Shown here in pieces: positions 1 to 64,000 of a stretch of DNA of 64,000 bases. The notes under the pieces were generated by a model. It saw nothing but the letters and a program-made list of their open reading frames with translations, searched no databases and was not told the origin of the DNA. Each line of letters begins with the position of its first letter. Within the stretch, counting starts at the first letter, position 1. The DNA comes from an uncultured Actinomycetes bacterium (GTDB lineage: Bacteria > Actinomycetota > Acidimicrobiia > Acidimicrobiales > Ilumatobacteraceae): the NCBI GenBank assembly GCA_903872155.1, contig CAIQJP010000046.1:1-64000 (forward strand), written 5' to 3'. The position numbers and the translations under genes were made by a program.

Positions 1-124
1 CCACCGATGTCGCGCCACGCTGAAGATCCAGCATCACTAGTTGTCTCGGCTCGCCGACGATTGTGTTTACCCGCAAGTCGCGACGCTGAAATTGAAGAGT
101 GGTTACGCGACCACCCACCTGCGT
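1..124. other. Left edge, unassigned
   Basis: No gene can be assigned here with confidence. Two partial frames are open. On the plus strand, frame 1 is open from the window edge to a TAG at 169-171, overlapping the CLC gene tail by 47 bases. On the minus strand, the frame directly after the CLC stop codon is also open to the window edge, with a GTG at 118. That second reading contains a run resembling a kinase catalytic loop (RDLRVN, then VMLDLQ), but the upstream half such a kinase would need is missing. Sequence to the left of this window would settle it. Confidence 0.2.
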
Positions 125-1387
125 TTATGAGTGATGTGGTTGTGCTGCGGTGGCCCGGAGGTCTTTCGTAGAGCCGTGACGTTGACCTTCGTAGATGCCG
201 TGCTTTGGCGAAATGGCGTACGCAACAATGCACACAATTCCGGCAGGTACTGCCATGCCAGCACCAAATAATTCAATCGCTAACACTGCACACGCAATTG
301 GCGCATTTGCTGCTGCACCAAAGACAGCTGCAAGGCATGCAGCAGCTGCCAGCGTGGGGGAGAGATGAAGTGGCCCCGACAAAGCCGATCCAAGAGTTGC
401 GCCGATGACGAACAGCGGTGTCACTTCGCCACCAGGAATTGAACAACCAAGTGCGATGGCGGTGAAGAGAATCTTCAATACGGGGTCCCACCAGCTTGCA
501 ACTGATCCGCCAAGAGCATCGCTCACTAAAGGCAGCGACAGACCTAAATAATCACGTCCGAAAATCAACATCAATGCGAGAGTTGCGACCGCACCAATGA
601 TGGGTCGAGCAGGCACCCACGAGATGAGATCGCGCATGACTTTTTTAACGCCGTGCAAAACTTCAATAAACACGCGTGCCGCAAGTCCGGCAGCGATACC
701 GACGACAACTAAGCGCAAGGCAATTGACCAGTCGATATTGACCGCGATCTCGGTGATGGGTGTGTGGCGACCAAGCGCTTCCACAATGAAGTCGGCAGTC
801 ACTGATGCGGCTATTGCGGGAGCCAAACCTTCATATCGCAAGCGGCCCGTTTGTTGAACTTCAAGACCAAAGATTGCACCAGCGAGCGGAACACCGAATG
901 CACCACCGAACGCACCGGCCATTGCCGCGATCAACATCAATCGCATATCGGATGGCTTCAGTCGAAATGGTTTGGCTAACAGACTTGTCACTGAACCACT
1001 GATTTGTAGAGCGGCACCCTCACGGCCGACCGATGCACCAGTGAGCTGGGCAATGAAAGTGGCCCCAAAAATCATTGGTGCCATGCGATACGGAATCTTG
1101 GGGGTGTGATCGGTTGCGGATGGATCAGCCGGCGGGAGTGATTGCTCGACGACCAACGATGTTCCGCGGTTAGCTGGCCCGCCCAAATAGTGATACGAGG
1201 CACCCAAAATGAAGGCCGCGACGGGGAGCAGCCAAACCAGCCAACCATGGTCAAGCCGAAGTTCGGTAGCCCGGTCGAGCGCTTCAAATAATGCCCATGA
1301 ACCCACACCCGACGCCGCGCCGACGATCGTCGCAGCGACCATGATGGCCAACAGGTGAGTGGCGACTCGGGTTTTGTCAGAAAACAC
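125..1387 (-). CDS. CLC-family chloride/fluoride channel or antiporter
   Basis: A 420-residue polytopic membrane protein of the CLC family, which moves chloride or fluoride across the membrane, often coupled to protons. The family filter motifs are visible: GREGAALQ at residues 121-128 and PGGEVTPLF at about 318-326. The second resembles, from memory, the form seen in bacterial fluoride-exporting CLC-F members, so fluoride efflux is a reasonable guess but unproven. Length fits a bacterial CLC without cytoplasmic CBS domains. The start is GTG; no better in-frame ATG is nearby. The gene is divergent from the response-regulator gene at 1465, and the 77-base gap between them carries a possible OmpR-type site. 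Confidence 0.88.
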   Translation of the reverse strand: MFSDKTRVATHLLAIMVAATIVGAASGVGSWALFEALDRATELRLDHGWLVWLLPVAAFILGASYHYLGGPANRGTSLVVEQSLPPADPSATDHTPKIPYRMAPMIFGATFIAQLTGASVGREGAALQISGSVTSLLAKPFRLKPSDMRLMLIAAMAGAFGGAFGVPLAGAIFGLEVQQTGRLRYEGLAPAIAASVTADFIVEALGRHTPITEIAVNIDWSIALRLVVVGIAAGLAARVFIEVLHGVKKVMRDLISWVPARPIIGAVATLALMLIFGRDYLGLSLPLVSDALGGSVASWWDPVLKILFTAIALGCSIPGGEVTPLFVIGATLGSALSGPLHLSPTLAAAACLAAVFGAAANAPIACAVLAIELFGAGMAVPAGIVCIVAYAISPKHGIYEGQRHGSTKDLRATAAQPHHS

Positions 1388-1422
1388 AGACTCACGCTAG
1401 TAGTCATTTGATCTGAACATGG

Positions 1423-1442
1423 TTTCTCACCATTCTCTTACC
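1423..1442 (+). promoter_or_regulatory. Candidate OmpR-type direct repeat before the two-component operon
   Basis: TCTCAC at 1425-1430 is followed by TCTTAC at 1436-1441, exactly 11 bases start to start. This spacing is typical of OmpR/PhoB-family tandem half-sites. The same hexamer recurs with 11-bp phasing upstream of the secreted protein gene at 3734. It lies in the divergent promoter region of the CLC gene and the response regulator and suggests autoregulation (inference). Confidence 0.45.
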
Positions 1443-1464
1443 GAGAAACAGGCAGACTTCTTAA

Positions 1465-2175
1465 ATGACAAATGCGCCTCAGATTGATCGAGTCCTTGTT
1501 GCCGATGACGACAAGTCAATTCGCGAGTCACTCGTGCGTGCCCTCAGCCTTGAGGGCTACACCGTGACATCAGCAAGTGATGGTGCCAAAGCTTTAGAAA
1601 TGATTCAAGCCGAGCGGCCCGATGTGGTGGTGCTCGACTTGATGATGCCAGTCATTGACGGCATCACCGTGTGTCGCGTTTTGCGCGCCGAGAAGAATCG
1701 TGTTCCCGTGTTGATGTTGACTGCTCGCACCGAAACAAGCGATCGGGTGATGGGACTTGATGCTGGAGCTGATGATTACCTTCCCAAACCGTTTGCGCTT
1801 GAAGAACTACTTGCGCGGCTACGCGCCTTGCTACGTCGCAATCGTCCGCTCGATGACTCAACCGAAAATGACACACTGTCTCTTGATACTTTGCGTATTG
1901 ATGTTGCCGCGCGCCGAGTTTTCCGTGGAGAGATTGAACTTGAGATGTCAAAGACCGAGTTTGATTTACTCGAGCTACTTGTTCGCAACAGCGGAATCGT
2001 TTTAGATCACTCAATGATTTATGACCGCATTTGGGGTTACGACTTTGGTCCAGAGTCAAAGAACCTGGCGGTGTATATCGGGTACATCCGACGCAAGGTT
2101 GACATTGAAGGAGAAAATCGTCTGATTCATACAGTGCGCGGCGTTGGCTACACCGCCAGGATTTCACAGTCATGA
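1465..2175 (+). CDS. OmpR-family response regulator (MprA-like)
   Basis: A 236-residue DNA-binding response regulator. The receiver domain has the acidic cluster D14-D16, phosphoacceptor D58 (VVVLDLMMP), T86 and K108 (LPKPF). A C-terminal winged helix follows at about 130-232, ending in the usual VRGVGY segment. Together with the histidine kinase that overlaps it by four bases (ATGA at 2172), it forms a standard two-component pair. Order and sequence are most like mycobacterial MprAB, an envelope-stress system, but orthology is inferred from general resemblance only. Likely targets are its own operon and the downstream secreted protein gene, both preceded by TCTCAC repeats. Confidence 0.93.
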   Translation: MTNAPQIDRVLVADDDKSIRESLVRALSLEGYTVTSASDGAKALEMIQAERPDVVVLDLMMPVIDGITVCRVLRAEKNRVPVLMLTARTETSDRVMGLDAGADDYLPKPFALEELLARLRALLRRNRPLDDSTENDTLSLDTLRIDVAARRVFRGEIELEMSKTEFDLLELLVRNSGIVLDHSMIYDRIWGYDFGPESKNLAVYIGYIRRKVDIEGENRLIHTVRGVGYTARISQS

Positions 2176-3539
2176 GTTTGCGTTGGAAATTGATGTTGTT
2201 GCTTGTTGTCATTGTCGGTGGGGCAACGACAACAGTCGGAATTCTTTCCTATCAATCAACTGAAGACCGCATGATGACTGAGATTGATAACTCACTCGGA
2301 ACTGCAACAAATGTTCTTTTGAACCGCCGAGATTCAAATCGTCCCGGTCGACAAAATAACGGCGGAAACAATGGCGGTCTGATTGTGATTCCTGATCGTC
2401 CTTTAGGAATCGAACAATATGTCGTGCAACTCACCGATCGCGACGGAAATGTGCTTGGTGCAACGACTGGGATTTCTCTTCCATCAATGAAATTGACAGT
2501 TGATAATCAAGGAGTTGAGAGACCGACAATTGCAACATTGACAGGGGCAGACGGAATTCATTATCGAGTTCGGGCTGAAGGTTTTTCTGTAGGAGTGGTG
2601 CAACTTGGTCGTGACTTGCGAGAAGTTGACAATGTATTGACCGATCTACGATCACGAACAATTCTGACCGGTGCGATTGTTGCTTTGCTTTCGGCAATTC
2701 TTGGATGGGTGGTTGCCGCCAGCATGACATCACGCTTGCGCAAACTGTCAAGTGCAGCAGAGCATGTTGCAACTACCGGACAGTTTGACGTTGACACACC
2801 TTCTTCTGGCCGAGATGAGACAGCACGACTTTCTCGATCGTTCAAAGAAATGCTTGAGGCGCTTTCAAGGTCAAAAGAACAACAAAAACGCCTTGTTCAA
2901 GATGCTGGACATGAATTGCGTACCCCACTCACAAGTATGCGCACCAACCTTGATGTGATGCGCCGTCACCCAAATATGGATATCGCAATGCGTGAACAAA
3001 TCATGCATGATCTTGAGCGTGATGCTGGTGATATGGCTGCGTTGGTTGAAGAAGTTGTTGCGATTGCTGCAGAACGTCACACCGATGAACTTCCTCAGCC
3101 CATTGAAATGAAAAGTGTTGTGCAATCAATTGTTGAACGCGCATCGCGACGCAGCGGTCGTGACATTGTTGTGAACGCTGATGATTCGATTGTCATTGCG
3201 AACCATCACATGTTCGATCGAGCTGTTTCTAATCTCATTGATAACGCTTTGAAGTTTGATACGTCATCGCAACAGATCGAAGTAACAATTCACAACGGTG
3301 CGTTAACAGTCAGCGATCGTGGCATCGGAATCCCTGAGGACGAAGTGCAACTCATTTTTGAACGCTTCCATCGTTCGGCTGCATCACGTTCGATGCCGGG
3401 TTCGGGCCTCGGATTGTCAATAGTGGCCGATTTTGCTCGTGCCCACGGCGGTTCAGCCTTCGCCCGAAATCGCATTGGCGGAGGGGCCGAAATTGGGTTT
3501 TCCCTGCCCACAGCCCATAAATCGAGTTGGGAAGCCTGA
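2172..3539 (+). CDS. Sensor histidine kinase (MprB-like)
   Basis: A 455-residue membrane kinase that should sense an extracytoplasmic signal and phosphorylate the preceding regulator. Two membrane segments at about 5-27 and 163-185 bracket a periplasmic/extracellular domain containing a short Asn/Gly-rich loop. A HAMP region follows, then the HisKA box with phosphoacceptor H247 (DAGHELRTPL). The ATPase domain shows the N box (NLIDNALKF), G1 (DRGIGI), F (IFERFHR) and G2 (GSGLGLSI). All key residues look intact. Translation is probably coupled to the regulator through the ATGA overlap. Confidence 0.93.
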   Translation: MSLRWKLMLLLVVIVGGATTTVGILSYQSTEDRMMTEIDNSLGTATNVLLNRRDSNRPGRQNNGGNNGGLIVIPDRPLGIEQYVVQLTDRDGNVLGATTGISLPSMKLTVDNQGVERPTIATLTGADGIHYRVRAEGFSVGVVQLGRDLREVDNVLTDLRSRTILTGAIVALLSAILGWVVAASMTSRLRKLSSAAEHVATTGQFDVDTPSSGRDETARLSRSFKEMLEALSRSKEQQKRLVQDAGHELRTPLTSMRTNLDVMRRHPNMDIAMREQIMHDLERDAGDMAALVEEVVAIAAERHTDELPQPIEMKSVVQSIVERASRRSGRDIVVNADDSIVIANHHMFDRAVSNLIDNALKFDTSSQQIEVTIHNGALTVSDRGIGIPEDEVQLIFERFHRSAASRSMPGSGLGLSIVADFARAHGGSAFARNRIGGGAEIGFSLPTAHKSSWEA

Positions 3540-3568
3540 ACCGCAACTGATTCACGGCTGATTCTGGC

Positions 3569-3628
3569 TCTTACTATCCAGCGAAAACTCTCACCTTGTT
3601 CTCACATTGGTTGGGTTTACTTCTCACC
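3569..3628 (+). promoter_or_regulatory. Three phased TCTCAC repeats
   Basis: TCTCAC occurs at 3589-3594, 3600-3605 and 3622-3627, that is at offsets 0, 11 and 33, all multiples of 11. A related TCTTAC is at 3569-3574. The block lies between the kinase stop and the secreted-protein gene at 3734. The phasing suits tandem binding of an OmpR-family regulator, the obvious candidate being the product of the gene at 1465. Confidence 0.5.
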
Positions 3629-3651
3629 TAGGAGTTGCAATCTGTACTCAT

Positions 3652-3679
3652 ACCGATCGGAGACCCCCCGACGATCGGT
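3652..3679. repeat. Inverted repeat ACCGATCG / CGATCGGT
   Basis: Perfect 8-bp arms at 3652-3659 and 3672-3679 are separated by 12 bases rich in C. It lies 55 bases upstream of the ATG at 3734, after the TCTCAC repeats. It may be a leader hairpin or a second operator. There is no U-run, so it is a poor terminator. Confidence 0.4.
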
Positions 3680-3733
3680 TGAAAACAAAAAGCAAACACT
3701 CAACCAAACTCAACTCAAAGGAACAGAACAATC

Positions 3734-4591
3734 ATGGAAACGAATTACACGAAACCCAAGACCAAGAAGTTCGCAGTCATCGGAATCACCGCTGGCTTGT
3801 TGCTCGGAGCCGGTGGCGGACTCTTGATGAATCTGCCCGGTGGTGCCAGCGCCAAGTCGGTGACTCCTCAGGCCATCTCGGCTGACGACAACAGCACCGA
3901 TACTTCAACCCCCGCAAACTCGATCAATGGTGCCGACGCTGGTGGCGATGTTGACGCAGATGGAGATCATCACGGTGGACGTGGTGGCGACATCGATCCC
4001 GCAGCACGTGAAGCCAAGCTTCGCGAAACGTTGCAGACACTTGTTGATGCCGGCACCATCGATGCGTCAGATGTCGATGCGATTGTCACTGCACTTCAAA
4101 CCAAGCCCACGACCCCTCCGGCTGCTGACACCGCTGGTGCCCGTCCCGAACCTGGCACGATGTTGAAGGCTCGTCTTCAGACTTTGGTTGATGACGGCAC
4201 CTTGACCTCAAGCCAACTTGATGCGGTTGTCACTGCACTTGAGGCTGCTCGCCCTATGGGTGGCGGTATGGGTGGCGGGATGGCCGGCGGCATGGGTGGT
4301 CATGGTCACGGTGGACCGGGTATGGGCGGTGCTCGTGGTGGAATGCGCCAAGAGATGCTGACCACAGCTGCTGACGCCATTGGCATCACTGCCGACGAAC
4401 TCAAAACCGCAGTCCAGGGTGGTCAGACCATCGCTCAGATTGCTGAAGCAAACGGTAAGTCAGTTCAGTCAGTGATTGACGCGCTGGTCGCTCAGGCCAC
4501 CACCGATCTCACTCAGCGCATCACCGACATGGTGAATGGTGTGAAGCCCGCAGCTCCAACTGAAGCTGCCGGCGCCACTGCTGGGGCCTGA
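3734..4591 (+). CDS. Secreted/anchored Gly-Met-His-rich protein of unknown function
   Basis: A 285-residue protein I cannot assign to a named family. A basic N-terminus and hydrophobic stretch (about 13-35) followed by GGASA suggest export. Two copies of a helical repeat occur at about 96-121 and 144-169 (ETLQTLVDAGTID and ARLQTLVDDGTLT cores). Between the second copy and the C-terminal helical domain (about 205-270) lies a Gly/Met stretch with HGHGG (174-204), plus an Asp/His patch near 72-86, both plausible metal-binding or flexible segments. A purine-rich AAAGGAACAG precedes the ATG. Position and phased upstream repeats suggest it is an output, or a feedback sensor, of the MprAB-like system (inference). 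Confidence 0.75.
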   Translation: METNYTKPKTKKFAVIGITAGLLLGAGGGLLMNLPGGASAKSVTPQAISADDNSTDTSTPANSINGADAGGDVDADGDHHGGRGGDIDPAAREAKLRETLQTLVDAGTIDASDVDAIVTALQTKPTTPPAADTAGARPEPGTMLKARLQTLVDDGTLTSSQLDAVVTALEAARPMGGGMGGGMAGGMGGHGHGGPGMGGARGGMRQEMLTTAADAIGITADELKTAVQGGQTIAQIAEANGKSVQSVIDALVAQATTDLTQRITDMVNGVKPAAPTEAAGATAGA

Positions 4592-4640
4592 TTCGAACTC
4601 ACTCGTTCACATACTTAAAAATTTCCGCCCGTCATACCTG

Positions 4641-4696
4641 ATCTGGTGGTGGGCAGTGGCCATAACGGTCATTGCTCGCCACCAGATTTTGTTTTT
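4641..4696 (+). terminator. Rho-independent terminator after the secreted-protein gene
   Basis: ATCTGGTGG at 4641-4649 pairs with CCACCAGAT at 4679-4687, and the interior continues the stem with G-U wobbles. The stem is followed by TTTTGTTTTT. It is a clear intrinsic terminator about 50 bases past the stop at 4591, so the helicase gene is a separate unit. Confidence 0.8.
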
Positions 4697-4712
4697 GAAT
4701 CGTCCCATCCCT

Positions 4713-4726
4713 AGAACACCCGTTCT
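4713..4726. promoter_or_regulatory. LexA (SOS) box before the helicase gene
   Basis: AGAACACCCGTTCT contains GAAC-N4-GTTC, the Gram-positive LexA consensus, and the flanking A/T pair extends the palindrome. It ends 17 bases before the helicase ATG at 4743, a normal operator position. SOS induction of UvrD/PcrA-type helicases is known in other bacteria, which supports the call. Confidence 0.7.
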
Positions 4727-4742
4727 CTAGGATGGCTTCTTC

Positions 4743-7100
4743 ATGAGTGACAACGGCAGCCTTTTCAACGATGACGACTTGTTCGGATCTCCCGCACCAG
4801 TGGTTCGCGAAACGCGCCAGCCCGAGACCGAAAGTGCCCCATACGCAGCGCGCTATTCGAACTCACGGATCAAGCCGATCTCGTTGGATGGTCTCAACCC
4901 CATGCAACGCGAGGCTGCCGAACATGTTGATGGACCGCTGTTAGTTGTTGCCGGCGCCGGAAGTGGCAAGACCCGAGTTTTGACGCACCGTATTGCCCAT
5001 CTCATTTCAAATCATGGGGTCAGTCCCATGAATGTCTTGGCAATTACCTTCACCAATAAAGCCGCGGGCGAAATGAAGCATCGTGTTGAGTCACTCATTG
5101 GGCCAGTGGCAAAATCAATGTGGGTATCTACGTTCCACTCGGCGTGTGTGCGTATTTTGCGAGTTCATGCCGAGCGCATTGGTTATCCCAAAACATTCAG
5201 TATTTACGATCAGGCCGATGCCCAACGATTGACGGGCTATGTCATTCGCGATATGGGACTTGATGTCAAGCGCTTCACGCCCCGAGCCGTGCACGCAGTG
5301 ATTTCTAATTGGAAGAACGAATTGGTGTCGCCTACGCAGGCCGCCGAACGAGCAGCACACATCTTTGACCGTAAGCACTCAGAGATTTATCGCGAATATC
5401 AAGAGCGTTTGCTCAAAGCTGGCGCAATGGACTTTGACGACCTCTTGGTCAATGTCGTGCGTTTGTTCAGAATGCACACCGATGTTTTGGCGTCGTATCA
5501 AGATCGATTCAAATACATCTTGGTTGACGAATATCAGGACACGAACATTGCGCAAAATGAAATCGTGCTCAGTTTGGCGGCCCGTCATCACAACGTATGC
5601 GTTGTGGGCGACACCGATCAGTCGATCTACGCATTCCGCGGTGCCGACTTCCGCAATATCGGACAGTTTGAAGATGCCTTTGACGAAGTGAGTGTGGTTG
5701 TTCTCGAACAGAACTATCGCAGCACGCAAAACATTCTTGATGCCGCCAATGCCGTCATCGCGCAGAACTTTGGCCGTAAGCCGAAAGAACTCTGGACCGA
5801 AACGGGTCCTGGCGATCCCATCGTTCGTTTCCATGCCGATGACGAAGGTGACGAGGCTGCCTTTGTCGCACGAACGATGCAAACATTGCGCACCGGTGGT
5901 CGCAAGTGGGGTGACATGGCGGTGTTTTACCGCACCAACCCGCAGAGCCGTGTCGTTGAAGAAATCTTCATGCGTTTTGGTGTGCCGTACAAAGTGGTCG
6001 GCGGAACTCGTTTCTACGATCGTCGCGAAATCAAAGACGCCGTTGCGTATTTGCGTGTCGTCACCAATCCGCTTGACGAAGTAAGCGTGAAGCGCGTTCT
6101 CAATATGCCCAAACGCGGTATTGGCGACACCAGTATTAGTCGCCTTGATGTGTTTGCACGTGAAGAAAACATCAGTTTCTTTGAGGCTTTACGCCGCTCT
6201 GGTGAGGCAGGTGTATCGGGTGCTGCTCGGCGAGGTATTGAATCTTTTATTGCGGTGATTGACGAAGTTGCTGCGCAAGAAGAACAAACTCCTGGCGCAC
6301 TTTTCGAAGCGGTACTTGAAAAATCTGGATATCTCGCCGAATTTGATAATGAAAATTCGGTCGAAGATGCTGGTCGCCTCGAAAACTTGGGCGAATTAGT
6401 TTCGTCGGCAAAAGAGTTTGCTCAAGTTGATGAATTCCTCGAACAAGTGTCGCTTGTTGCCGATGCTGACGATTTGTCAGATGATGACAAAGTCATCATG
6501 ATGACCATGCACGCCGCTAAGGGCCTTGAATATCCAGTCGTCTTTATTGTGGGTGTCGAAGAAGGATTGTTCCCGCACAGTCGTGCGCTTGTTGACGCCA
6601 ATGAACTTGAAGAAGAACGTCGCTTGGCTTATGTGGGTATCACGCGAGCTCAAGAGCGCTTGTTCTTGACGCACGCATGGAGTCGTCAACAATTCGGAAC
6701 CACGCAGTACAACCCGCCGTCACGCTTCTTAGAAGAAATTCCTGAAGAACTCATCGAGCATCAGGGCAACGTGCAAAACCGTCCGAAGGCGCGCACTACG
6801 CGCGATGACGATTGGGGTGGCCGCAAGGTCAGCTCATTTGATCCCGATGATGAGTTCCGCGAAAGGCAAGTTGATGCCGCCATGGCTGCTGGCCGTTCGG
6901 TAGTACAGCGACCACCACAGCCCTCGAACAGCCAAGATATTGGTTTGCGGGTCGGTGACACCGTCGAACACTCCGTTTTTGGCGAAGGAATCATCATTGA
7001 CATCACCGGCTCGGGTGACAAAACCGAGGCCGTCATCAATTTCCGCGAAAAAGGTCGCAAGCACCTGTTGTTGGCGTGGGCCCCACTCAAGAAACTCTGA
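4743..7100 (+). CDS. pcrA: UvrD/PcrA-type ATP-dependent DNA helicase
   Basis: A 785-residue superfamily 1A 3'-5' helicase acting in nucleotide excision repair, replication restart and removal of recombination intermediates. Motifs run in order: Q-type LNPMQREA (51-58), Walker A GAGSGKT (71-77), DEYQDTN (motif II), GDTDQSIYAFRGAD (III), QNYRS (IV), MTMHAAKGLEYPVVF (V) and YVGITRAQERL (VI). The C-terminal 70 residues (VGDTVEHSVFGEG...) look like the Tudor-like domain of PcrA. The N-terminus is a short acidic extension. The start ATG lies just after a LexA box, so SOS induction is predicted. It stands alone between a terminator and a short gap. Confidence 0.95.
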   Translation: MSDNGSLFNDDDLFGSPAPVVRETRQPETESAPYAARYSNSRIKPISLDGLNPMQREAAEHVDGPLLVVAGAGSGKTRVLTHRIAHLISNHGVSPMNVLAITFTNKAAGEMKHRVESLIGPVAKSMWVSTFHSACVRILRVHAERIGYPKTFSIYDQADAQRLTGYVIRDMGLDVKRFTPRAVHAVISNWKNELVSPTQAAERAAHIFDRKHSEIYREYQERLLKAGAMDFDDLLVNVVRLFRMHTDVLASYQDRFKYILVDEYQDTNIAQNEIVLSLAARHHNVCVVGDTDQSIYAFRGADFRNIGQFEDAFDEVSVVVLEQNYRSTQNILDAANAVIAQNFGRKPKELWTETGPGDPIVRFHADDEGDEAAFVARTMQTLRTGGRKWGDMAVFYRTNPQSRVVEEIFMRFGVPYKVVGGTRFYDRREIKDAVAYLRVVTNPLDEVSVKRVLNMPKRGIGDTSISRLDVFAREENISFFEALRRSGEAGVSGAARRGIESFIAVIDEVAAQEEQTPGALFEAVLEKSGYLAEFDNENSVEDAGRLENLGELVSSAKEFAQVDEFLEQVSLVADADDLSDDDKVIMMTMHAAKGLEYPVVFIVGVEEGLFPHSRALVDANELEEERRLAYVGITRAQERLFLTHAWSRQQFGTTQYNPPSRFLEEIPEELIEHQGNVQNRPKARTTRDDDWGGRKVSSFDPDDEFRERQVDAAMAAGRSVVQRPPQPSNSQDIGLRVGDTVEHSVFGEGIIIDITGSGDKTEAVINFREKGRKHLLLAWAPLKKL

Positions 7101-7167
7101 CCAGAATCGCACAGATTCTTCGTCCATATTCTTCGCTCCGGCCTGCTCGGCGTGGTTGAATCGGAGT

Positions 7168-7596
7168 ATGAAAGCAGCGCTCTTAGTTGAAAGCCTCACG
7201 GGCAACACCTGGAAAGCGGCCGAAATGATTGCCGCCAACTTGCAACAGGAAGGGTGGACCATCACTGGTCTCAACCCGATGAAGCAACCCGATCACCACG
7301 CCATTCAGGCGGCTGACCTGATTGTTGTCGGAACATGGGTCCACGGAGCATTCATTGTTGGCCAAGCACCTTGGGGGATTGGCAATATCAATGCACTTCC
7401 GGCAATCGCTGGAAAGCGGGCCGCGACATTTTGTACTTTTGCTCTGAACCCCGGCAAGACGCTTGGTGCGATGGAAAAGTCGGTGACTCGTCTCGGTGCC
7501 GATGTCGTTGGTGGTTTGGCACTTCATCGTTCAAAGTTGGGTGCTCACACCGAAGAGTTTGCCGCGCGTCTTGTTGGCGCACTAGCCACTGCTTAA
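7168..7596 (+). CDS. Flavodoxin-like protein
   Basis: A 142-residue protein resembling the flavodoxin/FMN-binding fold: MKAALLVESLTGNTWKAAEMI gives a phosphate-loop-like S-LTGNT segment at about 9-14, and VVGTWVHG near residue 54 matches the second flavin loop position. FMN binding and electron transfer are inferred. The reading frame is open further upstream into the helicase gene, but the ATG at 7168 starts at the natural first beta strand. Spacing to any Shine-Dalgarno-like sequence is too short to help. It ends three bases before the amidase gene. Confidence 0.7.
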   Translation: MKAALLVESLTGNTWKAAEMIAANLQQEGWTITGLNPMKQPDHHAIQAADLIVVGTWVHGAFIVGQAPWGIGNINALPAIAGKRAATFCTFALNPGKTLGAMEKSVTRLGADVVGGLALHRSKLGAHTEEFAARLVGALATA

Positions 7597-7599
7597 ATC

Positions 7600-8439
7600 G
7601 TGCGTTCACTCACAGTCGCGGCATTACAAATGTCGATGACTGACGTCGTATCTGAAAACGTCGCAAAGGCAGAACGTTTGGTTCGTCAGGCAGCTTCACA
7701 AGGTGCACGACTCATCTTGATTCCGGAGTTGTTTGAAGGTCGTTACTTTTGTGAAGACCAACGAGCCGAGCATCTTGATCGTGCGCAACCACTTATTGGC
7801 CATCCAACTATTGCTCATTTCAGTGCACTCGCGAAAGAACTCAACGTTGTCTTGCCCGTGAGTTTCTACGAACGTGATGTGAATGCGTTGTATAACGCCT
7901 GTGCAGTGATTGATGCTGACGGAACTGTGCTTGGCGTATATCGCAAGAGCCATATTCCTGACGGACCTGGTTATTCAGAGAAGTATTACTTTCGACCCGG
8001 CAATACGGGCTACAAAGTGTGGGACACCGCAGTCGGCAAAGTGGGCGTCGGAATTTGTTGGGATCAATGGTTTCCTGAAGTTGCGCGCGCACTCGCGCTT
8101 AACGGAGCGGAAGTCATTGTGTATCCGACCGCAATTGGTAGCGAGCCGATGGACCCTGAATATGATTCTGCCGCGCATTGGCAACGAGTCATGCAAGGTC
8201 ATGCGGGTGCAAATCTTGTTCCGGTCGTTGCAGCCAATCGAATCGGTACCGAAGTAGGTTCACGATTCACGTTGACGTTTTACGGTTCATCATTTATTGC
8301 TGGACCAACTGGCGAAAAAGTTGCTGAAGCCGATCGCAGTAGTGAGACAGTTCTGACGGCAAATTTTGATTTAGACGAAGTTGCACACATGCGTAGTGGT
8401 TGGGGAGTCTTTCGCGACCGCCGCACTGATTTGAATTAA
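7600..8439 (+). CDS. aguB: Carbon-nitrogen hydrolase, N-carbamoylputrescine amidase-like
   Basis: A 279-residue nitrilase-superfamily enzyme. The catalytic triad is visible: E43 (PELFEG), K116 (RKSHIP) and C153 (GICWDQWFPE). The segments around these residues, including DGPGYSEKYYF, closely match N-carbamoylputrescine amidases, which convert N-carbamoylputrescine to putrescine in the agmatine route of polyamine synthesis. No agmatine deiminase gene is adjacent, so the substrate is inferred from sequence only. The start is GTG, three bases after the flavodoxin-like gene, suggesting cotranscription. Confidence 0.85.
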   Translation: MRSLTVAALQMSMTDVVSENVAKAERLVRQAASQGARLILIPELFEGRYFCEDQRAEHLDRAQPLIGHPTIAHFSALAKELNVVLPVSFYERDVNALYNACAVIDADGTVLGVYRKSHIPDGPGYSEKYYFRPGNTGYKVWDTAVGKVGVGICWDQWFPEVARALALNGAEVIVYPTAIGSEPMDPEYDSAAHWQRVMQGHAGANLVPVVAANRIGTEVGSRFTLTFYGSSFIAGPTGEKVAEADRSSETVLTANFDLDEVAHMRSGWGVFRDRRTDLN

Positions 8440-8440
8440 C

Positions 8441-8467
8441 TCTGAACTAGATCAGAAATAGTTCAGA
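8441..8467. terminator. Hairpin between convergent genes
   Basis: TCTGAACTA (8441-8449) and TAGTTCAGA (8459-8467) form a perfect 9-bp stem with a 9-base loop. It overlaps the sulfatase stop codon and sits just past the amidase stop. There is no clear U-run on either side, so termination is plausible but weakly supported. Confidence 0.45.
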
Positions 8468-10016
8468 CTGGTGCGTCGCACTCACGGCGAACGGCATCAG
8501 GTGTGGGTAAGTGATCCCACATATCTGCAAGCAAATCATCGCGTAACGACTTCTGCGCAGGGTCGCTCCACAAGTTGACTTGCTGCAACGGATCGTTCGC
8601 AAGGTTGTACAACTCGCCTTCGGTGCCATCGTGAATTGTTCCAGGCATACAGGCAGTAGCAACCCAACCATCACGACAAATCGAACGCAAGCGCACGATC
8701 TTGCCGAATAACACGCTGTCCCATTCGGTCAGCACGCGTTCGTGGCCAAGCTCGGTTGCTTCATTTTCATTCACTGGCAAACGTGGTGCTTCTGCGTAAT
8801 CGGGTTGGGGGAGCCCAGCGATGTGACAGAACGTCGACGCGAGCGACACGTGTCCAACTGGTGCTTCAACCGTTGAAGGATTGATTCCTGCAGAAGGAGC
8901 GGGACGCCAAATAAGCGGTATACGCATTAACGAATCAACGTGATATGGGCCTTTGAACAATAAACCGAAGTCACCTTGCAGTTCGCCGTGGTCGGTTGAG
9001 AACAACACATCGGTGTCGGCACCCCAACCACGTTCGTCAATACGCTTCATCATTCGACCAACTGCTTCGTCGATCAATTCGTTTTCAATATGTGTCAATG
9101 CATTGACTTCTCGAACCTGATCATCGGTCAAGGTATTTGGAACCCACTTCAACGGGGCTTCGTAGTTTGAAACGAATTCGCCGTCGTACCACTTGCGCCA
9201 TTGAGCGGGCTTGTTGTCAAGAATTGCTTCACGTTCAGCGCGATTTTGCGGATAGCCGGCGGGCAAATCGAGATCGCGCCAATTGACACGATGAGTTTCT
9301 GAAGCCGGTGGATCCCAAGGATGATGAGGATCGGGGAAGCTCACCCAACAGAACCAGTCGGCATCGGCATCAAGTGAATCAAGCCAAGCAATCGTGCGAT
9401 CGGCCACCCAGTCGGTGTGATACCACTCGCGCGGAATGTTGTTGACATGTGCTTGCGGTGCTCCAGTATCGCCGCCGCCTTCGGCACTTACCTGCAACGA
9501 CATATCAAGAACGCGGTAGTACATCGGAACCGCTTCAGGGTGATTCTTCATGAGCCACTGGGCGTAATGGAACGAACCCATGCCGCCATGACTTGCTGAT
9601 TCCATGTGATCAAAGCCGCGATGCAAATGTCCATCTTCAATAAGCGAATGTGCGCCGGTATTTGCCAACTGGTTTTCAACGAAACGCAAGAATGGATCAA
9701 GGAATGGTTCGAAGTGGGCCTTGCCGATCAACGCAGTTTTGTATCCAGCATCGTGCAAGGTGGTGGCAACGCTTGGAGCATCGTTAGGTAAGGGAACGCC
9801 GTTCATCCATACGCCGTGAGTTGCGACATGCTGACCAGTGATCATCGTTGATCGTGAAGGCATGCACACAACACTTTGGGGATGGGCGCGGTTGTAATTG
9901 ATGCCCGTGGCCGCGAGGGCGTCAATGTTTGGTGTTCGTGCAATCAACCCACCGTTGCAGCCAAGCGCGTCAAAGCGTTGTTGATCGGTAGTGATAAAAA
10001 GAATTTTGCGACCCAT
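8463..10016 (-). CDS. Type I sulfatase
   Basis: A 517-residue sulfatase of the alkaline-phosphatase superfamily, cleaving a sulfate ester or possibly a related phosphonate/phosphate ester. It opens with MGRKILFITTDQQRFDALG, giving metal-ligand D11, and carries the formylglycine signature VCMPSRSTMITGQ with C51 as the residue to be converted. FSTDHGELQGDFG, further on, is the second metal site. Sequence is nearest to choline-sulfatase/arylsulfatase A-type enzymes; the substrate is unknown. The frame extends upstream, but ATG at 10016 matches the family N-terminus and overlaps the SRPBCC stop by one base (TAATG). No formylglycine-generating enzyme gene is in the window. Confidence 0.9.
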   Translation of the reverse strand: MGRKILFITTDQQRFDALGCNGGLIARTPNIDALAATGINYNRAHPQSVVCMPSRSTMITGQHVATHGVWMNGVPLPNDAPSVATTLHDAGYKTALIGKAHFEPFLDPFLRFVENQLANTGAHSLIEDGHLHRGFDHMESASHGGMGSFHYAQWLMKNHPEAVPMYYRVLDMSLQVSAEGGGDTGAPQAHVNNIPREWYHTDWVADRTIAWLDSLDADADWFCWVSFPDPHHPWDPPASETHRVNWRDLDLPAGYPQNRAEREAILDNKPAQWRKWYDGEFVSNYEAPLKWVPNTLTDDQVREVNALTHIENELIDEAVGRMMKRIDERGWGADTDVLFSTDHGELQGDFGLLFKGPYHVDSLMRIPLIWRPAPSAGINPSTVEAPVGHVSLASTFCHIAGLPQPDYAEAPRLPVNENEATELGHERVLTEWDSVLFGKIVRLRSICRDGWVATACMPGTIHDGTEGELYNLANDPLQQVNLWSDPAQKSLRDDLLADMWDHLPTPDAVRRECDAPV

Positions 10017-10414
10017 TATTTGACTCCGTTTGCAGAGAAAATTTCTTGCAGTTTTTCTAGACCGGCGCCAGCAGCACCAATGATGATGAGACCCATTGGC
10101 TCGGGGTCGATGTCGGTGCCGTACATCACCATGCAACGGTTTGGCCCGTCCGGAATCACATCAACGGTTCCGAGGTGTGACTTGACAATCAAATTGTTGA
10201 CGATTGAGTATTGAAACCTTCGTAGGTCATGATCGAGTGTGATGATGTCTTCCTCGAACCGCAGTCCACTTGCCAGGTTGATCCATCGTTTCTTGCCAAC
10301 GACCTCACACGAAACGATGGGAAACCAATCGTGGAGCCGGGCCGGGTCGCCAACGAGCGCCCAAACTTCGTCAGCTGGAGAGTCAATAAATGCGTGACGG
10401 CGAACTGTTCCCAT
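10016..10414 (-). CDS. SRPBCC (START-like) family protein
   Basis: A 132-residue protein with the polyketide-cyclase/SRPBCC pattern: RHAFIDSPADEVWALVGDPARLHDWFP at the N-terminus, then beta strands with regular charged turns. Such proteins bind hydrophobic ligands in a deep cavity; no specific ligand can be predicted. It is the first gene of a two-gene unit with the sulfatase (one-base overlap), so the sulfatase substrate may be lipid- or sterol-like, but that is speculation. Confidence 0.8.
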   Translation of the reverse strand: MGTVRRHAFIDSPADEVWALVGDPARLHDWFPIVSCEVVGKKRWINLASGLRFEEDIITLDHDLRRFQYSIVNNLIVKSHLGTVDVIPDGPNRCMVMYGTDIDPEPMGLIIIGAAGAGLEKLQEIFSANGVK

Positions 10415-10437
10415 TACTTATCAGCCTAACTAGCCGA

Positions 10438-10474
10438 AGTAGTTTCACCCCAACTGTCAATTGATGAAACTACT
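10438..10474. promoter_or_regulatory. Inverted repeat in a divergent promoter region
   Basis: AGTAGTTTCA (10438-10447) and TGAAACTACT (10465-10474) are perfect 10-bp arms with a 17-base spacer. The site is flanked by two gene starts (10414 minus, 10591 plus), so an operator is more likely than a terminator. The regulator is not identifiable from the window. Confidence 0.4.
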
Positions 10475-10590
10475 CGCTCAGTGAGTCCTCGTTCGGCTGT
10501 TTCGTCGAGACCCCTTGTGTGCTAGTCATATGTCTGTGACTTGGACAAAAGTCACAGCAACGAGGGGCTGTTGCAGATGGGGAAATTGTG

Positions 10591-12624
10591 ATGAAGGGGA
10601 CTCAATTGACGAGGTCATTGCGTCATTCCCTTGTGCCCCTGAGCCCGGCAATCGCCCTCGTCGCCGTTCAGCTCATTTTCTTTGGTCTTCCAGCTGGCGC
10701 CTGGATTCGAGCGGTGGTCATCGGCCTGTTGACGGCACTTCTCGCGGTCGGAATGGCCTTGGTATACCGAGCCAACCGCGTCTTGAACTTCTCGCAAGCC
10801 GACCTCGGTTTTGTGCCGGCCACGTTGTCGGTTGGCCTCATTGTTTTCAATGGATTGCCGTACCTTTTTGGCTTTGGCGTGGGCCTGGTCGGTTCGTTGG
10901 TACTTGGGGCGATTGTTGAATTGGCGATTGTCCGACGATTCGTACGGTCGCCACGCTTGGTATTGACTGTCGCAACTCTGGGAATTACTCAGTTGCTCAC
11001 GGTGCTTGCGCTTCTCGTGCCAAAGATGTGGGGCAAAGTTGCAGCCTCGCAGCGAATCAATCCGCCAATCGACTGGAAACTCACGATTGGTACTTTCATT
11101 CTCAACGCGAATGACTTAATCGCATTGATAGTTGCGCCTTTGGCAATGATTGCAGTTGGACTCTTCTTATCGAAGACGACTCTTGGTACGGCTGTTCGCG
11201 CGGCAGCCGAGCGCAGTGATCGCGCCGCGTTACTTGGTATTCCGGTCGGTTGGTTGTCGACTGTTGTGTGGATGCTCGCTTCGGTGTTGTCGTTCTTGGC
11301 GCTGTTTCTTCGAGCCGGAATTTTGGGAGTGCCGATTGGTGGCGCACTGTCAATTTCAAATCTGATTTTGGCTTTGGCTGCTTTAGTTATTGGGCGATTA
11401 CGCAATCTGCCAACGATTGCGGCGGCGGCCGTTGCTCTTGGAATTCTTGAATATGGCATCCAGTGGAATGCTGATAGTCCGTTGTTAGTTGCGCCATTTG
11501 TTGGTGCGGCCGTCATGGTGGCGTTGTTATTGCAGCGACGAGGAACTACGCGTTTAGATCAAGACACAACAGCGTCGTGGAGACTTGCTGACGAAGTTCG
11601 CTCGTTATCAGTTGAAGTACGACGACTGCCTCTTGTACGCCTGTTGCGCTGGGGAGTGTTCGCGTTGATTGGTGCGGCCGTATTCGTCATTCCGATTTTA
11701 TTGCGGACCGATCAAGTGATCAAAGTGTCAGCGATTTTTATCTACAGCATCATTGGTGTTTCGTTAGTGGTCTTAACGGGATGGGCCGGTCAAATTTCGC
11801 TCGGGCAAGTGGGCTTTGTGGCCATTGGAGCTGCAGTCAGCGCTAAATGCACTTCGCAATGGAACATCGACTTGTCGCTGTCATTGGTTATTGCCGCGGT
11901 AGCTGGTGGAGTCGCAGCATTCATTGTTGGAATCCCAGCGTTACGTCTACGTGGTCTGTATCTGGCTGTTGTCACGTTGGTGTTTGCTCTCAGTGTGACT
12001 GAATGGTTCTTGAACGACCGATTCTTCTCGTGGATTCCTAACAGCCGAATCAAGCGACACCCATTGTTTGGTCGAATCAATATTGATACACCCACACGTT
12101 TTTATGTGTACACGCTGATCGTCTTGGCAATTGTGTTCGTTGCAGTGCGCGGTATTCGACATAGTCGTACGGGGCGAGCCATTTTGGCACTTCGCGATAA
12201 TGAAAAGGCGGCACAGGCTTATGCAGTCCCAGTGATCTGGGTCAAGCTCACTGCGTTCACCATTTCTGGAGCGGTAGCCGGAGTCGCCGGTGGCTTGTAT
12301 ACCCATCTCAACTACAGCTTCGATATTTCTAGCTACAACGTTGGACGAAGTCTTGAAGTTTTCACCGCGTCAATTGTTGGCGGTCTTGGCTCGTTGTTTG
12401 GTGCCGTGCTTGGTGCGGCGTACTTGCGGGGCATGGAATGGTTTGTCACCGCCGACGAATGGCGCTTCTTGTCGACCGCAGTCGGAGTGCTCTTTGTGCT
12501 TTTGGCATTGCCAGGAGGACTTGGCGCGTTGGTGATTCGTATTCGTGATGATCTTTCGCAACGCATTGCTAAACGACACGCAATCAAGCACAAGGCCCTC
12601 GAGCATCAGGAGGACGTGTCATGA
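10591..12624 (+). CDS. Fused LivH-LivM ABC permease
   Basis: A 677-residue membrane protein made of two permease halves of the branched-chain amino acid (HAAT) family. The N-terminal half, about 1-300, is LivH-like, with GMALVYRANRVLNFSQADLG and a run of about eight membrane segments. After a charged linker with RLADEVRSLSVEVRRL (about 310-345) comes a LivM-like half with VLTGWAGQISLGQ and GRAILALRDNEKAAQAYAV, the latter being the EAA-like ATPase contact loop. Both halves normally come from separate genes. GTG at 10588 is an alternative start. The stop overlaps the next gene by four bases (ATGA), so subunits are made together. The transported solute is unknown. Confidence 0.9.
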   Translation: MKGTQLTRSLRHSLVPLSPAIALVAVQLIFFGLPAGAWIRAVVIGLLTALLAVGMALVYRANRVLNFSQADLGFVPATLSVGLIVFNGLPYLFGFGVGLVGSLVLGAIVELAIVRRFVRSPRLVLTVATLGITQLLTVLALLVPKMWGKVAASQRINPPIDWKLTIGTFILNANDLIALIVAPLAMIAVGLFLSKTTLGTAVRAAAERSDRAALLGIPVGWLSTVVWMLASVLSFLALFLRAGILGVPIGGALSISNLILALAALVIGRLRNLPTIAAAAVALGILEYGIQWNADSPLLVAPFVGAAVMVALLLQRRGTTRLDQDTTASWRLADEVRSLSVEVRRLPLVRLLRWGVFALIGAAVFVIPILLRTDQVIKVSAIFIYSIIGVSLVVLTGWAGQISLGQVGFVAIGAAVSAKCTSQWNIDLSLSLVIAAVAGGVAAFIVGIPALRLRGLYLAVVTLVFALSVTEWFLNDRFFSWIPNSRIKRHPLFGRINIDTPTRFYVYTLIVLAIVFVAVRGIRHSRTGRAILALRDNEKAAQAYAVPVIWVKLTAFTISGAVAGVAGGLYTHLNYSFDISSYNVGRSLEVFTASIVGGLGSLFGAVLGAAYLRGMEWFVTADEWRFLSTAVGVLFVLLALPGGLGALVIRIRDDLSQRIAKRHAIKHKALEHQEDVS

Positions 12625-15545
12625 GCGAACCGCGCAGTGTTTGGGGAAACATTCGTCATCCCGTCGCTTCGATGAAGGACATCTGCGGCGGCGAAGCGGC
12701 GTACCCGTTGCTGATCTTGTTTGGGCTCAATGCCGTTGATGAGCTTGATCGAGCAGCATTCGGAGTTTTGCTTCCTGATATTCGCAAGCACTTCAATCTT
12801 GATCTCAGCACCATGTTGGCTATCGTCGCGTTATCAAGCGTTGCGGCTCTGGCTTTACAGGTTCCGATTGCGCAGTTGGCTGATCGTTCAAAGCGAGTTC
12901 CGTTAGCAGTGATTGGCGCCTTGGTGTGGGGTCTCTTTTCTGGAATGACCGGAATCGCAATGGGTGTGATTGTTCTCACGATCGCTCGAAGTGGTTCTTC
13001 TCTTGGTAAGGCGGTTGTTGACCCAACCCACAACTCATTGATCTCCGACTATTACCCCATTGAGGTTCGAGCAAAAGTTTTCTCATTTCACCGAGCCGCG
13101 AACGCGGTTGGTGCTTTCGTTGGTCCGCTGAGTGCGGGGCTCTTGGCTCATTACTTCGGTTGGCGGACACCGTTCATAATTTTCACGATTCCAACAGTGA
13201 TCTTTGCGGTTCTTGCGCTCAAATTGAAAGAACCAATTCGTGGCATGTGGGAACGCAAAGCCATGGGTGTGTCTGATGAAGTAGCCAATACTGAAGAAGA
13301 AGCTCCATCGTTTTCCGAAAGTTGGCGAACAGTACAAAAGGTGCAGTCGCTCAAACGCATTTGGTACAGCTTGCCGTTCTTGGCCACCGGCTTCATTGGT
13401 TTCGTCACACTTGCTTCGTTGTTGTATGAACAAGAGTTTGGCCTCGACGAGCGGGCTCGTGGAGTTGCCGCAGCTATCGCTGAACCATTCCAGTTGGTTG
13501 GACTAGTCATTGGTGCACGCTGGTTAAGCAAAAAGTTTGCGGGCAATATTGCAGGTCTCACCAAAGTCGGTGCATACGTCTCGATCGCCGCCGCCTTCTT
13601 GTCGGCGGCATTTGCCCTTGCGCCGAATATTTATGTTGCTGTCGGTGTCAACTGTGTGATTTCGGCATCGTTGGCGATGCTCGGACCGGCAACATTTGCC
13701 GGCCTGTCATTGGCGATTCCACCACGTGCTCGCGCTACTGGTTTCTCGGTGGCTTCGTTGTGGATCATCCCGGGTTTAGCCGTGTTGCCATTTATCGGTT
13801 GGATATCGGACAAATTCAACATTCGTGTCGGCATGTTGGTCATGATTCCGCTGTTCTTAATTGGTGGTTTGATTCAACTATCCATTCGCAATGTGATCAT
13901 GGACGACATCGGGCAGGTGTGGCAGTCGGCTGCTGCTCGTTCGGAAGCTTTGTATGACCGACGCCAGGGCAACGCCAAGTTGTTACTTCTTCGTGGCGTC
14001 TTTGCGGGTTATGACAATCGCATGGTGTTGCAGGGTTTGAATATGGAAATGGAAGAAGGCGAGATTGTCGCTCTTCTCGGAACCAATGGCGCGGGTAAGA
14101 GCACTTTGTTGAAAGCAATTAGTGGGACGGTTGAAGCCGACAAAGGCGCAATCATTTTTGATGGGCGCGATATCACGCATGCTCCGCCCCATGAGATTGC
14201 TGCGATGGGCATTGTGCAGATGCCTGGTGGCCAAGGCGTATTTGGTTCTTTGACGGTTCGCGAGAATCTTGAATTAGCTGGATGGACGCATCGACGAGAT
14301 CATGAAGGTGTCGAACGGGCTCGTGCTGAGGTACTTGAGATGTTCCCGATTCTCAACGATCGTCTTGATGACGCGGCGGCCAATTTGTCCGGTGGTCAGC
14401 AACAAATGTTGGCCCTGGCTATGAGTTTCATTATGCGACCACGGGTCTTGTTGATTGATGAACTGTCACTCGGTCTTGCGCCAGTCATTGTTGGACAGAT
14501 GTTGCCCGTAGTTCAACGTTTGGCCGATGAAGGTGTCACGGTTGTTTTAGTTGAACAAAGCGTCAACGTTGCGCTCACTGTCGCTCATCGGGCCTATTTC
14601 TTAGAGCGCGGTGAAATTCGCTTCTCTGGGCCGACTGCCGAACTATTGAATCGTCCCGATGTTTTGCGATCAGTCTTTCTTTCTGGCGCTATCGCAAGTG
14701 AATCAAGCGATGCAGTTTCAAGTGGAGCAGCACGCGTTGTGAGTGAACGTGTTGTGCTTGGTACCGAGGGAGTCGTCGCTGCCTTCGGTGGCATCCGCGC
14801 AGTTGATGGTGTTTCGTTGGCAGTTCACGAACAAGAGATTGTCGGTATCATTGGCCCCAATGGTGCTGGTAAAACCACCTTGTTCGATTTGATCTCTGGA
14901 TATACGCCATTGTTCGCCGGCGAGATTGAAATTGAAGGAAAGGATGTTTCGAAGGCTTCGCCGACTCACAGAGCTGCTGCCGGCCTTGGTCGTTCATTTC
15001 AAGACGCACGGCTATTCCCTGAATTGTCGGTGCACGAAACCCTCGCAGTTTCGCTTGAGCGTTGGGTCAAGAACCGCAGTGCTCTAGCCGCGGCCTTATA
15101 CCTGCCACCAGTCTTTGAATCAGAAGATGCAATTAGTCAACGAGTTCGTGAGCTTATTGAACTTCTGGGTCTCGGTGACTACGAACAGAAATTTGTTCGC
15201 GAGTTATCGACAGGCACTCGACGCATTGTCGATCTTGCTTGTCTTGTCGCTCATCGTCCGAGTGTGATTCTGTTAGATGAACCAACTTCTGGACTCGCCC
15301 AACGTGAGGTTGAGGCCTTGTCGCCAGTTGTTCGTCGTCTCCGTGATGAAATGGGGGCAGCCCTGCTCATTATTGAACACGACATACCGTTTGTCTCGTC
15401 GGTGTCTGATCGTTTGGTGGCGCTCGATCAGGGGCGTGTGATCGCCGACGGAATTCCAGAAGAAGTTCTTGCACATCCAGTAGTCATTGAGTCATATTTA
15501 GGCACATCAAGTGCCGCGATCGCCCGTTCAGGGCAAGGGGGATAA
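12621..15545 (+). CDS. MFS transporter fused to LivF- and LivG-type ATPases
   Basis: A 974-residue three-part protein. Residues about 1-430 are a 12-helix major facilitator domain (PDIRKHF..., LADRSKRVPLAVIGAL, and a GWRTPFIIF segment). A LivF-type ATPase follows: Walker A GTNGAGKST near 487, signature NLSGGQQQM near 588, and LLIDELSLGLAP near 611. The last third is a LivG-type ATPase: GPNGAGKTT near 745, a degenerate signature ELSTGTRR near 862, ILLDEPTSGL near 883 and H-loop IIEHD near 918. No stop or frameshift separates the parts. Flanking fused permease and binding protein genes show it powers a Liv-type importer. Why an MFS domain is attached is unexplained; it may anchor the ATPases or act as a second carrier. 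Confidence 0.9.
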   Translation: MSEPRSVWGNIRHPVASMKDICGGEAAYPLLILFGLNAVDELDRAAFGVLLPDIRKHFNLDLSTMLAIVALSSVAALALQVPIAQLADRSKRVPLAVIGALVWGLFSGMTGIAMGVIVLTIARSGSSLGKAVVDPTHNSLISDYYPIEVRAKVFSFHRAANAVGAFVGPLSAGLLAHYFGWRTPFIIFTIPTVIFAVLALKLKEPIRGMWERKAMGVSDEVANTEEEAPSFSESWRTVQKVQSLKRIWYSLPFLATGFIGFVTLASLLYEQEFGLDERARGVAAAIAEPFQLVGLVIGARWLSKKFAGNIAGLTKVGAYVSIAAAFLSAAFALAPNIYVAVGVNCVISASLAMLGPATFAGLSLAIPPRARATGFSVASLWIIPGLAVLPFIGWISDKFNIRVGMLVMIPLFLIGGLIQLSIRNVIMDDIGQVWQSAAARSEALYDRRQGNAKLLLLRGVFAGYDNRMVLQGLNMEMEEGEIVALLGTNGAGKSTLLKAISGTVEADKGAIIFDGRDITHAPPHEIAAMGIVQMPGGQGVFGSLTVRENLELAGWTHRRDHEGVERARAEVLEMFPILNDRLDDAAANLSGGQQQMLALAMSFIMRPRVLLIDELSLGLAPVIVGQMLPVVQRLADEGVTVVLVEQSVNVALTVAHRAYFLERGEIRFSGPTAELLNRPDVLRSVFLSGAIASESSDAVSSGAARVVSERVVLGTEGVVAAFGGIRAVDGVSLAVHEQEIVGIIGPNGAGKTTLFDLISGYTPLFAGEIEIEGKDVSKASPTHRAAAGLGRSFQDARLFPELSVHETLAVSLERWVKNRSALAAALYLPPVFESEDAISQRVRELIELLGLGDYEQKFVRELSTGTRRIVDLACLVAHRPSVILLDEPTSGLAQREVEALSPVVRRLRDEMGAALLIIEHDIPFVSSVSDRLVALDQGRVIADGIPEEVLAHPVVIESYLGTSSAAIARSGQGG

Positions 15546-15547
15546 TC

Positions 15548-17314
15548 ATGCAACCAGCTAGCAGTTCAGCCGACAAAGGATCCGGTGGATCTAAGTCCTT
15601 AAAGAAGTGGGGTCCCATTGGGGCCTTAATTGTCATCATCGTCATTGTTGTAGCAATTGTTGTGTCGTCGGGGGGCGATAAGAACAAGAGCGCGTCCGAC
15701 ACGGCGGCACCGGTAACAAGTGAAGCTCCAGTAGACAGTGTTGCTCCGACCGATTCAACAGCAACCGGTAGCGATACGTGGGACTTCCCACTTTCATATA
15801 CAAAAGCAAAAGAGACTTTGACTGATGCAGCTTTCAGCGCGATTGATTGGGGTGCGCGTTGCGATACGGAGAAGGGAACGATTGCCGTACCCGATTATTT
15901 CGCACCGGCGTGCATGGCCCCGTTCACCGGCGACAATGGTGGAGCAACCGCGACCGGTGTCACGGCCGATGAAATCACCATTGTGCACTACCTAGGTCCA
16001 GATAACGATCCAATTATTGATTACATCACATCGGCCGTAAAGGTTGATGAAACTAATGCGCAACAAGAAGAAACCATCAAAGGTTTCATCAATTATTTTG
16101 AGACGTACTACGAACTGTACGGGCGCAAAATTAAGTACGTGACCTACGAAAGTACGGGTCTTGCTAACGATGAAGTGACTGCTCGTGCTGATGCACAGCG
16201 AATTGTTGAAGAGTACAAGCCATTTGCGGTTGTCGGTGGCCCAGCATTAACCAATGCCTTCGCCGATGAAATCGCGGCTCGTGAAACAGTGTGTATTTCT
16301 TGTGGTGGAGGAACCGCTCAGTGGATGGCCGATCGTGATCCATATCTCTGGAACCTCGACGGAAGTGCCGAACAAAAGCAAGTTCAAGTCGTTGAGTTCA
16401 TTGGTAAGCAACTTGCTGGCAAGCCTGCTTCACATGCTGGTGATGCCTTGAAGGCCGACACTCGTAAATTCGCAGTTGTTTTTGAGGCAAGTGGTGGCGC
16501 AGAGTCACAGCGATTGGCCGACCTCATGGAATCTCGAATGACCGAAGTTGGGGCAAAGCCCGACCTGATGCTTGCTTACACACTTGATCCGGGAACGATT
16601 CAACAGCAGGCTTCGCAAGTTATCGCCAAACTTAAAGCTGCGGGTATCACAACTGTTGTGATGGCCACTGACCCAGTGGCTCCTGGCAACTTCACTCGCG
16701 AAGCAACAACGCAGGAATACTTCCCCGAGTGGTTGGTTGCTGCAGCGACACTCACCGATACAAATGCATTTGGTCGTGGCTACGACCAAGCACAGTGGGC
16801 CCATGCATTTGGTGTCACCAGTTTGGCGGTACGGGTGAGCCCTGATGTCGTGGGGTCGAAGATTCTGTACAAGTGGTTCACTGGTCAAGATGCGCCCGCT
16901 CCATTGGGCGCACCAGTATTCATGCCCGGATTTAGTTTATTGTTCTCGGCATTGCAGGGAACTGGTCCCACTTTGACACCACAAACATTGGGTGACTTCA
17001 TTAAAACCATTAAGACGAAGCCAGCACTAACCGCTTCGTATCTCACCTATGGCGAACAGGGAATCTGGGACGAACCTGATTACAACGGCGTCGACGATGC
17101 CACTGTTTTCTGGTGGGATACTGCAGCGACTGGACCAGATGAGAACGGTCGTGAAGGTACTGGCTTAATGAAGTTTGTTGATGGTGGTAAGCGTTATTTG
17201 CCAGGCGAATGGCCAACCGAAGACAAGTTGTTTGTCCAAGATGGCGCAGTTGCGATTTACGACAGTGCTCCAGCTTCAGAAACCCCGCCGTCGTATCCAA
17301 GCCCAGCGGGCTGA
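15548..17314 (+). CDS. Membrane-anchored Liv-type solute-binding protein
   Basis: A 588-residue type I periplasmic-binding-fold protein, the extracellular receptor of the preceding transporter. One hydrophobic helix at about 21-41 after a basic start should anchor it; there is no lipobox Cys. A Ser/Thr/Asp-rich linker (about 42-75) leads to the ligand-binding domains, with family-like segments such as ADEITIVHYLGPDN, KPFAVVGGPALTNAFADEIAARETVCIS and TLDPGTIQQQASQVIAKLKAAGITTVV. It is larger than amino-acid-binding LivJ proteins (about 370), so the ligand may not be an amino acid. It starts two bases after the fusion gene and is the last gene of the operon. Confidence 0.88.
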   Translation: MQPASSSADKGSGGSKSLKKWGPIGALIVIIVIVVAIVVSSGGDKNKSASDTAAPVTSEAPVDSVAPTDSTATGSDTWDFPLSYTKAKETLTDAAFSAIDWGARCDTEKGTIAVPDYFAPACMAPFTGDNGGATATGVTADEITIVHYLGPDNDPIIDYITSAVKVDETNAQQEETIKGFINYFETYYELYGRKIKYVTYESTGLANDEVTARADAQRIVEEYKPFAVVGGPALTNAFADEIAARETVCISCGGGTAQWMADRDPYLWNLDGSAEQKQVQVVEFIGKQLAGKPASHAGDALKADTRKFAVVFEASGGAESQRLADLMESRMTEVGAKPDLMLAYTLDPGTIQQQASQVIAKLKAAGITTVVMATDPVAPGNFTREATTQEYFPEWLVAAATLTDTNAFGRGYDQAQWAHAFGVTSLAVRVSPDVVGSKILYKWFTGQDAPAPLGAPVFMPGFSLLFSALQGTGPTLTPQTLGDFIKTIKTKPALTASYLTYGEQGIWDEPDYNGVDDATVFWWDTAATGPDENGREGTGLMKFVDGGKRYLPGEWPTEDKLFVQDGAVAIYDSAPASETPPSYPSPAG

Positions 17315-17315
17315 G

Positions 17316-17984
17316 TTAAAGACACCAGTTGATTGGTTCTCGACCATTTTCTTTGAGCACAGCGTTCGCTCGAGAAAATGGTCGAGAACCGAAAAACCCA
17401 TGGCGCACCGACAACGGTGACGGGTGCGCCGATTCAATGACCACGTGACGTTGTTGATGAATGAGTGTCGCCTTTTTGCGTGATGATGCACCCCACAAAA
17501 TGAAAACCACTGGTTCGGTTTTGTTGTTGAGTTCACGAATGATTCGATCGGTGAACTGTTCCCATCCTTGACCTTGGTGCGAAGCCGCTTGGCCAGAACG
17601 CACAGTCAATGTTGTGTTGAGAAGTAGCACACCTTGTTGTGCCCACGATGTGAGGTTTCCGTGAATCGGGACCCCGCAACCGAGATCGTTGTTGAGTTCT
17701 TTGTAGATGTTGCGTAATGAAGGTGGTATTCGCGTTCCATCTTGTACCGAGAAAGCCAAACCGTGAGCTTGGCCGGGCTCGTGGTAGGGGTCCTGTCCCA
17801 AAATGACGACACGCGTATTTGCGAACGATGTCAGTTCAAGGGCAGTGAAAACGTTTTCATGTGAAGGAAATACTTGATATTGCGATCGCTCGCTGGTGAC
17901 AAAGTCTTGCAGGGTATGCCAATAGGACTGAGAAAACTCAGAAGCAAGAATGTGGTCCCAGTCAGTCGTCAGCACTCTCTTCAT
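17316..17984 (-). CDS. ung: Uracil-DNA glycosylase
   Basis: A 222-residue family 1 uracil-DNA glycosylase removing uracil from DNA at the start of base excision repair. The water-activating motif GQDPYH is at 63-68 (D65 catalytic) and the minor-groove loop HPSPLS at 187-192. The C-terminus keeps the family's FSRAN...NW ending. Full length and apparently intact. Its start overlaps the end of the upstream gene by 23 bases. Near its 3' end, bases 17335-17390 form a long perfect inverted repeat inside the coding sequence. Confidence 0.97.
   Translation of the reverse strand: MKRVLTTDWDHILASEFSQSYWHTLQDFVTSERSQYQVFPSHENVFTALELTSFANTRVVILGQDPYHEPGQAHGLAFSVQDGTRIPPSLRNIYKELNNDLGCGVPIHGNLTSWAQQGVLLLNTTLTVRSGQAASHQGQGWEQFTDRIIRELNNKTEPVVFILWGASSRKKATLIHQQRHVVIESAHPSPLSVRHGFFGSRPFSRANAVLKENGREPINWCL
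17335..17390. repeat. 18-bp perfect inverted repeat inside the 3' end of ung
   Basis: GGTTCTCGACCATTTTCT (17335-17352) is the exact reverse complement of 17373-17390, with a 20-base spacer that itself can pair (GAGC/GCTC). It lies between convergent transcription units, 20 bases past the binding-protein stop and within the last codons of ung. No U-run follows on either strand. It probably acts as a bidirectional transcript-end hairpin encoded within a gene. Confidence 0.6.
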
Positions 17985-18951
17985 TGTTGTCGTTTGATTC
18001 TGAATCTTCGCTATCCGAACGACTGTTGAAGTTTTCGTCTTCGCACGAAGTTGAGACCAAGCCTGATCGTATGATCTTGAGGGCCGACTTCCGTTCGTCG
18101 TTCTTGCTGTTAGAGACGAACTTGATCACGATTTCGTCGGCCTTGGCCTTATTCTCGGAAATAGTGAATCCGGGAGCAGGTGTCGTTTCTGCCAGTACGA
18201 GACCATTTGAGGTCACTCGATATTTCACTGACCCACCGCCACATGTCCAGGTCTTCAGTTCAGGAACGGTTGTTGGTGGCGTCGTGACTGCTGGTTGAGT
18301 CGTGGGCGGGGATGTCACTGGAGCGCGCGTCGTGGGTGGGCTCGTGGCTTCGGGTTGAGTCGTTGGCGGACTTGTCAGGATCGGAGCTTTTGTCACGGGC
18401 GGAGTTGTCACCCCTGGCGACGATGCAGGAGGTGTTGTTGAAGGTGGCCTCGTCGTTGTCGGCGTGGGATTGTTGGATGGATCCGTCGTGACCAACGGGC
18501 CTTGCGAGTTCGTCGGTGCTTGAGTATTTGTGGGTGTTGTGGTTGTCGCGTTACCGATATTGCTAGGTGTCGTCGAATTGCTTGACGGCTGCGTTGAGGG
18601 AATCGATGCGGAGGGATCAGTGACAATGGGATCAATAGAAATCGAACCTTCAATTGTCGTTGTCGTGACCGATAGTCCAATTGTTGTTGCAACTTTGATC
18701 GGCTGCGAATCACCCGGCGAAAGTGGAACGGCAATATTGGAACCACCATCACGATTGTTGGAATTCTGCACCATCGCAACTGCACCAGACACAACCATCA
18801 CAACTGCTGCGGCACTCACTGCCATCACCCGTCGTTGACGAACACGACGTACTTTTCCAAGAACAGCTTTATGCGCCATCAGGGTGTCGGGACTTGAGCC
18901 GGCAATTTGATTGAGGAGCGATGAAATATCAGAATCGTTGAACTCTTCCAT
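17962..18951 (-). CDS. Single-pass membrane protein, putative anti-sigma partner
   Basis: A 329-residue protein with no family I can name. The first 40 residues are cytoplasmic (NDSDISSLLNQIAG...), followed by one membrane helix at about 43-62. A long Thr/Pro/Ser-rich stretch (about 75-225) with repeated PPTT blocks follows, then a compact domain starting TWTCGGGSVKYRV containing two Cys about 75 residues apart. The tail is acidic (Asp/Glu/Ser). Its ATG overlaps the stop of the ECF sigma gene by one base (TGATG), with GGAG upstream; GTG at 18954 is an alternative. Layout and topology fit an anti-sigma factor or signal-transducing partner, but no zinc-binding ZAS motif is visible, so this stays an inference. 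Confidence 0.75.
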   Translation of the reverse strand: MEEFNDSDISSLLNQIAGSSPDTLMAHKAVLGKVRRVRQRRVMAVSAAAVVMVVSGAVAMVQNSNNRDGGSNIAVPLSPGDSQPIKVATTIGLSVTTTTIEGSISIDPIVTDPSASIPSTQPSSNSTTPSNIGNATTTTPTNTQAPTNSQGPLVTTDPSNNPTPTTTRPPSTTPPASSPGVTTPPVTKAPILTSPPTTQPEATSPPTTRAPVTSPPTTQPAVTTPPTTVPELKTWTCGGGSVKYRVTSNGLVLAETTPAPGFTISENKAKADEIVIKFVSNSKNDERKSALKIIRSGLVSTSCEDENFNSRSDSEDSESNDNNEESADD

Positions 18952-19463
18952 CACAGCTCCTCTCGAGACTCAATATGAGCACGCAGTTTTTGTCGTGCCT
19001 GATGCAGGTGAAACTTTACGGCACCTTCAGATACTTCAAGAGCCTCGGCGATTTCAAGAACTGAGAGCTGTTCAACATAGAACATGGCGGCAGCGGCGCG
19101 TTGTTGCTTCGGAAGCGTTGACAGCAATTCGGCAACTTCGTCAATTGCGGGTTGTTCGGACATCAGTCTGACTTCGTGACCCATACGTTCGACTGCTCGA
19201 TCGCGTCGAACTCGCGAACGATGGCCGTCGCGAACTTTGTTGATTGCCACTCGACGAATCCAACCAACGGGATCGTCGTAGGTACTGATTTTGCGCCATT
19301 TCAGATGTGCTTTGACAAACGCTTCTTGCACTGCGTCGGCTGCTTCTTCTGAATTTCCACAGATCACTGTGAGCGATCGCACGAGGCGCGCGTAATGAAG
19401 ATTGAACAAAGTGGTGACGTCGGTGGCTTGGGCCGAGAGGGAGTGTTGAGTGATGTCGTCCAC
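18951..19463 (-). CDS. ECF (sigma-70 family) RNA polymerase sigma factor
   Basis: A 170-residue extracytoplasmic-function sigma factor. Region 2 spans about 17-83 (ADAVQEAFVKAH, DPVGWIRRVAINKVRD) and region 4 about 109-160 (LLSTLPKQQRAAAAMFYVEQLSVLEIAEAL, SEGAVKFHLHQARQKL). The frame is open 41 codons further upstream, but those residues do not look like sigma factor. GTG at 19463 with a GGTGG-type ribosome site about eight bases upstream is the better start. It is cotranscribed with the membrane protein that overlaps its stop. It is probably autoregulated, as is usual for the family, but I could not identify its promoter. Confidence 0.9.
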   Translation of the reverse strand: MDDITQHSLSAQATDVTTLFNLHYARLVRSLTVICGNSEEAADAVQEAFVKAHLKWRKISTYDDPVGWIRRVAINKVRDGHRSRVRRDRAVERMGHEVRLMSEQPAIDEVAELLSTLPKQQRAAAAMFYVEQLSVLEIAEALEVSEGAVKFHLHQARQKLRAHIESREEL

Positions 19464-19648
19464 AGTGGTTCCACCCCATCTGGAGGTCCACGACGGAGAT
19501 ACAGAGAAACGGGTATTTCCCTGCTCCCACGATAGAGCGGTTGGCGACGTAGTAAACACTGCCAACGACACGCACCCTTGACACAAATGGTTTGGTAAGT
19601 CGTCAAGAAATTGTCAGGGCGTGGGTGATTGGGCAATAGCCTGAAGTC

Positions 19649-20674
19649 GTGGCATTGGATCCGAATCGACACGTCGTCACTGACATGTGGCAGGGTCAGC
19701 CACGAGTTCGATTGGCAACTCTGCCGACCCACCTTGAACGTGGCCCAGTTTTGGCTGGTCAGAGCCAGTTATGGGTCAAGCGTGATGATCTTACGGGTTT
19801 GGGAATGGGTGGCAATAAAGCTCGCAAGTTGGAGTTCTTGTGCGGGGCGGCGGTGGCCGCTGGAGCCAATTGCCTCATCACTGTCGGGGCGGGGCAGTCA
19901 AATCACTGCCGCATGACTGCCGCGGCCGGAGCCTTGCTCGGCCTAGAAGTTCATCTTGTATTAGCCGGAGATCGACCAGCGGTGCTTGAGGGCAACCAAT
20001 TGTTGTCGGAGCGTTTTGGTGCGCATCAACATTTCACCGGGGCTGGTCCATCCGAGTGGGGACTACTAGAAATTGCTCGCGAAGATTTGACCGCAGAGTT
20101 ACAGGCTCAAGGTTTGAAGTCATACTCAATTCCGATTGGTGGATCAACTGCAGTTGGCGCACTCGGATACATCGTTGCCTATCAAGAAATTGTTGAACAA
20201 GCTGTAGCTCTGAATCTCTCACCGAAGACGATTGTGTTTACTTCATCAAGTGGTGGAACTCATGCAGGTCTTGTTGCGGGGCGAGCACATATGCGCGCGC
20301 TTGGTCGCACCGAAGTTTTGCCAAACCTATTAGCGATTGGTGTTGCTAAGGGTGTCGTGGCCGGATTCCCTTCGGTTAAAGAACTTGCTCAAGAGTCATT
20401 AACTATCGCGGGTTTACCTGGCGACGTACTCGATGAAGATGTTGAAGTAGACCCACGTTGGCTCGGCGAAGATTACGCAATCCCAACTGATGCTTCGCGA
20501 GCAGCAATCACCTGGGCGGCTCATAACGGCGCTTGGGTACTCGACGATGTGTACACCGCAAAAGGAATGGCTGGTCTGTTAGGAAACGCGACTCAAGGGC
20601 GCTGGGCAAGTGGCGAAGATGTGATCTTTATTCATACAGGTGGTTCACCGGAGGTTTTTGTACGTCATGACTGA
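19649..20674 (+). CDS. D-cysteine desulfhydrase / ACC-deaminase family PLP enzyme
   Basis: A 341-residue fold-type II PLP enzyme. K57 in GMGGNKARKLEF is the expected Schiff-base lysine, and VGAGQSNHCRMTAAAGA follows as the substrate-carboxylate loop. FTSSSGGTHAGLVAG is the phosphate cradle. The family includes D-cysteine desulfhydrase and 1-aminocyclopropane-1-carboxylate deaminase; I cannot separate these by eye. It starts with GTG at 19649 and is first in a tightly packed four-gene operon. The next gene starts eight bases before its stop. Confidence 0.85.
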   Translation: MALDPNRHVVTDMWQGQPRVRLATLPTHLERGPVLAGQSQLWVKRDDLTGLGMGGNKARKLEFLCGAAVAAGANCLITVGAGQSNHCRMTAAAGALLGLEVHLVLAGDRPAVLEGNQLLSERFGAHQHFTGAGPSEWGLLEIAREDLTAELQAQGLKSYSIPIGGSTAVGALGYIVAYQEIVEQAVALNLSPKTIVFTSSSGGTHAGLVAGRAHMRALGRTEVLPNLLAIGVAKGVVAGFPSVKELAQESLTIAGLPGDVLDEDVEVDPRWLGEDYAIPTDASRAAITWAAHNGAWVLDDVYTAKGMAGLLGNATQGRWASGEDVIFIHTGGSPEVFVRHD

Positions 20675-21740
20675 TGAAAATGTTTCTCGTTCGCCGCGAA
20701 CAGTTGCGGTGACTGCCGGTCGTCCGCAAAATGAGAATGATCCTCTCAATGCTTCAATCGTCCTCGCATCTAACTTTCAATCGACTGGTGATTACGCGCG
20801 GACGCATGGCACATCAACATGGGCGGCGCTTGAAACAGCAGTCGGTGAATTAGAGGGCGGGCAATGTTTGTCCTTTGCGACGGGAATGGCTGCGGCTTCG
20901 GCAATTCTGTTTGCATTGAATCCGAGTGTTGTGGTTGTGCCCAGCGTGAGTTATTTGGGAGTGCGAGCGTTATTGGGTGACATGCAAGACCATGGTCATG
21001 TCCGAGTGGTCTCTGTTGACATTGTTGATACCGATGCTGTCACAAAGGCAATGAACGAGGCATCGGCACAAGTTGGTGCAGAACGTGTAGTGCTTTGGAT
21101 CGAAACACCCACTAATCCGACTCTCGATGAAGCTGAACTAGAAAAATTATGTATTGCTGCGAACGCCATCAATGTGCGAACAGTGGTTGATTCAACATTT
21201 GCCTCACCGATTGGTCAGCAGCCGCTCACACTTGGTGCGTCGGTTGTGATGCACTCCGGAACAAAGTTCATTGGTGGTCATAGCGACCTAATGATTGGTT
21301 TGACGTTGACTAACCAGCAAGACATTTTTGAAAAGTTGAGTCGGGCCCGAGTTGTACAGGGGGCAACGCCAGGAGCACTCGAATCCTTCTTGGCTTTACG
21401 TGGTTTGCGCACGTTGCCGCTGCGTTATGAAGCGGCCAGTAAAAATGCCGATGAAATTTGTCGTCGGTTGAAAGCGCATACCGCAATTGAGTGGGCTAAG
21501 AACGTCGGACCAATGCTGAGTTATATCGTCAAAGGCGGAGCCCAAGCAGCCGACAAAGTGTGCGCATCAACATTGATGATTATTACGGCCACCAGTCTGG
21601 GTGGAGTTGAAACGACCATGGAGCGCCGCCAAAAGTATGCGGGTGACGCTCATGTCAATCCAGGGCTGATTCGGATGAGCGTGGGCATTGAAGATGTTGA
21701 AGACATCTGGTCCGACCTTGAGAAGGCATTAGCGTCATGA
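20667..21740 (+). CDS. Cys/Met-metabolism PLP enzyme (cystathionine gamma-synthase/lyase type)
   Basis: A 357-residue fold-type I PLP enzyme of the Cys/Met family. K200 in MHSGTKFIGGHSD is the PLP lysine, SFATGMAAASAI carries the phosphate-binding loop and VDSTFASP the PLP-stacking Asp. GVETTMERR matches the region that binds the substrate carboxylate. The usual N-terminal Tyr-x-Arg motif for a neighbouring-subunit PLP contact appears as YARTHG, altered relative to family norms as I recall them. At 357 residues it is slightly short (usual about 380-400). Gamma-synthase, gamma-lyase or beta-lyase activity are all possible. ATG at 20667 is preceded by CCGGAGG. It overlaps both neighbours. Confidence 0.85.
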   Translation: MTDENVSRSPRTVAVTAGRPQNENDPLNASIVLASNFQSTGDYARTHGTSTWAALETAVGELEGGQCLSFATGMAAASAILFALNPSVVVVPSVSYLGVRALLGDMQDHGHVRVVSVDIVDTDAVTKAMNEASAQVGAERVVLWIETPTNPTLDEAELEKLCIAANAINVRTVVDSTFASPIGQQPLTLGASVVMHSGTKFIGGHSDLMIGLTLTNQQDIFEKLSRARVVQGATPGALESFLALRGLRTLPLRYEAASKNADEICRRLKAHTAIEWAKNVGPMLSYIVKGGAQAADKVCASTLMIITATSLGGVETTMERRQKYAGDAHVNPGLIRMSVGIEDVEDIWSDLEKALAS

Positions 21741-22717
21741 ATATGACCGATCAGATCCTTGACGTCGATCTTTTGGCTTTTGAGAAAGGGTCTGATTCAA
21801 CTCGTCGAGCAGTTGTTGATGGAGTGCGTCGAAGCTTGGCGACGGGATTTGTTTATACCAGCACTGATATTTCTGAAGACTTACTTGATTCGGCGTACGG
21901 CATGCTTGTTGAGTTCTTTTCGAAAGATCAAGAGACCAAGACCAGCTGTATTGCGCCAGGTGCTCATGGACAAACCGGATACACCGGTCTACTTGTTGAG
22001 ACGGCGGCATCGAGCGACAAGCCAGATTGGAAAGAGATGCTTAATTGGGCGTCACCGATTGCCGCTGGCCATCCGCTGAAGCGCAAGTTTCCAGGTTCGT
22101 ATCCCGAACAGTTATTGCCCGATGCAGTTGTCCCAGGTATTTCGCAGGTGCTCTATGCATTTCACGACGCCATCGCCGAAATTCAAAAGCGTTTCTTGCG
22201 CATCATCGCTTTAGGAATTGGTTGCCATGAATCGTTCTTTGATGACATGGTCACTGACGGGCCAACACTCACGAGAGCGATTCGTTATCCATCAATGAAA
22301 GGTGCGCCACAGGGTGGTCACATTTGGGCTGGAGCCCATGGCGATATCAATTTGATTACCGCACTTCCACGCGCCACTGCACCTGGACTGCAAGTTGAAG
22401 TTGATGGCCAGTGGGTTGATGCGATTCCGCCCGACGGCAAGATGATTATCAATACCGGAATCATGCTCGAACGATTAACGAATGGTGTTCTTCCGGTCGG
22501 CTGGCATCGAGTCATCGCTTCACCTGGTTTTGATGATGAGCGTTACAGCGTGGTGCAGTTTTGCCATCCACGTCCGTGGACAATGTTGGCACCCGTACCT
22601 ACTTGTTGTACTCCCGAGAATCCGCAGCGATATTCAACGATTAGTGCGGCTGACGCCCTCGATGAGGTGTTGTATCAAATCAACTTGATTGAAGATGCTC
22701 GACGTGTCGGAGACTGA
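21737..22717 (+). CDS. 2-oxoglutarate/Fe(II)-dependent oxygenase, isopenicillin-N-synthase type
   Basis: A 326-residue oxygenase of the isopenicillin N synthase-like superfamily. The iron ligands are H201 and D203 (GAHGDINLIT) and H257 (GWHRVIA). R269-Y-S271 corresponds to the R-x-S pair that binds the cosubstrate carboxylate. The N-terminal domain resembles the DIOX_N region. Members hydroxylate, desaturate or cyclise small molecules, and one subgroup makes ethylene; the substrate here is unknown. It overlaps the preceding PLP gene by four bases (ATGA) and the following ROK gene by 23, so the four are probably one pathway. Confidence 0.88.
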   Translation: MNMTDQILDVDLLAFEKGSDSTRRAVVDGVRRSLATGFVYTSTDISEDLLDSAYGMLVEFFSKDQETKTSCIAPGAHGQTGYTGLLVETAASSDKPDWKEMLNWASPIAAGHPLKRKFPGSYPEQLLPDAVVPGISQVLYAFHDAIAEIQKRFLRIIALGIGCHESFFDDMVTDGPTLTRAIRYPSMKGAPQGGHIWAGAHGDINLITALPRATAPGLQVEVDGQWVDAIPPDGKMIINTGIMLERLTNGVLPVGWHRVIASPGFDDERYSVVQFCHPRPWTMLAPVPTCCTPENPQRYSTISAADALDEVLYQINLIEDARRVGD

Positions 22718-23636
22718 AAATTCTGAGACTCCTCACGAACTCATTGATATTGCTTTAGCGATTGATATCGGTGGTTCAAAAATGGCGGTCGGCTTGGTGA
22801 ATCGCCGGGGCGACATGCTCGATCGCGAAATTGCCCGAACCGATAAAGATAAGAATGCCAATGATCTCTTTGAAATATTGGCAGTCCTCATCAAACGTCA
22901 GTTATTGCGCGCCGAAGAGCGTCACGGTGGCAAAGTCGTCGTTGTAGGCATTGGTTCGGCTGGCCCAATTGAAACCGATTGTGCAACGGTTTCGCCGCTC
23001 AATATTCCGGCGTGGCGACGATTCCCTTTACGCGAGGCAGTGCAAGACATTGTGAAGGTTCCAGTTTTCGGTGACCTTGATGCCAAAGCATTTGCTCTTG
23101 CTGAGGGATGGCTGGGTGCAGCCAAGGGCGAATCAAACTTCATCGGCATGGTTGTGAGTACCGGTGTCGGTGGTGGCATTGTGCTTGATGGTCGGATGCT
23201 TGATGGGGCATCGGGTAATGCAGGACATATTGGTCATGTGATTGTGAACCCTGATGGCAATCGTTGTGTATGTGGCGCCCGCGGATGTTTAGAAGCTGAG
23301 GCATCGGGTACTGCAATTGAAATGATTACTGGACGACCAGCAACTGAGCCATCGTATGAAACCATGCAACGCACTGGGCGCATGGTTGGATTGGCAGTCG
23401 CAAGCATGTGCAATTTCTTTGACTTGAATCTTGCAGTAGTAGGCGGGTCGGTTGCTCTCGGATTCGGTTCAACATTTTTTGCGGCAGCGCAAGATGTGAT
23501 GGATGAACACTGTCGGTTGAGCTTTTCGCAAGGAGCTCGAATTGTGCCGGCTCGCTTAGGTGACCGCAGCCCAATTGTTGGCGCGGCTGCAGTTGGTTGG
23601 CGCGGGCTAAACAGACAAATGCCCGCAGCGAGTTAG
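22695..23636 (+). CDS. ROK-family sugar kinase-like protein
   Basis: A 313-residue ROK protein without an N-terminal DNA-binding domain, so a kinase rather than a repressor. The ATP phosphate loop is AIDIGGSKMAVGLV, and GDLDAKAFALAEGW carries the catalytic Asp region. VSTGVGGGIVLDG is the second phosphate loop. The zinc motif CVCGARGCLEAEASG is complete. It is likely to phosphorylate a hexose or amino sugar (glucokinase type). ATG at 22695 is chosen; TTG at 22689 and GTG at 22704 are alternatives. Why a sugar kinase is coupled to amino-acid-type PLP enzymes and an oxygenase is unclear. It overlaps the convergent gene by four bases. Confidence 0.87.
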   Translation: MLDVSETENSETPHELIDIALAIDIGGSKMAVGLVNRRGDMLDREIARTDKDKNANDLFEILAVLIKRQLLRAEERHGGKVVVVGIGSAGPIETDCATVSPLNIPAWRRFPLREAVQDIVKVPVFGDLDAKAFALAEGWLGAAKGESNFIGMVVSTGVGGGIVLDGRMLDGASGNAGHIGHVIVNPDGNRCVCGARGCLEAEASGTAIEMITGRPATEPSYETMQRTGRMVGLAVASMCNFFDLNLAVVGGSVALGFGSTFFAAAQDVMDEHCRLSFSQGARIVPARLGDRSPIVGAAAVGWRGLNRQMPAAS

Positions 23637-24751
23637 CCGCCGATCACGCGGTAGAGGCGCTCGGCGGGCCCCTGCCCAAAGTGGTGTTGCCACCATGAAG
23701 CAATCGTGATAGCAAATAGCCAAAATACGCCGGCAAAGATCAATGCCGTGTCGAGCCCAGTAGCAGTTATTGAGTGAGACCACTTCACAAGTGCGTAGTA
23801 AGCCAACACATGCAACAGATACAGGCTGAGCGTGACTTGACCACTGCGCTGTAGATGAACGACGAGAGCATTTTGTTGATATTTGTCCGCGATCTGACTG
23901 ATGACGAGAAACGAAATGATTGCGATAGCCACACTCGTCAAGGTGTAGAACAAGCCTCTGGTGAACGGTTGCATTGATGTGGTGACCTGGACGACCGGGT
24001 TCGAACGTAGGTCTTGAATGTTGAGAATTGTGGTGAGGGCGTAACAGAGGGCCAGAACAACGAAGCAAGCGGTCGTAATTCGGCGCCAAGATTCTCTGAC
24101 AGCCTCAAGATTGCGACCAAAAACAATACCGAGGCAAAAGAACGCGAGCCACGGGAAAACTGGGTGGGTGTAGTCAATGAAAATTCGTAAGAAAAGATCT
24201 TTGACGCTGTGAATGTTCCGTGGATGTAGCCAATGAGTGGAGTAACCCTGATGTGCTTGATTCACTTCCCAGCTCGAGACAACCGTTGCAGTTATTGCTG
24301 TGGCGATCGCAACAAGAAGAATTGAACGGGATTTCCACATGATGAACATCGCGCTCAGAATGAAATAGGCGCCGTAATAGAACAAGATGGTTCCCGGCCA
24401 GGCGTGATCAAGAAAATAGCCACCAAAAAGTAGTAGTGCTCCGCGGCGAATAAGTCGCAGGCGGAGTTTGTTGACGTCTTGATGGTTCTCGTATGCCTTT
24501 CGCGACAAAAGTGCAGTGCCGATGCCGGCGACAAACACAAAGGTTGCTGCGAATCGGGTCGAGAGCACACCGGAGTAAACATTGAAGACACGATGCCAAA
24601 AATCGGTTCCGATGTATTGATCATTTAAATTGCCGTGATAATTCATGACAACAACACCGATGAGGGCAACCGCTCGGGTGACGTCGAGGCCAATCAGTCG
24701 AGACGTTCCGAGGCTTGTGGTGCCGGCTGCTGGATGATTGAAATCATTCAC
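23633..24751 (-). CDS. DUF418/HGSNAT-like polytopic membrane protein
   Basis: A 372-residue protein with about ten membrane helices. The N-terminus (RLIGLDVTRAVALIGVVVMNYHG) matches the HGSNAT/acyltransferase-3-like start, and the ending GQGPAERLYRVIGG resembles the conserved C-terminus of DUF418/YeiB proteins (from memory). YeiB-type proteins may transfer acyl groups across the membrane, but function is unproven. The start is GTG. The downstream-most gene of a two-gene minus-strand unit with the racemase-like gene six bases upstream. Confidence 0.75.
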   Translation of the reverse strand: MNDFNHPAAGTTSLGTSRLIGLDVTRAVALIGVVVMNYHGNLNDQYIGTDFWHRVFNVYSGVLSTRFAATFVFVAGIGTALLSRKAYENHQDVNKLRLRLIRRGALLLFGGYFLDHAWPGTILFYYGAYFILSAMFIMWKSRSILLVAIATAITATVVSSWEVNQAHQGYSTHWLHPRNIHSVKDLFLRIFIDYTHPVFPWLAFFCLGIVFGRNLEAVRESWRRITTACFVVLALCYALTTILNIQDLRSNPVVQVTTSMQPFTRGLFYTLTSVAIAIISFLVISQIADKYQQNALVVHLQRSGQVTLSLYLLHVLAYYALVKWSHSITATGLDTALIFAGVFWLFAITIASWWQHHFGQGPAERLYRVIGG

Positions 24752-24757
24752 AGATAA

Positions 24758-25714
24758 CTAGATCCATTGAATGTGATCAACTGCAGTGGTGATGAGCGGG
24801 CGTTGCACATCAATCCAGTCTCCAACGACTGGCGTTGGTTGACCACTTGGGATAAAGCACATTGATGTATGCATGTGCGGCAGTTCAACGAGTTGAATTC
24901 GCTGGCGTGAAAAATGAAATGGGCTCAAGCCATCCGCAAGCGGAGACACGCCATGAGCCGACCCACATCCGACCATCACCAAAGTCCCACTCTGTGAAAT
25001 CTCAACGCCGTGATAACCAACTTTTTGTCCAGATGTGACTGCAACTGTTTCGATCACATCGGCTGTCAATTGAAGAGTGGTCTTGTCTCCGTGCCAGAGC
25101 GACGTGCCGAGACGTACAAACCATTGTCGTTCGGGGTGCTGTGATTGCAGGTCGGCAAAATCTTGGGGATCAACGTGGCTGACCCATGCCGGCAACGATG
25201 GATCGATCGTTGTGAGTATGTTTTCAATCTCGCGAACGTGATCTGCAGAGGTTCCGGTGAGTGGGGGATGAATCGAAACGCCACGGACCTGAAGATTTGT
25301 TGTTCGGCACTTATCGAGTAGTTGGGCTACATCGCCAACTTCGGCACCGTATCGATTCATAGACGAGCGAATTTTGATAACGACCTGACGAGATATTTTT
25401 GATGAGGCCACTGCTTCAATATGAGCGATCGAGCCCACGGTCAAGATCGTGTCGTCACGAAGTTTCTCGGGAACTTCAAGGCTTGGAGTGAGCACGACAG
25501 GCGTGCAATGTGCCGGTACCGACGACACTTCGAAGATCGTCCCGACGGCAATGGTGGGGGCCAGGTCGCTGGCGCGAGTTGCGAGCCAGTCGCGACCGAA
25601 TCCGTAGCCATTGCCTTTGACCACGGGCACGAGACCGCGGACAGAGTTGGCAAGCGAAGTGACGTGTTTGTTCCAAGCATCAGATTGAACGGTCAGAACA
25701 AGAGCCACGGGCAA
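24758..25714 (-). CDS. Alanine-racemase-like PLP barrel protein
   Basis: A 318-residue protein with the N-terminal TIM-barrel of fold-type III PLP enzymes. VVKGNGYGFGRD places the PLP lysine at about residue 33. VVIKIRSSMNRYGA corresponds to the family's second barrel motif. It is shorter than typical alanine racemase (about 360-380), and the C-terminal beta domain is reduced, ending MHTSMCFIPSG...VVGDWIDVQ. It may be a racemase with another substrate, or a specialised variant. The start is a TTG at 25714; GTG at 25708 is possible. It is likely cotranscribed with the DUF418-like gene. Confidence 0.72.
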   Translation of the reverse strand: MPVALVLTVQSDAWNKHVTSLANSVRGLVPVVKGNGYGFGRDWLATRASDLAPTIAVGTIFEVSSVPAHCTPVVLTPSLEVPEKLRDDTILTVGSIAHIEAVASSKISRQVVIKIRSSMNRYGAEVGDVAQLLDKCRTTNLQVRGVSIHPPLTGTSADHVREIENILTTIDPSLPAWVSHVDPQDFADLQSQHPERQWFVRLGTSLWHGDKTTLQLTADVIETVAVTSGQKVGYHGVEISQSGTLVMVGCGSAHGVSPLADGLSPFHFSRQRIQLVELPHMHTSMCFIPSGQPTPVVGDWIDVQRPLITTAVDHIQWI

Positions 25715-25764
25715 GACGCTACCGAATGATGTCGAATGGGCGTTTCATGCTGGTCTTTTTAAAT

Positions 25765-25781
25765 CCGACTTGTTAAGTCGG
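25765..25781. promoter_or_regulatory. 17-bp palindrome in a divergent promoter region
   Basis: CCGACTTGTTAAGTCGG has perfect 7-bp arms around GTT. It lies between two divergent gene starts (25714 minus, 25805 plus), in the position of an operator. No regulator gene is adjacent. Confidence 0.4.
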
Positions 25782-25804
25782 GAATTGGCTTCTAGCCTGA
25801 CCCC

Positions 25805-26302
25805 ATGAGTAGTCGCATCTTTGGATTCCCCAATCCCGTGAATGAACGGTCGGCCCGCTGGGTTGCCACCGGAGTCGTGCTTCAAGCGGTGTTGTTTTTG
25901 ATCGTGCGTCAAGGCTGGGTGCTCATTCCGTTGGCCTACGGCTTTACCGCCCGAGTTTTGACCGGTCCAAAATTGAGCCCACTTGGGCAATTGTCCACTC
26001 GAGTTCTCACGCCGGCAATGAAAGGTGAGGGTCGCTTAGTGCCAGGCCCACCCAAGCGTTTTGCTCAAGGCATTGGCTTGATGTTTTCCGTCGGAGCAAG
26101 TATCGCCTGGTTCGGTGGAGCGCACATTGTTGCCATTGTTCTGATTGTCGGGCTGACGGTGGCCGCAAGTCTCGAAGCATTTGCCGGATACTGCTTGGGC
26201 TGCGTGATTTTTGGTCAGTTAATGCGGTTGGGTGTCATCCCCGAATCGGTGTGCGAAGACTGCAATGACATTTCACGCCGACTCGTGCGCCCAACTATCT
26301 AG
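25805..26302 (+). CDS. DUF4395 family membrane protein
   Basis: A 165-residue membrane protein matching the DUF4395 pattern: NPVNERSARWVA near the start, GPPKRFAQGIG in the middle and a C-terminal CLGCVIFG, a CxxC pair near a membrane helix. Four hydrophobic segments are visible. Two further Cys (CEDC) follow. Function is unknown; in other actinobacteria the family often sits by thioredoxin- or sulfur-related genes (from memory), so a thiol role is possible. It converges on mftF with an eight-base gap. Confidence 0.75.
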   Translation: MSSRIFGFPNPVNERSARWVATGVVLQAVLFLIVRQGWVLIPLAYGFTARVLTGPKLSPLGQLSTRVLTPAMKGEGRLVPGPPKRFAQGIGLMFSVGASIAWFGGAHIVAIVLIVGLTVAASLEAFAGYCLGCVIFGQLMRLGVIPESVCEDCNDISRRLVRPTI

Positions 26303-26310
26303 AAAAGTTC

Positions 26311-27669
26311 TTAATCAAACTTTGGAGAAAGCGCGCCGAGATCGCGAGTTGCGATAACGCCTTTCCAGACGCCAGTCCCATATGCGACGTCGTCGGCAAG
26401 TGTGAGTGCGCAATATGAAACCGGATTAACCTTGGTTTTCTTTTCAAACCACTTTGTGAGTGCCGGAAGAATGCTGGCAACAAGAACGACACGACGACCG
26501 CGACGACTGAACAATGCAAGCATGAGTGCAAACGGCCACCATGTGCGAGTGATTGCCTGAGCAATCATGCGACCAGCGTGAATATTTCCGCGACCGGCAA
26601 GTCGCAGCGCAAGGATTCGGGAATCTGGTTGTGAACTGATTTTTCTTTCAAGGGCGACCGTTGAACCTGCGCCAATTGTTAGTCCAATTATTGGGTGACC
26701 AATTGCCAGTGCGCTCCAGGCCAATGCACTCCAACGATTGATTCGCAACGGAGTCGCTGCTCCAGGATGTTGTTGGTTGAGTGGGGCTGCGGCCGAGCCA
26801 TACGAAACCCGTTGTTTCCATGCATCAAGCAGCGAGCCACGCGGGCTGTGCAGAACTACGACTGAAGGTTCGTAACGACACACCACATCGGCTTCAAGGA
26901 GTCGCCATATGAGATCGACGTCTTCGCCATAACGAAAAGACTCATTGAAACCTTGATGTTGCCGTAGCAGTTCTGTACGAATCATGAGTGCCGCAGTTGG
27001 CACATATGAAACTCTCGAATTCTTGCGGATACGTGCGGGTTCGGGTCCAAGGTCAAGCGGTGATTCGCTTGCTTCGTAACGTTGCAACAAAGTTGAGCCA
27101 GGTTCACTGGCAATTCGTGGTGCGACGACTCCAACTGAAGAATCAGCAAAATGCTTGAGCAAGTTGATCCATGAATCATCAGAAAGCGAAGTGTCGGCGT
27201 CAAGGAAAAATGTGATCGGTGTTGTGATGTGATCGAGCGCTGTATTGCGAGCGACTGCCGGGCCTCCGGCATTGTCACGACGGATGATTTGTGCGCCAGC
27301 GATTTCCGCAAGCGCAGGCGACGAGCCGTCATCAACAATTAGAACTTTGTGCGCAGCGCAAACCTGTGCGACCAATTTGGAAAGCCTTTCAATGCTGCAG
27401 TTGAGTACTGGAATGACAACGGTGACTTCACTTGGTTGTACATGTCTAGTCATTGAATCAAGAATCGGATGAACCGCGCCAGCTTCAAGAAGACGCGTAA
27501 TCGTGCTCGCAGAACTGCTTGAAACTTCTTCTCGATTCTCTAAAGCCTCGAGAACTGAGCGGGCGGCTGATGAAAAACGAAAGACCTTGAGCGGTGACCC
27601 AGCAACAACTGTGTCACCTTCGGCGTTGGCTCGCCTCCACCACGAAGAATCGGTCTGATAACGAGTCAC
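26311..27669 (-). CDS. mftF: Mycofactocin glycosyltransferase MftF-like
   Basis: A 452-residue GT2 glycosyltransferase. An N-terminal non-catalytic part (GSPLKVFRFS..., about 1-80) is followed by the GT-A domain starting EVTVVIPVLNCSIERL. DDGSS, ADTSLSDD (DxD region) and GEDVDLIWRLLE are the donor and catalytic motifs. Hydrophobic segments near the C-terminus suggest membrane attachment. The whole layout matches MftF, which adds beta-1,4-glucose units to the mycofactocin redox cofactor. The assignment is strengthened by mftE ending directly at its GTG start (no gap). It closes a six-gene operon. Confidence 0.83.
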   Translation of the reverse strand: MTRYQTDSSWWRRANAEGDTVVAGSPLKVFRFSSAARSVLEALENREEVSSSSASTITRLLEAGAVHPILDSMTRHVQPSEVTVVIPVLNCSIERLSKLVAQVCAAHKVLIVDDGSSPALAEIAGAQIIRRDNAGGPAVARNTALDHITTPITFFLDADTSLSDDSWINLLKHFADSSVGVVAPRIASEPGSTLLQRYEASESPLDLGPEPARIRKNSRVSYVPTAALMIRTELLRQHQGFNESFRYGEDVDLIWRLLEADVVCRYEPSVVVLHSPRGSLLDAWKQRVSYGSAAAPLNQQHPGAATPLRINRWSALAWSALAIGHPIIGLTIGAGSTVALERKISSQPDSRILALRLAGRGNIHAGRMIAQAITRTWWPFALMLALFSRRGRRVVLVASILPALTKWFEKKTKVNPVSYCALTLADDVAYGTGVWKGVIATRDLGALSPKFD

Positions 27670-28329
27670 TTAAGAATTCCAGTGATCAAAGTCAGCGAGA
27701 AGGTCGTGGGCCCACTGATCAAGAAGTTTGAGTCCATCTGTTGCAGTTGCTCGTGTTGGGTCACCGAGGACCCCGTTGCTGCTGACTGCGCGAATACCAC
27801 CTGCTCGCATGGCGTCAATGATGTGCGCTAACGGCTGAGTATTGCCAACTTCGGCCAATGTCATATCAACTTCAAATGGCGACAATGCCAACATCACCGA
27901 GGTTTCAGCGTGACCAGCGTGAGTGTCGGTATCGGCGACTCCAGAGGGAGACCAGAAAAGAACATTTTGCTGATCGTGATCGAGCACTTTCTTTGCGGCC
28001 TGAATCGCTGGCGAATTGCCACCATGGCCGTTCACGAAAACAACTCCACCACACCAAGTCGCCGACCGCACAATCTCAATCAGCATTGAAGTTGTTGTTT
28101 CAGTACCAACCGACAATGTGCCGGAGAAACCTGAATGTTCACCACTTGCAGTAATGGGAAGCGGAGGAGCTAAATAGGTTTGTGCTCGTACTTGAGTGAG
28201 GCGATGACTCAGTTCAAGTGCAATACGCGTGTCGGTGTCGAACGGAAGATGCGGACCATGTTGTTCCCACGAACCTACGGGCACAACTAAGACGGGCCGA
28301 CTGAGACGCACCTCGTCGGCCTGAGTCAT
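27670..28329 (-). CDS. mftE: Mycofactocin peptidase MftE (creatininase family)
   Basis: A 219-residue creatininase-family metallohydrolase. The metal motif VGSWEQHGPHLPFDTD (18-33) supplies E22, H24 and D33-type ligands; VNGHGGN and HAGHAETS complete the site. This spelling is characteristic of MftE, which releases the C-terminal AHDP core from modified MftA peptide during mycofactocin synthesis. ATG at 28329 overlaps the etfB stop by four bases (ATGA). Its own TAA is directly followed by the mftF GTG. No mftA, mftB, mftC or mftD is present in this window. Confidence 0.85.
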   Translation of the reverse strand: MTQADEVRLSRPVLVVPVGSWEQHGPHLPFDTDTRIALELSHRLTQVRAQTYLAPPLPITASGEHSGFSGTLSVGTETTTSMLIEIVRSATWCGGVVFVNGHGGNSPAIQAAKKVLDHDQQNVLFWSPSGVADTDTHAGHAETSVMLALSPFEVDMTLAEVGNTQPLAHIIDAMRAGGIRAVSSNGVLGDPTRATATDGLKLLDQWAHDLLADFDHWNS

Positions 28330-29126
28330 GACTGATAACCCCACTCGCGCAATTTATTGACAATCAACTCGGCTGCTTCACGTGGCTCAAGATGAACGGT
28401 TTCTCCATGACCTTTGGCTGAAGATGTATCGGTGATCTGTTTCACGCGGTCGAGTGCAGAACTTCCGACAGGTGCCGCGATTGTTCGAGCACGGGGTCGG
28501 TAGGCGCGTGTTGGTGGATTTTCAACAGCGACATGATTGATCGTCACTATTTCAATGGCCTGTTTGTTTGCAGCCATTGAACCCTTGAGCGAGGCACGGC
28601 GTAAGCGGGCTGTTGATCCTTCGACCGACATCACTGCCTTGCCCTGAATTTCAAGTTGCTCACGACGTCCGCCGTCAAGGCGACGCAATGCTCTGATGGG
28701 ATGCAGAGAATCAGCTGGGACTTGAATTTCTACGAGACCGAGTGCTTGCGCAATCGAAAGTTCGGCCGCAATAAATGCTGGTACCGACCCCGAACCGCGA
28801 TCGGATGAATAGTCACCACACCAAATCAACGAACAATGCGCTACTGCTTGAGCGATTGCCCGGGCAATGACGGCACTGTCATGCGAACGATCAATGTCAA
28901 TACGAACCGCGCGATGGGCACCTCGGGCGATTGCGTCTCGTAGGACAGCCTCGGCGCCGACCGGGCCTGCGGTGACAACGATGACTTCGTCATTGGTATT
29001 TTCGGCAATGCGCAATGCATATTCGAGAGCAGCCTGATCGGCGTACGAGAATCCCATGAAACGATCGTCGTCAATGTCGGTTTGACCCGAAGCATTAATC
29101 CATTTCAGACATACGGCGATGGTCAT
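28326..29126 (-). CDS. Electron transfer flavoprotein beta subunit-like (EtfB/FixA)
   Basis: A 266-residue EtfB/FixA-family protein: MTIAVCLKWINASG at the start, GFSYADQAALEYALRI, and VVTAGPVGAEAVLRDAIARGAHRAVRI as the nucleotide-binding half. PAFIAAELSIAQALGLVEI corresponds to the family signature before the recognition-loop region. The frame is open upstream, but ATG at 29126 is the natural beta-strand start. With the etfA, fixC-like and fixX-like genes it forms a complete electron-transfer set. It begins 11 bases after the ferredoxin gene and overlaps mftE by four. Confidence 0.85.
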   Translation of the reverse strand: MTIAVCLKWINASGQTDIDDDRFMGFSYADQAALEYALRIAENTNDEVIVVTAGPVGAEAVLRDAIARGAHRAVRIDIDRSHDSAVIARAIAQAVAHCSLIWCGDYSSDRGSGSVPAFIAAELSIAQALGLVEIQVPADSLHPIRALRRLDGGRREQLEIQGKAVMSVEGSTARLRRASLKGSMAANKQAIEIVTINHVAVENPPTRAYRPRARTIAAPVGSSALDRVKQITDTSSAKGHGETVHLEPREAAELIVNKLREWGYQS

Positions 29127-29137
29127 TGCAACATCAC

Positions 29138-29473
29138 TCAGGTGCGGTGGAAGACGATGCCGTAGCCGCCTTCGGGGTAGGTCCAGGTGATAGCTCCTGC
29201 TTGATTGCAAACGAGATAGCACGTGCCGCATTCAAAGCAATTTTCGTAATTGAATAAAATGCCGCCGTCGCTGGTTGGAACAAAAAGGTTTGCGGGGCAA
29301 GCAACCACACATTCACGCGTTGTGCATCCACGACATGAATCGCCATTGACGGTGATATGGGCGCGTTCGTGAATACGAAACTCGGCGGTGTCGATGCGAT
29401 CTTGAAACGACATTTCAGCCCAGGTGTTATCGCGCTCAATATTGTTAGCGGCACGTAAAGATTCGAGTGACAT
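29138..29473 (-). CDS. FixX-like ferredoxin
   Basis: A 111-residue ferredoxin-like protein. Cysteines group as CRGCTTRECVVACP and CFECGTCYLVC, as in FixX and the ETF:quinone oxidoreductase iron-sulfur domain. One 4Fe-4S cluster is expected; the extra Cys may not all be ligands. It probably pairs with the FixC-like flavoprotein to pass electrons between ETF and the quinone pool. Its ATG overlaps the fixC-like stop by one base (TGATG). Confidence 0.87.
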   Translation of the reverse strand: MSLESLRAANNIERDNTWAEMSFQDRIDTAEFRIHERAHITVNGDSCRGCTTRECVVACPANLFVPTSDGGILFNYENCFECGTCYLVCNQAGAITWTYPEGGYGIVFHRT

Positions 29474-30774
29474 CAGCCAAATCCTTTCAGACCAGTGAGC
29501 GCATCGCGAACAAGATCCATCAATGAAATACCGGCCTTCTTGCGTTCTTCGCGCAAGATACGGCGAACACCCGGTTTTGGATGAGGATTTTCAACTCGGA
29601 ACATCCGCTCAACGATTCCGGTGACGAAACCTGGATATTTGTGTTGCACGCGATCGGACAAAACTAGATGCGGAATCTTGCGTAACTTCTTGTGATCTTT
29701 GAGTACGAAAGTCTCATTGAGTTTCTTGGTGTACGACTGCAATCCCGATGCCGAAGTGTTTCCAGCAGTAACAGCTTGCGCCGCAGATTGACCGGCATAC
29801 ATTCCACTGGCCATCGCAAAGTTGACACCTTCAAGCCAAATGCCAGCAGCCAAACACAATGCTGCGGCATCACCAGCAACAAGTAGTCCATCGGCAACCA
29901 TCTTGGGCATCATGTCGAGACCGGCTTCGGGAATGACGTGAGCGGAGTATTCGATCACTTCAGCGCCTTCGATGAGTGGGGCAATGGCGGGATGACGTTT
30001 GAGTTCGGCGATGATTTCTTCGGGACGCTTCTTTTGCGCCGACAACTTAGGGAGTTTCAACACGACGCCAAGAGCAATGGTGTCAAGGTTGGTGTAGATG
30101 AAGCCGCCGCCGTTGACACCAGATGTGCCACCAAGAATTTCAATGTCGACACCTTGATTATCACGAACACCGAAACGCTCGTCGATGACGCTCTTAGGAA
30201 GCGACAGAGTCTCTTTGACACCAAGTGTGTAATTGCTGGCATCAACTGATTTATAGAGACCAGCATCTTTGGCAATGAAACTGTTGACGCCATCACAGGC
30301 AATAACAACAGACGCAGTGAGGTCTCCGTCGGGACGATCGGTTGTGATGCCGTTGATACGACCTTGTGCATCGCGCAACAAACCGGTCACGGTCGTTGAA
30401 CAAATAAGTTCGGCACCGGCGGCTACTGCTTGTTGAGCAAGCCAGTTGTCAAAGTCGGGTCGGTACGCAGTTGCACCGTTGTACGGCGCTTGGCCCCACG
30501 CATTGCTGCGATAGTCAATGTTGAGGGCGCCAGTGTCAGACAGCAACATGGTGGAGCGACGAACAACCCAACGTTGAATTGGTGCATGCTCAAACCAGTC
30601 GGGGATGAGCTCATCAAGAATGCGCGGATAGATGACTCCGCCGTACATGTTCTTTGAACCTGGGAAAGGCCCGCGTTCAATGAGGACGACGCGCTTGCCG
30701 GCTTTGGCGGCAGCGATGGCAGCGCATGAACCAGCTGGCCCGGCGCCGACAACAATAATGTCGGTATCGGTCAT
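29473..30774 (-). CDS. FixC-like FAD-dependent oxidoreductase (ETF:quinone oxidoreductase type)
   Basis: A 433-residue flavoprotein of the FixC/ETF-QO family. The dinucleotide fold IIVVGAGPAGSCAAIAAAKAGKRVVLIERG is at the N-terminus (about 5-35), followed by PGSKNMYGGVIYP, typical of FixC. GLLVAGDAAALCL is the second FAD motif. The C-terminal region is hydrophilic and could be the membrane-contact part. It should accept electrons from the adjacent ETF. Overlaps: four bases with etfA (ATGA) and one with fixX. Confidence 0.9.
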   Translation of the reverse strand: MTDTDIIVVGAGPAGSCAAIAAAKAGKRVVLIERGPFPGSKNMYGGVIYPRILDELIPDWFEHAPIQRWVVRRSTMLLSDTGALNIDYRSNAWGQAPYNGATAYRPDFDNWLAQQAVAAGAELICSTTVTGLLRDAQGRINGITTDRPDGDLTASVVIACDGVNSFIAKDAGLYKSVDASNYTLGVKETLSLPKSVIDERFGVRDNQGVDIEILGGTSGVNGGGFIYTNLDTIALGVVLKLPKLSAQKKRPEEIIAELKRHPAIAPLIEGAEVIEYSAHVIPEAGLDMMPKMVADGLLVAGDAAALCLAAGIWLEGVNFAMASGMYAGQSAAQAVTAGNTSASGLQSYTKKLNETFVLKDHKKLRKIPHLVLSDRVQHKYPGFVTGIVERMFRVENPHPKPGVRRILREERKKAGISLMDLVRDALTGLKGFG

Positions 30775-31691
30775 GCCGCACCTACTTCAGAGTTGACGTT
30801 CATCAATTGTGCAAGTTCTTCAAGAACTGCGTTGGCGTCGGCGACAATTGCCAGATCGGCCATTTGCATCATGGGGCAGTGGGCGTCGGTGTTCACACTA
30901 ATGATGTGCTCTGGTTGACCAAGGCCACTGGTGTGTTGCACTGCGCCACTAACACCAAAGGCGATGTACAAATCGGGATCAACGACGACGCCAGTTGTTC
31001 CGATCTGACGTTCGTGATCTGCCCAGCCGCGATCGGTGATGACGCGGGTGACCCCCATTGATGCATCAAGAGCGGATGCAACATTTTGAAGTTGCACAAA
31101 CCGCTCGCCGCTTTCGAGTCCAGCACCGCCACCGATAATTCTTGGAGCTTCAGAAAGGTCCATCGTTGATGCATCGGGTGGCATGACTGCGACTGAAATC
31201 ACTGAAGCTTGAGCGGCATTTGTAGTCGGAACGATTTCGACGTGAGAGATCGTCGGTGTTGCTGAAACTGTGTCGACGCCGCGAATGCCAATTTGCAAAG
31301 TTGCGATGAATGTCTTGGTCGGCTGGAAATCAGCAATCGAGAGTCCGCCATGGCGCGCCACACTGACCTTGTGATCGGTGATTGAAATTGCTCCGGCATA
31401 CAGCGATCGACCGAGCGCATGGGCGAGATGAGGTGCGATGTCTCGGCCGTCTGGGGTGGCAGGCAGAATGACGGTTTCGTTGAGACGTCCAATCAAAGTG
31501 ATAGCAGCGATGATCTGTGAGGCGTTGACTTCGGCTTCGGCCAACCAGACATTGCTTGCGACTTTGGGAAGGTTTTCAAGTGCCTGTGAAGTTCCCGAAC
31601 CAATGAAGAGCGCGTCACCCGAAGCTTCACAGATGGCTTCATCGGCGCCTGCTGGGGCGACTCCATCACGGACGGGGATTACGGCAATCAT
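30771..31691 (-). CDS. Electron transfer flavoprotein alpha subunit-like (EtfA/FixB)
   Basis: A 306-residue EtfA/FixB protein and the first gene of the six-gene operon. The FAD-binding C-terminal half has GVSGAVQHTSGL, ISVNTDAHCPMMQMADLAIV and GVTRVITDRGW, all standard. One family motif is changed: the usual SGGRG reads GGGAG near residue 196, so the conserved Arg is Ala. The N-terminal domain is short and divergent. ETF carries electrons from dehydrogenases to ETF:quinone oxidoreductase; here the partner dehydrogenase may be mycofactocin-dependent (inference from mftE/mftF in the same operon). Confidence 0.87.
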   Translation of the reverse strand: MIAVIPVRDGVAPAGADEAICEASGDALFIGSGTSQALENLPKVASNVWLAEAEVNASQIIAAITLIGRLNETVILPATPDGRDIAPHLAHALGRSLYAGAISITDHKVSVARHGGLSIADFQPTKTFIATLQIGIRGVDTVSATPTISHVEIVPTTNAAQASVISVAVMPPDASTMDLSEAPRIIGGGAGLESGERFVQLQNVASALDASMGVTRVITDRGWADHERQIGTTGVVVDPDLYIAFGVSGAVQHTSGLGQPEHIISVNTDAHCPMMQMADLAIVADANAVLEELAQLMNVNSEVGAA

Positions 31692-31732
31692 GACCTAGTC
31701 AGATTACGCCGACTCTTGCTGAATTCGAGGTG

Positions 31733-32386
31733 TTAGACCGCGGTTTCTTGGGTGGCTTTGGCTGTGAGCTTTTTCTTCACAAACCGCACAAGTTCAATCG
31801 CAAAGGTGACGGCTAGTGCTGCAGCAAACGCGACAATAAAGGCCTTGGTATGGTCGTTTTCAAATTTGGTTCCAAATGAATAGCCCAAGATCGCGGCATA
31901 CGACGCCCAAATGACAGTGGCGACACTGACCCATCCCATGAACCAACTTTGCGACTGTTTGGTTAAACCGGACGACAAGGTGAGGATGGTTCGACCGCCT
32001 GGGATAAATCGAGCCGTGATGAGCAAGAGGCCGCCACGTTCTTCAATTTGGTCAGCGGCCCACTTGAGTTTCTTGGCTGTTGATTCTTTTTTGGCAGCCC
32101 GGCGTTCAACCAGGCGACTCGCTCGTCGGCCAATTTGATAACTGAGGTTGTCACCGATGAAGGCTCCAAGAGCCCCAGCGATAATGACAAACACGATGTT
32201 GTACGGAGCAATGCCAGCGCTACTCGCGGCGACTCCGCCGATGATTACTGTCGTCTCGCTAGGGACAATAGGAATCACCGAATCTAAGAGAGCGATGACC
32301 AAAATGACGGCGAGGAACCACCAGTGTCCAGAAACTCGGTCGAGCCAATCGGTGAGACTATTGATGACTCCTGAAGCCGCAAGCAC
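31733..32386 (-). CDS. DedA-family membrane protein
   Basis: A 217-residue DedA/SNARE-associated-type protein with about five hydrophobic segments. The family signature RFIPGGRTILTLSSGL is present, as is an early PIVPSE re-entrant segment (VPSE with acidic residue). DedA proteins act as flippases or proton-coupled transporters for lipid carriers such as undecaprenyl phosphate or phosphatidylethanolamine. The tail is Lys-rich. The start is GTG at 32386. It lies 41 bases upstream of nothing on its strand, and follows the etf operon promoter region, so it is a separate unit. Confidence 0.85.
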   Translation of the reverse strand: MLAASGVINSLTDWLDRVSGHWWFLAVILVIALLDSVIPIVPSETTVIIGGVAASSAGIAPYNIVFVIIAGALGAFIGDNLSYQIGRRASRLVERRAAKKESTAKKLKWAADQIEERGGLLLITARFIPGGRTILTLSSGLTKQSQSWFMGWVSVATVIWASYAAILGYSFGTKFENDHTKAFIVAFAAALAVTFAIELVRFVKKKLTAKATQETAV

Positions 32387-32437
32387 ACGACGACCTTAGT
32401 CGGGAATTTTTCAGGATGTTGATCTAGTCTGCGCACC

Positions 32438-32824
32438 ATGGCAACTATTCGTGAGATTGTGATTGATTGTTCAGACGCCGATGCGATGGCAACTTTTTGG
32501 GCGGGAGCACTCGAGTTTGAGTACGTCGGTGCAGCCGGAAGTTATCGGGCTTTGAACGACCCGTCCGGTGGACCAAAGTTGATCATTCAACAAGTTGATG
32601 AACCTAAGTTGGTGAAGAACCGCGTGCACTTCGATCTAGAGGCTGTTGATATTCGCGCTGAAGCGCGACGTATGGAAGCACTCGGTGCAGTGTTGCTCAA
32701 TGAGCGGCGACCGATTCAGGAACACAAAACGCAGTGGATGGTTTTGGCTGATCCTGAAGGAAATGAATTTTGCATTTGTCAGATTGGAAAAATACCTGAG
32801 GGCGATGACGGCTATCCGGCCTAG
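32438..32824 (+). CDS. VOC/glyoxalase-like protein
   Basis: A 128-residue vicinal-oxygen-chelate protein with two beta-alpha-beta-beta-beta modules: REIVIDCSDADAMATFWAGALEFE and RVHFDLEAVDIRAEARRMEALGA. It ends in the typical MVLADPEGNEFCIC. This fits the glyoxalase-like subgroup common in actinobacteria, whose substrates are mostly unknown. It overlaps the convergent surface-protein gene by four bases. Confidence 0.83.
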   Translation: MATIREIVIDCSDADAMATFWAGALEFEYVGAAGSYRALNDPSGGPKLIIQQVDEPKLVKNRVHFDLEAVDIRAEARRMEALGAVLLNERRPIQEHKTQWMVLADPEGNEFCICQIGKIPEGDDGYPA

Positions 32825-35800
32825 TCACCGATAGAGGTATCTTCGCTCATCGGGTGAAAATCGCCGTGGCCTTTTCGCATTTCGGCAAAGGCGTTGGCGA
32901 AATGGAGGAATACAGCGACACCCGTAGCAATCAGTGCAATCTTTCGGGTTTGCCCTGAAAGTGTGAAGAGTACGATCACGCTTCCAGCGAGCGTAAATGA
33001 GAGCGCGCTGATCTCTTTAACGATCAAACTGATAATTCTTTGAGGGGTCATTTTCGCCATGTTCGTTCCATTCCCTATTTGGTTATTGAGATTACTTGCA
33101 CCTGATTTTCGGGCCATCATTTTTCGAGCTTGACGACGAGCGATTCGCTCCATCTCAAGGTCGGTCACACGGGTGGAAGGAGATCCACCACCGCGATCGT
33201 CTCGGTCTCCCGATGAGGATGACCCTCCGCCTGATGAAGAACCCGACGTGGATACCGCGCCGGCACCAGCAGCAATAGTTGAAACAGCTGTCGTCGCAGC
33301 GATCAACGAACGGCGTCCACCGACATCAAGGTTGGAGCCAACTGGCACATAGTCATCGAGTCCGCCGCCGTAAACATCGATTGTTGCTTCGAATGTGTTT
33401 TTGATTTCGGTCGGCGCATCGCTGACTGCAGCCACGAGTTCGGCTTCTTGTTCGGCGGTGAGATCACCAACCGGAATCTCGGCAAATATTTCGGCCGCCT
33501 GTGACGTGTCAATACTTTCTAGAACTTTCGCACTGGTTGCAAGATCGGTGGCTTGTGACGCTGAAACCTCGCCCGCCAAGATTTGGTCAACTGCGGCAGC
33601 GACTTGTTTTGGTGAGACATTTTCTGATTCAAGTGCAGTCAAAACTTCGGCCAATTGTTCGTCGGTGATTTCGTCTGGGATGACGACTTGTGGTGTAGTC
33701 GTTGGCGCAAGTGTGCTTGTTGTCGTGGGTGCGGTCGTCGTGGTGCTGGTCGTCGTTGTTGGCGGCAACGTTGTTGTCGTTGAAGTTGTGGTTGAAGTTG
33801 TGGTCGTCGGTGGCAACGTTGTTGTTGTTGTCGTAGATGTTGGGGTGGGTGGTTCAGTTGTTGTGACTACCTGAACAATGAGAGGTTCGGTCGTTGTTGG
33901 CGCAACAGTCGTTGAAGTCGTTGATGTTGAGGTTGTTGTCGGAACTTCGGTGGTTGTGCTCGTTGTGGTCGGTGCAAGAGTCGTCGTGGTTGTCGTCGTC
34001 GTCGTCGTAGTTGTAGTTGTTGTCGTGGTTGTCGTCGTCGTAGTTGTAGTTGTTGTCGTGGTTGTAGTTGTGGTTGTGGTTGTGGTTGTGGTTGTAGTTG
34101 TAGTTGTAGTTGTAGTTGTAGTCGTGGTGGTTGTCGTTGGCATTGACGCGTCGGTCACGAACTCAAGATCGACTCCGTAGTTCGTCCCGGTGCGCCCGCT
34201 CGGGAAACCACTGACGTCAGATGTGTAGTTGTAATGACCGCCCTGATCAGACAATGAGAGTGGTCCGCTTGATTGACGCGGAAAATCTGGTTGATTAGCA
34301 AAAATATGATTTTCAAGTGAGAAGCCGACGGTGAAGGTTGCACCAGCAGTAATTCGCACTGGGGTATCAAAGACAACTTCCTGCCAACCATTGGCAGTTT
34401 CATTTGTGTAGGCCTTTTGGGCCAGAACATTTCCGCTGGCATCCCAAACTGTTCCTGTATGTGGACCGGTGTTATTTGGGTCTTTGGCGAAGAGCACTTT
34501 GGTGACGTACCCACTCTCAGAAGTCGTGAGTCGGAGACCGACATTGAGGGGAAAGTTGTAGGTGGGTGAAAAACTTGCTGGATACCAGCCGTGCAACATG
34601 GTGTTTGCACCGGGTGAGATGGTTCGAACAGGAGTGAGTACACCAGTAAATCCATTGATGAGCGTCGGAACAGATCCCCAGCAACGAAGTTCACCGATTG
34701 AATTGAGCGCGCATGTGGTGTATGGCCCAGCAGCAATGGCGGTAATGGTTCCTGAAAGTCCCACCACAGAAGTGGGCACGGTTACCGGACCACTTGCACT
34801 TCCAAGTCCCAGTTGGCCTTCAGTGTTGCGTCCCCAACACTTCACGTCATTGGTATCAAGCAGCGCGCAATAGTGTTCGGTGCCACCGGTTAACGCGATG
34901 ACGCCACTCGTGAGACCTGTGACCTGCACGGGAGTAGGGCTTCCCCAAATTTGCCCATTACCTAAAGTTCCGCGTTCGCTGGTTCCCCAACACTTCACTC
35001 CGCCATCGGTATTGACTGCGCAGATTGTCTTATATGTTCCGGCGACTGAAGCGATCGAAGTCATTCCGGGTATCGCAGTAGGAGCAGCCCAAAAAGGTGC
35101 ACTGGAGTTTCCTCCGTCCCAAGTACCGTCGCCAGCTTTGCCGAAGCCGACATAGCCCCAACACTTCAACACACCAGATTTCATGACAGCACATGTTGTT
35201 TCACTTGCTGAGTTAATTGAGGCAACAGGGCCACCTAGACCGACAACGTCGACGAGTGTGTCTGAGCCGACTTGAGTCCCGTCACCAAGCGTTCCCCAAC
35301 GGTTGTCGCCCATGCATTTGACGGTTCCTGCAGTCATCAAAAAGCATGTCGCCCCGGATTCTCCAACTTCAACACTTTGAACGCCAGTTGTTGCTCCTTG
35401 AACGTCGACTGGAATGAGCGAGAAGTTATTTGGTACTCCGCCGCCAACACCGCTGCCCCAACATTTGGCACCGCCGGCGATTGTGACAGCACACGTTGAG
35501 GCAGCCCCTGCTGAAACTGAGCGGACATCGCTTGTCAGGCCAACGACATCTACAAATGACGCACGATCGATCTCGGTCCCGTCGCCGATTCGCCCACCAG
35601 GTCCGTATCCCATGCACTGAACGCCGTGATTCACGGTGATTGCACACTTTTGATATGGGCCGCTAGAAATTGAGCCCTGTTGCAATAAGTACTCACTATC
35701 GATTGACGTATCGCTTGTATCGGCTGACGCTCGATCAAAAAATCCTGAGTTCAATCCGATGAGGCACAGCAAAAGAGGCAGAAACGTGAGTACTCGTCGC

Positions 35801-35829
35801 CTCTTCTGAATTCTTCGCCACTTCGCCAT
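32821..35829 (-). CDS. Large RCC1-repeat surface protein with 53-Thr linker
   Basis: A 1002-residue exported protein. A basic signal peptide ends near DRASA (36). Residues about 45-395 are RCC1-type propeller repeats (CALLDTNDVKCWGRNTEGQLG and many CAV...CWG units). About 400-560 looks like a DUF4082-type beta-sandwich (GYVTKVLFAKD, ITAGATFTVGFS). An uninterrupted run of 53 Thr follows at 565-617, then further Thr/Pro blocks to about 710, a helical domain (ITDEQLAEVLTALES), a Ser/Gly stretch and at least one membrane helix near the C-terminus (about 945-985). It is probably cell-wall or membrane anchored, with a display or adhesion role (inference). Confidence 0.85.
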   Translation of the reverse strand: MAKWRRIQKRRRVLTFLPLLLCLIGLNSGFFDRASADTSDTSIDSEYLLQQGSISSGPYQKCAITVNHGVQCMGYGPGGRIGDGTEIDRASFVDVVGLTSDVRSVSAGAASTCAVTIAGGAKCWGSGVGGGVPNNFSLIPVDVQGATTGVQSVEVGESGATCFLMTAGTVKCMGDNRWGTLGDGTQVGSDTLVDVVGLGGPVASINSASETTCAVMKSGVLKCWGYVGFGKAGDGTWDGGNSSAPFWAAPTAIPGMTSIASVAGTYKTICAVNTDGGVKCWGTSERGTLGNGQIWGSPTPVQVTGLTSGVIALTGGTEHYCALLDTNDVKCWGRNTEGQLGLGSASGPVTVPTSVVGLSGTITAIAAGPYTTCALNSIGELRCWGSVPTLINGFTGVLTPVRTISPGANTMLHGWYPASFSPTYNFPLNVGLRLTTSESGYVTKVLFAKDPNNTGPHTGTVWDASGNVLAQKAYTNETANGWQEVVFDTPVRITAGATFTVGFSLENHIFANQPDFPRQSSGPLSLSDQGGHYNYTSDVSGFPSGRTGTNYGVDLEFVTDASMPTTTTTTTTTTTTTTTTTTTTTTTTTTTTTTTTTTTTTTTTTTTTTTTTTTTTTLAPTTTSTTTEVPTTTSTSTTSTTVAPTTTEPLIVQVVTTTEPPTPTSTTTTTTLPPTTTTSTTTSTTTTLPPTTTTSTTTTAPTTTSTLAPTTTPQVVIPDEITDEQLAEVLTALESENVSPKQVAAAVDQILAGEVSASQATDLATSAKVLESIDTSQAAEIFAEIPVGDLTAEQEAELVAAVSDAPTEIKNTFEATIDVYGGGLDDYVPVGSNLDVGGRRSLIAATTAVSTIAAGAGAVSTSGSSSGGGSSSSGDRDDRGGGSPSTRVTDLEMERIARRQARKMMARKSGASNLNNQIGNGTNMAKMTPQRIISLIVKEISALSFTLAGSVIVLFTLSGQTRKIALIATGVAVFLHFANAFAEMRKGHGDFHPMSEDTSIGD
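33979..34137. repeat. Threonine-codon microsatellite
   Basis: 159 bases of GTN-type triplets on the plus strand encode 53 consecutive Thr on the minus strand. Within it a 33-base block (starting GTCGTCGTCGTAGTTG) is present twice in tandem, and later come GTG-GTT and GTA-GTT alternations. This shows recent slippage and makes length variation between strains likely. Confidence 0.9.
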
Positions 35830-35935
35830 GATGTGTGTACAAGATTAGTTACTCAAGTGAAATGAGTAATTTTTGTACAGCCATTCAGATGTGTTGTTTA
35901 CCCAATGTTCACAAATGAAATACGTCAGTGATTCA

Positions 35936-37918
35936 CTAGATCGATGAACCAGCGCGTTCGCCGTCGACGACAGCAGCATGCGCCCGGCGAGGTGCGACGC
36001 AGTCACCAACGCGTTCAACACTCACACCAGCATTCTTGAGGTCGTTGTACAACCACTCAACCGGGCTCGGCGGAACGGCAAGCACCACCCAATCGGGGCG
36101 GCGGGTTTGATTTACGCCAGTGGGGTGATGCAACAGCGTGAGTTCGCCATTTGCAAAACCCATCGGCACTAAGTCGGTTGATTGCACGATGCCTTTTGCA
36201 CCAGCGCGCATCCACCAGTTTTCCATGTCGAGGGTTATGCCGAGATCTTGCCCAACGACCATTCCGGGGGTCACGATTTCAACATTGCAACCACGATCGG
36301 CCAACACTTCAGCGGTCGACGTGGCGTGATGGAATCCGATTTCATCAATCACAACAACCGAGTCACCAGATTGCGGCCCGCCCATGAGAGCGGAGCCATC
36401 AAGAATGGCGCGCACATCACACACGCGATTGGCAGTTTCGTCAGTGCTGGCATCGGGGACCCACCACGGACGTGTTGGCTCGGCGCCGGTTGCAACGATG
36501 ACGTGATCGGGTTTGGTCTCTTCAACTAAACCTGGCCAAACACCCGAGCCATAAACAAATGAAACTCCGAGACGATTGCATTCGGCGAGTTGATTACGGA
36601 TCATGTCGCCAAATTCGGCACGGTTCGGAACACTTGCAGCGATGCGCACTTGACCACCGGCAACGGGTTCTTTTTCGTACACCGTGACTTGATGACCTTT
36701 GCGTGCAGCAGCAATTGCCGCTTGCAGACCAGCCGGACCAGCACCGGCAACCATCACTTTTTTCGGCTTAGAAGTGATCGCAAGATGATTGTCAACTCGC
36801 CATTCGTTTTCGCGTCCAGTGCGCGGATTCTCAATGCAACCCAACCAACGGTTGAGTCCCATACGACCAACACATTCTTGATTGCAGCTCAAGCACAAAC
36901 GAATTTCGTCAGTCGCGCCGGCTCGAGCCTTGATGGCAAAGTCGGCATCGGCGATTTGTCCGCGCACAATGCCGACTAAATCGCATTGGCCTTCGGCGAG
37001 TGCACGCTCGGCTTGCAACGGATCTTTGAAACGGCCAACGCCAACAACTGGAAGATCAACTGCTTTACGAATTGCGGCCGGAATGAACATGGCATAGCCC
37101 GGAGGAATATGCATGCTGGCTTCAATCATGAACAAGCTGGCAGTGGCGACACCGATCGATGTGTTGATGTAATCAACTTGGCCAGTTGCTTCCACAATCT
37201 TGGCGACTTCAACTGCTTCATCAATCGTTGTTCCACCATCAATAAATTCGTCACCGCACAAGCGCACACCAAGTGCTAAACGGTTACCGATGACATTGCG
37301 AACTGCGGCAACAATCTCGACCAGAATGCGTGCACGATTGACAAGCGAACCGCCGTATTCATCGGTACGACGATTGGTGGCGGGTGATAAGAAGCCACGA
37401 ACGATTGATGAGTGGCTGCACTGCAGTTCAATACCGTCAAAGCCACCTTCGGCACAATGTTCGGCAACGAGCGCGTAACCCGCGATGATCTCATCAATTT
37501 CTGCGTGCGTGACTGCTTTAGGAACTTCGCGAAAGAGGGGATCGGCAACAGCCGATGGAGCCCACACTGGCAAGCGACTGAACATACTGCTGGCCTGACC
37601 ACCGTTGTGGTTGATCTGGGCAAAGATCGGCACGCGATGACGATGGACAGCATCGGTGATGCGCTTGTAGTCAGGGATCACGTCGCGATGAAAACCGTGA
37701 ATCAGTTTTTCGTAGGGCCAGTCGGTGGGGTGCGTGCTGTGCTCTTCGGTGATGATGAGCCCGGCGCCGCCCGCTGCACGCGCCGCGTAGTAGTCGGCAT
37801 GTTGCTCGGTGGGTTTGCCATCACGGGCATAGTTAGTGAGGTGAGCGCTAAAGACAATGCGGTTGCGGGTCGTGACTGGCCCGAGTTCAAGAGGTGTCCA
37901 TAAATAGCGGTAGCCCAC
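35936..37918 (-). CDS. FadH/old-yellow-enzyme-type NADH:flavin oxidoreductase
   Basis: A 660-residue two-part enzyme. Residues about 1-350 are an old-yellow-enzyme TIM barrel (LGPVTTRNRIVFSAH, FAQINHNGGQA, GFDGIELQCSH, RGFLSPATNRRTDEYGGSL). The cluster-binding Cys set is LCLSCNQEC plus a further Cys in LGCIENP. The C-terminal half is an FAD/NAD(P) domain (VMVAGAGPAGLQAAIAAARKG). This is the architecture of 2,4-dienoyl-CoA reductase FadH and trimethylamine dehydrogenase relatives. A named subgroup of such enzymes is associated with mycofactocin; proximity to mftEF and resemblance make that possible but not shown. Divergent from the SDR gene. Confidence 0.87.
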   Translation of the reverse strand: MGYRYLWTPLELGPVTTRNRIVFSAHLTNYARDGKPTEQHADYYAARAAGGAGLIITEEHSTHPTDWPYEKLIHGFHRDVIPDYKRITDAVHRHRVPIFAQINHNGGQASSMFSRLPVWAPSAVADPLFREVPKAVTHAEIDEIIAGYALVAEHCAEGGFDGIELQCSHSSIVRGFLSPATNRRTDEYGGSLVNRARILVEIVAAVRNVIGNRLALGVRLCGDEFIDGGTTIDEAVEVAKIVEATGQVDYINTSIGVATASLFMIEASMHIPPGYAMFIPAAIRKAVDLPVVGVGRFKDPLQAERALAEGQCDLVGIVRGQIADADFAIKARAGATDEIRLCLSCNQECVGRMGLNRWLGCIENPRTGRENEWRVDNHLAITSKPKKVMVAGAGPAGLQAAIAAARKGHQVTVYEKEPVAGGQVRIAASVPNRAEFGDMIRNQLAECNRLGVSFVYGSGVWPGLVEETKPDHVIVATGAEPTRPWWVPDASTDETANRVCDVRAILDGSALMGGPQSGDSVVVIDEIGFHHATSTAEVLADRGCNVEIVTPGMVVGQDLGITLDMENWWMRAGAKGIVQSTDLVPMGFANGELTLLHHPTGVNQTRRPDWVVLAVPPSPVEWLYNDLKNAGVSVERVGDCVAPRRAHAAVVDGERAGSSI

Positions 37919-37939
37919 GTCGTAGACGCTACGCCTCGC

Positions 37940-37967
37940 CTAGGGTTGATGCCTATCTAGGGTTGCT
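37940..37967 (+). promoter_or_regulatory. Direct repeat CTAGGGTTG in a divergent promoter region
   Basis: CTAGGGTTG occurs at 37940-37948 and 37957-37965; the similarity extends to CTAGGGTTGNTG in both. The 17-base spacing and location between the FadH-like (37918) and SDR (37984) starts suggest a regulator or sigma-factor site shared by both genes. Confidence 0.35.
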
Positions 37968-37983
37968 GATTTAAGGGGGATTT

Positions 37984-38817
37984 ATGAAAGATCTACACGG
38001 CAAGGTGGCGGTCATCACTGGCGCAGCGAGTGGAATTGGGCGCGCTATGACCGACCGTTTCATTGCGGCGGGCATGAAGATCGTTTTGGCCGACGTTGAC
38101 GAGGTCAAGTTGCGCAATGTTGAAGCCGAGCTCACTGAAAATGGTGCTGATGTTTTCCCGGTCACGGTTGATGTGTCTTTGGGCGAGAGCGTTGAAGAGC
38201 TAGCCCGCAAGACCCTCGAAAAATATGGTGCCGCGCACGTGTTGTGTAATAACGCCGGTGTTGCGGGTGTTGGCGATCAATGGACCGGACCGATGAGTGT
38301 GTGGGATTGGGTCATCAACATCAATTTGTACGGAGTCGTGCACGGTATTCGTTCGTTCTTGCCGATCATGCTTGATCAAAACGAAGGACACATTGTCAAC
38401 ACGGCATCAATGGCTGGACTCATTGCGATGCCAGGTTTTGGTCCGTACAACGCAACCAAGCACGCAGTCGTCGCAATGAGCGAAGGTTTGTTTCTTGAGC
38501 TTGAAGCAAAAGGTTCGGGTGTGAGTTGCAGTGTGCTGTGTCCAGGATTCGTGAAGACCAGTTTGACGACCGATATCAAATGGAGCGAACGACTCGGTGC
38601 GCAACCGTCAGATCCAACCGATCCGATCAGTTCAATGATGAACGAAATGTTGAAGGCTGGCGTTGAAGATGGAATTCCAGCGAGCGACGTTGCCCAACAA
38701 GTTCACGACGCGGTTGTTGCAAACCAGTTCTGGATTTTGACGCATCCCGATTTTCGCCAGGCGCCAGTTGAGCGCATGCAACGCGCCGCAGCTCAACAAA
38801 ACCCCACTCTTGGTTAA
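37984..38817 (+). CDS. Short-chain dehydrogenase/reductase
   Basis: A 277-residue classical SDR. The NAD(P) loop is TGAASGIG (12-19), D37 in LADVD favours NAD, NNAG is at 89-92 and the catalytic set is S142, Y155 and K159 (YNATK). It is full length. The substrate is not predictable; a hydroxyacyl or alcohol substrate is typical. It does not show the insertion I associate with mycofactocin-dependent SDRs. Strong ribosome site GGGGGA four bases before the ATG. Divergent from the FadH-type gene. Confidence 0.9.
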   Translation: MKDLHGKVAVITGAASGIGRAMTDRFIAAGMKIVLADVDEVKLRNVEAELTENGADVFPVTVDVSLGESVEELARKTLEKYGAAHVLCNNAGVAGVGDQWTGPMSVWDWVININLYGVVHGIRSFLPIMLDQNEGHIVNTASMAGLIAMPGFGPYNATKHAVVAMSEGLFLELEAKGSGVSCSVLCPGFVKTSLTTDIKWSERLGAQPSDPTDPISSMMNEMLKAGVEDGIPASDVAQQVHDAVVANQFWILTHPDFRQAPVERMQRAAAQQNPTLG

Positions 38818-38831
38818 ATCAACCTTGTGAT

Positions 38832-40019
38832 TCAGTGAGCGGCGGGGGCGGTGCCGTCAGCTTTTTTCTTCGGTGGTGGAACTCCAACCGAAACTGACTT
38901 CTCAGCCCACTCTGGCCAACGACGACGACTCACAATGCTGAGAGTGCGCAACAACTTCATCGCGACTTCGTCTTCTTGTGCTGGACGCGATTCAATCACG
39001 CCATCTTTGATCATGCGCGAAATCACTTCTTCGCCAAGTTCGGTACGAACAATGGTGAGAGTCCAGTCGTTGTCTTTGCCAATACCGCCCGTTGAGATGT
39101 CGGCGTGTTCGGCTGCGAAGTCGGGGCAGTTCTTGCAACCTTCGCGCGTCCATTGGTGACATTCTTTGAGATCAATTTCGTGGAACGAACCGTCCTTCAT
39201 CCAAATCTGGAAGGCGCCCTTAATGTTCATCTTCACCATGTCTTGCTTCTTCAAGCCGTACTTGGCTTCGAAGAGCTCTTCAAAGATGGCATCATCAAAA
39301 GTCTTTGAACACAGCAAGCCAATGTTGAACAAGAAAGGCTTGCCTACTTTGCCGGCCTTGCGATCCCACATGACCGGCGGCGATGAGGTCTGGCAACCCA
39401 TACCAACAAGGGCCAACTTAGAAAGGCCTTGTTCTTTGGCCTCACGCAATGCGAGAGGGTTCGCACAATAGGTGTATCGCGAGCCTGCAGTTGCCAAGAC
39501 TTCTTCTTTGTTACGAGCGAGAGCCGGCTTGGCCTTCCATGCATCGTCATTTTCAACGCCGCTCACAAGGGCGCCTTCGATGTAGTCGTTCTCCATCAGC
39601 CAAATCAACATGGCCGACACGAATCCACCGTCTTGACCTTTTTTGTGCTGCACCTTGTCGGTGGCACGAGTCAACAACAGTTGACGCCAGATGCCAGACA
39701 TTTCTTCGGGCTGACGGGTGCGACCAAAGAGGTGGTTGTCGGCTGATTCTTCCCACTTGCGGAATCGCGGGCAGGCACGGGTGCAGGTGGTGCAACCCTT
39801 TTCGCCGTGAATGCAGTTGTCGAGACCGAGTTCTTCTTCAATGTGGAAGGGCTTGTACTTACCTTCTTCGTGTTCGTAGCCGATCACGTCGTGGGGGCAG
39901 GTGACAACACAGCCAGCGCAACCCGTGCACAGACCAGTGGTTATGACCTCTTCGTAGAGTTCTTTCCACTGGGCGGTCCAGCGTTCGGCTTTTGGCGGTG
40001 CAGACTCGGTAATTGTCAT
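38832..40019 (-). CDS. F420 hydrogenase/dehydrogenase beta-subunit family protein (FrhB-like)
   Basis: A 395-residue iron-sulfur flavoprotein of the FrhB/FpoF family. Cysteines C31, C34, C37 and C41 (CTGCAGCVVTCP) form one 4Fe-4S motif and C69, C76, C79 and C83 a second. The FrhB_N/C parts follow, with KKGQDGGFVSAMLIWLMEN, ATAGSRYTYCANPLAL, VGMGCQTSS and CKNCPDFAAEHADISTGGIG. Such proteins transfer electrons between F420, flavin and iron-sulfur partners. No hydrogenase subunits are nearby, so this is a stand-alone type. ATG at 40019 is preferred over the ORF start upstream. Confidence 0.88.
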   Translation of the reverse strand: MTITESAPPKAERWTAQWKELYEEVITTGLCTGCAGCVVTCPHDVIGYEHEEGKYKPFHIEEELGLDNCIHGEKGCTTCTRACPRFRKWEESADNHLFGRTRQPEEMSGIWRQLLLTRATDKVQHKKGQDGGFVSAMLIWLMENDYIEGALVSGVENDDAWKAKPALARNKEEVLATAGSRYTYCANPLALREAKEQGLSKLALVGMGCQTSSPPVMWDRKAGKVGKPFLFNIGLLCSKTFDDAIFEELFEAKYGLKKQDMVKMNIKGAFQIWMKDGSFHEIDLKECHQWTREGCKNCPDFAAEHADISTGGIGKDNDWTLTIVRTELGEEVISRMIKDGVIESRPAQEDEVAMKLLRTLSIVSRRRWPEWAEKSVSVGVPPPKKKADGTAPAAH

Positions 40020-40098
40020 GGCTTTCAATCTACGCTGAGGACAGGTGGTCTCGGGTAGCCGAAGTGGCACTAATGATCACAGAATTTTGAGGAACACC

Positions 40099-42757
<2,659 letters not shown>

Positions 42758-44005
42758 TTAAGCCTGATAAGCGGTTTCAGCGTGCTGGCTTTGGTCGAGA
42801 CCAACGAGTTCTTGTTCAGCATTAACGCGCAACCCCATGGTCTTGTTGATAATTGTCGCAATTAGGTAAGTGACTACGAAACTGAAAGCGAAAACGACGA
42901 TGCTGGCGAGCGCCTGCTTGCCAAGTAACGATGCGCCACCACCGTTGAAAAGTCCGTCAGCTCCGAGCGAATTGATGGAAACATCACTAAAAAGGCCCAA
43001 CAAAATTGACCCCAGAAGTCCACCGACAAGGTGAACGGCAATGACATCAAGGCTGTCGTCAAACCCAAAGCGTGACTTCAATGTCAAGCACAAGTAGCAC
43101 ACTGAGCCAGCAAGGAGACCAATCAACATGGCCGATGATGCGCTCACAAATCCTGCACATGGTGTGATGGCCACCAAGCCAGCGACTGCACCAGATACTG
43201 CACCGAGTGTTGTTGCGTGACCAGCCTTGAGTTTTTCGACGAGCAACCAACTCAACATTGCGGCTGCTGCTGCAACATGAGTATTCACAACTGCTTGAGC
43301 AGCCAAACCGTTTGCTGCCAATGCTGAACCAGCATTGAATCCGAACCAACCAAACCACAAGATTCCAGTTCCCATCACGGTGAAGGGCAAGTTGTGCGGA
43401 GGCATGGCCTCGCGTGGCCAGCCTTTGCGCGGCTTCAAAATCAAGATCACCGCAAGTGCGGCAGCACCTGCATTGATATGGACGACAGCCCCACCAGCAA
43501 AGTCGAGCGCGCCTCTTTTGAACAACCAACCGTTCGGGCTAAACACCCAGTGAGCGACGGTGGGGTAGACCAAGATGGCCCAAACTCCTATGAGAATTGC
43601 GTATGCCGAGAATTTCAAACGATCAGCGGTTGCACCAGTAATCAAGGCGGGAGTAATGACCGCAAACATCATTTGATAGGCCACAAACAAAATTGGTGGA
43701 ATGACCAAAGCAAATGCTCCGGTGTATCCAGGAAGCTCGCCGACCGTGTTGATGTCTTTGAGAAAAGCGAAATCTAAATTGCCGAACCAACCATTGGTTC
43801 CGCCGAAGGCGAGACTAAAACCAACGCCGACCCACAAAATGGTGATGAGTCCCATGGCGAAGATGTTTTGCATCAACATACCGAGCACATTTTTGCTGCG
43901 CACCATGCCTCCGTAAAAGAAAGCGAGTCCGGGGGTCATAAACAGCACGAGCGCAGTTGACACCAAGACCCAGGCGGTCGCGCCAGAGTCGATCTGATAA
44001 TTCAT
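42758..44005 (-). CDS. amtB: Ammonium transporter, first copy
   Basis: A 415-residue Amt/MEP/Rh protein with 11 helices. FFYGGMVRSKNVLGMLMQN, DFAGGAVVHINAGAAALA and VHLVGGLLGSILLG carry the ammonium-recruiting and twin-His regions. ATG at 44005 is chosen: AGGAGA lies seven bases upstream, and the longer frame runs through the intergenic control region. It heads its own unit with glnK1, isolated from the upstream pair by a terminator, and preceded at 44090-44111 by a GlnR-like box. High expression under nitrogen limitation is expected. Confidence 0.95.
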   Translation of the reverse strand: MNYQIDSGATAWVLVSTALVLFMTPGLAFFYGGMVRSKNVLGMLMQNIFAMGLITILWVGVGFSLAFGGTNGWFGNLDFAFLKDINTVGELPGYTGAFALVIPPILFVAYQMMFAVITPALITGATADRLKFSAYAILIGVWAILVYPTVAHWVFSPNGWLFKRGALDFAGGAVVHINAGAAALAVILILKPRKGWPREAMPPHNLPFTVMGTGILWFGWFGFNAGSALAANGLAAQAVVNTHVAAAAAMLSWLLVEKLKAGHATTLGAVSGAVAGLVAITPCAGFVSASSAMLIGLLAGSVCYLCLTLKSRFGFDDSLDVIAVHLVGGLLGSILLGLFSDVSINSLGADGLFNGGGASLLGKQALASIVVFAFSFVVTYLIATIINKTMGLRVNAEQELVGLDQSQHAETAYQA

Positions 44006-44089
44006 GTTGGTTCTCCTGATCAGTTTGTGATCTGTTGTCATCTCGGGGGCACGAGAGGACATGAACACCGTACGAAACTCAGTCCGCCT

Positions 44090-44111
44090 AATTGTTTCGG
44101 CAATGTAAACG
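44090..44111 (-). promoter_or_regulatory. GlnR-like box before amtB1
   Basis: Read on the minus strand the site has TTTAC-N6-GAAAC, close to the actinobacterial GlnR pattern gTnAC-n6-GaAAC. The surrounding 22 bases match 18 of 22 with the site before the second amtB (46310-46331). It lies 85 bases upstream of the amtB1 ATG. Confidence 0.6.
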
Positions 44112-44119
44112 AATTGTGC

Positions 44120-44167
44120 GGTAAAAAGGATGTCCCCGAGTTGACAGCGAACTGTCAACTCGGGGAC
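44120..44167 (-). terminator. Rho-independent terminator after glnK2
   Basis: GTCCCCGAGTTGACAG (44132-44147) and its exact complement at 44152-44167 form a 16-bp stem with loop CGAA. Reading on the minus strand it is followed by CCTTTTTACC. It ends the amtB2-glnK2 unit before amtB1. Confidence 0.88.
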
Positions 44168-44244
44168 GGCCCCTACCGGAGAGGAGAACCTTCTCCGTGT
44201 TTGCCGCCAGCGGTGTCGCCAGCGAGCTCTTGTCTGGCCTTCAA

Positions 44245-46156
<1,912 letters not shown>

Positions 46157-46196
46157 GTGTCCTCCTAAGGAGATAGTGGTTTCTGGTAGGGGATGC

Positions 46197-46250
46197 ACGT
46201 CGCCATTGACGGGCGTAACGCCCGAAGTAACTTCGGGGGCTCGACGACGT
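46197..46250 (-). ncRNA. Structured mRNA leader before amtB2
   Basis: In the minus-strand transcript ACGTCGTC (46243-46250) can pair with GGCGACGT (46197-46204), enclosing two hairpins: CCCGAAG-TTA-CTTCGGG (46221-46237) and GGGCG-TTA-CGCCC (46211-46223). The hairpins share bases 46221-46223, so they cannot both form fully. It sits about 40-95 bases before the amtB2 ATG. It looks like a cis-regulatory element but matches no riboswitch class I recognise. Confidence 0.45.
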
Positions 46251-46309
46251 TGTCAGAACCGCTTGCGCTGGTAGAAACCTAGAAGGTTGATGTTTCTCAA
46301 GTGTCCGTG

Positions 46310-46331
46310 AATTGTTACGGCAGTGTGATCG
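46310..46331 (-). promoter_or_regulatory. GlnR-like box before amtB2
   Basis: Minus-strand reading ATCAC-N6-GTAAC, compatible with the GlnR half-site pattern and 18/22 identical to the box before amtB1. It lies 154 bases upstream of the amtB2 ATG, which leaves room for the transcribed leader. Confidence 0.55.
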
Positions 46332-46364
46332 CTGTGTTCGGTGGGTCGTGTGAGACGGGTCGAG

Positions 46365-48137
46365 TTAGACGAGACCGGTGACTGCGACATCAAGTGCAGC
46401 CCGGTGGTACTCAGTCGCCGTGAGAGCCGCGACAACATATGCCGACAACGTGACATACATGTCGCCCACCAACAAGTCTGTCGGGATTGAAGGATCTGGT
46501 CCTTTGACCGCATTCTTCATGGATTCGCTGAGCGACAAAATGTGCATGATGTCGTCAGTTGAGGCGGGCATCATTTTGGTTGCCACGCCGACCGCGTCAT
46601 GACCATTGTCAATTAGTGAATCAATAAAACAAGCCAAGGCAACGATTTCGACGAGGCCGATGCGGTCGAGAGCTCGGCTCAGCATCGGGTCAAGGCGCGG
46701 ATCGTCGAGATGCAGTTTCAAAGCGTGCAGTGAATGCAGATGACCATTGAGTCCTTGATCCGAAAAATCGGGCTCGGCACGATGGCGTTGCATTGCGTGA
46801 CCTATTTCGGGAATGCGTGACTCAATATTGCGACGATCAATAATTCGCCACCACTCATCGGCGTCATTGTTGAGAAGTTCATCAAAGAGATGAGAGGTAT
46901 CAACCGAAGTCCACACCTCGACCTGGGTTGTTGCGGAGAAATCATTGCGCCGCATCAACTTTTGGCGCAATAAAGGCGGAGTCAAAACTGTGGTCACGAG
47001 AACCATCAACAAAAGCGCTCCATAGAGTTTGTCATCAAGAACGCCTTTAGATAAGCCAATTGAGGCGAAAATCAACCCAACTTCGCCACGCGGAATCATG
47101 CCGATACCGATCAGCAACTTGTCGCCACCAGAACGTCCAATGCCGATTCCGGCAATCAATTTGCCAACGATTGCAACGACGATGAGTGCCGACGCAAGGG
47201 CCAAAACACTCGGTTTGAACATGGCTTCGAGATCGGCGTTGATACCGATACTCGCGAAGAAAACTGGAATGAAAATATGTCCGAGAGGGTTGAGCCCTTC
47301 AGCGATGCGCTCATGCTGGGTACTTCGTCCAACTGCAAGCCCGGCCATAAAAGCACCAATGATGAACGCAAGTTTTGCTTGATTGGCCAACAGTGAAAAA
47401 GCCAACGTGAGAGCGAACGCAATCGACACGATTGTTGTTGACGATTTTGCAAATCGATCGATTCGGGTGAATACACGTGGGATGACATAGATCGCGAGTA
47501 AGCCGGTGATCAGCAAGAATCCGATTGCTAAACCGAGAGTTTCAAAGACAACTCCGGCACTAATTGAACCTTCGGTGACGACTTTGACAACCACTGTCAA
47601 AATGACGAGACCCAAAACATCGTCGGCGACTGCGGCACCTAAAACAATGCGTGCTTCACGCAACGCCAAAGCTCGTAGATCACCAAGCACACGCGCAGTG
47701 ATACCAACGCTGGTGGCAGTCAGAGAAGCCCCAATAAATAAGGCGACTTTGGCATCTTCGCCAAAAGCTGCAGCAACCCCGAAGCCCGCAGCAAAAGGAA
47801 CTGCGACTCCAATGACGGCGACGAGTAGCGCAGGTTTTCCAACCTTGGCCATTTCACCGAGGTCCATTTCGAGACCAACTTGGAAGAGCAACAAAATGAC
47901 GCCGATTTCACCAAGCAGAAGAACCATGTTGGCGACATCAAGATGTTTGATCGGGTCAATCAGCCCAAGAACACTTGGACCGATGATGATGCCCGCGATG
48001 ATTTCGCCGAGTACGGCAGGGATCTTGATGCGTTCGGCAAGTTCGGCGGCCAAGCGTGCGACAAGAATGATGATGAGCAGGTTGCCGAGAATGAGCGCGA
48101 GGTCGTAACCCTCGGTTGAAGTGGCAAGCAAACTCAT
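46365..48137 (-). CDS. CPA2-family cation/proton antiporter
   Basis: A 590-residue protein. Residues about 1-400 form the 12-13 helix antiporter domain of the CPA2/KefB type, with the ion-site motif AAVADDVLGL (tandem Asp), GEIIAGIIIGPSVLGL at the start and GMIPRGEVGLIFA later. The C-terminal 180 residues are soluble and mostly helical (DEWWRIIDRRNIESRIPEIG...). They lack the TrkA-N nucleotide-binding fold usual in Kef proteins. Na+/H+ or K+/H+ exchange is expected. It lies on the same strand as the amt genes, 208 bases upstream. Confidence 0.87.
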   Translation of the reverse strand: MSLLATSTEGYDLALILGNLLIIILVARLAAELAERIKIPAVLGEIIAGIIIGPSVLGLIDPIKHLDVANMVLLLGEIGVILLLFQVGLEMDLGEMAKVGKPALLVAVIGVAVPFAAGFGVAAAFGEDAKVALFIGASLTATSVGITARVLGDLRALALREARIVLGAAVADDVLGLVILTVVVKVVTEGSISAGVVFETLGLAIGFLLITGLLAIYVIPRVFTRIDRFAKSSTTIVSIAFALTLAFSLLANQAKLAFIIGAFMAGLAVGRSTQHERIAEGLNPLGHIFIPVFFASIGINADLEAMFKPSVLALASALIVVAIVGKLIAGIGIGRSGGDKLLIGIGMIPRGEVGLIFASIGLSKGVLDDKLYGALLLMVLVTTVLTPPLLRQKLMRRNDFSATTQVEVWTSVDTSHLFDELLNNDADEWWRIIDRRNIESRIPEIGHAMQRHRAEPDFSDQGLNGHLHSLHALKLHLDDPRLDPMLSRALDRIGLVEIVALACFIDSLIDNGHDAVGVATKMMPASTDDIMHILSLSESMKNAVKGPDPSIPTDLLVGDMYVTLSAYVVAALTATEYHRAALDVAVTGLV

Positions 48138-48180
48138 TGGTGCAGGTTAGTAGTCAACGAACTTGAGCCGAAGACAGCGG

Positions 48181-48465
48181 TCAGGCTGCAACAAGCAGGT
48201 TTGCCTGCTCGAGGTTGTTGAGATTCAGCATCCAGCCTCGACCGCGAACTGTGCGAATTGAATCTGGACCAAGTGCTTTGCGAATTGAAACCAATAGCGA
48301 ATCGCATCGGCGTTCGTTTAATTCGGCGATTCCAGCCAGCCGCGACAATTCACGGCGACTCACGACGCGACCTGAACAGATAATCAAGGCCCGAAGAACC
48401 GCTGATTCCTGGGGCGGCAATGGGGTTGCAGACAAAACATCGGTGGAGTCGATAGCAGGTTCCAT
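48181..48465 (-). CDS. Stand-alone winged-helix DNA-binding protein
   Basis: A 94-residue protein consisting only of an OmpR/PhoB-type winged helix: QESAVLRALIICSGRVVSRRELSRLAGI, then RRCDSLLVSIRKALGPDSIRTVRGRGWML, which is the recognition helix and wing. No receiver domain precedes it, and ATG at 48465 gives a compact start. It could be a constitutive or ligand-independent regulator of the antiporter or the neighbouring amt genes (inference). TGTGAAC repeats with 11-bp spacing lie in its upstream region. Confidence 0.75.
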   Translation of the reverse strand: MEPAIDSTDVLSATPLPPQESAVLRALIICSGRVVSRRELSRLAGIAELNERRCDSLLVSIRKALGPDSIRTVRGRGWMLNLNNLEQANLLVAA

Positions 48466-48509
48466 GTCGGCAACCCTAGAAATGAGGCATTTCCACCATG
48501 TTTGACTTT

Positions 48510-48527
48510 TGTGAACGCCGTGTGAAC
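48510..48527. promoter_or_regulatory. 11-bp-phased TGTGAAC direct repeat
   Basis: TGTGAAC at 48510-48516 and again at 48521-48527. On the minus strand this reads TTCAC-N6-TTCAC, a spacing expected for OmpR-type winged helices. It lies between the winged-helix gene start (48465) and the acyl-CoA dehydrogenase start. Confidence 0.4.
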
Positions 48528-48548
48528 CGTGAAGTGTCCCAGCTCCAT

Positions 48549-48576
48549 TTGTCATGGTTCAAAATTGTCATAGTTC
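48549..48576 (+). repeat. 12-bp direct repeat TTGTCAT(G/A)GTTC
   Basis: Two copies at 48549-48560 and 48565-48576 differ at one base and are spaced 16 bases apart, in the same divergent promoter region. A second regulatory site is likely, perhaps for the acyl-CoA dehydrogenase gene. Confidence 0.35.
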
Positions 48577-48636
48577 GTGACGCATTTATTGCCGTTCGGG
48601 TTGGGGTCGGGCTAATTCCTGCGAGAGACTGTGTAT

Positions 48637-49872
48637 ATGGAACTGAATTACCCCGCCGACGCCGAAGCTTTCCGTGGAGAAATCCGTGAATGGTTGGTCG
48701 CCAATCTGCCCGCAGGTTGGGGAACCCCCGGATTCGAACTGACGGGCGATGCCCGCAAGAAGTTCGTTGAAGAATGGCCGTCAAAGTTGTTCGCTGGCGG
48801 CTGGATCTGCGCGACCTGGCCCAAGGAGTACGGCGGCAAGGGTTTGACCACGATGCAAGGCGTCGTGTTATCCGAAGAGTTCGCTGCCATGAAGGCGCCG
48901 TTACGTGCTGACTTCTTTGGTGACACTTTGGTGGGACCCACGTTGTTGCAGTGGGGCACTGAAGAACAAAAGAAAGAGTTCTTGCCCAACATCATGAATG
49001 GCACCACGCGTTGGTGTCAGGGATTCAGCGAGCCCAACTCGGGATCTGACTTAGCTTCACTCAAGACCGCAGCGGTACTCGACGGCGATGAGTGGATCAT
49101 CAATGGTCAAAAAGTGTGGACCACTGGTGGACATCACGCGGACTATTGCTTCTTGCTCACCCGCACCGATCCTGATGCGCCAAAGCACAAAGGTATTTCG
49201 TACCTGTTGGTGCCCATGCGCCAAGAGGGTGTTGAAGTTCGTGGAATTGTTCAGCCTGACGGAACAGCAGAATTCTGCGAAGTGTTCTTTACCAATGCAC
49301 GTTGCCCCAAGGACAATGTTGTTGGCGGAGTCAACAACGGTTGGAAGGTCACCAACTCAACTCTCGCATTCGAACGCGGTATGAGTGCAACGACTGGCTA
49401 CCGTCGTTTCGAAGAGGAATACAAGATGATGGTGCGCGTTGCGACCGAGAATGGCACCATCGAGCACGACGACATTCGTCAGCGTTTGATGCAGTACTAC
49501 ACCAAGATTCAGCTCTTGCGTATTAATGGACTGCGCTCATTGACTGCAACATTGAATAACTCAAAAGACTTTGGTGTGATGGCACTTGGTGCATCAAACA
49601 AAATGTTCTGGTCCGAAATGCATAAGGCTGCCATGGAACTGGCGCTTGACATTTTTGGTGCGCAAGGCATGTTGGTTGATGCTGGTCCCGAGACTGGTTC
49701 ATGGCCAGGTGTTGCGCGTGAACGTCGTCGCGAGGGTTACCCCGTCAGCCCGATGATGTCAGCGTTTTTCTTCAGTCGTTCTGAAACCATTTGGGGCGGC
49801 ACGAGCCAGATTCAGCGCAACATTGTTGGTGAACGAGTATTGGGCTTGCCCAAGGAGCCGTCAGCCGGTTGA
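48637..49872 (+). CDS. Acyl-CoA dehydrogenase
   Basis: A 411-residue acyl-CoA dehydrogenase catalysing FAD-dependent alpha-beta desaturation of an acyl-CoA. WPKEYGGKGLTTMQ, WCQGFSEPNSGSDLASLKTAA and INGQKVWTTGG are the FAD/substrate signatures, and the C-terminus has WGGTSQIQRNIVGERVLGLP. It is similar to actinobacterial FadE enzymes used in sterol side-chain or other branched acyl catabolism (inference). ATG at 48637 is chosen; GTG at 48631 is possible. Its electrons would normally go to an ETF. The next gene starts at or within ten bases of its stop. Confidence 0.92.
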   Translation: MELNYPADAEAFRGEIREWLVANLPAGWGTPGFELTGDARKKFVEEWPSKLFAGGWICATWPKEYGGKGLTTMQGVVLSEEFAAMKAPLRADFFGDTLVGPTLLQWGTEEQKKEFLPNIMNGTTRWCQGFSEPNSGSDLASLKTAAVLDGDEWIINGQKVWTTGGHHADYCFLLTRTDPDAPKHKGISYLLVPMRQEGVEVRGIVQPDGTAEFCEVFFTNARCPKDNVVGGVNNGWKVTNSTLAFERGMSATTGYRRFEEEYKMMVRVATENGTIEHDDIRQRLMQYYTKIQLLRINGLRSLTATLNNSKDFGVMALGASNKMFWSEMHKAAMELALDIFGAQGMLVDAGPETGSWPGVARERRREGYPVSPMMSAFFFSRSETIWGGTSQIQRNIVGERVLGLPKEPSAG

Positions 49873-49880
49873 ACGATCGA

Positions 49881-51056
49881 ATGGTGACCCCGCGGTTTCT
49901 ATTGGTCACTGCGGCAACACTGGCCTATTACTTGTGTGTCGGAATTTTGATTCCGACGCTGCCGGTGTTCATTAAGAACGGTTTGGGTAGTGGCGAAGCC
50001 ATGATTGGTGCTGCCGGAGTTGTCTTTAGTGGCTCGGCAGTTTTGTTTCGACCGCTACTCACGTGGATCGGTAATCGTTGGGGTCGTCGCACAATGATGG
50101 TGACTGGTGCTTTGGTGGCGACTGCCGCTGCGCTCGGACTCACGATGGTCAATCAGGCGTGGCAAATTTTGCCGCTACGCGCGTTGATGGGCGTGGGCGA
50201 AGCGGCGTTGTTTGTCGGTGCAGCAATTTTGGTGGTTGAGCTCAGTCCAGAAAATCGCAAAGCCGAAGCAGCGAGTTATTTGTCAGTTGCAGTTTTTGGT
50301 GGTCTGTCAATCGGTCCAATCATTGGCGAACTTGTGATGGGTGATGTTGCCGAATCGGCGCGTGGACTTTCGGCAGGACGATTTGATTCGGTATTTATTG
50401 CGGCTGCGTGTGCAGCGCTACTTGCAGCTTTGGTGTCTTTAACTGCGCCGGCCTTTGTTGGCGAACGTCCCGAACGCCTTCGTCGCAAAGTGTCGTGGTT
50501 TCACAAACGGTCGATCTTGCCTGGGCTCATACTTGCGGTCGGAATGGCTTCGTGGACAGCGTTCACTTCGTTTGTACCAACGTTTTCGAAGTCAATTGGC
50601 TTAAACGGATCGGCCCAGTTCTTCACGCTCTATAGCATTTTGTGTTTGTTCTTACGTTTGTTTGGAGCGAAGACGCCCGAACGTTTAGGCCTTCGCCGCA
50701 GTGTGTGGATGGCGATGACGTTCCTTCTGTGTGGCGTTACTTCAGTTGCAGTTCTCGGTAATGAGTTCGGTATTTGGCTCGGCACGATCTTCTTTGCTCT
50801 TGGCATCTCGTTCTTTTATCCATCATTGTTGGCGATGGCAGTTGAGGGAAGCGATGCCAATGAGCGGGTTGAAGTTGTCGCGAGTTTCACCAGTTTCTTT
50901 GAAATTGGTGGCGTGATTGGTGGGCTCACACTTGGAATTGTCGGTCAACTGTTTGGTGAGCGCGCAACATTTGTTGGTGGAATGGTCTTTGCAACCCTGG
51001 GCTTGTTGTTACTTGCGCGAACCCGTCAAAGGACCACGACGGCTATTGCGATTTAG
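49881..51056 (+). CDS. MFS transporter
   Basis: A 391-residue, 12-helix major facilitator protein. [15 protein letters not shown] is the conserved loop 2-3 motif and [22 protein letters not shown] the motif near helix 5. The substrate is unknown; sugar- and drug-exporting subfamilies look alike here. TTG at 49869 overlaps the acyl-CoA dehydrogenase stop and is an alternative start. Likely cotranscribed with the dehydrogenase. It overlaps the convergent exporter by four bases. Confidence 0.83.
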
Positions 51057-52579
51057 TGAGCCGCTTGACCTTCGGGACTTGGCGCGCGACCTTTAAGTTG
51101 GCGACCCGGAATAAAGATCGCGACGATGAGCGAAAGTACAACAATCGGAACTGCAGCTCGGAAGACCGTTGTGACCGCATGAGCGAAAACGCTTAATGCT
51201 TCTTCGCGCATCGGTGAATCGAGCTTCTTAATATTGCGCGGTGCTTGAATCAGTTTTTCGTCGATGCGACCTTTGAGTTGTGCATTGAAGATGGCTCCGT
51301 AAATGGCGAGCCCAATCGCTCCGCCGAGTTGACGAACAAAAATAACAACCGATGATGCGGCTCCCATTTCGTGCGGATCAACAGCATTTTGCACAGCAAG
51401 CGTGCTGGTGGGGAAGAGTGCTCCCATTCCGGCACCAATAAAGAACGATGCGGTCATCGCAAGATATAGGTAGGCGTGCGTTGAACCTAAAAGTGATGCC
51501 AAGATGAATCCAACCAACGCGAGTGCTGCGCCAACTGGTGGCCACACTTTGTACGTGCCGGTGCGGGCTGTCACACGTCCAATGATTGTTGCAGCTCCTG
51601 CGACTGCGACAGCGAGCGGTACTAAGAGCAGTCCAGAGTTAGTCGCCGACACGCCGGTCACACCTTGTAAGTACAAGGGCATAAAGGCATTGGCACCGTA
51701 GAACACTGCGCCAACCAAAACCATTAATGGCACCACAACACGAACGACATCAATCTTCATCAAGTGCAACGGGATGATTGGTTCATCGGCACGAATTTCC
51801 CAGCGGAAGAAGGCAATACCAACGATCAATGCCGCGGCAAAGAAACCGAGTGTTGGTGCAGACTTCCAACCATACGAACCACCGGTCCACGAGAGTCCCA
51901 AAATCAAACATGACACCGAGGCGACAAGCATGGTTGCGCCGATGTAATCAACTTTTCGTTGCATCGCAGTAAAGGGAATACGCAATGCCTTGTTGGTGAT
52001 TACTAATGCAACGATGCCAACTGGCAAGTTGACTAAGAAAATCCAACGCCACGAGGTGTTGTCAACGATGGCTCCACCGATCAGCGGACCGATCACACTG
52101 CTGATAGTGAAAACACTTGTAATGAAGCCGACGTACTTACCGCGTTCGCGTGGCGGAACGACGTCACCGATGATGGCGAATGACAACGAAAACAATCCAC
52201 CGCCACCAACACCTTGAATGCCACGAGCAACAACGAGTTGCCACATCGATTGCGCGAGTCCACAAATCAACGAGCCAATCACGAATGTCAGAATTGCAAT
52301 CTGAAAGAGGCGACGTCGACCGTAGAGGTCGGAGAGTTTTCCAAAGAGTGGAGTAGCGGTTGTGCTGGTGAGCATGTACGCAGTGCCGACCCAGGCGTAG
52401 TACTTGAGTCCGCCAAGGTCGCCAACAATGGTGGCGAGCGCGGTGTTGACAATGGTGCCGTCGAGCGCCGACAATCCCATGCCGGCCATGACTCCAGCAA
52501 AGACCATATAGATCTGCCGCTGGCTGAGATTCCCAGCATTGAGTTCAGTGGTGCCAGATTCAGAAGATTCAACAGACAT
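51053..52579 (-). CDS. DHA2-type MFS drug exporter (EmrB/QacA family)
   Basis: A 508-residue 14-helix exporter. [19 protein letters not shown] is motif D1, [14 protein letters not shown] motif [16 protein letters not shown] motif B and [18 protein letters not shown] motif C, all typical of proton-driven multidrug exporters. ATG at 52579 has AGAGG six bases upstream; the upstream frame start lacks this. The promoter region holds two palindromes, so local repression is likely. Confidence 0.9.
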
Positions 52580-52594
52580 ACGTACCTCTCTTAC

Positions 52595-52607
52595 TTGTAC
52601 GGTACAA
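52595..52607. promoter_or_regulatory. Palindrome TTGTACGGTACAA before the exporter
   Basis: Perfect 6-bp arms around one G, 16 bases upstream of the exporter ATG. Operator-like, as seen for TetR- or MarR-type repressors of drug exporters. No such repressor gene is in the window. Confidence 0.5.
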
Positions 52608-52649
52608 CAACTCTGAGGGTCGGCTCGCACCTCGGGAGACAGGCTTTTG

Positions 52650-52662
52650 GTCACTAAGTGAC
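52650..52662. promoter_or_regulatory. Palindrome GTCACTAAGTGAC before the methyltransferase fusion
   Basis: Perfect 6-bp arms around one A, ending 12 bases before the GTG at 52674. It could be an operator for the fusion gene, or for both divergent genes together with the palindrome at 52595. Confidence 0.45.
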
Positions 52663-52673
52663 AAGATGAGCCC

Positions 52674-53723
52674 GTGAGTTTGACGACATCAACCTTGAAC
52701 AGTTCGAGTTACAAAAGCCCAGTCGGACGTTTGACGCTGGTTGCTTCGGCCCAGGGATTGCGGGCAATTTTGTGGCCGAACGATGACCCGCGACGGGTAC
52801 CGGGAGTCGCCGGTGCCAAAAAAGGCACGAACTCGATCATTGAGACCACGGTCCGACAGTTAGATGAATACTTTGCCGGAACCCGCCACGAATTTGATGT
52901 TCCACTTGACCCGGATGGAACCGAATTTCAGCAGAGCGTCTGGCAAGTGCTGCGTTCGATCCCGTACGGCGAAACGATGAGCTATGGCGAACAGGCCACA
53001 GTTCTCGGCGACCCAAATAAAGCGCGAGCCGTCGGCACTGCCAATGGTCGTAACCCAATCAGCATCGTGGTTCCGTGCCATCGAGTGATTGGAGTCAACG
53101 GATCGTTGACGGGTTTCGCCGGCGGCATGAAGGCCAAAAAGTTTTTGCTTGATCTTGAAAAGAAAAATGCTCCGGCGCGTTTGCCGATTCGCAAAGCCAA
53201 TGAAGATCCCCGACTCACTGAAATGTTTTCGAAAGGTCTCACTGGCCCTAACGGTGACCCGCTCAATATTTTCGGAGTGTTAGGAAATCATCCCGACATG
53301 TTGAAGCGCTGGTTGGTGTTTGCCACGCATGTGTTGTCAAAGAACACGTTGACGGCGCGCGATCGTGAAATGTTAATTTTGCGTACTGGCTGGAATTGTC
53401 GCTCGCGTTACGAGTGGGCACAACATGTGGAGATTGCGTTGCGCTGCGATATCACGGCTGCTGAAATCAAAGCGGTGAAAAAAGGTGCTTCGGCGTCTAC
53501 CTGGTCGTCAATTGACAAGATGCTTTTAACTGCAGCTGATGAATTGCACAATGAATACGCACTTTCTGCTGCAACGTGGCGCAACTTGGGCGAGCATTAT
53601 TCAAACGAACAAATACTTGATCTCATCGCCACTGTTGGCAACTATCACTTAGTCGCAATGTTTTTGAACAGCACCAAGGTGCCTATCGACGCCGGCATTC
53701 CCGACGATCCAGATTTGCTCTAG
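52674..53723 (+). CDS. O6-alkylguanine-DNA methyltransferase fused to a carboxymuconolactone-decarboxylase-like domain
   Basis: A 349-residue fusion. Residues 1-165 are an Ogt/AGT methyltransferase: [39 protein letters not shown] with acceptor C135, and GFAGG. A linker leads to a carboxymuconolactone-decarboxylase-like domain (about 200-340), with [16 protein letters not shown] and [10 protein letters not shown] carrying C242 and H251. The first part repairs alkylated guanine in a one-use reaction. The second is normally a small enzyme, peroxidase-like in some family members. No stop or frameshift separates them. The start is GTG. A link between DNA repair and alkylation or peroxide detoxification is possible (inference). 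Confidence 0.88.
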
Positions 53724-53732
53724 CGAAACGAA

Positions 53733-54344
53733 TTACTTGCGACGAGCGTTGGCAATTTGCTCGCGGCGACGGCGAGCTTCTTCTTGTTCGGCCGCCTTGC
53801 GAGCCTTGCGCTGTTCTTTAAGTGCGAGGCGTTCTGCATCGTCAACCTTGAGCGGAGCCAAAGGAGCCATTGCAAGAACTGGGGCTGGCGGAAGCTTGAT
53901 TTCATCATCGCTCTTGAGCAAACGAGTGATGATGGGCGAAGCAATGGCTTCACCAGTGACCACTGAGGCCAACATGACTTGGGTGGTGGGCAAAGTGTGG
54001 TTCTTGATAATGGCCGGAAGAACTTCGCGGAGGTTTTCTTCGCTGGGGTCGTCGGAATTTTCGCCAAGTGCTTCAATGCATTCGGCGAGGCACTTGTCGG
54101 TGAGCACAAGTGACATGCGCTCGAGGTCGCCATTAATGCGACCCTTTGAGACGCAGACGCGAATGGCGGCAATCAGTTCGGGCATCGCGAGGTCTTCGCC
54201 TTTAACGCTGGCGATGTGCTGAATGGCGTCTTGGCCTTCTTCGTCGAGCCCCTCGTAGAGAGCGGTGATCGTGGCATCGGGAAGATTGCGGAAAGCACGA
54301 TCGAGCATGGACAGGGCAGCGAGACGATTTTTAACTTGATTCAC
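53733..54344 (-). CDS. Hypothetical protein with charged helical tail
   Basis: A 203-residue protein I do not recognise. The first 150 residues are mostly helical (LPDATITALYEGLDEEGQDAIQHI, LTDKCLAECIEAL). A Pro/Ala/Leu stretch (about 152-165) precedes a strongly charged Arg/Lys/Glu helix at the C-terminus, probably a coiled coil or nucleic-acid contact. GTG at 54344 is chosen because longer frames run into the divergent YqeY gene. No signal or membrane segment. Cytoplasmic, function unknown. Confidence 0.6.
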   Translation of the reverse strand: MNQVKNRLAALSMLDRAFRNLPDATITALYEGLDEEGQDAIQHIASVKGEDLAMPELIAAIRVCVSKGRINGDLERMSLVLTDKCLAECIEALGENSDDPSEENLREVLPAIIKNHTLPTTQVMLASVVTGEAIASPIITRLLKSDDEIKLPPAPVLAMAPLAPLKVDDAERLALKEQRKARKAAEQEEARRRREQIANARRK

Positions 54345-54386
54345 GAGAGACGAGGCTAGCGGTGCAAAACGCGTCAGAATGGGTCT

Positions 54387-54857
54387 ATGAGTACTGAGAG
54401 TGGTCTGAAAAGTCGTATCCAAGCCGATATCAACGATGCGGTGCGGGCAGGCGATGACTTATTGAAGTCAACTTTGCGCATGGCGTTAGCGGCAATCATG
54501 AATGCCGAAGTTGCTGGAGCCGAGGCGGTGGTGTTGAGCGATGATCAGATCATCAACCTGTTGCGCTCTGAAGTGAAAAAGCGTGCTGAGTCGGCTGACA
54601 TCTATGAGCAAGCTGGTCGTGCAGATTCGGCTGCCAAAGAACGCAAAGAGATGGAAATCATCGAGAAATATTTGCCGGCTGCGATGGATGGTGCTGCATT
54701 GGCGGCGATTGTCGCTGAAGAAGTGGCCAATGCTGCGTCGAATGGTCAAACCGGTCCCAAAGCTATGGGTGGCGTCATTAAAGCCGTAAAGGATCGTGTT
54801 GGTGCATCGGCTGATGGTTCGGCGATTGCTGCAGCAGTGAAGTCGGCTTTGAACTAA
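54387..54857 (+). CDS. GatB/YqeY domain protein
   Basis: A 156-residue YqeY-family protein: SRIQADINDAVRAGDDLLKSTLRMALAAI, EVKKRAESADIYEQAGRADSAAKERKEMEIIEKYLP, and KAMGGVIKAVKDRV. The fold matches the C-terminal domain of the amidotransferase GatB, which binds tRNA. The function of free YqeY is not settled. It overlaps nothing and is followed by a strong terminator. Confidence 0.9.
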   Translation: MSTESGLKSRIQADINDAVRAGDDLLKSTLRMALAAIMNAEVAGAEAVVLSDDQIINLLRSEVKKRAESADIYEQAGRADSAAKERKEMEIIEKYLPAAMDGAALAAIVAEEVANAASNGQTGPKAMGGVIKAVKDRVGASADGSAIAAAVKSALN

Positions 54858-54874
54858 AACGTTCATTGAATTAA

Positions 54875-54918
54875 AAAAGCCACGGCTCGGAAATTCCGAG
54901 CCGTGGCTTTTGTTTTTA
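54875..54918. terminator. Bidirectional rho-independent terminator
   Basis: AAAAGCCACGGCTCGGAA (54875-54892) is exactly complementary to 54894-54911, giving a 15-16 bp GC-rich stem. It ends in TTTTGTTTTTAT on the plus strand, and TTTTTTAATTCAA on the minus strand, so it can serve both yqeY and the convergent lipoprotein gene. Confidence 0.92.
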
Positions 54919-54938
54919 TAAAGTTGATCTGAACTTGA

Positions 54939-55739
54939 TCAGCCCATCGAGGTTGTGAGCGTCACAGTGGCAGTCATGTCATCAGAGTTTCCACGAGCAT
55001 CAACTGCATGGATTGTGACCGTGTCGCCAGCTCGCAACATCAGACCATCAATGAGCCAGAGGCTTGATGTGGTGGTTGAACTTGCGATGGTTGCGGCAAC
55101 CGTGCGGGTGACTCCGAACTTGGTGTACGACATTTCAACTGAGACGATGTCATTGCGGCCAAGACCACCTTCTTCAACAAGAATTGATGTTGAGATATTG
55201 AGACCATCTTTTGCAAAAGTAACGAAGTGAATCGTCGGCAATAACACAATTCCAGGAACTGACGGGGTGACCGGAGATGCAGTGGTTGGTGTCGTCGTGA
55301 CAGGCGTTTCAGTGCTTGGTGCAGTTTCTGTTTCAGTTAATGGAGCTTCTGTCGCCGGTGTTGCTTCGGGGCTCGTTGGTGCGGTGGTCGATGGTGCTTC
55401 GGCAGACGGCGTTTCAGTGCTCGGTGCAGTTTCGTTTTCAAATCCCTCAGTTGCCGCTGGGATGGCTTCGGGGCTCGTTGGTGCGGCGGTCGAACGTGTT
55501 GCGGTTGACGGGGCAGGTGATTCGACGTCAGCCGTGTCACTAGAAGTTGCTGCAGGCGAATCATCTTTGGCGGCTGACTCGGGCTGATCGGCGACTGCTT
55601 CAATAGGGGCATCGAGGGCCTTGCTTGCCGAATCGGTTGACGAGTTGCTGAAACAGGCGGTTGTTGCAACTGCCAGACCGGCGAGGGCGACGATTGCGAT
55701 TGCGGTGTTGCGGATTTTGATGTGGCGGATGTTCTTCAT
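54939..55739 (-). CDS. Lipoprotein with Thr/Pro/Glu-rich linker
   Basis: A 266-residue protein with no family I can name. A basic start, hydrophobic core (13-27) and Cys at 29 (VATTACFS) suggest a lipoprotein, although the residue three before Cys is Thr rather than the preferred Leu. Residues 45-165 are a low-complexity linker with imperfect TSPEA/PSTETP repeats. The C-terminal 100 residues form a beta-rich domain (IHFVTFAKDGLNISTSI, LMLRAGDTVTIHAVDARGN), perhaps immunoglobulin-like. ATG at 55739 is preceded by AGGGAAA. Confidence 0.7.
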   Translation of the reverse strand: MKNIRHIKIRNTAIAIVALAGLAVATTACFSNSSTDSASKALDAPIEAVADQPESAAKDDSPAATSSDTADVESPAPSTATRSTAAPTSPEAIPAATEGFENETAPSTETPSAEAPSTTAPTSPEATPATEAPLTETETAPSTETPVTTTPTTASPVTPSVPGIVLLPTIHFVTFAKDGLNISTSILVEEGGLGRNDIVSVEMSYTKFGVTRTVAATIASSTTTSSLWLIDGLMLRAGDTVTIHAVDARGNSDDMTATVTLTTSMG

Positions 55740-55850
55740 GATTTCCCTTTGTTCAGGCAACCCGTATGGCTGCGTGGTGTTCAAGAGGAGGTCCACAAGG
55801 GAACCTTGCACTTTTTTGGGAAATTCTTGAGAAAAGTTTGAGGAGATTTC

Positions 55851-55879
55851 CCCGAAGGTTCATGAGGTTGACCTTCGGG
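55851..55879. promoter_or_regulatory. Inverted repeat before the phosphodiesterase gene
   Basis: CCCGAAGGT (55851-55859) and ACCTTCGGG (55871-55879) are perfect 9-bp arms with an 11-base spacer, between two divergent lipoprotein gene starts. It may be an operator or leader hairpin. Confidence 0.4.
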
Positions 55880-55918
55880 AAGTCCACGAGCTTCGATCTG
55901 TACTGTCAAGATGGACAC

Positions 55919-57061
55919 ATGTCAACACAAAGCAAGTCTCGTCATAGTTCAGATCGTCATAGTTCACTCCATCGTTTCTCGGCCTTCGCAGCCGTTGTAG
56001 TTCTCGCAACCATCGTCGGGGCGTGTAGCGGAGACGATGCCTCGAGTACATCGGTTGCCGAAACAGTGGCGAACACCGAGGTTGAGTCGACTGCTGCGAC
56101 GACTGAAGTTGCGGCACCAGAAACTGAAGCTCCTATGGCCGCGATTGAACAGGTCGTTGCACCTGAAGCAACAACAGTTGATGCACTACTTGCACTCGGA
56201 CGTCCGGCGATCATTGCCCATGCTGGTGGCGACTTTGATTGGCCGCACTCGACGATGTATGCGTTTACTCAAGCAGCACTCAATGGCGCTGATGTTCTTG
56301 AGATGGATGTGATGTTGAGCAGTGATGGTGTGTTGATGGTGCAACACGACAACACCGTTGATCGTCTCACGAACAACACGGGTCTTGTGAGTTCGTATAC
56401 CGCAGCCGAACTTGAGGCAATGGACAATGCTTATTGGTTCTCGGGTGGTGTGTGGAGCGATCACGAACTTGCTGATGACGCGTACATTTATCGCGGTATT
56501 CGTACTGGCGATCAGCCCGCACCAGAAGGGTTCAGCGCCGATGATTTCGGTATGACGACTTTTGAAAAGGTTTCACTTGCATTCCCGAATCATGTGCTTG
56601 ATGTTGAAATCAAGATTCCCGAAACTGCAACCGGTGAGGTTGATCTTGTCAGCGCTAAAGCAGCAGCCAAAGAGTTGGCGCGACTCATCAAAGAAACTGG
56701 TCGCGAAAAGTCGATCGTCGTTGTGTCGTTTAGTGATGAGATCATGACCGAGTTCCGTAACGCAATACCCGATGTGGCAACGAGCCCTGGCCAAGACTCA
56801 TTGGTCAATTGGTACCTCGCTGGCGGTGCGCTTGATCCGCGCGACGTGATCATGCAGGCGCCTCCGGTGTACGAAGGCGTTGAAGTGTTGACGCAAGAAA
56901 CTTTCGATCGTGCTCATGCCGAGAACCGTGCGGTATGGGTGTGGATGAACGATTCAGCCCAAGAAACCACCGTGTACTACAACAAGTTGGTGGCGCTAGG
57001 TGCTGACGGTCTGTTGATTTCAAGCCCGACCAAGGCGCCCGAACCCAGTAACGCCAGCTAG
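55919..57061 (+). CDS. Glycerophosphodiester phosphodiesterase-like lipoprotein
   Basis: A 380-residue exported protein. The lipobox TIVGAC places the lipid Cys at 36; a Glu/Ala/Thr-rich linker follows to about 90. The rest is a GDPD TIM barrel: IIAHAGGDFDWPHSTMYAF, EMDVMLSSDG (metal ligands), VQHDNTVDR (catalytic His143) and VLDVEIKIP. Two usual residues differ: the HR pair is H101-A102, and the Glu of the PENT motif is His (H110 in PHST). It may therefore hydrolyse an unusual lipid headgroup or have altered metal binding. ATG at 55919 is preferred over the longer frame. Confidence 0.85.
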   Translation: MSTQSKSRHSSDRHSSLHRFSAFAAVVVLATIVGACSGDDASSTSVAETVANTEVESTAATTEVAAPETEAPMAAIEQVVAPEATTVDALLALGRPAIIAHAGGDFDWPHSTMYAFTQAALNGADVLEMDVMLSSDGVLMVQHDNTVDRLTNNTGLVSSYTAAELEAMDNAYWFSGGVWSDHELADDAYIYRGIRTGDQPAPEGFSADDFGMTTFEKVSLAFPNHVLDVEIKIPETATGEVDLVSAKAAAKELARLIKETGREKSIVVVSFSDEIMTEFRNAIPDVATSPGQDSLVNWYLAGGALDPRDVIMQAPPVYEGVEVLTQETFDRAHAENRAVWVWMNDSAQETTVYYNKLVALGADGLLISSPTKAPEPSNAS

Positions 57062-57177
57062 GCGGCAGTTCCCAGGAGGGACCTGGTGAGTTACCCCATT
57101 GGACACGAGATGTAGTGAAGCACTACCTTTGACCTTTGTTCAGCCATTTTGGCAGTTTCTGAGGGAAGCGGGATCTC

Positions 57178-58542
57178 ATGTTGAAGGGTTTTCGAGGCTT
57201 TATTGCTGGCGTTTTAGTGACGTCGGTGGTTGGTGCAGGCGGAATGGCAGTGGTTCGGGCAACTGGATCTTCGTCAACCGTGAGCTTGTTCGTGCCGGTG
57301 ACTCCAGAGCGTGTTGTTGACACCCGTTCAGATTTGGGTCTGGTGTCGGTTGTTGACGGCGTCGAACAGGACTTCATGGTTGTTGGTTCGGTTGTGCCAG
57401 TTGGCGCGACTGCAGTTTCATTGACCGTCACCGCTGTTGATGCCTCAGATGCAAGTTTTGTGTCGATTCGTCCTGGCGATGCCACTGGTAAGGCGACGAC
57501 CTCAAACCTCAACGTGGGAGCTGGCGGAACCGTGGCCAGCGCCGTCACCGTGAAGTTGACGACTGTCGGAAGCGGCGCGGGAAAAATCAAAGTTGTTTTC
57601 GATGCATATAGCGACGACAACGCGACGATGGAAATTTTGATTGATATCACCGGTTACTACGCGTCGGTAGATATTTTCCCAACCGAATTAGCTGGGCTCG
57701 GGCAGCAAGGTCCTGCGGGTGAACAGGGTCCTGCGGGTGAGCAGGGTCCTGCGGGTGAGCAAGGTCCTGCGGGTGAGCAGGGTCCTGCGGGTGAGCAGGG
57801 TCCTGCGGGTGAGCAAGGAGAGCGTGGCGCTACGGGCGATGTTGGTGAACAGGGTCCTGCGGGTGAGCAAGGCGCTACTGGTCCGGCTGGTCCTCCAGGA
57901 ACATCATCGCCGACAGGATTTACGGCGCGCAGCGTATGTGGCGCCGACGGAACCACACTTTGCGCAGTTGGTGTGCAAGGTCCGGGTGGCGGAACAATCT
58001 TTTATGTCGATACGACAAATGAGATTCCCGAGTACGACTATTTAGAAGTAGCACCAACCGATGCTGGTTGGGCGCAATGGGCGACGAGTGTGGCTAGATG
58101 TGGACCGGAAGCGAACTTAAGTTGCATTGCGAGTTATCAACATGATCTGCAATCATCATTAAACCATTACCTAATTGGTACAGGGCGCGAGGCAACTCGA
58201 TTAATCGTTGCTGCACATATTCTCGGTGGTGTCACCAGAAGCAACTTTGCTGCTGGTTTAGCGGATCAATATTCAACCGCATCGGCGTCAGACTGGTGGC
58301 TACCTACGTCGGACGAACTGAACGAAGTATGTAAATACGCTCGAAACACCGGACAGACGTCAGCGAATGGTGCGGAAGCATGCTCGGGTGGGACTCTGCG
58401 AGACGGTTTCTCAACTCACTACTGGAGTTCAACAGAGACCTTCACGGCTGATTCTTCAATTTGGCAAGATTTTACTAATGGCGGTCGGATGAGCTACTTC
58501 AAGTACTGGTCAATGCCTGTTCGCCCCGTTCGCGGCTTCTAG
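57178..58542 (+). CDS. Surface protein with collagen-like repeats and a Lcl/DUF1566-type domain
   Basis: A 454-residue exported protein. An N-terminal hydrophobic segment leads to a beta-rich domain common on actinobacterial surfaces (about 38-160; [43 protein letters not shown]). A collagen-like Gly-x-y stretch (about 178-240) follows with six perfect GPAGEQ units plus GERGATG and one more. The C-terminal domain ([50 protein letters not shown]) matches the Lcl/DUF1566 type seen in adhesins. It is probably an adhesin or cell-surface display protein. The start ATG is at 57178, just after GAAGCGGGA. Confidence 0.82.
57709..57816 (+). repeat. 18-bp tandem repeat (six units)
   Basis: Six almost identical 18-base units, GGTCCTGCGGGTGAGCAG with A/G differences, encode GPAGEQ in tandem; a seventh unit follows after 12 codons. 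The near-identity at synonymous positions points to recent expansion. Confidence 0.92.
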
Positions 58543-58551
58543 GACCTTGCG

Positions 58552-58599
58552 ATCTGGTCGGAATTAACTGAGGTTTTCTGCTAATTCGCCAGACCAGAT
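58552..58599 (+). terminator. Stem-loop after the collagen-like gene
   Basis: ATCTGGTC (58552-58559) pairs with GACCAGAT (58592-58599), and GAATTA (58561-58566) with TAATTC (58582-58587). There is no long U-run, but it lies directly past the stop codon at 58542 and just beyond the tRNA 3' end, so it may end both transcripts. Confidence 0.5.
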
Positions 58600-58626
58600 T
58601 GCAGATGTTGCTCACCGTTTCATGTG

Positions 58627-58699
58627 CGCCCACGGTAGGAATCGGACCTACGACCTTCTGCTCCGGAGGCAGACGCTCTATCCACTGAGCTACGTGGGC
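58627..58699 (-). tRNA. tRNA-Arg (anticodon CCG)
   Basis: A 73-base cloverleaf on the minus strand. The acceptor arms are GCCCACG and CGTGGGC, the D-arm AGCTCAGTGGATAGAGC, and the anticodon stem TCTGC/GCAGA with loop CTCCGGA, so the anticodon is CCG, reading CGG. GTAGGTCCGATTCCTAC forms the T-arm with TTC (T-psi-C) loop. Discriminator base G; the CCA end is not encoded. argS follows about 0.9 kb away on the other strand. Confidence 0.95.
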
Positions 58700-58717
58700 A
58701 ACTAGACGAAGACTACC

Positions 58718-58776
58718 TTGTGATTCTGGTGAGGCTTTTTACTCAAAATGAAGAAAATTCCTCACCAGAATCACAA
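58718..58776. repeat. 17-bp perfect inverted repeat upstream of tRNA-Arg
   Basis: TTGTGATTCTGGTGAGG (58718-58734) is the exact complement of 58760-58776, with an AT-rich 25-base spacer. It lies 19 bases upstream of the tRNA and about 40 bases before the M23 peptidase. Function is unclear. Other than this repeat and the tRNA, the 58543-58812 gap contains nothing I can identify as a gene. Confidence 0.6.
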
Positions 58777-58824
58777 ATGACGATCACCTAGGGTGAGGGG
58801 ATCAAAGTAAGACTGATCCTTCTC

Positions 58825-59502
58825 TTGGTTGCGGGCATCGGTCTTCTGAGTTGCGCCAACCCAACGACCACAGTTGCGCCAACAACGTCAACAAGCTCGA
58901 CAACCACGTCGACCACAACACCCACGACGAGCACATCAACAACCAGCACAACGACCACGATCCCGGCACCGACTTACGTCTTTCCGTTCGCGATGCGCAA
59001 CGTGAGTTACGGGACTGACCATCACGATTATCCAGCCGCCGATGTCTTCGGATGCAAAGCACTCGTGATCGCCCCAACCAGTGGAACGGTTACTCAAATC
59101 AGCACGGTCGACAACTGGCCGGGTAGTGGAAACAATCCGGCGTATCGCGGCGGGCATTTCGTCTCGCTCATTGGCAACGACGGCGTGCGTTATTACTTCG
59201 CTCACCTGGCCGAAGTTGACGTGGCGGCGGGCCAAGAAGTCACAACGGGCACGCCGCTTGGAGTCATGGGTCAAACTGGCAACGCCGCTAACTCGGCATG
59301 CCATACCCATTTCGGAATTTCGTGGCCGTGTCCCGACAAAGAATGGCAAGTGCGTCGCGGCAAGATCTGGCCCCAGAAATATCTTGATGCGTGGAGAAAT
59401 GGCGAACAACTATCTCCGGTTGATGAAATCGCTCAAGCCCAAGCTGCTGAACCAGATGCATGTGCGATTGCGATGGCCGACCCAGACGCGACGTTGTCGT
59501 AG
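58825..59502 (+). CDS. M23/LytM-type peptidase, lipoprotein
   Basis: A 225-residue protein with lipobox GLLSC and a Thr/Ser/Pro linker (about 13-50). The peptidase M23 domain follows: DHHDYPAADVFG (first His and Asp ligands), PTSGTVTQIS, YYFAHLAEVDV, GTPLGVMGQTG and the HTHFGISW end with the catalytic and metal His. It should cleave peptidoglycan cross-links or bind the wall. The start is uncertain: TTG at 58825 gives a short signal; CTG at 58813 (RLILLLVAGIG) gives a better one, and no ATG or GTG is in frame. Non-standard initiation or an upstream start outside the frame is possible. Confidence 0.8.
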   Translation: MVAGIGLLSCANPTTTVAPTTSTSSTTTSTTTPTTSTSTTSTTTTIPAPTYVFPFAMRNVSYGTDHHDYPAADVFGCKALVIAPTSGTVTQISTVDNWPGSGNNPAYRGGHFVSLIGNDGVRYYFAHLAEVDVAAGQEVTTGTPLGVMGQTGNAANSACHTHFGISWPCPDKEWQVRRGKIWPQKYLDAWRNGEQLSPVDEIAQAQAAEPDACAIAMADPDATLS

Positions 59503-59548
59503 AAAACCATCCATAAATGTTTGATCACTAACTAACCCACCACTGGCC

Positions 59549-59574
59549 ACCTCTATCGGCAACAATGGAGAGGT
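59549..59574 (+). promoter_or_regulatory. Stem that could mask the argS ribosome site
   Basis: ACCTCT (59549-59554) can pair with AGAGGT (59569-59574), which includes most of the GGAGAGG ribosome-binding site just before the argS ATG at 59576. Only six base pairs, so it would be weak. Confidence 0.3.
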
Positions 59575-59575
59575 C

Positions 59576-61339
59576 ATGTCTGAGGCCCGCCCATCAAATA
59601 ATCAATCGCTCGACCCGCTACTCATTCTTTCGAGCACCTTGCAAACGGCCTTCGAGGCTGTCGCTGGTCGTGCCGGCATTGACCCCGTTATTCGTCCGAG
59701 CGAACATGCCGACGCCCAAGCCAACGGTGCATTGGGTCTGGCGAAAGAACTTGGTCAAAGCCCCCGCCAGGTTGCCGATGCAGTTCTTGCCCAATGTGCT
59801 GGTCTCGCCGACATCTGCTCATCAATCGAGGTGGCTGGTCCGGGCTTCTTGAATCTCGTATTCAACAACGATTTCCTCGCTGGTTTGCTCAAGCAAGTTT
59901 CGGACGATCCGCGGCTCGGTATCGGCAAAGTCACCAAGCGCAAAGTTGTCATCGACTACTCGGCACCGAACGTCGCCAAAGAAATGCATGTCGGCCATTT
60001 ACGCACAACGGTCATTGGTGACTCGCTCGTGCGCATGCTCACCTTCGTCGGTCACGATGTGATTCGCGAAAATCACATCGGCGACTGGGGTACACCCTTT
60101 GGCATGTTGATTGAACATTTGCTCGATCTCGGCGAAACCAAAGCGGCTGAGCATTTATCACTCGGTGACCTCGACGGTTTCTATAAGCAAGCTCGCGCCA
60201 AGTTTGATGGCGACGAAGCTTTCCAAGATCGCGCCCGTTCACGTGTGGTGTTGTTGCAAGGTGGCGACGATGAAACTCGACGTTTGTGGAAGTTGCTCGT
60301 CAATCTTTCAACACAACACTTCAACGCAGTTTACGAATTGCTCGGTGTGCTGTTAACCGATGACGACCTCATGGGCGAGAGTGCGTATAACGACCTTTTG
60401 CCACAAGTCATCACGCGTCTTGACAAACTTGGACTCTTGCAACAGTCAGATGGTGCCGACGTAGTTTTCCCACCCGGATACACCAACCGTGAAGGCGACC
60501 CGTTGCCGCTCATCGTGCAGAAGGGTCAAGGCGGATTCAACTACGCAACCAGCGACCTGGCTTGTGTGATTGATCGTATTGAGCGTCTCAACGCTGACTT
60601 GCTTCTCTACGTCGTTGGTGCTCCGCAGGCTCAACACCTATCAATGGTGTTTGACGTTGCTCGCATGGCTGGTTGGCTCAACGAACCCAACGAAGCAGTG
60701 CATGTTGCGTTCGGAAATGTGCTCGGCTCCGATCGCAAGATGATGAAGAGTCGCAGTGGCGATCCGTTGAAGTTCATCGACCTTGTTGAAGAAGCAGTAA
60801 CCCGTGCCGATGAATCAATCGCGAGCAAGAATCCAAACTTGCCAGAAGCCGAACGCAAAGTGATCGCGCAGATGGTCGGTATCGGAGCGGTTAAGTACGC
60901 CGACCTTTCAACCGATCGCGTACGTGACTATGTGTTTGATTGGGAACGCATGTTGTCGTTTGATGGCAACACTGGCCCGTACTTGCAATATGCGCACGCA
61001 CGTATCTGCAGTATTTTCCGTCGTGCTGGTATTGAACGTGAATCGGTTCGCAACATCACACCGAATTTGGTTGAGCCACAAGAACGTGAATTAGCAATCA
61101 AACTGCTGGCCTTCAACGCTGCAGTTATCGACACCATTGATAAGTACAGTCCGCATCGTTTGTGCACGTACATCTACGAACTCGCAACAACGTTCACGGC
61201 GTTCTACGAACACTGCCCAGTGCTCAAAGCTGAAGACGACAAAATTCGTCAAAGCCGTTTGGCGTTGTGCGATCTCACCGCCCGAGTACTTCATCAAGGA
61301 TTGGCATTACTCGGTATCGAAACTCCGGAGCAGATGTGA
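59576..61339 (+). CDS. argS: Arginyl-tRNA synthetase
   Basis: A 587-residue class I synthetase charging tRNA-Arg. An N-terminal additional domain (about 1-115) is typical of ArgRS. The HIGH-type motif is HVGH within SAPNVAKEMHVGHLRTTV, and the KMSK-type loop reads KMMKSRSG. The anticodon-binding domain (about 440-587; DKYSPHRLCTYIYELATTFTAFYEHCPVL, and the LLGIETPEQM end) is complete. RBS GGAGAGG precedes the ATG. lysA follows after nine bases, so argS, lysA and the homoserine dehydrogenase gene are probably cotranscribed, as in several actinobacteria. Confidence 0.97.
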   Translation: MSEARPSNNQSLDPLLILSSTLQTAFEAVAGRAGIDPVIRPSEHADAQANGALGLAKELGQSPRQVADAVLAQCAGLADICSSIEVAGPGFLNLVFNNDFLAGLLKQVSDDPRLGIGKVTKRKVVIDYSAPNVAKEMHVGHLRTTVIGDSLVRMLTFVGHDVIRENHIGDWGTPFGMLIEHLLDLGETKAAEHLSLGDLDGFYKQARAKFDGDEAFQDRARSRVVLLQGGDDETRRLWKLLVNLSTQHFNAVYELLGVLLTDDDLMGESAYNDLLPQVITRLDKLGLLQQSDGADVVFPPGYTNREGDPLPLIVQKGQGGFNYATSDLACVIDRIERLNADLLLYVVGAPQAQHLSMVFDVARMAGWLNEPNEAVHVAFGNVLGSDRKMMKSRSGDPLKFIDLVEEAVTRADESIASKNPNLPEAERKVIAQMVGIGAVKYADLSTDRVRDYVFDWERMLSFDGNTGPYLQYAHARICSIFRRAGIERESVRNITPNLVEPQERELAIKLLAFNAAVIDTIDKYSPHRLCTYIYELATTFTAFYEHCPVLKAEDDKIRQSRLALCDLTARVLHQGLALLGIETPEQM

Positions 61340-61348
61340 GAAATATTC

Positions 61349-62641
61349 ATGAGTAATCGCCCAATACCCCTTGATCTATTGCCCGATTCAGCCAAGGTTG
61401 ACGCCGACGGTTCGTTATCGATCGGCGGTTGTTCAATTGCTGAACTTGCTGAGCAATATGGCACTCCGTTATTTGTGTACGACGAAGAACATATTCGCGC
61501 CCGTTGCCGCGAGGCGGTGGCCGCATTTGGTGTTGATCGTGTTGTCTACGCATCAAAGGCCTTTATGTGTTCGGCGATGGCTCGTCTTGTGAGTGAAGAA
61601 GGACTTTTACTTGACGTTGCGTCCGGTGGCGAACTTTATGTGGCGATGCACGGGGGAGTACCGGCAAGTCGTTGCATTCTTCACGGCAACAACAAGAGCG
61701 TTGACGAACTCGAGATGGCCATCACCAAAGGTGTGCGACACATCGTTGTTGACAGCTTTGACGAAATCGAACGACTTGAAGATTTGAGTCGTCGCGGTTT
61801 TACTGCACCGAAATTAATGATTCGTGTCACGCCTGGAGTTCACGCGCACACGCATGACTTCATTGCAACGGGTCAAGACGATTCAAAGTTTGGTTTCAAC
61901 TTAGGAAATGGCGATGCAGTCAAGGCGATTGAGCGAATTACTCAGGGCACAAGTGATGGCGCAAAGGCTGGTGAATTGATTGGTCTGCATTGTCACATCG
62001 GTTCAAATGTTCTTGCAGTCAATAGTTTTGCCAAGGCTGCCGAAATCATGGCCGAGTTTTCAAAGCCTTACGCATTACCCGAACTCACTCTTGGTGGCGG
62101 ACTTGGTGTTGCTTACACCGAAGGTGAAGAAGCACCGTCAATCACCATGTGGGGTTCGGTGTTGCTTGATGCCTGTTCAGCTCTCGGAGTCACCGCCGAA
62201 GTTTCAGTTGAACCGGGCCGCGCCATTGCTGCATCATCGGCAATCACGGTGTATCGCGTTGGCACCGTGAAAGAGATTCCGGGCATTCGCACATACATCA
62301 GCGTTGACGGCGGCATGAGCGACAACCCGCGACCGGTTTTATACGGCAGCGGATATGAAGCGTTCAAAACTTTAGACGTCATGGCTGAGCGTCCACTGAC
62401 TGCACGTCTTGTGGGTAAGCATTGCGAGAGCGGCGACATCTTGATTTTCGACGGACAGTTTCCTGCCGATATCGCGGTCGGTGATCTGATTGCGACCCCA
62501 GTGACAGGGGCCTATGGACATTCAATGGCTAGCAATTACAACAAAGTGCCTCGTCCAGCGGTGGTTTTCGTGGCCAATGGAAAGTCGCGTGTGGTCATTC
62601 GCCGCGAAACCTACGAAGACCTCGTACGGCTCGACGTCTAG
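61349..62641 (+). CDS. lysA: Diaminopimelate decarboxylase
   Basis: A 430-residue fold-type III PLP enzyme making L-lysine from meso-diaminopimelate. The PLP lysine is K70 in VVYASKAFMC, followed by DVASGGELYVA. LGGGLGVAYTEGE is the phosphate-binding segment, EPGRAIAAS and GKHCESGDIL complete the substrate site, with the Cys donated to the neighbouring active site. Full length. It begins nine bases after the argS stop and is followed 55 bases later by the homoserine dehydrogenase gene. Confidence 0.96.
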   Translation: MSNRPIPLDLLPDSAKVDADGSLSIGGCSIAELAEQYGTPLFVYDEEHIRARCREAVAAFGVDRVVYASKAFMCSAMARLVSEEGLLLDVASGGELYVAMHGGVPASRCILHGNNKSVDELEMAITKGVRHIVVDSFDEIERLEDLSRRGFTAPKLMIRVTPGVHAHTHDFIATGQDDSKFGFNLGNGDAVKAIERITQGTSDGAKAGELIGLHCHIGSNVLAVNSFAKAAEIMAEFSKPYALPELTLGGGLGVAYTEGEEAPSITMWGSVLLDACSALGVTAEVSVEPGRAIAASSAITVYRVGTVKEIPGIRTYISVDGGMSDNPRPVLYGSGYEAFKTLDVMAERPLTARLVGKHCESGDILIFDGQFPADIAVGDLIATPVTGAYGHSMASNYNKVPRPAVVFVANGKSRVVIRRETYEDLVRLDV

Positions 62642-62696
62642 TAACCCTGTCTAAATATCTATGTTTCTCTGAGCTCTCGCCCATAGCCTGAAGGCT

Positions 62697-64000
62697 GTGA
62701 CAACGGTTGAATCTCAGGGCAAGGTCGTACGCATCGGTGTACTTGGATGCGGCAACGTCGGCGCGGCTTTTGTGCGCCTCGTCGAACAGCAAGGTGCAAC
62801 GATTCAGCTCCGTACTGGTATTCGTCTTGAAGTTGTCAGTGTGGCCGTTCGCAACATGTCGCGCGATCGCGATGTGCAATTGCCCGAAGGTCTCTTAACT
62901 CGCGATGCTCATGCGGTGGTCGCCGACCCCAGTATCGATCTGATCGTTGAAGTCATTGGTGGCATCGAGCCCGCTCGCGAACTCATTACTGCTGCTCTTG
63001 CCGCTGGCAAGCCGGTGGTCACTGCTAACAAAGAACTTCTCGCCAATGTTGGTGCCGAACTGTATGCCGCAGCCGATGCTGCCGGCGTCGACTTGTTGTT
63101 TGAAGCCGCAGTCGCTGGTGGTATTCCGGTGATTCGTGCGTTGCGCGAAAGCTTGCGCGGCGAACCGGTGTCGCGCGTGATGGGAATCATCAACGGCACC
63201 ACCAACTTCATCTTGACCAAGATGACCGAAGAAGGCGCCGACTATTCGGCTGCTCTTTCTGAAGCGCAACGTCTCGGTTTTGCCGAACGCGACCCAACAG
63301 CCGACGTTGAAGGTTTTGATGCTGGAGCGAAAGCAGCCATCTTGGCGTCGATCGCTTTTGGCGCAAAAGTTGTAGCGGGCGACGTGTATCACGAAGGAAT
63401 TAGTCGTGTCACTGCCGCCGATATCGCAGTTGCCAAACGTTTGGGTTACGTCATCAAGTTGCTCGGTATTGCTGAACGCGATCGCGAAACTGGCGAAATT
63501 GCTGTGCGTGTTCACCCAGCAATGGTGCCCAATACTCATCCGTTGGCCAGCGTGCGCGAAAGCTATAACGCAGTGTTTATCGAAGGCGATGCTGTTGGCT
63601 CATTGATGTTCTATGGTCGCGGAGCAGGTGGCAGCCCGACTGCAAGTGCAGTTCTTGGCGATGTGATTGACGCGGCGGTGAACTTAGTGAAGGGCACCCA
63701 CGGATCAATCGGAAGTTTTGCTAAGGCAATCATTCGACCGATTGACGAAACCAGTTCTGAATACTTGTTGTCGATGGAAGTCGCCGACAAACCGGGCGTT
63801 TTGCACGCAGTCACTGGTGCTTTCGCGAATAATGGCGTGAGTATTCGTGCCGCCGAACAAGAAGGCATCGGCGCCGACGCGCGTTTGGTCTTCATTACTC
63901 ACGTCGCCAAAGAATCCGATCTTCAAGCAACCGTTCGCGAACTTCGTGAGATGGATGTCGTGAAGCAAGTCGGCGGCATGTTGCGTGTCGTTGGTTCGTG
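62697..64000 (+). CDS. hom: Homoserine dehydrogenase (3' end beyond the window)
   Basis: The frame is open from GTG at 62697 to the window end, at least 434 codons, with no stop. It encodes homoserine dehydrogenase, reducing aspartate semialdehyde to homoserine on the way to threonine and methionine. The NAD(P) loop is IGVLGCGNVGAAFV, the catalytic domain has EAAVAGGIPVIRALRE, GIINGTTNFILTKM and LGFAERDPTADVEGFDA. A C-terminal ACT domain starts near YLLSMEVADKPGVLHAV, expected to bind threonine for feedback inhibition. It is the third gene after argS and lysA; in related genomes thrC and thrB often follow. Confidence 0.95.
   Translation, partial: MTTVESQGKVVRIGVLGCGNVGAAFVRLVEQQGATIQLRTGIRLEVVSVAVRNMSRDRDVQLPEGLLTRDAHAVVADPSIDLIVEVIGGIEPARELITAALAAGKPVVTANKELLANVGAELYAAADAAGVDLLFEAAVAGGIPVIRALRESLRGEPVSRVMGIINGTTNFILTKMTEEGADYSAALSEAQRLGFAERDPTADVEGFDAGAKAAILASIAFGAKVVAGDVYHEGISRVTAADIAVAKRLGYVIKLLGIAERDRETGEIAVRVHPAMVPNTHPLASVRESYNAVFIEGDAVGSLMFYGRGAGGSPTASAVLGDVIDAAVNLVKGTHGSIGSFAKAIIRPIDETSSEYLLSMEVADKPGVLHAVTGAFANNGVSIRAAEQEGIGADARLVFITHVAKESDLQATVRELREMDVVKQVGGMLRVVGS

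Follow-up and report, generated by a model that had tools for sequence, protein, structure and literature searches.

The window (the whole stretch of 64,000 nucleotides that was analysed) carries on its minus strand a six-gene operon at positions 26311-31691, consisting of etfA, a fixC-like gene, a fixX-like gene, etfB, mftE and mftF (Table 1). The first-pass annotation had placed these six genes there on one strand, and NCBIfam scores confirm their families; for the fixC- and fixX-like genes, which stay below the NCBIfam cut-offs, the family is given by the nearest match. The naming of the glycosyltransferase as MftF is likewise upheld by its model score. The gene for OYE2 is found on the same strand, 4.2 kb upstream of etfA. 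An SDR adjoining OYE2 was considered as a mycofactocin-coupled SDR and rejected, since it reaches only 127 bits on TIGR03971 (against 300).

Table 1. Features of the locus in window positions, with model scores in bits against the cut-off of the model.
Feature	Position	Strand	Evidence
mft-type etfA (ETF alpha)	30771..31691	-	NF038209, 357 vs 240
fixC-like ETF:quinone oxidoreductase flavoprotein	29473..30774	-	Below every NCBIfam cut-off; nearest PRK10157 FixC, 334 vs 610
fixX-like 4Fe-4S ferredoxin	29138..29473	-	Nearest PRK15449 FixX, 51 vs 166 (below cut-off); position conserved
mft-type etfB (ETF beta), from ATG 29126	28326..29126	-	TIGR04503, 229 vs 200
mftE (peptidase)	27670..28344	-	TIGR03964, 255.5 vs 172
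mftF (glycosyltransferase)	26311..27669	-	TIGR03965, 350 vs 280
OYE2, mycofactocin system FadH/OYE family oxidoreductase 2 (FMN / 4Fe-4S / ADP-binding)	35936..37918	-	TIGR03997, 934.6 vs 793
Genes between OYE2 and etfA: VTT/DedA-like, 128-aa ORF, large RCC1-repeat protein	31733..35829		Outside system

With etfB read from ATG 29126, the junctions along the operon measure -4, -1, +11, -19 and 0 bases. Four of the five therefore overlap or abut (one less than counted earlier), and the remaining one is the 11-base gap that had correctly been given as the largest. The start of mftE is more likely the in-frame ATG 28329 than GTG 28344, which changes the fourth junction to -4. In the 30 loci of at least 19 kb, taken from 80 relatives' loci, etfA is accompanied by fixC, fixX and etfB in all cases, by mftF in 29 and by mftE in 28. 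This shared company shows that the six-gene packing is no accident.

Mycofactocin, whose textbook pathway runs via MftD, serves as a redox cofactor in mycobacteria and in many further microbes. We noticed none of mftA-D in the window. Genes mftA, mftB and mftC were found on another contig (L008; MftA 49.8 bits against 25, MftB 95.9 against 33, MftC 630 against 265), which also bears OYE1 (TIGR03996, 689 against a cut-off of 628) and two NDMA-dependent ADHs. The suggestion to look for mftA-D elsewhere thus led to the first three genes but not to mftD, whose best match in the whole genome scores 30 bits (TIGR03966, cut-off 470.85); genomes of this type are in general without mftD over the cut-off. 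For mftG there is no match at E 1e-60 in the present genome with TIGR03970 (cut-off 387 bits), the single MftG model searched; the available part of PMC11778925 names two further ones. The pathway had been described as split or partly borrowed. It is indeed split here, but we saw no signs of borrowing. A genome of the same genus (G071, locus L020) holds both halves in one contiguous cluster, with less than 1 kb between OYE2 and etfA, and the split therefore looks like a local rearrangement.

Distribution of the block and mftD

The main new point of this analysis is that the block of OYE, ETF and FixCX genes alternates with mftD. In a class sample of 218 genomes, 43 of them positive for mftC, etfA exceeds the NF038209 cut-off of 240 bits in 13 genomes, and the next-best ETFs reach at most 185 bits. 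All 13 are mftC positive, as the annotated link between this ETF clade and mycofactocin would have it; within this class the clade is thus not widespread in genomes lacking mft genes. Gene mftD passes its cut-off in 28 genomes (27 with mftC), never together with etfA. Two genomes (G134 and G214) show a divergent OYE-etfA-fixC-fixX block (L041 and L043), which together with the 13 etfA genomes gives 15 of the block type. The 43 mftC-positive genomes are accordingly divided into 27 of the mftD type and 15 of the block type, with none in both and one (G197) left unassigned: a near-perfect alternation. OYE2 is over its cut-off in 13 block-type genomes, slightly below it in the other two, and over it in none of the mftD type.

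Weaker relatives of MftD, scoring 152-306 bits (cut-off 471), occur in 8 of the 15 block-type genomes and likewise in many genomes without mftC. The genome-wide search with the OYE2 model also returned OYE2 relatives of 493-544 bits in five mftD-type genomes, which is the score range of OYE1.

Sampling is mostly of one class of one phylum. A phylum sample of 396 genomes shows etfA in 8, mftD in 44 and both in none; as 7 and 18 of these, respectively, are already in the class count, 1 and 26 are new. Among 49 further genomes bearing this ETF (overlap with the class sample checked by one criterion only), 48 are without mftD over the cut-off and one, Pseudonocardia bannensis, has both systems. 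They were drawn from 50 of 80 named ETF loci; of the other 30, 7 match genomes already counted and the remainder are mostly shorter contigs. Of these 80 loci, 59 hold mftB, C, E or F; among those of at least 10 kb the number is 51 of 56.

Plasmids are divided in the same way: of 12 with mftC (counted by mftC, among plasmid records only), four bear mftD and eight the block, two of the latter being haloarchaeal (pHTUR01 and pCBA1230-01). The four mftD plasmids are absent from the 36 OYE2 plasmid records and from the 6 etfA records. Gene order is mftA-B-C-mftD-E-F in Streptomyces NBC_00080 and mftA-B-C-OYE1-OYE2-etfA-fixC-4Fe4S-etfB-mftE in Streptomyces NBC_00564. Like MftD, the block thus lies between mftC and mftE, with the same MftA core; unlike the block, MftD belongs to an unrelated family (TIGR03966, FMN-dependent dehydrogenases) and is encoded by one gene instead of six. 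Since mftD is in the same stretch as mftC in only 8 of the 18 mftD-type loci examined, the argument from a shared slot is valid for part of the clusters. On the Streptomyces SAT1 plasmid OYE2 is split across two frames. OYE2-like genes on Haladaptatus and Rhodococcus plasmids (about 35% identity) lie outside mft clusters and were not counted as block members, and 26 other OYE2 plasmid records show 33-36% identity and stand outside the plasmid count.

On the mftC tree, at least six swaps between the block and mftD are forced by supported branches and 11 are seen on the best tree; this tree is without G197 and has long branches for G067, G214, G134 and G173, of which G067 and G214 are of odd composition. 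As the two labels are mutually exclusive by assignment, the sign test on the tree serves as a count of independent pairs. Fisher p-values take no account of relatedness, and we do not rely on them. The MftA tail ends in CGVY in all 38 block-type loci (L020 and L065 being one place) and in 30 of 31 mftD-type loci; in the last one no tail was found.

Sequence and fold of the OYE and ETF components

OYE1 and OYE2 are paralogues, and the conserved pattern of one is distinct from that of the other. The top sequence matches of both are reductases, with 1ps9 ahead of the amine dehydrogenases, and FadH/2,4-dienoyl-CoA reductase and 2-naphthoyl-CoA reductase (1ps9 and 6qkg) are closest by both sequence score and fold Z. 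The glycine stretch GCGGIG of 1ps9 is, however, replaced by DPIGG in OYE1 and by DEIGFHHATS in OYE2. The latter lies in the second Rossmann segment, a part that matches histamine and trimethylamine dehydrogenases in the alignment and is without the glycine-rich NAD(P)H motif GxGxxG. Across 38 OYE2 sequences there is no variation at D525 or GFH 528-530, nor at cysteines C342, C345, C349 and C361 (C-x2-C-x3-C-x11-C), which we take to be 4Fe-4S ligands.

Trimethylamine and histamine dehydrogenases (1djn and 3k30) resemble OYE2 in combining an OYE barrel with 4Fe-4S and ADP-binding domains and in lacking the NAD(P)H glycine motif. They work with an ETF partner, and here ETF genes are adjacent; trimethylamine dehydrogenase (TMADH) passes its electrons to ETF (PMC8097209, available part). 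Identity in the fold match is 22-29%. The cysteine of histamine dehydrogenase, presumably the site of 6-S-cysteinyl FMN, is missing at the aligned position of OYE2 (HLTN against HCNG). OYE2 may therefore work like these dehydrogenases, but we do not class it as a member. The fold search with the predicted OYE2 model (pLDDT 74.5) was dropped as a group classifier: Z favours the reductases (36-38 against 33-35 for the amine dehydrogenases) whereas TM-scores are reversed (0.80 for histamine dehydrogenase, 0.75-0.76 for the reductases).

The electron-bifurcating Fix/EtfABCX system (7koe) has the same four kinds of components, and the best solved relative of the fixC-like protein is its FixC (7koe_C, 268 bits; ETF-QO 2gmh 76 bits). 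The ETF subunits studied here differ in belonging to separate mft-specific NCBIfam families and in accompanying mft clusters. By its own sequence, etfB comes closest to 1o94_C, the TMADH partner ETF, whereas the family profile is nearest to 4kpu_B (97 bits), which we take to be a bifurcating ETF. The EtfA profile also favours other ETFs than the TMADH partner. A clear assignment of mft-EtfB to the TMADH-partner type was therefore rejected.

Proposed role and alternatives

The alternation with mftD, the recurrence of swaps, an unchanged core peptide and, in several clusters, a shared slot together suggest that OYE1, OYE2, mft-EtfAB and FixC/FixX probably replace MftD jointly in an MftD-independent biosynthesis of mycofactocin. 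MftD uses oxygen in vitro. It is a flavoenzyme that deaminates AHDP to premycofactocin (steps as in PMC11778925, available part). In block-type genomes MftA-B-C would give the cyclised Val-Tyr core (the core peptide is conserved, the chemistry is that of the literature) and MftE would release AHDP. The OYE pair, as FadH/TMADH-class flavin/iron-sulfur enzymes without the NAD(P)H glycine motif, would then oxidise the ring C-NH2 to an imine, hydrolysis of which would leave the keto-amide, and MftF would act in the glycosylation step. Judging from the families, electrons would flow from OYE through EtfAB and FixC/FixX to the quinone pool; reaction and electron path are both predicted from sequence. 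The same module might oxidise reduced mycofactocin too, at the same carbon. Only tentatively do we extend this to a second, non-orthologous premycofactocin synthase, shared by bacteria and haloarchaea. As an amine-dehydrogenase module tied to respiration and built of two OYE-type Fe-S flavoproteins, a dedicated ETF and FixCX, it would also recharge the cofactor at that carbon and deliver both sets of electrons to quinone; MftD and MftG would then be dispensable, and maturation would do without O2.

The operon had first been read as regenerating the cofactor through an ETF:quinone route. As the main function, with the block re-oxidising reduced mycofactocin towards quinone as a counterpart of MftG and another enzyme deaminating AHDP, this is unlikely, although OYE, ETF and FixCX do form an electron-transfer set. 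MftG, of another protein family (GMC), provides a similar link between mycofactocin chemistry and the respiratory chain. It is missing from about 25% of the genomes with mftC, and its replacement is called an open question (PMC11778925, available part). Moreover, the surroundings of the block carry no mftG annotation in the five Streptomyces and two haloarchaeal plasmid clusters that are annotated, against two of four mftD plasmid clusters that have the gene. Within the class, however, the block alternates with MftD, a biosynthetic enzyme, and not with MftG, which argues against regeneration as its primary role. None of 49 genomes searched, 43 of them mftC positive and of both types, has mftG over the cut-off, and both MftG and the block are missing from the 27 of the mftD type (OYE2 below cut-off). 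The mftG search covered 18 of the further ETF-bearing genomes; G237 and G266 combine MftG with the block and are without mftD over the cut-off. A plain stand-in for MftG was rejected on these grounds, and no other oxidoreductase or aminotransferase is common to all five annotated Streptomyces clusters. Re-oxidation is a possible secondary role. That one module does both jobs, acting at a single ring carbon on the AHDP amine and on the alcohol that reduced mycofactocin bears there, would agree with the two oxidations of the redox centre described in the available part of PMC11778925 (the shared carbon is our reading) and with two OYE paralogues of distinct pattern; given the two mftD-less block-type genomes that retain MftG, we consider it quite improbable.

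A FixABCX-like bifurcating complex that provides MftC, a radical SAM enzyme, or other enzymes with low-potential electrons would suit the nearest matches of FixC and of the etfB profile. It leaves the loss of mftD, the tight link with OYE2 and the functioning of MftC in mftD-type genomes unexplained, and is very improbable. Many of the genomes are MAGs of one class, and relatedness inflates the counts; still, it is extremely improbable that shared ancestry or incomplete assemblies alone produced the alternation, considering that the mftC tree shows at least six swaps independent of each other, that complete plasmids of two domains are partitioned in the same way, and that 41 of the 43 mftC-positive genomes reach a completeness of 90% or more with contamination of no more than 5%.

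Replacement of MftD by the block remains our preferred reading. In the open-licence literature we found no paper joining mycofactocin with an electron transfer flavoprotein, which is not a claim of absence from print; the one paper found to mention it along with old yellow enzyme concerns coumarin degradation. Compact natural cassettes, for example on Streptomyces plasmids, suit direct testing. If genomes do build mycofactocin without MftD, there would be two chemically different solutions for the redox-centre step, one of them tied to respiration. This would account for MftD not being universal, as noted in 2011 (PMC3023750, available part), and would give a function to four families (two ETF subunits and two OYE types) whose NCBI names refer only to their link with mycofactocin.

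The operon and the rest of the pathway

The six genes from etfA to mftF, which the first-pass annotation had placed on one strand, are indeed present. The products of etfA and etfB both score above the cut-offs of the NCBI 'mycofactocin-associated' ETF models, as do those of mftE and mftF with their equivalog models, and the junctions measure -4, -1, +11, -19 and 0 bases (the fourth becomes -4 if the ATG at 28329 is used). The OYE2 gene was not among the genes listed by that annotation. OYE1 and OYE2 are the mycofactocin system FadH/OYE family oxidoreductases 1 (TIGR03996) and 2 (TIGR03997), and OYE1-OYE2-etfA-fixC-fixX-etfB is referred to here as the block.

Features of the window around the ETF operon
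Feature	Position	Strand	Basis
etfA, fixC-like, fixX-like, etfB, mftE, mftF (in this order)	26311-31691	minus	
RCC1-repeat large protein with DUF4082 domain	32821-35829	minus	PF13540, PF00415
OYE2	4.2 kb upstream of the etfA operon	minus	TIGR03997, 935 bits (cut-off 793)
FrhB/F420-type protein	38832-40070	minus	NF006807, 207 bits (under cut-off 269)
Molybdenum hydroxylase-like gene	40045-42387		PF20256/PF02738

OYE2 and etfA are kept apart by a VTT/DedA-like gene, a short ORF on the plus strand and the RCC1-repeat gene, in which threonine codons form a very long tract (about 33900-34150); this is not so in G071, a genome of the same genus. The FrhB/F420-type gene, flanked by an SDR gene and the molybdenum hydroxylase-like gene, hints at F420 metabolism next to mycofactocin.

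The window is contig C46 of a 2.8 Mb assembly (G000; 165 contigs, 97.4% complete). Given that mftA-D are absent from it, the pathway had been supposed to be split on the chromosome or partly borrowed. A split holds for mftA, mftB and mftC, which are found on contig C42 (locus L008) together with OYE1 (TIGR03996, 689 bits against a cut-off of 628) and two NDMA-dependent alcohol dehydrogenases (TIGR03989, 550 and 554 against 440), but not for mftD: a profile search of the genome with the model of this pre-mycofactocin synthase (TIGR03966) found none, the top match reaching 30 bits. Because G071 carries mftA-B-C-OYE1-OYE2-etfA-fixC-fixX-etfB-mftE-mftF in a single stretch of ~13 kb (L020), the separation over two contigs looks like a local rearrangement.

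Alternation of the block with mftD

Searches of one set of 218 class genomes for mftC, mft-etfA and mftD found these above model cut-offs in 43, 13 and 28 genomes, respectively. Comparison of the three lists shows mftC in all 13 mft-etfA genomes, so that in this sample the ETF clade keeps company with mycofactocin genes, as the first-pass annotation had proposed to check, and mftD in none. Similarly, 27 of the 28 mftD genomes carry mftC. The exception (G165) has a strong MftD at 683 bits, yet no mftC over the cut-off; this is either a lone mftD or an assembly gap. Three mftC genomes are in neither list. Two of these, G134 and G214, have a divergent form of the block, OYE1-OYE2-etfA-fixC-fixX, whose etfA scores below the cut-off; it adjoins mftC at locus L041 and is on a contig other than mftC's at L043. 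The third (G197), fragmented and 88% complete, was assigned to neither the block type nor the mftD type. G134, with its divergent ETF, has a class-III aminotransferase gene (L041, 9934-11199, minus strand; PF00202, 296 bits) adjoining mftA, and another route of AHDP deamination could be imagined there.

OYE2 was sought in 49 genomes (the 43 with mftC plus six without mftC over the cut-off). Of the 13 etfA genomes, 12 have it over the cut-off, as does G214; in G173 (gene cut by the contig end) and G134 it lies slightly below, and it exceeds the cut-off in none of the 27 mftD-type genomes. In five of the latter (G067, G141, G208, G202 and G027) proteins related to OYE2 score 493-544 bits against the cut-off of 793, the range where OYE1 scores. 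Weaker MftD relatives (152-306 bits against a cut-off of 471) occur in eight block-type genomes and also in many without mftC.

In further samples, mftD is found inside none of 80 named loci carrying this ETF, which rank best among 256 relatives, and over the cut-off in one of 49 whole genomes having this ETF. This is Pseudonocardia bannensis (G258; loci L135, on G258:C75, and L123), the sole genome found with mftD and the OYE/ETF block together. Three Amycolatopsis genomes (6.8-7.9 Mb) yield at most 359 bits to the mftD model. A phylum sample of 396 genomes holds etfA in 8, mftD in 44 and both in none; it shares 7 etfA and 18 mftD genomes with the class sample, so 1 and 26 are new.

Among plasmid records, mftC is present on 12, with mftD in four (484-577 bits) and the block in eight: six from Streptomyces, plus the haloarchaeal Haloterrigena turkmenica and Halolamina. 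OYE2 has a match in 36 records and mft-etfA in six, and the four mftD plasmids are in neither set. An archaeal OYE as query (E 1e-90) retrieves seven plasmid records, namely both archaeal records and five from Streptomyces; on the sixth Streptomyces plasmid, SAT1 (L167), OYE2 is broken over two frames and unannotated. The Streptomyces clusters without MftD lie on linear plasmids (L164-L168), and four of the five annotated adjoin polyketide or other secondary-metabolite genes. On the haloarchaeal plasmids (L169, L170) OYE-etfA-fixC-ferredoxin-etfB lies near mftF/glycosyltransferase, mftC, mftB2 and mftA; MftA ends in IDGICGVY, mycofactocin-coupled SDRs are numerous and a further OYE-like gene is ~10 kb off. 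On Sphingopyxis macrogoltabida plasmids (matches H57 and H58), which have no mftC match, one stretch shares 51% identity with MftD over 72% of its length.

Gene position and history of swaps

The gene order is mftA-B-C-D-E-F in Streptomyces NBC_00080 and Tsukamurella. In Streptomyces NBC_00564 and NBC_00334, the genes after mftA-B-C are OYE1-OYE2-etfA-fixC-4Fe4S-etfB, with mftE next in the former and SDR, mftF and mftE next in the latter. A common slot for mftD and the block is not general, because mftC lies in the same stretch at only 8 of 18 mftD loci examined in the class. In an mftC tree built from 27 rows of each type, block and mftD (with warnings on four long rows), the type switches 11 times, at least six of them on well supported branches, and six independent pairs on supported branches are all opposite in direction. 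The MftA tail CGVY is shared by all 38 block-type loci and 30 of 31 mftD-type loci (no tail was found in the remaining one); therefore the same peptide is presented to the following enzymes.

Probable replacement of MftD and a possible mechanism

The tie of these ETF and OYE families to mycofactocin is already known as annotation, since NCBI names them by this link. Neither the pattern of alternation with MftD nor the function that follows from it turned up in the open-licence literature searched, which is no proof that they are unpublished.

MftD deaminates AHDP to premycofactocin, and MftG, a GMC-family dehydrogenase, re-oxidizes the cofactor (PMC11778925). Over the cut-off, mftG is found in none of 49 genomes, 43 of them mftC genomes of both types from the class (top score 329 bits against 387), so mftD-type genomes of the class do without mftG and without the block. 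Among 18 block-type genomes searched for mftG, three have it: two with no mftD over the cut-off, IMCC26207 (G237) and Amycolatopsis pithecellobii (G266), and one with mftD, Pseudonocardia bannensis. The block tracks the absence of MftD, not that of MftG. The plasmid picture is less clean than that of the genomes: mftG is annotated in two of four mftD clusters and, in the stretches shown, in none of seven annotated block clusters.

The oxidoreductases common to all five annotated Streptomyces clusters are OYE1, OYE2, EtfAB and FixCX, and no others, counting the split and unannotated OYE2 of SAT1. The closest solved relatives of OYE2 are 2,4-dienoyl-CoA reductase (248 bits), naphthoyl-CoA reductase (247), histamine dehydrogenase (213) and trimethylamine dehydrogenase (TMADH; 168). 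Its second Rossmann segment, VVVIDEIGFHHATSTAE, aligns with VVVYDDDHYYLGGVVAE of histamine dehydrogenase; D525, G528-F529-H530 and the four cysteines of 4Fe-4S type do not vary among 38 OYE2 sequences. OYE1 has DPIGG at the place of GCGGIG in 2,4-dienoyl-CoA reductase (1ps9), and this OYE1 motif is kept as DPiGgp in 34 sequences. These segment motifs and cysteines point to enzymes that would work without NAD(P)H feed and may have ETF as natural acceptor, by analogy with the TMADH-ETF complex (PMC8097209). However, OYE2 has no counterpart to the histamine dehydrogenase cysteine, comparison of its predicted fold is not decisive and the mft ETF profiles fail to favour the ETF that partners TMADH, all of which speaks against a simple TMADH label. 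FixC is nearest to the FixC of Fix/EtfABCX (7koe).

Summarizing, it is well supported that the block takes over the function of MftD. As to the exact reaction, we infer that the OYE pair would oxidize the amine of AHDP, and that the electrons would pass via ETF and FixCX to quinone.
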